A stretch of DNA of 28,244 nucleotides. It comes from a virus. The stretch spans positions 1-28,244 of the IMG/VR virus record IMGVR_UViG_3300038825_001429. One strand, 5' to 3'. The notes beneath the pieces were generated by a model. The model had not been told where the DNA came from, searched no databases, and was given only the letters and a program-made list of their open reading frames with translations. Shown here piece after piece: positions 1-28,244 of the stretch; position 1 is the stretch's first letter, and each line of letters starts with the position of its first letter. A program made the translations under genes and the position numbers.

Positions 1-300
1 AAAAAGAAAAAGGAAGAACAAAGACCAGACACACCCCTGAATCTGTATGAAGCGAAGTCACTTCATGAACAGTACAAAGCAGGCAAAGCCAAACTAGAAC
101 TGGAACAGACCATTGGAAAATTGGTCTTAGCTTCAGAAGTGGAAGCAGAAGCTTTCAAGGTTGCCAGGACTGTCCGTGATACTTTTCAAGCACTTCCAGA
201 AAGATTGGCAAGTGTGCTTGCAGAAGAAGGGGATGAATTCACTGTTCATCAAATACTGACCCAGGAAATCAATCAATGTCTGCAAGCATTGCAGAAATAA
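1..300 (+). CDS. terS: Terminase small subunit, 3' part (5' end outside window)
   Basis: An open frame runs from base 1 to the TAA at 298-300, giving the last 99 residues of a protein that starts before the window. The visible part is charged and helical, and its C-terminus (VARTVRDTFQALPERLA, then VHQILTQEI) resembles the C-terminal region of Nu1/DUF1441-type small terminase subunits, which bind phage DNA and hand it to the large subunit. The next gene, the large terminase, starts inside this one with a 25-base overlap, the classic terS-terL order. The N-terminal DNA-binding domain is not visible, so the family call rests on this tail region and on position. Confidence 0.75.
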   Translation, partial: KKKKEEQRPDTPLNLYEAKSLHEQYKAGKAKLELEQTIGKLVLASEVEAEAFKVARTVRDTFQALPERLASVLAEEGDEFTVHQILTQEINQCLQALQK

Positions 301-2192
301 CTGAACCCTTCCCAGTTGACTTCAACAAGAAGGTTGATCACCCACTGGGTTCAGATGTTTACCAATTGGGATTTTCCAAGGGTCTGGAACTGGACCCTGT
401 TTTAACTGTTTCAGAATGGTCTGAAAAGAATCGAATCTTACCAAGCAAATCATCCAGCGAACCAGGAAGATGGAGAAATTCACGGACCCCATATCTGACA
501 GAAATCATGGATCACCTTTCCCCATCGTTACCCACAGAGAAAGTGATCTTTATGAAGCCCAGCCAGATTGGTGGAACAGAAATGGGGAACAACTGGACCC
601 TGTTCTCCATGCTTCAAGCCCCTGGGCCAATGCTGATGGTTCAGCCAACTGTAGAACTTTCCAAAAGGTGGTCAGTTCAAAGGCTTGCCCCATCGATTCA
701 GATGATACCCCAACTTCAGGAACTGGTAGGTGACCCAAAAGCAAGGGCTTCAAATAATACCATCCTTACTAAGGAATTCGGTTCTGGTGGTGTTCTGGTC
801 TGTACTGGTGCTAATTCTGCTGTTGGTCTTAGGTCCATGCCTGTTCGCTATTTATTTGGGGATGAAATTTCAGCATGGCCTGCAGATTGTGGGGAAGGTG
901 ATCCCCTTTCCCTGGCAGAAAAAAGAACCACCACCTATGCCAGAAGAAAAATATTTCTTTGTTCAACTCCAACCATCAAGGGCATTTGCAGAATTGAAAG
1001 GGAATTTGAAAACAGCACCCAGAAAAAGTTCTTCGTTCCCTGCCCCTTCTGCAAGCACAAGCAACCCCTGGAATGGAAAGGGATTGTCTGGGATAAATCA
1101 GAAGACGGGGAACACCTTCCCGATACTGCGAAATATGAATGCCAGGAATGTCATAAATTAATTCCAGAATCCAGGAAGACATCCATGATGAAACAGGGGG
1201 AATGGGTTTCACAAAACCCTGATGCGAATCCCAAGATTCAGGGGTATTCAATCAATGGTTTATATTCCCCAGTTGGTTGGAGAAGTTGGGCAGAACAGGT
1301 CAAGGATTTTCTGAAATGTAAAGATGACAGATTCCTTTTAAAAGCATGGACAAATTCCTTCGGTGAAACATGGGAAGAAATGGGTGAAGGACTTCAGTGG
1401 GAATATATATTCACCAGACGGGAAGACTATTCAGATGAAGAACTTCCATGTGAAGACATTGTTCTGATCACTGCAGGAGTTGACACCCAAGATGACAGGC
1501 TTGCAGTTCAGCTTCTGGGATACACCCATGACCATCAGATTTATTCCCTGCTTTATCAAGAATTGTATGGTGATCCAGGCACCCAGATTCCCTGGAATGC
1601 ACTGGATGAAATATTGGAAAGAAAGTTTAAACATCCTAATGGGGTGGAACTGAATGTTGCTAGTGCATTCATCGATTCAGGGGGGCACTTTTCAGATGCA
1701 GTTTATAGATATTGTGCATCTAGATCCTTCAAAAGAATTCACCCAATCAAGGGTTCAAACATTTCTGGAAAGCCAATCATTAACAAACCTACCAAGTTGG
1801 CAAAAGGGTTGGGGTTGCTTTATTCCCTGGGGGTGGACACTGCCAAGGAACAGATATATTCCTTTCTAAAGAATGACACCCCTGGGCCCAATTATGTCCA
1901 TTTCCCAATCACTTATGATCAGGAATATTTTCGCCAGCTTACTGCAGAAAAGGTGGTGACCAGACTTTCAAAAGGTCACCCAGTAAGAAGCTGGGTGAAG
2001 GTCTACAGAAGAAATGAAGCCCTGGACACTTTCGTTTATGGATACAGTGCTTTTCTAAATTTAAACCCAAATCTGGAACTTCTGAAACAGAAGGTTTCTA
2101 AAGGGGAACATATCCAATCCAGACCAAAACCAAAACCCAAGCAACGGGTCAGAAGATCCAATGGATGGGTCACAGGAATGAACAGGTTTTAA
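276..2192 (+). CDS. terL: Large terminase subunit, GpA family
   Basis: This is the motor and nuclease that packages DNA into the prohead. The 638 residues match the usual GpA length. A Walker-A-like KPSQIGGTE lies at residues 94-102 and a Walker B with acidic pair at FGDE (194-197). A four-cysteine zinc-binding insert (CPFC 255-258, CQEC 288-291) is typical of GpA proteins. The C-terminal nuclease domain begins around GVDTQDD (400-406). The start at 276 has AGGA at 262-265 and overlaps the end of the small subunit. Its stop directly abuts the next ATG. Glu codons are almost all GAA. Confidence 0.95.
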   Translation: MSASIAEITEPFPVDFNKKVDHPLGSDVYQLGFSKGLELDPVLTVSEWSEKNRILPSKSSSEPGRWRNSRTPYLTEIMDHLSPSLPTEKVIFMKPSQIGGTEMGNNWTLFSMLQAPGPMLMVQPTVELSKRWSVQRLAPSIQMIPQLQELVGDPKARASNNTILTKEFGSGGVLVCTGANSAVGLRSMPVRYLFGDEISAWPADCGEGDPLSLAEKRTTTYARRKIFLCSTPTIKGICRIEREFENSTQKKFFVPCPFCKHKQPLEWKGIVWDKSEDGEHLPDTAKYECQECHKLIPESRKTSMMKQGEWVSQNPDANPKIQGYSINGLYSPVGWRSWAEQVKDFLKCKDDRFLLKAWTNSFGETWEEMGEGLQWEYIFTRREDYSDEELPCEDIVLITAGVDTQDDRLAVQLLGYTHDHQIYSLLYQELYGDPGTQIPWNALDEILERKFKHPNGVELNVASAFIDSGGHFSDAVYRYCASRSFKRIHPIKGSNISGKPIINKPTKLAKGLGLLYSLGVDTAKEQIYSFLKNDTPGPNYVHFPITYDQEYFRQLTAEKVVTRLSKGHPVRSWVKVYRRNEALDTFVYGYSAFLNLNPNLELLKQKVSKGEHIQSRPKPKPKQRVRRSNGWVTGMNRF

Positions 2193-2801
2193 ATGTCTAA
2201 TTTATTCGATAGTACAAACTTCAGAACTGAAGAACCCACCCTGGAAGAATTTGGTTTCCCCATAGTGGCTGGTGATTTCCTTGCCTGGAAAAGGACTGAT
2301 CTTGGAACAGACTACCCACCATCAGCATACGGGCTGACCTATTCTGCAAGACTCAATGGGGTGGGCACTGCCATCACATTGACTGCATCAGAATCAGGGA
2401 CTGAATATATCATTGAAGAAAATTCAACAGCTACAGTCAACTTCCCAGTGGGGATTTATCAGTGGTCTGCCTATATCACCAAGACATCCGATTCAAACAG
2501 AATTGAAATTGGAAACGGCACCTGGGAAGTGGTGGAAAATAAAGCGGTTTCAACTGCAGATCCAGAACCCTATGAAAAGAAGGTTTTGGATGCAATCCAA
2601 GCAGTGATCCAGGGCAGGGCATCACAAGATCAGATGTCTTATTCCATAGCTGGAAGATCACTTTCCAGGATGGACCCAGATGACCTTCACACCTGGGAAG
2701 CAGTCTATAAAGCCAAATGGTTGAAGCTGAAAAGGATGCAACGGGCCAGGGAAGGTAGGGGTCATGATGGCATCATCAAAACCAGACTTGGAAGATACTG
2801 A
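2193..2801 (+). CDS. gpW-like head-tail connector with N-terminal beta domain
   Basis: The protein has 202 residues and two parts. Residues 1-115 look like a beta-rich, Ig-like domain (alternating Thr/Ile/Val strands). Residues about 130-175 (LDAIQAVIQGRASQDQMSYS, then SIAGRSLSRMDPDDL) resemble lambda gpW, the small connector that prepares filled heads for tail binding. In lambda, gpW also lies between the large terminase and the portal, as here. The start immediately follows the terminase stop and its stop overlaps the portal ATG by one base. The extra N-terminal domain makes it about three times the length of gpW. What that domain does is unknown. Confidence 0.7.
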   Translation: MSNLFDSTNFRTEEPTLEEFGFPIVAGDFLAWKRTDLGTDYPPSAYGLTYSARLNGVGTAITLTASESGTEYIIEENSTATVNFPVGIYQWSAYITKTSDSNRIEIGNGTWEVVENKAVSTADPEPYEKKVLDAIQAVIQGRASQDQMSYSIAGRSLSRMDPDDLHTWEAVYKAKWLKLKRMQRAREGRGHDGIIKTRLGRY

Positions 2802-4288
2802 TGGCAATATTCGATTTATTTAAAAAAGCAGATCCACCCAAAAAACGGACCATCAGAAAACAGTCTTCCCGGATGTTTGCATCTGCCCAAACTTCAGAAT
2901 TGTTTTCTGGATTCAGGGGTGTTGCAGGAACACCAGACGAAGAAATCTATGGTTCACTTCAGACAATGCGGAACCGATCAAGGCAAGTCTGCCAGGACAA
3001 TGAACTGGGAAGAAAATTTCTTTCCATGGTTAAGTCAAACATTGTTCTGAATGGAATCAACTTTCAGGCAAAGACCAGACGGGATGATGGAACCCTGGAT
3101 GATAGGGACAACACCAGACTAGAACAGGCTTGGCAGATATGGGGTGAAAATCCCAGATTCTGTTCCATCGATGGCAGAAAAAACTGGGTGGACACCCAGC
3201 GACTTGTAGCAGAAACCCTGGCTAGGGATGGGGAAGTCTTCATCAGAATGATGAAAGGTGTGGATGACAACCCCTTTGGTTTCAGCCTTTGGGTTTTGGA
3301 ATCTGACTATTTCCCAATCAATAACAATAAAGTTCTGGATGATGACACAGCAATTGTGATGTCAGTGGAACAGAATCGTTATGGAAGACCACTAGCTTAT
3401 CATCAGGTCATCAGAAAGCCTGGGTTGTTTTATGGAACTTCTATCAATCAGATTTTCAAAACTGAAAGGGTTCCTGCAGAAGAAATAGTTCATCTTTATA
3501 TTCAGGAAAGACCAGGACAATCAAGGGGGGTGCCCTGGTTGAATACTGCACTTCGGCCTTTGGATATGTTGGGCCAGTATCAGCTTTCAGAACTGACTGC
3601 ATCCAGGATCAGTTCATCAGCAATGGGCTTTTTCACCAGCCCAACTTCTGATGCCTATGTGGGAACTGATGTTGATGAAGAACAGAATCTGGTGACAGAA
3701 TTTGAACCAGGAACCTTCCAGCAACTTCCAGAAGGGATGGATTTCAAACCCTTTGACCCCACCCATCCCAACACTGCTTACAAGGATTTTACCAAGACTG
3801 TTTTAAGGTCAGTGGCTTCAGGATTATTGGTTTCTTATAACAACTTAACCAATGACCTGGAATCAGTGAACTATTCTTCAATCAGGGCAGGGCAAGCAGA
3901 AGAAAGATCACAGTGGTCCATCTGTCAAAATTTCATGATCCACAACTTCTGTTCCCCAATTTATAAATCATGGTTAAGGATGGCAATCACTTCAGGTTGG
4001 TTTGAACTGGGTGGAAACGCAAACTTGCCAATGTCCAAAGTCACCAAGTTTGAAAATGTCAGATGGATTCCCAGGGGTTTTCCTTATGTCAATCCACTGC
4101 AGGAAATCCAGGCCAAACAGTTGGCAGTTCAGTTGGGTGTTGAAAGCCTGACAGACATCACTGCAACCAACGGAAAAGAATGGGATGAAGTGATTGATCA
4201 GCTTGCCCGTGAAAGAAGAAAGATCAATGACCTTGGGCTTCAGTTTGAAACACCACCCATTCAACCAGGGGGGCCAGAAGAAGAATAA
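2801..4288 (+). CDS. Portal protein, lambda gpB type
   Basis: This is a 495-residue lambda-family portal, the dodecameric ring through which DNA enters and leaves the capsid. Recognisable family features are the N-terminal RNRSRQVCQDNELGRKFL region, a core around TLARDGEVFIRM and GFSLWVLESDYFP, the GQSRGVPWLNTALRPLDMLGQY-like helix region, and NNLTNDLESVNYSSIRAG near residue 345. The start codon overlaps the upstream stop (TGATG) and the stop overlaps the following ATG (TAATG), so translation is probably coupled along the head operon. Confidence 0.95.
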   Translation: MAIFDLFKKADPPKKRTIRKQSSRMFASAQTSELFSGFRGVAGTPDEEIYGSLQTMRNRSRQVCQDNELGRKFLSMVKSNIVLNGINFQAKTRRDDGTLDDRDNTRLEQAWQIWGENPRFCSIDGRKNWVDTQRLVAETLARDGEVFIRMMKGVDDNPFGFSLWVLESDYFPINNNKVLDDDTAIVMSVEQNRYGRPLAYHQVIRKPGLFYGTSINQIFKTERVPAEEIVHLYIQERPGQSRGVPWLNTALRPLDMLGQYQLSELTASRISSSAMGFFTSPTSDAYVGTDVDEEQNLVTEFEPGTFQQLPEGMDFKPFDPTHPNTAYKDFTKTVLRSVASGLLVSYNNLTNDLESVNYSSIRAGQAEERSQWSICQNFMIHNFCSPIYKSWLRMAITSGWFELGGNANLPMSKVTKFENVRWIPRGFPYVNPLQEIQAKQLAVQLGVESLTDITATNGKEWDEVIDQLARERRKINDLGLQFETPPIQPGGPEEE

Positions 4289-7260
4289 TGGCAGTTTATA
4301 AAGGTGTTGAAATCAACACAAAGCCCACCCAGGAAATTGCTGATCAGGCCCAGAAGGGTCTGGATTGGAGGGAAGAATTTGGAAGGGGTGGAACCAGGGT
4401 TGGTGCAACCAGGGCAAGGCAACTGGTGAACAGGGAAGAACTGTCCATTGATACTGTCAAAAGAATGAAGGCCTATTTTGACAGGCATGAAGTGGATCTG
4501 GATGCACCCAAAAACAAAGATGCTGATGCCCCTGGATACCCTGGGGCTGGTCTGATTGCTTGGTATCTTTGGGGGGGTTACCCAGGAAAAGAATGGGCTG
4601 AAAGGATTGTGGAACGGGTCAACAAAATCGATGAAGAAGAAAGGCAACCATACAACGGATTTGATGTTGGGGATTTTGTCAGATTCAGGGCACAAAAAGG
4701 AACTTACACAGGAAGGATTGTCAGCATCAGAACTGAAGGTGAAACTGAATTTGGTGATGAAACCCTGGTTGCAACCCCAGATGATCCAGTGGCAAGAATC
4801 AGGATCTATGCCCCAAGGGATGATGGAACATATATGGAAACAGATCGTGTTTTGGGAATGAACCTTTCCAGGCTTTCAAAGATTGATGAACCAGACATCA
4901 GACAGATTGAACTGAATGATGCAACCAAAAAGGCAGTTGAAAACAAGCACAAAGCCCATCAGGAAAAATACAAGGATGACCCTAAAAGATCAGTTTTCTT
5001 ATCTGTAATGACCCAGGTGGTTGAAAGGGGAATTGGTGCTTATAAGACCCAGCCCAGTTCTGTCAGACCTACAGTTGTTTCTGCAGAACAGTGGGGTCTT
5101 GCCAGATTAAATTCTTTCATCTATGCCTTGGAAAAACTGAAGTTTCGTAACAAACCCCATGACACTGATTTATTGCCACAAGCACATCCATTAAGCACAA
5201 AGGAAAGATCCATGGAACAGGAACAGAAACAAGATTGGCCTGAACTTAGATACGATGACCAGGAACGGCACATCAATGATATTCAGGAAACAGATGATGA
5301 AGTCATCATCAGCTTTGCCAAGCATCATGATGATGAAGAAATGGAAATGGAAGAATCTTCAGAAGAAATGGAAATATCTGAAAGACCAGGGAAGGAAGAA
5401 GAAAGACCCTACCATGATGAAGATGACAGGATGATTGAAACAGGCCAGCTTTCCAGAGTGTTCGATCTGGACAGGTCTGCAATAGATGAAGAAAACAGAA
5501 CAGTCAGTGTAATTTTTTCCACAGAAACCCCAGTGGACCGAAATTTTGGGGTTGAAATCTTAGACCATAATCGGGGTTCGGTTCGGATGGACAGACTTCA
5601 GAAACGGGCACCAGTTTTGTTGAACCACAATATGTCTGATCAATTGGGAGTTGTCGAAAGGGCTACCATCGATGCAGACAGAAAAGGAAGGGCTTTGCTT
5701 CGCTTTGGCAGGGGGAGACTAAGCACTGAAGTTTTCAATGATGTGGTGGACGGCATCAGGTCACAGGTTTCAGTGGGTTACAGAATCCACAAAATGGAAA
5801 AAGAAGATGACGAAAAACTGACCTACAGGGCAGTGGATTGGCAACCATTTGAAATTTCTATTGTACCAACTGGGGCTGATTCAATGGCAATTGTGGGCAG
5901 ATCAGAAAACCAAAATTTTAAAACCGAAATTGTTGAAAGGACTTCCAAGATGGAAACCCAAATTGTTCAAGAATCTGCTCCCAAGGTTGATGAAAATCAA
6001 ATCAGGGAACAGGTGCAAAAAGCTGAATTCAAACGGATTCAGGAAATTGAAAGCTATGGTCAGGAACATTCAGAAGTGGAACTGGCAAGAACATTTATCC
6101 AGGATGGAAAATCAGTTTCTGATTTCCAGACTGCAATCCTTGACAAGATCAAGCAAAGAAAGCCTGAAGAAGTTCATGCCATTGGACTTACCCAAAAGGA
6201 AACCAGGGCTTTTTCCTGGATGAAGCTGATCAGGGCAATGGCAAATCCCCATGACCGAAAGCTTCAGGAAGATGCTTCTTTTGAATTTGAAGCTTCCAGG
6301 GCACAGGCTGACAAAAACGGAATTGATCCCCAGGGTGCCTGGGTTCCTGCAGATGTCATCCATGGTCAAAGTTATTCGGATCAGCAACGTGATTTGACAG
6401 TGGGAACCAACACTGCTGGTGGTTTCACAGTTCAAACTGATGTTCTGGCTGACAGTTTCATTGATGTTCTTCGGGCTAATATGGTCTTCAGCAAGGTTGG
6501 TGTAACTGAACTGAATGGCCTGAATGGGAAGGTTTCCATTCCTGGTTCTGATGCTGGATCAACTGCATACTGGGTAGCAGAAAACGGGGCAGTGACTGAA
6601 TCAGATCAGACCTTCATTTCCAGAAGTCTTGATGGAAAGACAGTTGGGGCCATGACTGACATCAGCATGAACCTGATGAAACAAAGTTCCATTGATGTTG
6701 AAGCCTTTGTGCGGAACGACATTGCCATGACACTGGCAAGTCAGATTGAACTGAAAGGTTTGACAGGCAACGGAACATCCAACACCCCAATTGGTGTTTT
6801 CAATACCACTGGTGTTGGGGGAACCACCATCAATGCTGTCAATAATCCTGATTGGGGTGACATTGTTGACATCTGGACAGTTCTGGCTTCAAACAATGCT
6901 TTGAAGGGGAATCTGAACTGGGTGGGTGCATCAACCATCACATCCAACATGATGAAAGCCTTCAGAAATGGAACTGGATCTGACAGACCTATTCTGGATG
7001 ACACAGTGGGCATGAATGGGGAACATCGATTGATGACCTACCCATATTATGTTTCTGAAAACAATGTGGAATCCACCAAAAGCATTCTGACCTTTGGTGA
7101 CTGGTCCAGCCTTGTCATGGGCAGTTGGGGCAACGGTTTAGATTTAAAAATTGACCCATTTACAAATTCCAACACTGGTGGAACCAGGATCGTTGGACTG
7201 TATCTGGTAGATTTTGCAGTCAGAACACCTAAATCATTTAGTTGTTCAGTCAATCCCTAA
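4288..7260 (+). CDS. Prohead protease-major capsid polyprotein with accessory N-terminal domains
   Basis: One frame of 990 residues holds several modules. Residues 1-115 are a phage domain with GLDWREEFGRGGT and LIAWYLWGG motifs. Residues about 125-200 look like a KOW/SH3-like fold. Residues about 205-305 carry GAYKTQPSSVRP and are of unknown role. Residues about 310-385 are an acidic linker. Residues about 388-540 are an HK97-type (S78) prohead protease with His447 (LLNHN) and Ser495 (VSVGYR). Residues about 545-625 are a helical delta/scaffold-like region, and about 626-990 an HK97-fold capsid protein (TNTAGGFTVQTDVLADSFI). Protease and capsid are usually separate genes. Two in-frame ATGs with good SDs (5212 and 5950) sit at module borders and may give shorter products. 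Confidence 0.92.
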   Translation: MAVYKGVEINTKPTQEIADQAQKGLDWREEFGRGGTRVGATRARQLVNREELSIDTVKRMKAYFDRHEVDLDAPKNKDADAPGYPGAGLIAWYLWGGYPGKEWAERIVERVNKIDEEERQPYNGFDVGDFVRFRAQKGTYTGRIVSIRTEGETEFGDETLVATPDDPVARIRIYAPRDDGTYMETDRVLGMNLSRLSKIDEPDIRQIELNDATKKAVENKHKAHQEKYKDDPKRSVFLSVMTQVVERGIGAYKTQPSSVRPTVVSAEQWGLARLNSFIYALEKLKFRNKPHDTDLLPQAHPLSTKERSMEQEQKQDWPELRYDDQERHINDIQETDDEVIISFAKHHDDEEMEMEESSEEMEISERPGKEEERPYHDEDDRMIETGQLSRVFDLDRSAIDEENRTVSVIFSTETPVDRNFGVEILDHNRGSVRMDRLQKRAPVLLNHNMSDQLGVVERATIDADRKGRALLRFGRGRLSTEVFNDVVDGIRSQVSVGYRIHKMEKEDDEKLTYRAVDWQPFEISIVPTGADSMAIVGRSENQNFKTEIVERTSKMETQIVQESAPKVDENQIREQVQKAEFKRIQEIESYGQEHSEVELARTFIQDGKSVSDFQTAILDKIKQRKPEEVHAIGLTQKETRAFSWMKLIRAMANPHDRKLQEDASFEFEASRAQADKNGIDPQGAWVPADVIHGQSYSDQQRDLTVGTNTAGGFTVQTDVLADSFIDVLRANMVFSKVGVTELNGLNGKVSIPGSDAGSTAYWVAENGAVTESDQTFISRSLDGKTVGAMTDISMNLMKQSSIDVEAFVRNDIAMTLASQIELKGLTGNGTSNTPIGVFNTTGVGGTTINAVNNPDWGDIVDIWTVLASNNALKGNLNWVGASTITSNMMKAFRNGTGSDRPILDDTVGMNGEHRLMTYPYYVSENNVESTKSILTFGDWSSLVMGSWGNGLDLKIDPFTNSNTGGTRIVGLYLVDFAVRTPKSFSCSVNP
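5201..5214 (+). promoter_or_regulatory. Internal SD and ATG at the protease module boundary
   Basis: AGGAAAGATCC precedes an in-frame ATG at 5212 (Met309 of the polyprotein), about seven bases from AGGA. Initiation here would omit the three accessory domains and produce a 682-residue protease-capsid protein. The site is visible in the sequence; its use is inferred. Confidence 0.4.
5937..5952 (+). promoter_or_regulatory. Internal SD and ATG at the capsid module boundary
   Basis: GAAAGGACTTCCAAG precedes an in-frame ATG at 5950 (Met555), just after the protease domain. Initiation here would give a 436-residue protein consisting of the helical delta-like segment and the capsid domain, close to a normal HK97-type capsid precursor. 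This could raise capsid output over protease output. Use of the site is inferred. Confidence 0.42.
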
Positions 7261-7271
7261 TCCATAAAACT

Positions 7272-7291
7272 GGGAACCCTTCGGGGTTCCC
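7272..7291 (+). other. UUCG-loop intercistronic hairpin
   Basis: A perfect 8-bp stem (GGGAACCC with GGGTTCCC) closes a TTCG tetraloop just after the capsid stop codon. No T-run follows, so it is not a standard Rho-independent terminator. It could block 3' exonucleases, protecting the capsid message, or attenuate downstream transcription. An SD (AAAGGA) and the next ATG follow within 16 bases, the same layout as the hairpins at 26558 and 27309. Confidence 0.65.
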
Positions 7292-7306
7292 TGCTTAAAG
7301 GAAAAT

Positions 7307-7459
7307 ATGAAAGTTAAAATGTTGAAGATGGTAAACGCTGACGGGGCATTCAGGAAGGTTGGTGAAGTCATCGATGTCACAGAAGAAAAAGGATCAGAAC
7401 TGATCAGAACAGGTGTTGCAGAAGAAACAAAAGAAGCACCCAAAAAAGCCAAGAAATGA
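7307..7459 (+). CDS. Small conserved-type head protein, unknown
   Basis: The 50-residue protein starts MKVKMLKMVNADGAFRKVGE and ends in a Lys/Ala-rich tail (KEAPKKAKK). Proteins of this size with a short beta-like N-terminus (here VGEVIDVTEE) commonly follow the capsid gene in siphoviruses. A strong SD (AAAGGAAAAT) precedes the ATG and the stop overlaps the next start (ATGA). Its layout (compact N-terminus, Lys/Ser/Ala-rich tail) resembles the 53-residue protein at 8908, so the two may do related structural jobs. Function is unknown. Confidence 0.75.
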   Translation: MKVKMLKMVNADGAFRKVGEVIDVTEEKGSELIRTGVAEETKEAPKKAKK

Positions 7460-7764
7460 CCCTTGAAACTGCATCTGATCTGGCATCCTTTTTTGACACT
7501 GACACCCATGGGACTGCAGTCACATACACCCCATCAGGTGGATCAGGCACCAGCATCAATGTGATATTCAACAATGAATATCAGTTGGTAGATGAAGGGG
7601 ATGTGGGGGTTTCAGCAACCCTGCCAGTGATCACTTGCAGAACTTCAGATGTTTCATCAGTTGCAATTGATGACACGTTTTTAATTGGGTCAACCACTTA
7701 CAAGGCCAAGATCATCAGACCAGATGGAACAGGGGTAACGGAAATTCAGCTTCAGGAACAATAA
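7456..7764 (+). CDS. Head-tail joining protein (gpFII-like by position)
   Basis: The 102-residue, beta-rich protein contains GTAVTYTPSGGSGTSINVIF near the N-terminus and IDDTFLIGSTTYKAKIIRPD near the C-terminus. This pattern resembles phage head-tail attachment/joining proteins, which cap the connector and receive the tail. The position after the capsid and before a tail-terminator-like gene fits. It starts in the stop codon of the previous gene and ends two bases before the next start. Confidence 0.7.
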   Translation: MTLETASDLASFFDTDTHGTAVTYTPSGGSGTSINVIFNNEYQLVDEGDVGVSATLPVITCRTSDVSSVAIDDTFLIGSTTYKAKIIRPDGTGVTEIQLQEQ

Positions 7765-7766
7765 AG

Positions 7767-8213
7767 ATGGCAGATCATGTCAGGGAACAGATCAGATCCA
7801 GAATCGTCACCAATGTCACTGGACTGGGAACAACTGGTTCAAGAGTTTTTGAATCCAGAATTTATCCCATGGAAGGTTCTGAACTTCCTGGATTGCTGGT
7901 ATTCACCACCACTGAACTGTCAGAACCCATCAGAATCGGACCCAACCGATTGCTGGAAAGAACCCTTTCAGTTGTGATTCAGGGATATTGTGAAACTAAT
8001 TCTGACTTTGATGGAACCATCGATGAAATCTGCAAGGAAGTAGAAACGGCATTGGCAAGTGACAGAACAGTGAACGGATTGGCAAAGGATTTATTTATTG
8101 AATCCACTGACATCACCTTCAGTTCTGAATCAAACAAGGCAGTGGGTTTTGTGACCATGGTTTTCCAGGTCCAATATTATACAGATGCACAATCCCCAGA
8201 TGTTCCAAAGTGA
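7767..8213 (+). CDS. Tail terminator-like minor tail protein (gpU-like)
   Basis: The 148-residue protein has an alpha/beta pattern: an N-terminal helix (HVREQIRSRIV), then VFESRIYPMEGSELPGLLVF, RTLSVVIQGYC, and a helix DEICKEVETALA. This fits tail-terminator proteins such as lambda gpU, which form a ring at the top of the tail tube and stop polymerisation. Gene order (joining protein, terminator, gpZ-like, tail tube) agrees. The homology call is by pattern and position. Confidence 0.65.
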   Translation: MADHVREQIRSRIVTNVTGLGTTGSRVFESRIYPMEGSELPGLLVFTTTELSEPIRIGPNRLLERTLSVVIQGYCETNSDFDGTIDEICKEVETALASDRTVNGLAKDLFIESTDITFSSESNKAVGFVTMVFQVQYYTDAQSPDVPK

Positions 8214-8911
8214 TGCAGATTTCAGTTAAGTCAGACATTAAGCAATTCAGTAAGTGGATGAATGCAACCCAGAAGAAACACCTGAAATCAGGAATCAGAA
8301 ACGGGTTGAATGAAACGGCATTTCAGACCATGAAAGGCATGAGAAAAGACCTTCCCAAGTTTGTTGACAGACCCACCAGTTTCACCACCAGGGGTCTGCA
8401 ATATTCAAGGGCTGAAAAAACCAGACTGACTGCAAGGGTTGGATTTGTTTCAAATGATTTTGGAAAACCAGTTGGGGGATCAAGAACCAAGCAAGCAGAT
8501 TATATGTCAAGACTTGCCAATGGGGGGATCAGACTTCCACACAGAAGATCAATCCCTGTTCCTGTTTCTAAAAATTACAAAACCAACAAATTTGGGAACA
8601 TCAAAAGGAATGACATCAACAAATTCCTTTCTAATGATAAGAAATATTTTTCAGGAATCCCCAGGGGGATCAATGATTCAAAAGCAGATGGGATCTGGAA
8701 AAGAATGGGAAGGGGTGGAAGGAAGAACATTGCCATGGTGATTGCCTGGGAAGACACCACCAAATATTTCAAATCATACCCATTTGGCCAGCAAGTCAAG
8801 GATCATGTCAGGCAAAAATTTAGGAAGTCTTTTGAAAAGCAGATTCAGGAAGTGATGAACCGAAAAGGTATTCAATATTTTTCAAAATACAAACTGGGGA
8901 ACATATTATGA
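8213..8911 (+). CDS. Minor tail protein Z-like
   Basis: The protein has 232 residues from ATG 8213; a GTG three bases earlier (8210) is also possible. The ATG is preferred because it sits in a TGATG junction with the upstream stop. The chain is strongly basic and helical, with LPKFVDRPTSFTTRGLQY and TARVGFVSNDFGKP, as in lambda gpZ-family proteins that complete the tail for joining. The stop overlaps the next start (ATGA). Confidence 0.65.
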   Translation: MQISVKSDIKQFSKWMNATQKKHLKSGIRNGLNETAFQTMKGMRKDLPKFVDRPTSFTTRGLQYSRAEKTRLTARVGFVSNDFGKPVGGSRTKQADYMSRLANGGIRLPHRRSIPVPVSKNYKTNKFGNIKRNDINKFLSNDKKYFSGIPRGINDSKADGIWKRMGRGGRKNIAMVIAWEDTTKYFKSYPFGQQVKDHVRQKFRKSFEKQIQEVMNRKGIQYFSKYKLGNIL

Positions 8912-9069
8912 TCATGTATCAAAAGGGTTCAGACCCTATTGATGTCCATCCAACCAAAGTGGATGAAATGCTTCGGAAAGGATGGTCAACTGATGCCCCT
9001 TCAAAGGGCAAAAAATCCACCAGCAAATCTGCTGGTGATTCTTCAAAATCTGTAGCAAAAAAGGATTAA
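8908..9069 (+). CDS. Small basic tail-region protein, unknown
   Basis: The 53-residue protein begins MIMYQKGSDPIDVHPTKVDE, continues EMLRKGW, and ends in a Ser/Lys-rich tail (SKGKKSTSKSAGDSSKS). The VHPTKVDEMLRKGW segment is seen in small phage proteins placed before the tail tube gene. It may be a short helix-extended-helix peptide, but that is inference. It overlaps the preceding stop (ATGA) and ends one base before the tail tube start, with an AAGGA that can serve as that gene's SD. Confidence 0.75.
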   Translation: MIMYQKGSDPIDVHPTKVDEMLRKGWSTDAPSKGKKSTSKSAGDSSKSVAKKD

Positions 9070-9070
9070 C

Positions 9071-9457
9071 ATGGCTACGCATAAAGGATCTGAAGGGGTT
9101 GTCAAGGCTGGTGGAAACACTATTGCTGAAGTGACTGGCTTCAGTTTTGATGAAACTGCAGACACCATTGAATCAACTGCACTATCTAATTCAGCAAGGT
9201 CATTTGTTTCTGATCTGGTTCAATTCAGTGGAACCATTGACTGTTTTTTTGATGAAACAGATACGGCACAAAATGCAATGACTGCAGGCAGTTCGCTGAC
9301 GATTGAGCTTTACCCAGAAGGCACTGGTTCAGGTGCAACCTATTTTACTGGGAGTGTTATCATCACATCGATTGCCAGGGCAAATGCAATCGGGGCTTTG
9401 GTAACTGCAAGCTTTGGCTTCCAGGGCACTGGTGGATTGACTTCAACCACTGTTTAA
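9071..9457 (+). CDS. Major tail (tube) protein
   Basis: The protein has 128 residues starting MATHKGSEGVVKAGGNTIAE. Features include the family-like GFSFDETADTIESTALSN, a DLVQFSGTIDCFFDETD strand region, and an ITSIARANAIGALVTASFGF end. This beta-sandwich pattern is typical of short siphovirus tail tube proteins, which stack as hexamers around the tape measure. An AAGGA SD at 9061-9065 precedes the ATG. Its place just before the tail-assembly chaperone gene is diagnostic. Confidence 0.85.
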   Translation: MATHKGSEGVVKAGGNTIAEVTGFSFDETADTIESTALSNSARSFVSDLVQFSGTIDCFFDETDTAQNAMTAGSSLTIELYPEGTGSGATYFTGSVIITSIARANAIGALVTASFGFQGTGGLTSTTV

Positions 9458-9478
9458 ATCTAAAAAAGGGAAGGGAAT

Positions 9479-9832
9479 ATGAACATCTTAGAAAATGCAA
9501 AAAATCATTTTCGGGATAAGCTTTCAGGGGATCTTCAATCAGTTGAAGTTCCTGAATGGGGCACTGATGGAACCCCTGCAAAGCTTTATTTCAAACCAGC
9601 AATCAATTTCCAGAGTCAGGAAAAAATAATAAAACTTTCTGAAGAAGGAAAGAAAGCTGAAGCAGTTGTTCAAGCCCTGATTGAAAGGGCACTGAATGAA
9701 GATGGACAAAGGGTTTTCAGGCAAGTGAACAGGCTTGAATTGATGAAGTCAGTTGATCCTGAAGTGGTTGCCAGGGTTGTTTCTGAAATGTCAGGGGATG
9801 AATATTCCATCGATGACATTGAAAAAAACTGA
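9479..9832 (+). CDS. Tail assembly chaperone, short form (gpG-like)
   Basis: The zero-frame product has 117 residues, with a strong SD (GGGAAGGGA) before ATG 9479. It lies between tail tube and tape measure, like lambda G. Residues 40-75 are helical and charged, and the gene ends ...SIDDIEKN-stop. The last codons form the slippery heptamer A AAA AAC (9823-9829). The short form is expected to be the abundant product and to coat the tape measure during tail assembly. Confidence 0.85.
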   Translation: MNILENAKNHFRDKLSGDLQSVEVPEWGTDGTPAKLYFKPAINFQSQEKIIKLSEEGKKAEAVVQALIERALNEDGQRVFRQVNRLELMKSVDPEVVARVVSEMSGDEYSIDDIEKN

Positions 9833-9969
9833 CATCTGATCCTGAAATCTTTTTTCTGTTTCAATTAGCAGAACATCTGCACAAATCGGTTCAAGAAGTG
9901 ATGCAATTTTCCATTCTGGAAATCAGGGGGTGGATTGCATATTTCAGGGTCAGGGATCAAAAAAAATAA
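9479..9969 (+). CDS. Tail assembly chaperone, -1 frameshift fusion (gpGT-like)
   Basis: A -1 shift at 9823-9829 moves reading from ...EKN into LTSDPEIFFLFQLAEHLHKS (from 9829), ending at TAA 9967-9969. This adds 46 residues, for 163 in total. The extension has the FQLAEHL and ILEIRGWIAYF features typical of lambda T-like domains, which recruit the tail tube protein to the gpG-coated tape measure. The extension has no start of its own, so frameshifting is the natural way to express it. Together with the slippery heptamer and gene position this is well supported. Confidence 0.87.
9823..9829 (+). promoter_or_regulatory. Programmed -1 ribosomal frameshift site (A AAA AAC)
   Basis: In the zero frame the bases read GAA AAA AAC TGA, so the heptamer fits X XXY YYZ exactly and lies one codon before the stop. 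The -1 frame then stays open for 46 codons. No strong stimulatory pseudoknot was identified by eye downstream. Confidence 0.85.
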
Positions 9970-9979
9970 AGGTTAGAAG

Positions 9980-12166
9980 GTGCCCAGTTTAAACATTCCG
10001 ATAACTGCAGAAGACAGAACCAAATCTGCATTCAATTCTGTTCTTAGATCCACTGATAAATTAAATAAATCCTTTGGTGGTCTGACCAAGACCCTGGGCC
10101 TTTTGGCTGGTGTTGGTGGGTTGGGTGCCTTGACCACAAACCTTTTATCAACTGCAGACAAGCTGGGGAAGGTTTCAAGCAAGCTTGGAATTGCAACCCC
10201 AGAACTTCAGAAATTCCAATTCGCCGCCGAACAATCAGGAATCCATTCAAACACCCTGAATACTGCCCTTCAAAGGTTCACCAGAAGGCTGGAAGATGCA
10301 AAAAAAGGGGTGGGGCCAGCCAAGGATGCTTTTGATGATATGGGCCTTTCATTCAGCAACCTGGATGGCACCACAAAGACTGCAGAACAGATGTTTCTGG
10401 AAGTCGCAGATGCAATGTCTGGCATTGATGACCAATCCAAAAAAGTATCCCTAGCATTTAAGCTTTTCGATTCTGAAGGGGTCAGTCTGATCAATATGCT
10501 TCAGAATGGTTCTGGTGCCATCAAAGAAATGGGTGATCAGTTGGAAGACTTTGGGGGAATCATTGATGATGATGCCATCAAAGCAACTGAAAGGTTTAAT
10601 GATGCAGTGAACCTTACTTCAAAAGCAGTAAGGGTGGTTTTTTCTGAATCAGTTCTTTTTTTAAGTGATGCCTTTGAAAGAATGGGAAGGGGGTTTGACA
10701 AGATTTTTGGATCTGCAGAAAAAGTGAAGAAGGTTTCTGAAGATCAGACTGCAGTAAGAATCAAACAGACCCAGATTGAAAATGAATATGTCCAAAAATT
10801 ACTTACAGAAGTTCCTGTCACTGCAACCTTAGCAACCAAGCTTTCAATATTAAATGAAAAGCAAAAAGAAATAAATATTAGAAGATTCATGACAATTGAG
10901 TTACTTGAAAGGCTTGAAAGGTCAAGCAAAGTAACTTTGAAAACAAATAAAGATTTAATTGATTCAAATAATTTACAAATCAAAGGTCTGACAAGTTATA
11001 TCGGGAAATTAGACAAAGCCAATGAAGCAATTGAATTTGCAAAATTAGATTTACAAGCATTAGATGAAGAATATCAAAAAAATATTGCTTCCATTGAAAC
11101 CTTCAACAATAGATTAAGGCTTTCCCAGGAAACCTTTGATGATGGTTATAATTTGGATGTGGTGGACCTGACCCCAGTTCTTAATAACAATTCAATGAAG
11201 CTTTCAGAAATGACCATTGAATTGTCAGAACAAGAACAAAAATTCATTGATATTTTTGGAACAGTCAAAGACCTGGACAAAACTTTTGAAAAGTTTGGTT
11301 TCAGGGCTTCAACAATGTCACAACTGAAAGACTTTGCAAAAACCTTTCAGCCTTTGATTGAAGGCGCAGGGGCAGTGGGGGATTTCTTTGCCAGACAGGG
11401 GGAAGGAATCATGCAAGCAGGGGGTGCATCAGGCCAAAGGGCCATGCAAGTTGGGAAGGAATTTGCCACCAAGGGGGTTGAAGCTGGGATCATGGCTTTG
11501 GTTCTGTCTAATGAAAAGGTCCAGGAAGCACTTGGAAAAGTATTTGATGCCCTGTTTGAACTGATTGACCCAATCATTGATCTTCTGGCCCCTGTCATTG
11601 AATCCCTGACTGAAATCCTGGTGGAATTAAAACCACTGTTTGAATTATTCATACCAGTTCTTAGGGAAACCATGGTACCAATCAAGGGTTTGATTCATGT
11701 AATGAAACAAGTGATTGGGCCAATTGTTCACCTGATAAAAGAAATTGCAAAAATTTTCACCCCAGTTGGAACACTGGTTGATGCCCTTAATGCACTAGCA
11801 TCACCACTTAAATCCTTAGAAAGTGCAATCAAAAGCATTGGGGGTGTTTTTGGTGGTGGTGGGGGTGGTGGGAACATTGTCACAAACACCATCAGTTCAA
11901 TTGGTAGTGCTTTAGGTTTTGCAGATGGTGGAAGGGTCAGGGGGAACAGATCCATAATCGTGGGTGAAGAAGGTCCAGAGGTATTCACCCCAAATCAGAA
12001 TGGAACTATTATTCCAAACCATGACCTGGGTGGTCAGACAGTGGTGAATGTATTTCTGGACATGGAAGGACAAGTGAAACTGCCACTTCATCAATATGTT
12101 TCCAGTGTGCAAAGAAGGGCTGAAAGGTCTGGCAATCCGCAACTGGCAGGAATACTGGCAGGATGA
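9980..12166 (+). CDS. Tape measure protein
   Basis: The 728-residue protein sets tail length and starts at GTG 9980 after AGGTTAGAAGG. The N-terminal part (AFNSVLRSTDKLNKSFGGLT, LLSTADKLGKVSSKLGIATP) is the usual tape-measure opening. A central helical, coiled-coil-like part spans about residues 250-430. A hydrophobic region (EALGKVFDALFELIDPIIDL) follows, then a poly-Gly stretch, and the tail ADGGRVRGNRSIIVGEEGPE seen at many tape-measure C-termini. Bases about 10780-11130 are much more AT-rich than the rest. The stop overlaps the next gene by four bases. Confidence 0.92.
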   Translation: MPSLNIPITAEDRTKSAFNSVLRSTDKLNKSFGGLTKTLGLLAGVGGLGALTTNLLSTADKLGKVSSKLGIATPELQKFQFAAEQSGIHSNTLNTALQRFTRRLEDAKKGVGPAKDAFDDMGLSFSNLDGTTKTAEQMFLEVADAMSGIDDQSKKVSLAFKLFDSEGVSLINMLQNGSGAIKEMGDQLEDFGGIIDDDAIKATERFNDAVNLTSKAVRVVFSESVLFLSDAFERMGRGFDKIFGSAEKVKKVSEDQTAVRIKQTQIENEYVQKLLTEVPVTATLATKLSILNEKQKEINIRRFMTIELLERLERSSKVTLKTNKDLIDSNNLQIKGLTSYIGKLDKANEAIEFAKLDLQALDEEYQKNIASIETFNNRLRLSQETFDDGYNLDVVDLTPVLNNNSMKLSEMTIELSEQEQKFIDIFGTVKDLDKTFEKFGFRASTMSQLKDFAKTFQPLIEGAGAVGDFFARQGEGIMQAGGASGQRAMQVGKEFATKGVEAGIMALVLSNEKVQEALGKVFDALFELIDPIIDLLAPVIESLTEILVELKPLFELFIPVLRETMVPIKGLIHVMKQVIGPIVHLIKEIAKIFTPVGTLVDALNALASPLKSLESAIKSIGGVFGGGGGGGNIVTNTISSIGSALGFADGGRVRGNRSIIVGEEGPEVFTPNQNGTIIPNHDLGGQTVVNVFLDMEGQVKLPLHQYVSSVQRRAERSGNPQLAGILAG

Positions 12167-13821
12167 CTGAATCGGTTATTATCACAGTTCAAATGGAAGT
12201 GGATTCAACCCAGTATTATATGGCAACCCAGGGGTTTTCAGGGTCAAATTTTTATAATCCATTTGTTCAAAGCCTTCCATCCATTGAATGGTCTGGTGAA
12301 GGGTTTTTGAAGACTCAAGCAGGGCAGTTGATTCTGACCAATGACCCAGACAATGATGACCACCCTTTTGCTTATTCAACCAACTGGAATTCCCTGATAA
12401 CCAATCCTGATCAGCAATTTAAAACCAGCATCAATCCTGGGGAACCTGGGTCTGATAAAACTGCTTTGTGGCATGGCTATGCAGTGGTCAGATCCATCAC
12501 AGAAGATGCAATTGAATTTGACCTGTTTGAATTCGCAGATTATGGAATTTTGGACACAGTTGGAAGTGGTGGGGATTGGCCTGTTTCCAGTTTGACTGCA
12601 GGAAATCCAACTGTTCTGACTATTGATAACAGGGAAATGGGTGGGAACACCTTAGAAGATTGGGTTTCTGTTGGTGATAATATAGTGATAAACAACACCT
12701 TCAGCCCTGTCATTGCAAACACCCAATATCTTGTTACTGCCATTTCTGGGAATTCTGTTAGCATCGATTTGGATTCAACTGGTGCAACATTTGCCACTCC
12801 AAGGGTTGTTACCAACACCTTTGATTCAGGGTCTGGCACAAGATGTATTTTGACCAAAGTTTTATCAGCCCCTTTTGCAGTTTTTAGCATTGGAAGCACA
12901 TTAAGAGAAGTCCCCAGGGATCGGTATTTTCAGGATGGATTTTTTGGATATTACTTTTTCACTTATTCTTCAAACACTGGTCAAGACACTGGCACGAATT
13001 TCAAGATATTTCTTGATGGGGTTGATCAAACTTCCAATTTTCAAAGGTCAGGCAAAGGCAGTTACAGAAAAAATGATGGGAGTGCTTTTGATGGGCTTAT
13101 AACTATTCAAACAGTTACATATTACAAAACCATTTTTGATTTAATCGATTTAAATTATACCGAATTGAATTATCCAAATTCACCCAAAGCACCCGATGCG
13201 GATGACTCTGTAAAAGCAGGACTTCATATTGAATACACCAAAAATGTTAATAGAGAAGAATTTTTGAATTATATTTGTAAAAACACAAATTATCAGTTTT
13301 TCATCAGATATTCTTCAAGTGGTCAGGGACCATTTTCAACAATCATAGACAAAGCAAATGTCCCAACTGCCCAAGATTTGGATAACACACAAATTTTAAA
13401 TGCAACCTATCAATTTAAGAACCCTGTTAAATCAGTTTCTTGTGATTTTAAAACATTCACAGAATCAGGGTCTTTAGCAACGGACAATTATTCATTCAAC
13501 GAACAATCCAAAAATTTATCTGTTTTTAATTCAGACCTTCCAACTGGTTCAGAAATTTCAGTGGAACAGGTTCATGACCAAACAGGCCAGCAACTGAATT
13601 ATCTGCAAGCCATCCTGGATGTTGAAAAGAAAATCACCATTTCAGTGACCCTGGATAATATCAACACCAGCATCCTTCCAGGGGATAATCTAAATTTCAC
13701 AAGGGAAGTGGACAAGATCACAGTCAATCAGTTACTGGTCAGAAAGATCCAATATAATCTGAATAGCCAGCAAACCACTTTTGAAGGTGATGGAACCATC
13801 ACCCTAATTGAAAAGACCTGA
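12163..13821 (+). CDS. Tail tip / hub-like structural protein
   Basis: The 552-residue protein lies directly after the tape measure (ATGA overlap). It is beta-rich throughout. The start (SVIITVQMEVDSTQYYMATQ) and a segment with IEWSGEGFLKTQAGQLIL read like the first domain of distal-tail proteins. The end (ISVTLDNINTSILPGDNLNF, then KIQYNLNSQQTTFEGDG) resembles the final beta domain of hub proteins, which define insertion boundaries and steps. Bases about 13090-13530 are clearly more AT-rich. The exact lambda counterpart is unclear; the assignment is by position and fold pattern. Confidence 0.65.
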   Translation: MTESVIITVQMEVDSTQYYMATQGFSGSNFYNPFVQSLPSIEWSGEGFLKTQAGQLILTNDPDNDDHPFAYSTNWNSLITNPDQQFKTSINPGEPGSDKTALWHGYAVVRSITEDAIEFDLFEFADYGILDTVGSGGDWPVSSLTAGNPTVLTIDNREMGGNTLEDWVSVGDNIVINNTFSPVIANTQYLVTAISGNSVSIDLDSTGATFATPRVVTNTFDSGSGTRCILTKVLSAPFAVFSIGSTLREVPRDRYFQDGFFGYYFFTYSSNTGQDTGTNFKIFLDGVDQTSNFQRSGKGSYRKNDGSAFDGLITIQTVTYYKTIFDLIDLNYTELNYPNSPKAPDADDSVKAGLHIEYTKNVNREEFLNYICKNTNYQFFIRYSSSGQGPFSTIIDKANVPTAQDLDNTQILNATYQFKNPVKSVSCDFKTFTESGSLATDNYSFNEQSKNLSVFNSDLPTGSEISVEQVHDQTGQQLNYLQAILDVEKKITISVTLDNINTSILPGDNLNFTREVDKITVNQLLVRKIQYNLNSQQTTFEGDGTITLIEKT

Positions 13822-15035
13822 TGGAATTCATTCAAGCATCAAAAATCACTTCCACTTCTGCAGGAACGGGTTCAATTAATTCTTCCTATGCAGTTTCTAA
13901 TGTTGCAGATGACAACCCTGGGAAACCCTTCATCAGTTCTGGAACTTCTGAAACCATCACCATCAATGTTGGGGCTGGCTCCCAGGCATTGTTCTTTTTT
14001 GGCTTAATGGCAGACAGTGCAATTTTGACAGTCAATGATTCAGTGGGAATTGGTCAATCAAAGGAATTGAATGTTACCCCTTATTCATCCATTGATCAGT
14101 TGAATATTGGAACCACCAATCTGATCCCACCTGAATATTTGTCATGCACACTGTCACCCTATTCAGGAACAGTTCTTTCAAGCCCCTTGACAACGGACAC
14201 CACTGCAACTGATTCCATCACTGGTGCCCCAGATACTTTGGAACTTCAGGCCAATCTGACCATTGGCGATGGGCAGACAAATAATCAGGAATTAGTCATT
14301 GGATTAAATACAGATACCACTGTTCAATTCAATTCCAGTGGGGTTGCCCTGAATTCTGCCACTGCAATCATTGAATTGACCACATCAACAGACAGAAAAG
14401 ATTCTGCAGTCACTGGAGATAACATTGGGTATTGGGTGCAGGATTCTGGTGCAACTGGAAGATTCAAGGCCAGTTCTGGGGCTTCAGACTATGTGAACAC
14501 AAACAACCACGGAAATGTCAGGCTTGGTTCCCATGTAACGATTGGGGGAACCAGTTACCAGATCACCAAGATTGTAGGAAATGGAACCACATCTGGGGCA
14601 ATAACCCTTTCAGGATCTGCCAGTTCTGCCACTGTAACCCAGATGCTGAACCCCTTAAAACTTGGGATTTTCAGGATGGGTTCTGTTCTGTCTGTATCAA
14701 ATCCACAGGTGGGGGCACAAAAATCATTTGAAGATTTCAGTTATAAAAGGCCATTGATCGATGGGGGTTATACCCAGATACAAAGAAATGTAGTTTCGAT
14801 CTATGCAGTTGGGTCAATTATGCCAAGGTCTGAAGCTGAAAATTTCATAAACCATTATCGGGCTTTTAGATCGAAACCCTTTCCTGTTTTGGTTTTTGAT
14901 TCAATGCCATCAGCACAATCAGAATCTGTGAAATATAGTGGGTTTTTCTATCTGCCTGAACCACCCCAGGTCAGTTATAGTTTCAAACAGGCAGAATTCC
15001 AAAACATCACCTTCAGACTTCGGGAAATAACATAA
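13821..15035 (+). CDS. Distal tail structural protein, unknown subtype
   Basis: The 404-residue protein is coupled to the upstream gene (TGATG). Residues 1-115 are a Ser/Thr-rich beta domain (VGAGSQALFFFGLMADSA). The middle (about 140-290) is repetitive and Gly/Thr-rich. Residues about 300-404 (FEDFSYKRPLIDGGYTQIQR, then PRSEAENFINHYRAFRSKPF) form a conserved-looking C-terminal domain of phage tail-tip proteins. A receptor-proximal or fibre-anchoring role is inferred from its position before the tail fibre gene. Confidence 0.6.
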   Translation: MEFIQASKITSTSAGTGSINSSYAVSNVADDNPGKPFISSGTSETITINVGAGSQALFFFGLMADSAILTVNDSVGIGQSKELNVTPYSSIDQLNIGTTNLIPPEYLSCTLSPYSGTVLSSPLTTDTTATDSITGAPDTLELQANLTIGDGQTNNQELVIGLNTDTTVQFNSSGVALNSATAIIELTTSTDRKDSAVTGDNIGYWVQDSGATGRFKASSGASDYVNTNNHGNVRLGSHVTIGGTSYQITKIVGNGTTSGAITLSGSASSATVTQMLNPLKLGIFRMGSVLSVSNPQVGAQKSFEDFSYKRPLIDGGYTQIQRNVVSIYAVGSIMPRSEAENFINHYRAFRSKPFPVLVFDSMPSAQSESVKYSGFFYLPEPPQVSYSFKQAEFQNITFRLREIT

Positions 15036-15056
15036 ACCTTTTTTCCAAAATTACCC

Positions 15057-16322
15057 ATGCCTGACCGCATAGTAAAGCCAGACACTGGCAATGATCTGGT
15101 GCTTCAAAATGATGATGCTTCTGCAAAGATTGAAATCAATGAAGACGCAACGATTAATTTTACTGGAACTGTTGCAGAGTTTACGGTTGATAATATCAAA
15201 ATTGATGGCAACACAATTGTTTCAACAAACACAAATGGAAACATTGATCTTACACCAAATGGAACTGGTGAAGTAAATATTTCAAAAGTTGATATTGATT
15301 CAGGAACAATTGATGGAACTGATGTCACAGTTGGTTCAGGTAAAACATTGGATGTTTCTGCAGGAACTTTGACCAGTTCAACTGCACAAAAAACCGCAAT
15401 TGTTGACGGGGGTAAGGGGAATCTAGCCAAATCGGATGTTGGTCTCGGAAATGTTACGAACGAGTCAAAAGCGACGATGTTCACTTCTCCGGCTTTTACT
15501 GGAACAGCATCGTTTTCTGGAAGTATTGACCAAGGAGATGGTCAAAATATCCAAACCGATGAAATACGGGCCAGGGATGGTGATGGTTTAAAACTAAGGG
15601 ATTCAGGTGGATCAAATGGGATTTTTGTAGAAAATGGTGGGTTTGTTGGGATCGGTATAGATGACCCAAACAATCAACTATCTGTCCAAGGCAATTCAAA
15701 TTATTTATTGAATTTGAAACAGACTGGTTCTGTTATTCACATGCTTGCAATGCGTGGACCAAGTTCAGCAGGAATTGATTTTGCCTGTGATGGTGCAAAT
15801 AACAAAGTTAAAATGATCAGTCTAGGTAGTGGCGATGCAATTGAATTTGTCACTGAAGATTCAACGACAAAATTAACGATTGCCTCAAATGGTAGTATAG
15901 GAGCGCCATCAGGAACCAATATTTATAACGCTTCAGATTTACGCTTAAAGAAAAATGTTAATAATTTAACAGGTAGTCTTGAAAAAATTAACCAAATGCA
16001 AGGCGTTAGTTTTGAATGGATTGATGGATTTTGTCCTGAAGAATCAGGAAAAATTCACTATGGGCTGATTGCTCAAGATTTAACCAAAATTGATTCAAAT
16101 CTGATTTCTGAATTTGGCAATCCTATTGAAGCCAGGGATGCCGTTCTTGATGACAAAGGGAATATTATTAAAGAAGCAATCGAAGCATCTCCTAACAAAA
16201 TTACTGCGGGAGATCAAGTAATTGAAAACCCTTTAAGGGTTGAAGAAAAGTTTATTATTCCGTTACTCATTGAAGCAGTAAAAACATTATCTGAAAAAGT
16301 GTCTGGACTGGAAAACGCATAA
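15057..16322 (+). CDS. Tail fibre with C-terminal S74 intramolecular chaperone
   Basis: This is a 421-residue receptor-binding fibre. The N-terminal two-thirds is repetitive beta structure, including the common LAKSDVGLGNVTNESKATMF fibre motif at residues 124-143 and GGFVGIGIDDPNNQLSV at 194-210. The C-terminus is an S74 chaperone of endosialidase (NASDLRLKKNVNN), with the expected Ser293 and Lys298 for self-cleavage after trimer folding, followed by YGLIAQDL and the C-terminal helix VKTLSEKVSGLEN. No SD is visible before the ATG. GAG/CTC, GCG and CGA are commoner here than in neighbouring genes, which suggests recent exchange. Confidence 0.85.
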   Translation: MPDRIVKPDTGNDLVLQNDDASAKIEINEDATINFTGTVAEFTVDNIKIDGNTIVSTNTNGNIDLTPNGTGEVNISKVDIDSGTIDGTDVTVGSGKTLDVSAGTLTSSTAQKTAIVDGGKGNLAKSDVGLGNVTNESKATMFTSPAFTGTASFSGSIDQGDGQNIQTDEIRARDGDGLKLRDSGGSNGIFVENGGFVGIGIDDPNNQLSVQGNSNYLLNLKQTGSVIHMLAMRGPSSAGIDFACDGANNKVKMISLGSGDAIEFVTEDSTTKLTIASNGSIGAPSGTNIYNASDLRLKKNVNNLTGSLEKINQMQGVSFEWIDGFCPEESGKIHYGLIAQDLTKIDSNLISEFGNPIEARDAVLDDKGNIIKEAIEASPNKITAGDQVIENPLRVEEKFIIPLLIEAVKTLSEKVSGLENA

Positions 16323-16459
16323 TGCAACTAACAAAAGAAGAATGTGAAGAAAAAATTCAGGATTTGAACAACCAAATCCAGCGATTAATCGGATACAAAC
16401 AAGCACTTTTGGAAATGGAAGAAGAAGCACAAAAAGCAGAAAATGACCATTTAAAATAA
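16322..16459 (+). CDS. Small coiled-coil protein
   Basis: The 45-residue, almost wholly helical protein (EECEEKIQDLNNQIQRLIGY, then KQALLEMEEEAQKAE) is coupled to the tail fibre stop by a TAATG overlap and abuts the next gene. Heptad-like Leu/Ile spacing indicates a coiled coil. It could be a fibre-associated or lysis accessory peptide. Function is unknown. Confidence 0.65.
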   Translation: MQLTKEECEEKIQDLNNQIQRLIGYKQALLEMEEEAQKAENDHLK

Positions 16460-16903
16460 ATGAAAAAGCTTTTCATCCATCCACTGTTTCTGTTTCTTTC
16501 TTTTCCAGTTTGGGCTGATGAACTGATTGCCCAATATAATGCCAGGGATTTTCATCCTGATCAGAATCCTGGCTATGATTATTCCAGAATTCAGAACCAG
16601 GGTGGTGACACCACTGACAAAATCTTTGACATCATCACTGGATCTGATGCCCCTTTGTTGGCTTTAATTGTTGGATGCCTGGGGCTTTTCATCTGGAAAA
16701 ATGAACAGTCTGCCAGGGCTGACAGAACCCTTTTAAATAATAGGCTTTTTGATGTGATCAAGGATGCCCAGGCTTCAATGGATGGGGTCAAAAACGAATT
16801 GACTGCAATTAAAATTCAAGATGCTGATACCAATGCAAGGGTCAGCAATCTTGAACGGGAAACAGAAGGAATCAAAGAAAGACTGATGATGATGAAGGTG
16901 TGA
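16460..16903 (+). CDS. Secreted/membrane coiled-coil protein, lysis region
   Basis: The 147-residue protein has an N-terminal signal sequence (MKKLFIHPLFLFLSFPVWAD). Asp/Thr-rich residues follow, then a hydrophobic segment at about 64-78 (APLLALIVGCLGLFIW), and a C-terminal coiled coil (NARVSNLERETEGIKERLMM). The topology suggests an inner-membrane protein with a helical domain. The place between tail fibre and a holin-like gene suggests a lysis role (holin or spanin-like), but no family is recognised with certainty. The stop overlaps the next start. Confidence 0.65.
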   Translation: MKKLFIHPLFLFLSFPVWADELIAQYNARDFHPDQNPGYDYSRIQNQGGDTTDKIFDIITGSDAPLLALIVGCLGLFIWKNEQSARADRTLLNNRLFDVIKDAQASMDGVKNELTAIKIQDADTNARVSNLERETEGIKERLMMMKV

Positions 16904-17142
16904 TGGATAGAGACAGACTTTACATCAGGGCTGGTCTTTCATTTCTTCTTCTTTTGATTTTTTGTGTTTTGCTGATCCTGATTTTTTATGTGGAACTTCC
17001 CAGTTCTGCAGAAATCACATCAGCAACTTTGCTGGGTGCCCTGGTTGGAAACCTGACAAGCACCCTTTCTTACTGGTTCGATTCAACGGAACACTCAGAA
17101 AACAAAGGACAGAATGGAAGCACTGGTGATGAAACTGCTTAG
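16903..17142 (+). CDS. Small two-segment membrane protein, holin-like
   Basis: The protein has 79 residues from ATG 16903, which overlaps the upstream stop (TGATG); a GTG at 16900 is the alternative. A long hydrophobic helix (AGLSFLLLLIFCVLLILIFY) is followed by a weaker one (ATLLGALVGNLTSTLSYWF) and a short polar tail (STEHSENKGQNGS). The pattern matches many unclassified phage holin-like proteins placed before the endolysin. A pore-forming role is inferred. Confidence 0.7.
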   Translation: MDRDRLYIRAGLSFLLLLIFCVLLILIFYVELPSSAEITSATLLGALVGNLTSTLSYWFDSTEHSENKGQNGSTGDETA

Positions 17143-17329
17143 TGCTTTTGGGGCTGGTATTGCTTCAGAAGTGACTGAATTCACCCTGGACAAAGGTGAA
17201 GAATGGTTAAGGGAAACCCTTGATGAAGATGATTTCAAAGCACTTGATAACATAGTGGACATTGATGAAAGCCAAGTTCATTCAACTGTTCATGATTTCT
17301 TAAAAGATAAAATCCAGATTCCATTCTGA
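17114..17329 (+). CDS. Small acidic lysis-region protein, unknown
   Basis: The 71-residue protein begins 29 bases inside the holin-like gene, with AAAGGACAGA before ATG 17114. It is acidic and helical (FTLDKGEEWLRETLDEDDFK, then STVHDFLKDKIQ) with a short non-polar N-terminus (LLSAFGAGIASEV). No family is recognised. The stop overlaps the following ATG (TGATG). Its location suggests a lysis accessory role, but the sequence itself does not show one. Confidence 0.6.
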   Translation: MEALVMKLLSAFGAGIASEVTEFTLDKGEEWLRETLDEDDFKALDNIVDIDESQVHSTVHDFLKDKIQIPF

Positions 17330-17484
17330 TGAACATTTCGGCAGTAACAACCCAGATGAAATTTTATGGTCAGAAGCTTTCTGAAAAACTTAATGAATTT
17401 TACTGGGTGGTTTCCCAGAAAATCCACAAAGCTTGGAAGAAGGGACTTTCTAATTTTAACAGGGGGGATGTTCGTAATGGGTAA
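17329..17484 (+). CDS. Small basic protein overlapping the endolysin start
   Basis: The 51-residue protein starts in a TGATG junction with the preceding gene, which supports its reality. It is basic and helical (MKFYGQKLSEKLNEFYWVVS, then KIHKAWKKGLSNFNRGD). It ends at TAA 17482-17484, eight bases beyond the preferred ATG of the M15 peptidase, and carries that gene's SD (AGGGGGGA). A longer peptidase reading would share most of these bases in another frame. Function is unknown. Confidence 0.55.
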   Translation: MNISAVTTQMKFYGQKLSEKLNEFYWVVSQKIHKAWKKGLSNFNRGDVRNG

Positions 17485-17905
17485 ATATTTAAGCCCACAT
17501 TTTACTGCTTCAGAATGTAACTGTAATGGAACGGGAAAACTTCCCTGGGATGATGGCCTGGACAAAGACCAGTTCATGGCCTTTCTGGAACTTCTGGAAG
17601 CAATTAGAAAAGAATGGGGGTCCAGACCCATTGTGGTAAATAGTTTTTACAGATCCCCAGAATATAATAATGAAATTTCATCAACTGGACCAACTGGACC
17701 CCATACGGGCAGGGCTGGTGGATTTGCGGTTGATGTGGGGGTCAGTGGTGGATCTGCTTTGGATCTGATCCAGGTTGCCAGGGAAGTGAACCTGACCAAT
17801 GTTCAACCCATTCAGGGGATTGGGATCAAAGGAACTGGACCCCATGCAAAAAGGTTTGTCCACCTGGACAATCTACCCAGGAAAGCATTGTGGTCTTATT
17901 CATGA
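17477..17905 (+). CDS. M15-family peptidase endolysin
   Basis: This is a 142-residue peptidoglycan endopeptidase of the Peptidase_M15_3 type from ATG 17477, with AGGGGGGA about nine bases upstream. Zinc ligands are visible: His76 (GPHTGRAGG), Asp86 (GFAVDV) and His129 (RFVHLDN). A typical SFYRSPEYN segment lies at residues 56-64. It would cleave host peptide cross-links at lysis. The spacing between His76 and Asp86 is slightly longer than in common HxxGxAxD versions. An ATG at 17366 would add 37 residues including GRRDFLILTGG, but that reading overlaps the 17329 gene almost entirely. Confidence 0.85.
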   Translation: MGKYLSPHFTASECNCNGTGKLPWDDGLDKDQFMAFLELLEAIRKEWGSRPIVVNSFYRSPEYNNEISSTGPTGPHTGRAGGFAVDVGVSGGSALDLIQVAREVNLTNVQPIQGIGIKGTGPHAKRFVHLDNLPRKALWSYS

Positions 17906-17917
17906 CTGCATTTCAAA

Positions 17918-18147
17918 GGTATTAAAAAGGTATTAAAAAATATCTGATCCTTCCAAGTTTTTGTTTTTAAAGCATAAATCTGGCGGAGATGTGTAGGAAT
18001 CGAATCCATTCATTCAAGCCAGATATTATGCTTTTTCTTTAATGATTTCAATCAGATGCTGGGTTTGTTTCGTTCCTTAAAAATAGGTATTAAAAGGTAT
18101 TAAACTGTATTTTGCCCTGCATTTTTGGCCTGAAATCGGTATTAAAA
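17918..18147 (+). repeat. Five GGTATTAAA direct repeats flanking the candidate attP core
   Basis: GGTATTAAA occurs at 17918, 17929, 18086, 18096 and 18138, all in the same orientation. Two are spaced 11 bp apart on one side of the long inverted repeat, and two 10 bp apart plus one more on the other side, the last running into the integrase stop codon. Arrays of short direct repeats on both sides of a core are what arm-type integrase binding sites look like in lambda-type attP regions. The repeats are seen; the binding role is inferred. Confidence 0.6.
17972..18031. other. Candidate attP core: inverted repeat around a tRNA-3'-end-like sequence
   Basis: GCATAAATCTGGC (17972-17984) and GCCAGATATTATGC (18018-18031) form an almost perfect inverted repeat with one extra base. 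Between and partly within it, 17981-18007 reads on the minus strand like the T-arm plus acceptor end of a tRNA or tmRNA (TTCGATTCC ... ATCTCCGCCA), though one base longer than a normal tRNA end. Phage attP cores often copy the 3' end of the tRNA gene they integrate into, and this lies 111 bp past the integrase stop. No complete tRNA is present. A terminator-like role of the repeat is an alternative. Confidence 0.5.
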
Positions 18148-19380
18148 TTCAAGGTTTTCAAAGACATCAACCAGGGGTTTGGAATCCTGATCATAATATG
18201 AATCAATCGTGGTTCTGATGTCCTGGTGACGCAAAGCCATTTGTGCCAGGGCTGGGTTGATGTTGACCAGTTTGGTTCCCAAGCTGGACCGATGTCCATG
18301 AATAGGTTTGGCAACCCCTGACAGATTCAATGCTTTCAGGATCTTAGAAAAAGCATTGGTCAGGGCATCACTGGAACTGAACTGATGATTCCCATCACCC
18401 CTGTCAAGATACCACACTTCTGATTTTTTCCTATCTTGAAGATCCTTCTTCAGAAATTCTTTCAGGTTCGATGACAATGGGACCATTTCCAAAGCTCTTG
18501 ATTTGGTGGTTCCTTCAATGGTCTGAACCTTCCCAAATTTATCAGTGGATTTCTGATTGACAGGTTTCAAAAGAATCCTGTTTTCATCAAGCCTGATGTC
18601 TTCCAGCTTCAACCTGAAAACATCCCCAGCCCTTAAACCCCTATATCTGAAAAGAAAAAAAGCACGATACCAATTCAGATAAGAAATCTTATGACCACCA
18701 AGGGCTGATTTATATTTGAACAGAATATGTTCTTCAATCCTATCCTGGTCATCTTCAGTGAAGGTTCTGACCTTGAAATCCTTTTTGGTCTTGGCTGGTT
18801 TCTGAAGCTGGACTGATTCAGAAATGTGATTGTTTTCAAAAGCCCATTTCAAAAACAGGTTTAGTTCAGAAGCATAGGAAATCAGGGATCTTCTGGATAA
18901 ATCAATCTTGCCTGACAGCATAAACTTTTCTTGGTGTTTATGCTGGAACCTGTTTGATGAATGATCCCCATACACTTCCAGATATTTCTGAAAAGACAGT
19001 TCCATCTTTCTGACAGTGGATGCCCTGGGAACCTGAAGGGTCTTTTTTGATTTGGTGTTTTTATAATGAACCAGAAACAGATCAAAAACCTTGGAAATCT
19101 TCAGGGGTCTTTTTCTTAAATCTGCTTTTGATTCTGCAAAGCCAGTGGATTCTTCCAGTTCATGAATGGCATCATGAATGGCTTTTTCAAATGCAGAAAG
19201 ACTTCTTATATTTCCACAATCAGAATATTTGAAGTCTTCCTTTGAACCAATGACAACCTTTCTGGGTGCCCCACCTTTGGGGATGGGGTTCCCATCTTTG
19301 TCTGTTCTAAGCAGGGCACGGATCACTTCCTTCTCGTATTTCGTCCCCTTGTTCAGTTTTACCAGTTGATACTTCTTCAT
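18142..19380 (-). CDS. int: Tyrosine-family integrase
   Basis: This is a 412-residue site-specific recombinase for integration and excision. An N-terminal part (about 1-90) could be the arm-binding domain. A SAM-like core-binding domain spans about 95-185 (KISKVFDLFLVHYKN, SLISYASELNLFLKWAFENN). The catalytic domain carries Arg250 (RYRGLRAGD), His361 and Arg364 (IHGHRSSLGT), His385 (ALRHQDIRTT) and the Tyr395/396 nucleophile (IDSYYD). The start at 19380 is chosen for its strong SD (GGAAAGGAAAAGT); longer readings use a TTG (19416) or an ATG (19395). Last gene of a leftward operon, next to the candidate attP. Confidence 0.92.
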   Translation of the reverse strand: MKKYQLVKLNKGTKYEKEVIRALLRTDKDGNPIPKGGAPRKVVIGSKEDFKYSDCGNIRSLSAFEKAIHDAIHELEESTGFAESKADLRKRPLKISKVFDLFLVHYKNTKSKKTLQVPRASTVRKMELSFQKYLEVYGDHSSNRFQHKHQEKFMLSGKIDLSRRSLISYASELNLFLKWAFENNHISESVQLQKPAKTKKDFKVRTFTEDDQDRIEEHILFKYKSALGGHKISYLNWYRAFFLFRYRGLRAGDVFRLKLEDIRLDENRILLKPVNQKSTDKFGKVQTIEGTTKSRALEMVPLSSNLKEFLKKDLQDRKKSEVWYLDRGDGNHQFSSSDALTNAFSKILKALNLSGVAKPIHGHRSSLGTKLVNINPALAQMALRHQDIRTTIDSYYDQDSKPLVDVFENLEF

Positions 19381-19465
19381 ACTTTTCCTTTCCATACTGA
19401 TTCTTATGATCTTCAATCATTTTCTTCATTAGCTTCAATGCTCTAGTAAATTCGTCACTATTCAT
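19307..19465 (-). CDS. Small helical protein between repressor and integrase
   Basis: The 52-residue minus-strand frame starts at ATG 19465, immediately after the repressor-like gene's stop, with AAAGG just upstream, and overlaps the first 74 bases of the integrase in another frame. The N-terminal half is a charged helix (MNSDEFTRALKLMKKMIEDH); the C-terminal half is shared with integrase DNA. The good SD and tight junction favour expression, perhaps mainly to couple integrase translation. No family is recognised. Confidence 0.45.
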   Translation of the reverse strand: MNSDEFTRALKLMKKMIEDHKNQYGKEKYEEVSTGKTEQGDEIREGSDPCPA

Positions 19466-19774
19466 TTAGCCTTTCATGGAATTACTAATAACCCTTTCCA
19501 AGCTAGATATTAGGGTTCTGCAATCCCTTAATTCTGATTTTAAATTCTTCGTTTCATCAGTGTTGCCTGTCAGAATCCAGGTCAAGGCTGGACCTTCTCC
19601 AGCTTGCATCATGGATTTCATCAGCCCTGCACTGATGGCCCTTCTGCCCACAAAGATTGCCGAAACATAACTGGGTTTGATGCCATATTTTTCTGCGAAT
19701 GTTTTTTGTGTCAGACCTTCTTTTTCAAAATATTTTTTCAATCTGTTTAATGTTTCTTTTGATTCGGTTTCCAT
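19466..19774 (-). CDS. XRE-type HTH protein, putative phage repressor
   Basis: The 102-residue protein has a helix-turn-helix near residues 20-50 (LTQKTFAEKYGIKPSYVSAI) followed by a loop like GRRAISAGL, as in CI/Cro-type repressors. Residues about 78-100 look like a short coiled coil (LKSELRDCRTLISSLERVI), perhaps for dimerisation. There is no LexA-like cleavage domain, so an SOS-cleaved repressor is unlikely. The ATG lacks a strong SD. An imperfect palindrome lies just upstream (19789-19804). The gene sits in the leftward operon with the integrase, opposite the early promoter. Confidence 0.7.
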   Translation of the reverse strand: METESKETLNRLKKYFEKEGLTQKTFAEKYGIKPSYVSAIFVGRRAISAGLMKSMMQAGEGPALTWILTGNTDETKNLKSELRDCRTLISSLERVISNSMKG

Positions 19775-19788
19775 ACTGTTTTTTTAAA

Positions 19789-19804
19789 GTGGGTTGCATA
19801 CCAC
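19789..19804. promoter_or_regulatory. Imperfect palindrome upstream of the repressor-like gene
   Basis: The 16-bp GTGGGTTGCATACCAC follows GTGGnnTGCAnnCCAC symmetry (12 of 16 positions) and lies 15 bp upstream of the HTH gene's start codon. It could be an operator for autoregulation. It touches the stop codon of the upstream small gene, so a chance match is possible. Confidence 0.35.
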
Positions 19805-19944
19805 TAACTACCTAATATTCGGATCTTATGATCCCTGTCATTGTCAATGGTGGTGGATGTCGGTGTGTCCATGATCGTGAAGGAAATCTGCTTTCCCCAA
19901 TCGTTTTTGCTGATTTTGGGGGTGGGGGATGTTTCATAGCCCAT
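19804..19944 (-). CDS. Small protein in the lysogeny operon, unknown
   Basis: The 46-residue minus-strand frame starts at ATG 19944 with AAGGGG just upstream and ends at TAG 19804-19806. It begins MGYETSPTPKISKNDWGKQI and later has ISFTIMDTPTS and DNDRDHKIRIL, a balanced soluble composition. A competing frame from the ATG overlapping the upstream gene's stop gives a Pro/His-rich sequence that looks less protein-like. No family is recognised. Confidence 0.5.
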   Translation of the reverse strand: MGYETSPTPKISKNDWGKQISFTIMDTPTSTTIDNDRDHKIRILGS

Positions 19945-19974
19945 GCACCCCTTGAATAATTGTAGTCTTTAAGA

Positions 19975-20154
19975 TTATTCATTGTCACCCTTCCATGAAC
20001 CCATCCAGATCAGGTTCCTTTTTCTTCCCCAGGCACCAATTGCTTTGAATTGGGTCACAAATTCACTGACCCCAAACCATGACCGGCTTGAACTCCATTT
20101 CTCCTTGTTCCCTCTTGCCAGAACATTTTGATCCCATTTTTTAAGCCTATCCAT
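19975..20154 (-). CDS. Small Trp-rich basic protein, first gene of leftward operon
   Basis: The 59-residue minus-strand frame starts at ATG 20154 behind a very good SD (AGGAAAGGTAAA). It is rich in Trp, Lys and Arg (MDRLKKWDQNVLARGNKEKW, then RSWFGVSEFVTQFKAIGAWG). It is the first leftward gene after the divergent promoter region, where phages often encode Cro-like or immunity regulators, but no HTH is evident. The frame stays open upstream of 20154, but that stretch crosses the divergent promoter and is probably not translated. Confidence 0.55.
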   Translation of the reverse strand: MDRLKKWDQNVLARGNKEKWSSSRSWFGVSEFVTQFKAIGAWGRKRNLIWMGSWKGDNE

Positions 20155-20177
20155 TTTACCTTTCCTGAAAAAAGTTG

Positions 20178-20205
20178 AATCTGGTGTTGACAATAACACC
20201 AGATT
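20178..20205. promoter_or_regulatory. Operator-like inverted repeat over the early promoter
   Basis: AATCTGGTGTT (20178-20188) and AACACCAGATT (20195-20205) are perfect 11-bp inverted arms around a 6-base spacer. A third copy of the right arm follows at 20216-20226, exactly 21 bp (two helical turns) on. The left arm and spacer contain the -35 box of the rightward promoter, so protein binding would block early transcription. This is the best candidate for the phage's main operator. Confidence 0.7.
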
Positions 20206-20215
20206 GAAATATTTT
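20187..20215 (+). promoter_or_regulatory. Rightward early promoter
   Basis: A consensus -35 TTGACA (20187-20192) is followed 17 bases later by TATTTT (20210-20215), four of six matches to the -10 consensus. It lies 68 bases before the ATG of the first rightward gene and is overlapped by the inverted repeat at 20178-20205, consistent with a repressible early promoter. Confidence 0.6.
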
Positions 20216-20282
20216 AACACCAGATTTGACATATTCTGAACAAATATCAAATCCAACAAATTCCACCATAGGTTGGGTTGAC

Positions 20283-20471
20283 ATGGAAAGCAACACAAAA
20301 AAACACCAGTTCCTTCCTGATCCTGTTCAGGAACTGAATGGGAATATCTGCAGACTTTGTGATCTTCTGGAAATCCTTCTGGATTCAGAAGCAAAGGAAA
20401 TGAAGGTTCAAAGAAAGATCAAGGATGAAAAAAAGGAACTGTCAGACCTTTATAAGAAGGTGATCAGTTGA
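20283..20471 (+). CDS. Small helical early protein, unknown
   Basis: The 62-residue protein from ATG 20283 starts MESNTKKHQFLPDPVQELNG and has a charged helical end (KIKDEKKELSDLYKKVIS). An earlier in-frame ATG (20226) would lie within the operator repeats and is less likely. It is the first gene of the rightward operon and its stop overlaps the next gene's TTG start. The Leu/Lys/Glu-rich end suggests a coiled coil. No function is assigned. Confidence 0.65.
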   Translation: MESNTKKHQFLPDPVQELNGNICRLCDLLEILLDSEAKEMKVQRKIKDEKKELSDLYKKVIS

Positions 20472-20917
20472 TCATCCTGACAGATCAGGAAATTAATCAG
20501 GCCAATGAATTGGCAGACATCAGGAACACAGGCATGACCCAATACCGAAAGGAACCAGGGCTGAACAGACATCAGCATTTCATTGGGGCATTGGGTGAAA
20601 TTGCCTTTTCCAGATTGTTTGGGCTGACAGTGGAAATGGTCCAGAAACCTGAAGGTGATGATGGTGTGGATTTTTTTATGGATGGTAAATCCATCGATGT
20701 CAAAACTTCAGAAGCACCATTTCCAAAGCTGATCAGTCTAAAGTCAAAGATCAGGGCAGATATATATGTTCTTGCCCACACCAAAAAAAATCGGGTTGCA
20801 TTCTTAGGATGGATCAGAAAACAGAATTTTATTGATAAACACCAAACCCTGATTGGGGTGAAAGGGTCACCATGGTATGTGACAAACGAAATGCTGAACC
20901 CGATCACAACTTTATAG
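20468..20917 (+). CDS. PD-(D/E)XK-like nuclease-fold protein
   Basis: The 149-residue protein starts at TTG 20468, with AAGAAGGTGA upstream, overlapping the previous stop. A GALGEIAFSRLFG helix (Glu44) is followed by GDDGVDFF (Asp68) and SIDVKTS (Asp77, Lys79). This Glu ... Asp ... Asp-x-Lys pattern is typical of PD-(D/E)XK endonuclease folds. It might process recombination or replication intermediates, or cut host DNA. A second nuclease of the same broad fold follows directly. Confidence 0.6.
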   Translation: MIILTDQEINQANELADIRNTGMTQYRKEPGLNRHQHFIGALGEIAFSRLFGLTVEMVQKPEGDDGVDFFMDGKSIDVKTSEAPFPKLISLKSKIRADIYVLAHTKKNRVAFLGWIRKQNFIDKHQTLIGVKGSPWYVTNEMLNPITTL

Positions 20918-21300
20918 ATTTTGAGTCAAGAAGATTGCTGAAGGAATCAGAAAGCTTAATCCAGAAATCAATCCTTGAATGGTTGAATTATCACTCTGAA
21001 GTCTATGCCTTCAGGGTCAATGTTCAGGGTGTTCCTTTACACAACGGAACTGGACGTTTCAGACCTTCCCCGAATCGGGGAATTGCAGATATTTTAGCAA
21101 GTGTAAAGGGCACCTTTTTAGCCATTGAAGTGAAATCAAAAACAGGGAAACAGTCAGCATACCAACGGACCTTCCAGGAATATGTGGAAAAAAGTGGGGG
21201 TCATTACATCATCGCCAGGGATCTGGTGACAGTCATGAACAAAGTGGATGAACTGCTTGGAAAGGGGGAAGCAAAAAACACAATTGATGAAACTTATTAA
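20872..21300 (+). CDS. VRR-NUC domain nuclease
   Basis: The 142-residue protein starts at ATG 20872 after AAAGGG and overlaps the upstream gene by 46 bases. VRR-NUC signatures are clear: GIADILA (Asp73), FLAIEVKSKTGKQSAYQ (Glu86, Lys88, Gln98) and EKSGGHYIIARD. Stand-alone VRR-NUC proteins in phages are structure-specific endonucleases, often thought to resolve Holliday junctions. The neighbouring SSB and Erf genes support a recombination role. Confidence 0.85.
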   Translation: MVCDKRNAEPDHNFIDFESRRLLKESESLIQKSILEWLNYHSEVYAFRVNVQGVPLHNGTGRFRPSPNRGIADILASVKGTFLAIEVKSKTGKQSAYQRTFQEYVEKSGGHYIIARDLVTVMNKVDELLGKGEAKNTIDETY

Positions 21301-21323
21301 CAACATTAAAAATGGATTTTTAA

Positions 21324-21671
21324 ATGTATAAAAACAGAATAACTATCATAGGCAATGTATCACAGGAACCCACTGTCAGAACCACTTCCAATGGAACAGA
21401 AGTGTGCAACTTTTCAGTGGCAACCAATCACTTCTTTTACCGCAATGAAGAAAAGATTTCACAACCTGAATATCATTCATGTTCTGCATGGGATCGGCTG
21501 GTGCCCAGGTGTGAACATCTGAAGCTGGGTCAGAAGATAGAAATTGAAGGAAGGGTGAAGGAAAACAACTGGGAAAAAACCTGTTCTTGTGGTCAGACCA
21601 TCAAGCAATATCGGTATGAAATCCAGGTTCAAAGCATTCTTTATTTGGATAAGAAAAATGAAGACTCATGA
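21324..21671 (+). CDS. ssb: Single-stranded DNA-binding protein
   Basis: The 115-residue OB-fold protein starts MYKNRITIIGNVSQEPTVRT, with NGTEVCNFSVATN and a GQKIEIEGRVKEN strand, all typical of bacterial-type SSB. It protects single strands in replication and recombination. It lacks the disordered linker and acidic DDxxF-like tip through which host SSB recruits partners. A CSCGQ insert (residues about 87-91), plus further Cys at 28, 52 and 62, may form a metal site. The SD is weak. Confidence 0.88.
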   Translation: MYKNRITIIGNVSQEPTVRTTSNGTEVCNFSVATNHFFYRNEEKISQPEYHSCSAWDRLVPRCEHLKLGQKIEIEGRVKENNWEKTCSCGQTIKQYRYEIQVQSILYLDKKNEDS

Positions 21672-21834
21672 CATCACTGGGTTTGAAGTTATCCAAATCC
21701 TGAAGAAAGCAGAAAACCAAAAACCTAAAAGGGAAATATGGAATCAGGCAATCAGTTTGTTTGGGAAGTTCTTGAATTGCGGAAAGCCCAAAAAGCAAGC
21801 AATGGAGCAGGGGGCAAAACAAGCCTTCAATTAA
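21658..21834 (+). CDS. Possible small protein overlapping two others
   Basis: This 58-residue frame starts at ATG 21658 inside the end of ssb and ends within the 21738 gene. Its first 30 residues (MKTHDITGFEVIQILKKAEN) look protein-like and cover 66 bases not used by either neighbour. Its last 27 residues come from DNA that is better explained by the 21738 frame. No good SD is seen. It may be real with an out-of-frame overlap, or a remnant. Confidence 0.35.
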   Translation: MKTHDITGFEVIQILKKAENQKPKREIWNQAISLFGKFLNCGKPKKQAMEQGAKQAFN

Positions 21835-21914
21835 AACGGGCAAAGGAAGCAGAACAAAGGGTGGATGATTATCTGAAAGCCTATGAAAAAATGATGAATC
21901 AAGAAAAGGGATGA
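21738..21914 (+). CDS. Small helical protein upstream of Erf
   Basis: The 58-residue protein from ATG 21738 has an AAAAGGGAAAT SD. It is charged and helical (SLQLKRAKEAEQRVDDYLKA, then YEKMMNQEKG), typical of small early phage proteins. Its stop overlaps the erf start (ATGATGG). Function is unknown; co-expression with the annealing protein suggests a recombination accessory. Confidence 0.62.
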   Translation: MESGNQFVWEVLELRKAQKASNGAGGKTSLQLKRAKEAEQRVDDYLKAYEKMMNQEKG

Positions 21915-22783
21915 TGGAAGAAACAGAAGAAACAAAACCAGAAATGAAAATAGGTTCACCACTAAATCATTTCAACATATTTCATTCAGAAGAAATGAAT
22001 GAACTTTTTGGGGCCATGGCATCAGCCCAGGGTGAAATGGGCAAAGCCATCAGCAATGAAACCAATCCTTTCTTCAAGGCTAAATATCCAACCCTGGATG
22101 TGGTCATTGATGTCTATCGTGAACCCCTGGCAAAGCATGGCCTTTCATTCATGCAGTGGTCTGTTTCAAATGGGCAGATGATGAATATGCTGGCCCATAA
22201 GAGTGGTCAATACATTGCCAGCATCGATGAACTAAGGATCAAAGAAAGCACCAATCCCCAGGCCCATGGAAGTGCTTATTCATACCTTCGCAGATATTCA
22301 GCAATGGGGGTAATGGGATTGGGCAAAGCCAGTGAAGATGATGACGGGAACCAGGGATCTGGAAAGGGTTCAAAACCATCCACTGATCAGGGGGGTTCCA
22401 GGGGGTCTGGTGGAAGATCCAGAAAGCCCAAGGATGAATTTCAAAGCCAGTTGAATTCCCAGGGCACATACCAGTTTGAAACATCCCCAGATGACAAACC
22501 ATCTGATCAAAAACCAAAGAAAGATCCTGAACCAACCCCTGAACAATTGGAAATCATTAGGGTTGCAAACAACAAACTGGACGAAGCAACTGCACTTAGT
22601 CACTTATCGAATATCTGGTCAAAGCATGGTTCCCATTGGAGAACCCAACTTCCAGGCAAGCTGATCCTTCCAGTTCAGGATTTCAAAGATCAGAAAAGGG
22701 AAGCACTGAAAAAAGCCAGGGATGAAAAGGAACAACAAAGAATTTCAGAAAGGGAAAAGGAAAATGAAAAAGCAGAAGTTTGA
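21911..22783 (+). CDS. erf: ERF-family single-strand annealing recombinase
   Basis: The 290-residue protein has an N-terminal ERF domain (about residues 25-140): ETNPFFKAKYPTLDVVIDVY, LAKHGLSFMQW and the characteristic GSAYSYLRRYSAMGVMGL. ERF proteins bind and anneal single strands in phage recombination and in circularisation of terminally redundant genomes. A Gly/Ser/Lys-rich linker (about 140-200) leads to a helical C-terminal part (EQLEIIRVANNKLDEATALS). It sits with SSB and two nucleases, a full recombination set. Confidence 0.9.
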   Translation: MMEETEETKPEMKIGSPLNHFNIFHSEEMNELFGAMASAQGEMGKAISNETNPFFKAKYPTLDVVIDVYREPLAKHGLSFMQWSVSNGQMMNMLAHKSGQYIASIDELRIKESTNPQAHGSAYSYLRRYSAMGVMGLGKASEDDDGNQGSGKGSKPSTDQGGSRGSGGRSRKPKDEFQSQLNSQGTYQFETSPDDKPSDQKPKKDPEPTPEQLEIIRVANNKLDEATALSHLSNIWSKHGSHWRTQLPGKLILPVQDFKDQKREALKKARDEKEQQRISEREKENEKAEV

Positions 22784-22880
22784 AATCTATCTGGATGAAT
22801 CAGGGCAGATTGCCTGTCAACGGAAAAGGCCCAGATCAGTCATCACAACACTGAAAAGAATTCTGAAGGGGGGAAGATGA
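22764..22880 (+). CDS. Tiny basic protein, unknown
   Basis: The 38-residue protein (MKKQKFEIYLDESGQIACQR, then LKRILKGGR) starts 20 bases before the erf stop, after AAAAGGAAA, and overlaps the next start (ATGA). It is strongly basic. The good SD and coupling on both sides make it a plausible gene. Function is unknown. Confidence 0.5.
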   Translation: MKKQKFEIYLDESGQIACQRKRPRSVITTLKRILKGGR

Positions 22881-23086
22881 ATCAAGCAATTTGTCCACAT
22901 TGCCAAAAGCCAAACCCAATGGGAAAGATGTGGAAATTCGGAGAAATAAACCCAAAGACAGAACAGGCAATCATCTTTTGTGGTGATGATGAAGAAATGA
23001 ATGGGGGATGTGGGAAAAGGATTCTGGTGGAATGGACATGGGTTCCTGAAATCATGGTTTCAGCAATTGGTGAAAGGATTCGATGA
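22877..23086 (+). CDS. Small zinc-ribbon-like protein
   Basis: The 69-residue protein has CPHC at residues 6-9 and two further Cys in CGDDEEMNGGCGKR (about 35-48), a four-cysteine arrangement suited to zinc binding. It is coupled to the preceding gene (ATGA) and its stop overlaps the next start. DNA or RNA binding is likely but no specific family is recognised. Confidence 0.6.
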   Translation: MNQAICPHCQKPNPMGKMWKFGEINPKTEQAIIFCGDDEEMNGGCGKRILVEWTWVPEIMVSAIGERIR

Positions 23087-23439
23087 CAATTCCAAAAGAT
23101 TCCAGGCTGACCCCAATCAGGTTTCAGGAAAGAAGGAAGGGTCATGCTTTCTGGCTTTATCAGTGTTCTTGTGGAACCAAAAAAATCATCCAGCAAAGTT
23201 CAGTGAATCGTGGTTTGTCCAGGTCATGCGGATGTTTGAAGAAGGAAGTGGTTGTCAGAAGAAACCTTGAACAGAAAGGGTTCCAGAACAAAAACAAATC
23301 AAACAAGGGAAACACACCAGCAAACAAAGGAAAGATCAGAATTCATAAGATTCCTAATGATCCCACCAGCCCTTTCAGGTATGTGACTGAACAGGAACTG
23401 ACACAAATTTATCATGGGGTGATTGATGAAGGATTTTGA
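23083..23439 (+). CDS. Homing-endonuclease-type DNA-binding protein without a nuclease
   Basis: The 118-residue protein carries CSCGTKKIIQQSSVNRGLSR then SCGCLKKE (about residues 28-55). This CxCG ... SCGC motif accompanies AP2/HNH homing endonucleases and some phage DNA-binding proteins. The rest is basic (NKNKSNKGNTPANKGKIR), and no HNH or other nuclease motif is seen. It could be a reduced homing endonuclease reused as a DNA-binding protein, or a zinc-stabilised early regulator. Confidence 0.55.
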   Translation: MTIPKDSRLTPIRFQERRKGHAFWLYQCSCGTKKIIQQSSVNRGLSRSCGCLKKEVVVRRNLEQKGFQNKNKSNKGNTPANKGKIRIHKIPNDPTSPFRYVTEQELTQIYHGVIDEGF

Positions 23440-23647
23440 TATTAACAAAAGAAAAAGGTACATGGAAACCAGCCCTTCAAATGGCAGTTTAATAATGCGG
23501 TTTGATTTAAAGAAAAAGCCTGAAAGAATTCTTTTTGAACACCTTTTAAAAATGGCAAATGAGCATCATATTCCATTGCATAAATTGGCAAAAGAAATGG
23601 TCTGCCATGTAATTGAATCTGATTTAGAAAAGGATGAAAAGACTTAA
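23426..23647 (+). CDS. Small protein, possible ribbon-helix-helix regulator
   Basis: The 73-residue protein from ATG 23426 (TTG 23423 is also possible) has GGGGTGATT upstream. A beta-like strand (GSLIMRFDLKK) is followed by two helices (ERILFEHLLKMANEHHI, then PLHKLAKEMVCHVIES), the layout of Arc/MetJ ribbon-helix-helix proteins. It is the last gene before the structured RNA and AT-rich region. Repression or origin binding is possible but not shown. Confidence 0.55.
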   Translation: MKDFDINKRKRYMETSPSNGSLIMRFDLKKKPERILFEHLLKMANEHHIPLHKLAKEMVCHVIESDLEKDEKT

Positions 23648-23648
23648 C

Positions 23649-23806
23649 ACTAAACCCAGAATTAAGACAGTTGGTTGGTAGCTCCTAGCCTTTTAGTTTA
23701 GGCTTTAACATAGCCAACCCCAGGGGATGATTTAACCCTGCCTCATGACTGTTCAAGGCCAGAACTTCGGCACGAAAAAGTTAAGCCTGTTCTGGGTTTA
23801 GTTTTT
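23649..23806 (+). ncRNA. Probable structured RNA with terminal 13-bp stem
   Basis: The ends pair perfectly: 23649-23661 with 23790-23802 (ACTAAACCCAGAA with its complement), followed by a T-run. Inside, GGTTGG near 23673 can pair with CCAACC near 23714, AGCCT near 23687 with AGGCT near 23699, and CAGGG near 23721 with CCCTG near 23736; a small hairpin with TTCGG lies near 23760. No convincing reading frame runs through it. The multi-branch layout resembles a folded non-coding RNA ending in a terminator-like stem. The strand is assumed from the T-run. It matches no RNA family known to me. Confidence 0.5.
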
Positions 23807-23815
23807 ATCAGGCAC

Positions 23816-24005
23816 GTTTTTTGATGTTAATTATATATAATAATATAAATATATTTAAAATATTAATTATACTTTAAAACTAATATATATAATTAAAACC
23901 TTTTTATTTTTAAAACATATAGTAACTAATAATATTATAATAAATACTGTAGTTACTGGTTATTAATAATTACATAGCATTAACAAATAATATTAATAAT
24001 ACATG
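23816..24005. other. Very AT-rich segment, candidate replication origin
   Basis: About 190 bases are almost pure A/T, far from the rest of the window. They include the inverted repeat AGTAACTA/TAGTTACT (23921-23928 and 23950-23957), the palindrome TTATTAATAA (23960-23969) and several AATATTAATA-like words. It lies between a structured RNA and a gene with a phage replication-type domain. An unwinding element or origin is the natural reading. It may also contain the promoter for the next operon, but no clear -35/-10 pair stands out in such composition. Confidence 0.45.
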
Positions 24006-24007
24006 AA

Positions 24008-24541
24008 ATGACAGAAATGACGATCAATGATCATGCCCAAATTGTTTTAGACGAAATAGGGATTTTATTAAATTCAAAACCTGTTTCGTCGAATACTGCC
24101 AGGGCATCATATTTAAAACAAAGATTAAAAGATTATTCTTCAGAACAGTTGATTGCCTTTGTGAATTGGCAGTTCAAACAATGGGAAAACTGGGAATTAA
24201 GAAATCAATATTTCAGACCAGAAACACTGTTTCAAAAGAAACGGGTTTCTGAATGTATGGAAAAGGTTGAATTAGGGGAAGCACCTTTGGACCCAGAACC
24301 AACAAAGGAAACAGTGGACTGCAAAAACATTTCTTTAGAAGAATACAGAACCATCGTTTTAAGGGGTTCAAGATATTTTGGATACCACTACAGAAGAATG
24401 ACTGATTCCAAGAAGAAGAAAGTGGATCAGATCATCATCAAGGATTATCAGTCTGGCAAACCTGTTTATTCAGCAATCGGAATCAAAACTTTTGAAGCCA
24501 TTAGAAAGGAAAGCCATGAAAGACTTGAAAACCAAATTTGA
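24008..24541 (+). CDS. Replication protein with conserved phage C-terminal-like domain
   Basis: In this 177-residue protein, residues about 25-85 (ARASYLKQRLKDYSSEQLIA, then ELRNQYFRPETLFQKKRVSE) match the pattern of the phage conserved C-terminal (Phg_2220_C-like) domain found at the end of replisome organiser proteins. The usual N-terminal winged-helix DNA-binding part is missing; here the domain is N-terminal, followed by about 90 residues with RGSRYFGYHYRRMTDSKKKK. A role in replication initiation fits with the AT-rich region just upstream. Confidence 0.6.
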   Translation: MTEMTINDHAQIVLDEIGILLNSKPVSSNTARASYLKQRLKDYSSEQLIAFVNWQFKQWENWELRNQYFRPETLFQKKRVSECMEKVELGEAPLDPEPTKETVDCKNISLEEYRTIVLRGSRYFGYHYRRMTDSKKKKVDQIIIKDYQSGKPVYSAIGIKTFEAIRKESHERLENQI

Positions 24542-24716
24542 TGAATCACCAGATCCACTTTCAATCAAGGAAGTTTCTGGGCTTCTACGGGTTCATGAAA
24601 ATACAGTGAACAGATGGATCTTGAACGGACAACTGGAAGCCATCCAGCCAACTGGGAAATGGGGGTCAGTCAGGGTCACAAAAGAAGCACTGGGTAAGAA
24701 GATTTTTAAAGACTGA
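24516..24716 (+). CDS. Excisionase-like HTH DNA-binding protein
   Basis: The 66-residue protein starts at ATG 24516 (AAAGGAAAGCC upstream) inside the end of the previous gene. SIKEVSGLLRVHENTVNRWI and a wing-like GKWGSVRVTKEAL form a MerR/excisionase-type winged HTH (HTH_17). It could be the phage Xis that biases the integrase toward excision, or a regulator. It is far from int, but so are several phage xis genes. It precedes the DpdA-like gene by three bases. Confidence 0.7.
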   Translation: MKDLKTKFDESPDPLSIKEVSGLLRVHENTVNRWILNGQLEAIQPTGKWGSVRVTKEALGKKIFKD

Positions 24717-24719
24717 TCA

Positions 24720-25442
24720 ATGATTCATTACCATGGCACCAGAATAGCCTGTTCAGATGATCAGTGTGCCAGGATCTTAAAAGGCAGACACGCATTTGTT
24801 TCTTTTGCAGACCCTTCACAGTTATCCATTGTCCAGGAAGTCTGCCAAACCTGGGCCTTGGATAATGGTGCATATTCTTTTTTTAATTCAGGGAAGAAAG
24901 TTGATTGGGATGACTTCTATTCTTTTGTTCAAGAAGTCAGATCACCTTCAATGGATTTTTTTGTCATCCCTGATGTGATTGGGGGATCAGAAGAAGAAAA
25001 TGATGCCCTGATTGAATCCTGCCCTTTTCAAGATGGAATTCCTGTTTACCATCTTCATGAATCCCTTTCCAGGCTGGAAGCACTTGCAGAAAGATTTTCC
25101 ATGATTGCTTTTGGAAAGATGGTTGGTGTTGAACACAATTCTGAAAAATTCTGGATCAGGATGCACCAAGCACTGGACAAAATTTGTGATGACCAGGGCA
25201 GACCTAAAGTGAAGATCCATGGTTTGAAATGTTTAAATCCACAAATCTTCACCAAAGTTCCTTTCACCAGTGCTGATTCCACCATGGTTGGAAAGAACAT
25301 TGATGAAAGCAGAAACAAGTGGGCTGGTCCAATCAGGCCAATTTCAATCTTTGCAAAAGCCCAGGTTTTGATTGATCGGATTGAATCATTCAATTCACCA
25401 GCCTTCTGGAAAAGACAACCCATTCAAATGGAATTGATATGA
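24720..25442 (+). CDS. TGT/DpdA-like 7-deazaguanine base-exchange enzyme
   Basis: The 240-residue protein has the conserved blocks of a phage family related to tRNA-guanine transglycosylase: TWALDNGAYSF (Asp48, like the DSGGF of TGT), FVIPDVIGGSEEEND (Asp85), PVYHLHES (109-115), IHGLKCL (166-172) and FTSADSTMVGKN (Asp186, in the place of TGT's nucleophile Asp). The fold would be a TIM barrel without TGT's zinc site. In related DpdA proteins the enzyme exchanges guanine in DNA for a 7-deazaguanine such as preQ0. The downstream gene, overlapping by four bases, is a predicted precursor transporter. DNA as substrate is inferred; tRNA is the alternative. Confidence 0.75.
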   Translation: MIHYHGTRIACSDDQCARILKGRHAFVSFADPSQLSIVQEVCQTWALDNGAYSFFNSGKKVDWDDFYSFVQEVRSPSMDFFVIPDVIGGSEEENDALIESCPFQDGIPVYHLHESLSRLEALAERFSMIAFGKMVGVEHNSEKFWIRMHQALDKICDDQGRPKVKIHGLKCLNPQIFTKVPFTSADSTMVGKNIDESRNKWAGPIRPISIFAKAQVLIDRIESFNSPAFWKRQPIQMELI

Positions 25443-25936
25443 ATAAATATTTGAACCCTTATGTTTTGGTTTTTCTTGGTGCAATCGTTTCAGCGAATCT
25501 GGTTCTTTATTTTCTGGGGCCGATACCCTGGGCCATGGTCAATGGATTTCTGTTCATTGGTCTGGATTTTGTGATCAGGGATAAGCTTCATGAAATCTGG
25601 GAAACCCATTTGTGGAAAAGAATGCTGGGGCTGATCTTCACTGGATCTGCAATCAGTGTTCTTTTCAATGTTGGTGCCCTTCAGATTGCCATTGCCAGCT
25701 TCATTGCTTTCCTGGTTGCAGGGATGGTGGATGCAGTGATTTACCATGCCCTGAAAGATAAAAAGTGGTTGATCAAATCCAATGCTTCCAATGCAGGGGG
25801 TTCCATTGCAGATTCGATTCTGTTTCCCACCATTGCCTTTGGTGCATTCATGCCTGAAGTCATTCTGGGTCAGATAGCATCAAAGTTTTTGGGTGGTGTT
25901 GTTTGGTCCATTGTCATTTCAAGATTTAAAAAATGA
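25439..25936 (+). CDS. VUT/YhhQ-family 7-deazaguanine precursor transporter
   Basis: The 165-residue membrane protein has about five hydrophobic segments (near residues 8-27, 31-45, 62-80, 82-103 and 127-160). Family marks are GLDFVIRDKLHEIW (41-54) and the polar transmembrane motif NASNAGGSIADSILFPTIAF (115-134). E. coli YhhQ of this family imports preQ0/preQ1. It is shorter than typical bacterial members (around 220 residues), as in compact phage versions. It overlaps the DpdA-like gene (ATGA) and the next gene in the same way, so the three are probably made together. Confidence 0.77.
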   Translation: MNKYLNPYVLVFLGAIVSANLVLYFLGPIPWAMVNGFLFIGLDFVIRDKLHEIWETHLWKRMLGLIFTGSAISVLFNVGALQIAIASFIAFLVAGMVDAVIYHALKDKKWLIKSNASNAGGSIADSILFPTIAFGAFMPEVILGQIASKFLGGVVWSIVISRFKK

Positions 25937-26253
25937 ATGACTACAACCCCAGGTCCAACTGGGATCTGGGGGTGGACATCAATCTTTGTGATCTATATTA
26001 CCAGGGTGATTGGTCTGAAGATGATTTATTGAAGATTAAAAACACCAATCATTCAAAGATTCCCACCAAATCCAAACCCACCAAATCCTGGAACAGACTT
26101 TCATGGTTCTTGGCATCCTGGGAACGATACTGGACTGATGGCCCAGGCTTCTGGGAACATTCCAGGTTTGAATTTTATTCAGTCTGGATTCCCTGGATAC
26201 AGAAAAAATTCCCCTGCAGACAAAAAAACTTCCTGATTCAAGAAAAAATATAA
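25933..26253 (+). CDS. Trp-rich protein coupled to the transporter, unknown
   Basis: The 106-residue protein has nine tryptophans (KSWNRLSWFLASWERYWTDG, then EFYSVWIPWIQKK). It is translationally coupled to the transporter (ATGA). No known motif or membrane helix is evident. It could be a third component of the base-modification cassette or an unrelated early gene. It ends the operon before a 133-base intergenic region that holds a new promoter. Confidence 0.6.
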   Translation: MNDYNPRSNWDLGVDINLCDLYYQGDWSEDDLLKIKNTNHSKIPTKSKPTKSWNRLSWFLASWERYWTDGPGFWEHSRFEFYSVWIPWIQKKFPCRQKNFLIQEKI

Positions 26254-26301
26254 ACTTTTTTCTTCAATCTTTTCAGTGCTTTATGTAATTAATTCATTAT
26301 T

Positions 26302-26363
26302 TGGTGTTTTTTAGGGTTGACTTGGTGTTCCCAATGGGTACAATAAAATCATGTTCAACACCA
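26302..26363. promoter_or_regulatory. TGGTGTT half-site cluster around the second promoter
   Basis: TGGTGTT occurs at 26302-26308 and 26323-26329, 21 bp apart, and the inverse AACACCA at 26357-26363. The same half-site with the same 21-bp spacing is found at the early promoter (20195 and 20216). The -35 box lies between the first two copies and the -10 box between the second and third. A shared regulator is inferred. The word also occurs by chance in coding DNA here, so this needs a proper background test. Confidence 0.4.
26317..26344 (+). promoter_or_regulatory. Promoter for the right-end small-gene cluster
   Basis: TTGACT (26317-26322) and TACAAT (26339-26344) are separated by 16 bases, close to sigma-70 consensus. 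Transcription would start near 26351, leaving a short leader before the SD and ATG at 26387. The surrounding 133-base gap contains no gene. Confidence 0.65.
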
Positions 26364-26386
26364 AAACCCAAAACGAAAGGAACAGT

Positions 26387-26548
26387 ATGAACATCACTTA
26401 TGAAATCAGAGAACAGGGATCATGGTTCATTTGCCTAATAAAGGAATCAGGCAAATTACACCCAATCAGTTACAAGCCTGAGTGGTTCCCAACCAAAAAA
26501 TGTGCAGTGGCTTTTGGTGAACTAATCAAATTCAGATATTCAAAATAA
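26387..26548 (+). CDS. Small early protein, unknown
   Basis: The 53-residue protein from ATG 26387 is preceded by GAAAGGAACAGT. It contains EQGSWFICLIKESGKLHPIS and VAFGELIKFRYSK, suggesting a small beta-alpha fold. An upstream in-frame ATG at 26351 would start right at the predicted transcript start and is less likely. First gene after the promoter; function unknown. Confidence 0.65.
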   Translation: MNITYEIREQGSWFICLIKESGKLHPISYKPEWFPTKKCAVAFGELIKFRYSK

Positions 26549-26557
26549 ATCAATCAA

Positions 26558-26587
26558 GCCCCTTCGGGGGCAGAAAGGAACAGTATG
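26558..26587 (+). repeat. Duplicated leader: UUCG hairpin + SD + ATG, copy 1
   Basis: GCCCC, TTCG, GGGGC forms a tight hairpin (26558-26571), followed by AGAAAGGAACAGT and the ATG at 26585. The identical 30-base unit recurs at 27309-27338. Parts of it (GAAAGGAACAGTATG) also occur at 26375, and a near copy at 27565. The hairpin sits directly upstream of the SD and may stabilise the processed message. Confidence 0.75.
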
Positions 26588-26809
26588 CAAACAATCCAAT
26601 ACAAGAACCACCCAAGGCAAAAGGAATCCTTCATTGAAAATGAAAGGTTAAGGTTGGCAAGGTTTCAAGATCCAAGGGATATGAAATGGTATGCCTTTGT
26701 TGAAACCAAGGATGATGGGTTCCACATGTTCAGTGGTCCACATAGAAGGAAAATGTCAGCAACTGAACAGATCAGGATCTGGATGTCTGACGATACAATT
26801 GAATTCTAA
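26585..26809 (+). CDS. Small early protein, unknown
   Basis: The 74-residue protein starts from the duplicated leader. It contains RLRLARFQDPRDMKWYAFVE and DDGFHMFSGPHRR, a probable beta-sheet core, and ends with a helix-like EQIRIWMSDDTIEF. It is followed almost immediately by an HTH gene. No family is recognised. Confidence 0.65.
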   Translation: MQTIQYKNHPRQKESFIENERLRLARFQDPRDMKWYAFVETKDDGFHMFSGPHRRKMSATEQIRIWMSDDTIEF

Positions 26810-26810
26810 A

Positions 26811-26978
26811 ATGACAACCCTAAGAAAAGAAAGGATGAAGCTGGGTCTGTCCATGTCTGAAGTTTCCAGAAGGTCTGGGGTGCCCTTTCGGACATGGCAG
26901 AAGTGGGAACTGGGCACCAGAAGAACCCCTGAAATGGCATTCAAGCTTTTGAAGGGAATTGAATCAAATATTTATTGA
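26811..26978 (+). CDS. Small XRE-type HTH protein
   Basis: The 55-residue protein from ATG 26811 starts one base after the upstream stop. The helix-turn-helix MSEVSRRSGVPFRTWQKWEL and TRRTPEMAFKLLKGI match single-domain XRE regulators (about 55 residues). It could act as a Cro-like or delayed-early regulator. No SD is evident, so translation may depend on coupling. Confidence 0.68.
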   Translation: MTTLRKERMKLGLSMSEVSRRSGVPFRTWQKWELGTRRTPEMAFKLLKGIESNIY

Positions 26979-26990
26979 AAGGAAATCAGT

Positions 26991-27299
26991 ATGAATGAAG
27001 AAAAAGCAATAGCACTCAAAATTTTTGGTGAATTTGTCAAAGCCAGAGAATATGAACTTGAATCTAAATGGGAAGAACTAAAAAGGAGAATGGTTGAAAC
27101 AGAACCACTACCTTCACCAGTAAAGCAAATGCAATTAATTGAAGAAGCACTTCTTCAAATGGGGAACCTTAGAAGCACATTCAATATGTGGTTGTTTGAT
27201 CCAGAAGATCCAGAATCAAAATCCCCAATTGGGTTTGATGAAAAAGAATGGCAAAAAATCAAGGGCATTGAACCCAAATACGGTAAATCAGAAATATAA
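26991..27299 (+). CDS. Small acidic helical protein, unknown
   Basis: The 102-residue protein begins MNEEKAIALKIFGEFVKARE after GAAAGGAAATCAGT. The first 65 residues look like a helical hairpin (YELESKWEELKRRMVETEPL, then VKQMQLIEEALLQMGNL), the rest is acidic. No family is recognised. Confidence 0.65.
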   Translation: MNEEKAIALKIFGEFVKAREYELESKWEELKRRMVETEPLPSPVKQMQLIEEALLQMGNLRSTFNMWLFDPEDPESKSPIGFDEKEWQKIKGIEPKYGKSEI

Positions 27300-27308
27300 C
27301 AAACTGAT

Positions 27309-27338
27309 GCCCCTTCGGGGGCAGAAAGGAACAGTATG
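27309..27338 (+). repeat. Duplicated leader: UUCG hairpin + SD + ATG, copy 2
   Basis: This is identical over 30 bases to 26558-26587: hairpin 27309-27322, then AGAAAGGAACAGT and ATG 27336. The identity stops after the ATG; the genes that follow are unrelated, so the regulatory unit itself was copied. Confidence 0.75.
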
Positions 27339-27566
27339 AAAAAAGTTAGATTCAGCAAATCAAATCTTCAGTCAATGCTTGAAGATAAGATCAGTCACAT
27401 CATGGAAGAATATGATCTGCCAGATCCCAATTCAAATGGATGGAATCAAATCGAACTGATCAGAAAGGGGAAAGATCATCCCAAGCATTCTGATGATATG
27501 CGGATTTATATGTGGGGTGAAATTAGTGCTTATCAAATGGTTATTGATGACATGATTAACAATTGA
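27336..27566 (+). CDS. Small early protein, unknown
   Basis: The 76-residue acidic protein (MKKVRFSKSNLQSMLEDKIS, DDMRIYMWGEISAYQMVIDD) starts from the second duplicated leader. A helical fold is likely. No family is recognised. The next gene starts 11 bases later behind a similar SD. Confidence 0.62.
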   Translation: MKKVRFSKSNLQSMLEDKISHIMEEYDLPDPNSNGWNQIELIRKGKDHPKHSDDMRIYMWGEISAYQMVIDDMINN

Positions 27567-27576
27567 AAGGAATAGT

Positions 27577-27753
27577 ATGGCAATCTTAGAAGTGAACGAA
27601 AATCAGAAGCAGATGCTTTTGAATCATTTGAATAAAAAACTGGCTTTGGAAAAAGGTCTTGGACCCTATGGATCAAGATCAAGGGAACTTGACAGGATCA
27701 AGGAAATGGAAGACATCAGGGATCTGATAAACCAAATCAAGGGGGCAGGATGA
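27577..27753 (+). CDS. Small helical protein, unknown
   Basis: The 58-residue protein from ATG 27577 has GAAAGGAATAGT upstream, a variant of the duplicated leader's SD. It contains QKQMLLNHLNKKLALEKGLG and a charged helix SRELDRIKEMEDIRDLINQI. Its stop overlaps the next start (GGATGA). Confidence 0.58.
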   Translation: MAILEVNENQKQMLLNHLNKKLALEKGLGPYGSRSRELDRIKEMEDIRDLINQIKGAG

Positions 27754-27908
27754 AAGGGAACAACCACATCAGAAGATCCTTGGCCCAGTATTGCCTGAAG
27801 GAATATAGAAGACTGCAGAAGCTTGGGTTCAGTAAAGATGTATCAAGAACCAAAGCAGTGAAGAATATGAAAGACCTTGAACTTTTCTACCTGAAAAGAA
27901 TGGGCTGA
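27750..27908 (+). CDS. Small basic protein, unknown
   Basis: The 52-residue protein (MKGNNHIRRSLAQYCLKEYR, then RTKAVKNMKDLELFYLKRMG) is basic and probably two-helical. It is coupled to the gene before it and ends one base before the next ATG. Function is unknown; nucleic-acid binding is possible from its charge. Confidence 0.52.
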   Translation: MKGNNHIRRSLAQYCLKEYRRLQKLGFSKDVSRTKAVKNMKDLELFYLKRMG

Positions 27909-27909
27909 T

Positions 27910-28179
27910 ATGAATTACAGAACCATTAAAAGACTTGCCAGACAGTTGGGGGTTGAAGTCGATAATGATCTGAAGTTCATTTATGATAAATGGCATATTG
28001 AAATCAATGCACCCAAAGGAAAATCTTTTGGGGGTTGTCAATACCACACTGCAGTTTTCTGGTTGGATGCTGATCAATCAGAAAAGAAAACTGATCTTTG
28101 GTTTGTGGTTGCCAAGTTCATGGCAGATGAAGCAACTGAACTGGGGCAATGCCATTGTGATTTCTGGTCAGAAGCTTAA
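27910..28179 (+). CDS. Small mixed alpha/beta protein, unknown
   Basis: The 89-residue protein starts MNYRTIKRLARQLGVEVDND, with DKWHIEINAPKGKSFGGCQY and TDLWFVVAKFMADEATELGQ. It has a Trp-rich beta core followed by a helix. Cys and His near the end (QCHCDFW) could bind metal. It is the last gene in the window. No family is recognised. Confidence 0.6.
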   Translation: MNYRTIKRLARQLGVEVDNDLKFIYDKWHIEINAPKGKSFGGCQYHTAVFWLDADQSEKKTDLWFVVAKFMADEATELGQCHCDFWSEA

Positions 28180-28219
28180 TTCATCAAGTTAAATCCCACC
28201 ATATTCATCATCTTCTGAA

Positions 28220-28244
28220 CCTGTCAGCAACCTTGGTTGACAGG
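28220..28244 (+). terminator. Hairpin at the window edge, possible terminator
   Basis: CCTGTCA (28220-28226) and TGACAGG (28238-28244) pair perfectly, with an inner ACC/GGT that can extend the stem. It lies about 40 bases after the last stop codon. The window ends at the stem, so a T-run cannot be confirmed; 28180-28219 holds no gene. Confidence 0.4.

Follow-up and report, generated by a model that had tools for sequence, protein, structure and literature searches.

The window (i.e., the whole stretch of DNA analyzed here, 28,244 bases) is the entire IMG/VR record IMGVR_UViG_3300038825_001429, which is classed as linear and has no completeness estimate. A Pfam scan revealed the gene plan of a temperate siphophage, with structural genes (a gpA-type terminase, a lambda-type portal, a fused protease/capsid, tail genes, and a peptidase M15) and other temperate or early genes that include an integrase, an HTH repressor-type gene, an SSB, and an ERF recombinase. 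Within the early region, two plus-strand genes with ATG starts form the locus of interest. The first, dpdA (24720..25442), encodes a 240-aa short DpdA-family enzyme that is predicted to be a DNA guanine/7-deazaguanine transglycosylase. The second, vut (25439..25936), encodes a 165-aa, six-helix membrane protein of the VUT/QPTR type that is predicted to import preQ0/preQ1-type bases. The dpdA stop and the vut start share the four plus-strand bases ATGA (25439..25442), and both the gene positions and the overlap given in a first-pass annotation of this DNA are exact. An identical four-base overlap is present in many relatives, and this ATGA arrangement suggests that dpdA and vut may be translationally coupled.

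The genes that flank this pair on the same strand are not shared with related loci. Upstream of dpdA is an excisionase-type HTH gene (24492..24716; HTH_17 E 3.1e-7, TIGR01764 E 2e-7) that has no homologue in related cassette loci; downstream, a 106-aa ORF without a family overlaps vut by four bases (25933..26253) and is not common to related cassettes. We found no tRNA genes and no Rfam elements, including the preQ1 riboswitch, in the 28,244-base window. An AT-rich non-coding stretch (23800-24010) precedes a replication-type gene at 24008 and is a possible origin or control region. The terminase (276-2192) is closest to those of Wolbachia phage WO (44-47% identity), a likeness that is too distant for naming a host.

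The first-pass annotation described the dpdA product as a TGT/DpdA-like enzyme and proposed a profile comparison as a check. This comparison placed the protein in the DpdA family. It matched PHROG 887 ('queuine tRNA-ribosyltransferase'; E 1.5e-57), which also contains the DpdA proteins of phages CAjan, 9g, and 7-11. Furthermore, hhalign of 61 short DpdAs against six classic DpdAs (CAjan, 9g, and four others) gave a probability of 99.1 and an E-value of 1.3e-18 over 168 columns, a direct profile match to DpdAs that have been shown to modify phage DNA. With the window DpdA as query, tblastn recovered 7-11 (5e-26), CAjan (1e-6), and 9g (7e-4), and the protein also matched PHROG 15826 (4.8e-5). 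No Pfam model (at E <= 1) or NCBIfam model matched it, including PF23859 (the Pfam DpdA model), and searching PDB sequences with a DpdA profile gave no match. Judged by its sequence profile, the window enzyme is a bona fide phage DpdA of the short type. Bacterial TGT was rejected as the closest family: there was no PF01702 match, hhalign to TGT was not significant, and the zinc motif of the bacterial TGT set (CxCxxC...H) is absent from all 240 residues. Classic DpdA likewise has no detectable hhalign match to bacterial TGT, and failure of the TGT profile thus argues only for DpdA over TGT.

The motifs DNGAYS (Asp48; 24861..24863), IPDV (Asp85; 24972..24974), and SADST (Asp186; 25275..25277), all on the plus strand, are present as first described, and each Asp is invariant in the 61 aligned sequences. 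Asp48, whose motif resembles the one that holds the DSGGFQ Asp of TGT, corresponds to Asp72 of 9g and Asp63 of CAjan, and Asp186, the candidate nucleophile, corresponds to Asp215 of 9g and Asp206 of CAjan. Asp85 is a Ser in both of these proteins and is therefore a feature of the short clade; thus, the proposed trio of Asp residues holds for Asp48 and Asp186 but does not include Asp85 as a DpdA-wide catalytic residue. Two plus-strand histidine codons complete the conserved set. His111 (25050..25052; His141 of 9g) is invariant in the 61 sequences and in 9g and CAjan, and His167 (25218..25220), also invariant in the 61 sequences, is equivalent to 9g His196, a signature residue of DpdA that is missing from DpdA2 (Hutinet et al. 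2019, PMC6884629). The AlphaFold2 model of the enzyme (pLDDT 92.9, pTM 0.90) is an alternating beta/alpha barrel in which Asp48, Asp85, His111, His167, and Asp186 all lie at or just past strand ends, with Asp48 and Asp186 at the C-terminal ends of barrel strands. A Foldseek search of the PDB with this model returned TIM barrels generally, with archaeosine TGT (1j2b) at rank 20 (E 1.9e-3). Because TGT is not singled out among these generic barrels, the fold alone is not decisive, while the sequence profile is.

The product of vut matched PF02592 (Vut_1) with an E-value of 3.6e-15 (57.1 bits; cut-off 27.2), its AlphaFold2 model (pLDDT 93.4) contains six long helices, and hhalign against a profile of host VUT/YhhQ proteins gave a probability of 96.6 and an E-value of 6.5e-10. 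These results support the earlier assignment to the VUT/YhhQ-type transporter family. Scores for the queuosine precursor transporter equivalogs were below their cut-offs (38.9 of 50.95 bits for TIGR00697 and 34.7 of 252 bits for PRK11212), and we therefore class the protein as a PF02592-domain relative and not as a YhhQ equivalog. A Foldseek search of the PDB found nothing significant for the VUT model, with weak matches to ECF S-components (e.g., RibU 3p5n, TM 0.53, E 1.9). YhhQ of E. coli, for which six helices have also been proposed (PMC5372724), imports preQ0 and preQ1 (PMC5372724, PMC11130926). By family membership, the window VUT probably works like YhhQ and would thus import preQ0/preQ1. 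In Ensifer and Devosia host genomes (L109, L111; G067, G069), a VUT gene lies ~350 bases or less from QueC, which supports a link between this type of VUT and 7-deazaguanine metabolism.

Nine complete GenBank phages carry dpdA and vut as an adjacent pair: Pectobacterium PEAT2, Acinetobacter AB3P2, Enterobacter Phc, Rhizobium RHph_N3_2, Flyfo Tbat1_6, and Escherichia Phleasolo, LHE71, RCIP0319, and ECO111 5-P. These phages belong to unrelated groups, and their DpdA is mostly annotated as hypothetical. A scan of viral contigs with a single VUT sequence gave nothing, and an alignment query recruited 80 contigs. In 71 of these, a short DpdA gene lies no more than 400 bp from VUT and on the same strand, with one gene order in 53 contigs and the reverse order in 18. 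Three of the remaining nine have a PF23859 DpdA adjoining VUT (L205:4255-4992, L245:4174-4998, and L258:4268-5005; E 3e-37 to 4e-40), which keep the motif order DSGAF, HGFG, and ADS, and in one other (L257) VUT is found beside a PHROG 15826 protein. When recruitment started from DpdA, 58 IMG/VR clusters (dereplicated at 90% identity) included 28 with VUT, 10 with PTPS, and 17 with neither. Because these loci are best-scoring hits and the 125-row set used below includes VUT-recruited loci, such fractions do not estimate prevalence in the population. In a phylogeny of 125 DpdAs, the VUT label changes at least 20 times, with 11 changes forced by well-supported branches, and gene order flips at least 10 times. 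These changes, together with the window's other cassette neighbors not being shared, indicate that it is the pair itself that is kept together. The association of dpdA with vut is far beyond chance, and its recurrence in both orders and in unrelated phages shows that the two genes are functionally linked, in line with the cassette described in the first-pass annotation.

Several VUT loci depart from this arrangement. At L013:5036-5866, the dpdA that adjoins VUT seems to be divided among several frames, which may reflect a frameshift or a broken copy. In Enterobacteria phage mEp021 (L028:2926-4226), VUT overlaps a DNA methyltransferase gene (PHROG 757) and not dpdA. In Mycobacterium phage GreaseLightnin (L029:3902-5129) and at L257:195-1293, VUT adjoins a PHROG 15826 protein of 'unknown function'. 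The GreaseLightnin protein has DpdA-like motifs (DNGCF, PDV, and CDS, with DNxC[FY] across L029 and L257), and its hhalign match to DpdA is weak (E 0.003, probability 10%). The mycobacterial host genus of this phage is reported to lack the preQ0 pathway (PMC6884629).

In many loci without VUT, a PTPS/QueD-like gene overlaps the short dpdA (Pfam PTPS E 5e-32 to 2e-12; PHROG 2389 'QueD-like'). Examples are found at L125:5645-6004, L139:3743-4075, and L183:6699-7094, and also at L059, L090, L065, L050, and other loci. Across the 125 dereplicated loci, 59 have VUT, 11 have PTPS, and none has both (hypergeometric 6e-4, ignoring relatedness). Two weak PTPS calls (L141 and L326; E ~1e-5) were dropped, which removed the only case of VUT with PTPS from the 58-cluster IMG/VR set. 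Even DpdAs that are 89% identical can differ in their partner (PTPS in L139 and VUT in L158). The Cys of the CxxxHGH motif is kept in only some of the PTPS proteins (L125, L059, L090, L065, and L050).

A third neighbor, an 80-aa protein (PHROG 37496, no Pfam), lies beside short dpdA at L115:1724-1966, L016:3465-3707, L120:6735-6974, L062:5756-6001, and ~67 other loci, in some cases between dpdA and vut. Of the 125 dereplicated loci, 25 have it, mostly those without VUT. It has conserved CP, HE, and HHGVxIET motifs, and alignment with QueF places its CP and FHE motifs in register. In an hhalign comparison with QueF, it scored 19.9 (E 0.0056, probability 6.6%), compared to 8.5-12.3 for 20 column-shuffled controls, and it may be a minimal QueF-like enzyme. 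No recognized dpdA partner was found in 34 of the 125 loci. As read from these gene neighborhoods, the partner of short DpdA is exchangeable (i.e., VUT, a QueD-like PTPS, or the unannotated 80-aa protein), which is new here. We tentatively suggest, at somewhat less than even confidence, that short DpdA is the core of a module of one enzyme and one helper, in which an importer, a PTPS, or possibly a QueF-like 80-aa protein, mostly one at a time, would feed or tailor the host 7-deazaguanine pool for DNA modification.

The first-pass annotation reported no QueC, QueD, QueE, or FolE-like gene. Profile searches for QueC, PTPS/QueD, and QueF found no match anywhere in the 28,244-base record, and a Pfam scan of 30 window ORFs gave none either. 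Because the record may be a fragment, this absence applies to the record and not to the phage; the earlier statement thus stands for QueC and QueD in the record but does not extend to a phage-wide absence. QueC and PTPS/QueD were also absent from all nine complete GenBank phages that carry the pair, in searches where the positive controls CAjan and 9g scored strongly.

The same annotation proposed that the pair provides salvage instead of synthesis, and host genomes do not support this. We examined 50 bacterial genomes that carry the short DpdA type; TGT is present in all 50, and 47 encode a strong QueC themselves. Because most hosts that we checked make preQ0, the need for import is not obvious, and the transporter more likely adds to the host pool. 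It is therefore more likely that the cassette boosts host precursor supply rather than replacing synthesis. A strong QueC is missing from 2 of the 7 prophage hosts that carry the pair versus 1 of the 43 others, which is only suggestive of a link between VUT and hosts that lack synthesis. The two genomes in question (L100, an Actinomycetota, and L110, Rhizobium subbaraonis) carry the pair but no strong QueC and would be genuine examples of salvage.

We propose that dpdA and vut form a two-gene cassette for 7-deazaguanine DNA modification, in which DpdA swaps guanine in DNA and VUT enlarges the precursor pool, and we consider this reading probable. Specifically, short DpdA would exchange guanine in (phage) DNA for a 7-deazaguanine via TGT-type base exchange, drawing on the base pool of the infected cell, and co-translated VUT would enlarge this pool by importing preQ0/preQ1. 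The inserted base would most likely be preQ0 itself or one of its derivatives (e.g., ADG or preQ1), and in relatives a QueD-like PTPS would take over the supply job from VUT. We infer the transported substrate, the inserted base, the target (DNA and not tRNA), and the benefit, which would be resistance to restriction or to some other defense. CAjan needs dpdA both for dPreQ0 and for resistance of phage DNA (PMC6884629). In E. coli, 9g DpdA alone inserts host-made preQ0 (790 per million nucleotides) and modifies plasmid DNA (PMC6884629). The two DpdA-only phages with measured modification carry traces of dADG (~0.02% of G in 7-11 and ~0.13% of G in MED16), and several enzymes whose sites contain G could still digest MED16 DNA (PMC6884629, PMC8306585). 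Because 7-11 and MED16 carry only traces, host supply works but is poor, and the modification is too little for blanket protection. Thus, the restriction protection in the first-pass annotation is not supported by the DpdA-only phages in which modification has been measured.

The loci without a recognized partner, and the many short DpdAs without VUT, could also be explained if DpdA is fully supplied by the host while VUT has a separate membrane function (e.g., superinfection exclusion) and merely travels along. That most hosts make preQ0 and that VUT scores below the transporter equivalog cut-offs are consistent with this explanation. We nonetheless consider it unlikely, as many phages keep the pair, whichever gene comes first, VUT is also found beside a second DpdA family (PF23859), and a pathway gene, PTPS, takes the place of VUT, which membrane exclusion does not predict. 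Slightly less credible still is that the enzyme acts on tRNA, where a TGT-like protein and an importer would raise queuosine or another 7-deazaguanine to favor phage translation. TGT and DpdA have fold and chemistry in common, database annotation of the family reads 'queuine tRNA-ribosyltransferase', and some bacteria encode fusions of QPTR with bacterial TGT (PMC11130926). However, the specific similarity of the window protein is to DNA-acting DpdA, with none detectable to bacterial TGT and without its zinc motif; each of the 50 host genomes encodes a TGT of its own, and 7-11, a member of the short clade, carries dADG in its DNA. Finally, modification of host or competitor DNA, or precursor depletion (e.g., during lysogeny), in place of protection of the phage's own genome would fit the temperate gene set of the window (integrase and repressor-type HTH), the activity of 9g DpdA on plasmid DNA, and the trace levels in DpdA-only virions, but is very improbable given that the cassette is also found in LHE71, Phleasolo, and Phc of the Drexlerviridae, a lytic family, and that the DNA of phage CAjan requires DpdA for its resistance.

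A base-exchange cassette with a supply helper bears on the DpdA-only phages, which were the largest and least understood group of a 2019 survey, precursor supply included (PMC6884629). The swap of an importer for a synthesis-family gene in close relatives offers a testable supply mechanism for this group, and helper content predicts which phages carry substantial modification and which carry traces only. Many phage and prophage genes labeled 'hypothetical protein' or 'queuine tRNA-ribosyltransferase' could be re-annotated. For phage-host ecology, such DNA may resist restriction, and dependence on host or environmental preQ0 is expected. Recurrence in otherwise unrelated phages points to a common, economical DNA disguise that uses host metabolites, and the helper module, if true, would amount to a large, previously overlooked class of DNA modification among lytic and temperate phages.

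Among known systems, Hutinet et al. 2019 suggested that DpdA-only phages draw on host preQ0 or on uptake, and pointed out YhhQ homologues in phages (PMC6884629). In the literature that we searched, we found no description of DpdA coupled to VUT, of inversions of their order, or of the replacement of the partner, and an earlier description is possible. That survey found YhhQ to be uncorrelated with any phage group (PMC6884629), whereas VUT is tightly linked to short DpdA here. Members of its group 3 (DpdA-only) have DpdA without preQ0 synthesis genes, and no QueC or QueD match was found in the window record, which may be a fragment. Phage 7-11 of this group falls inside the short-DpdA tree next to PEAT2, which has VUT, whereas the 7-11 dpdA has no adjoining VUT and none is reported for MED16. 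Bacterial YhhQ/QPTR (COG1738, PF02592) resembles the window VUT in domain, six predicted helices, and profile match, but is 220-260 aa long in hosts compared to ~165 aa in phages. In Seurat-type phages and Enterobacter phage EC151, a transporter has been proposed to raise preQ0 for DpdA (PMC8310023), as here, but those phages also encode FolE, QueD, QueE, and QueC, and the window record is without QueC or QueD. DpdA of the 9g/CAjan type is like the window enzyme in profile, PHROG 887 membership, the His196 signature, and the Asp pair. It differs in length (306-317 aa compared to 240 aa, the window protein being shortened at both ends), in the Ser at the position of Asp85, and in its accompanying FolE/QueD/QueE/QueC cluster, no such cluster being seen in the window record. 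CAjan also has a preQ0 transporter; the predicted transporter of the window is directly coupled to dpdA and not part of a biosynthesis cluster. Compared to these systems, the locus would be a DpdA modification system pared down to the enzyme that exchanges the base and, most often, one interchangeable helper.
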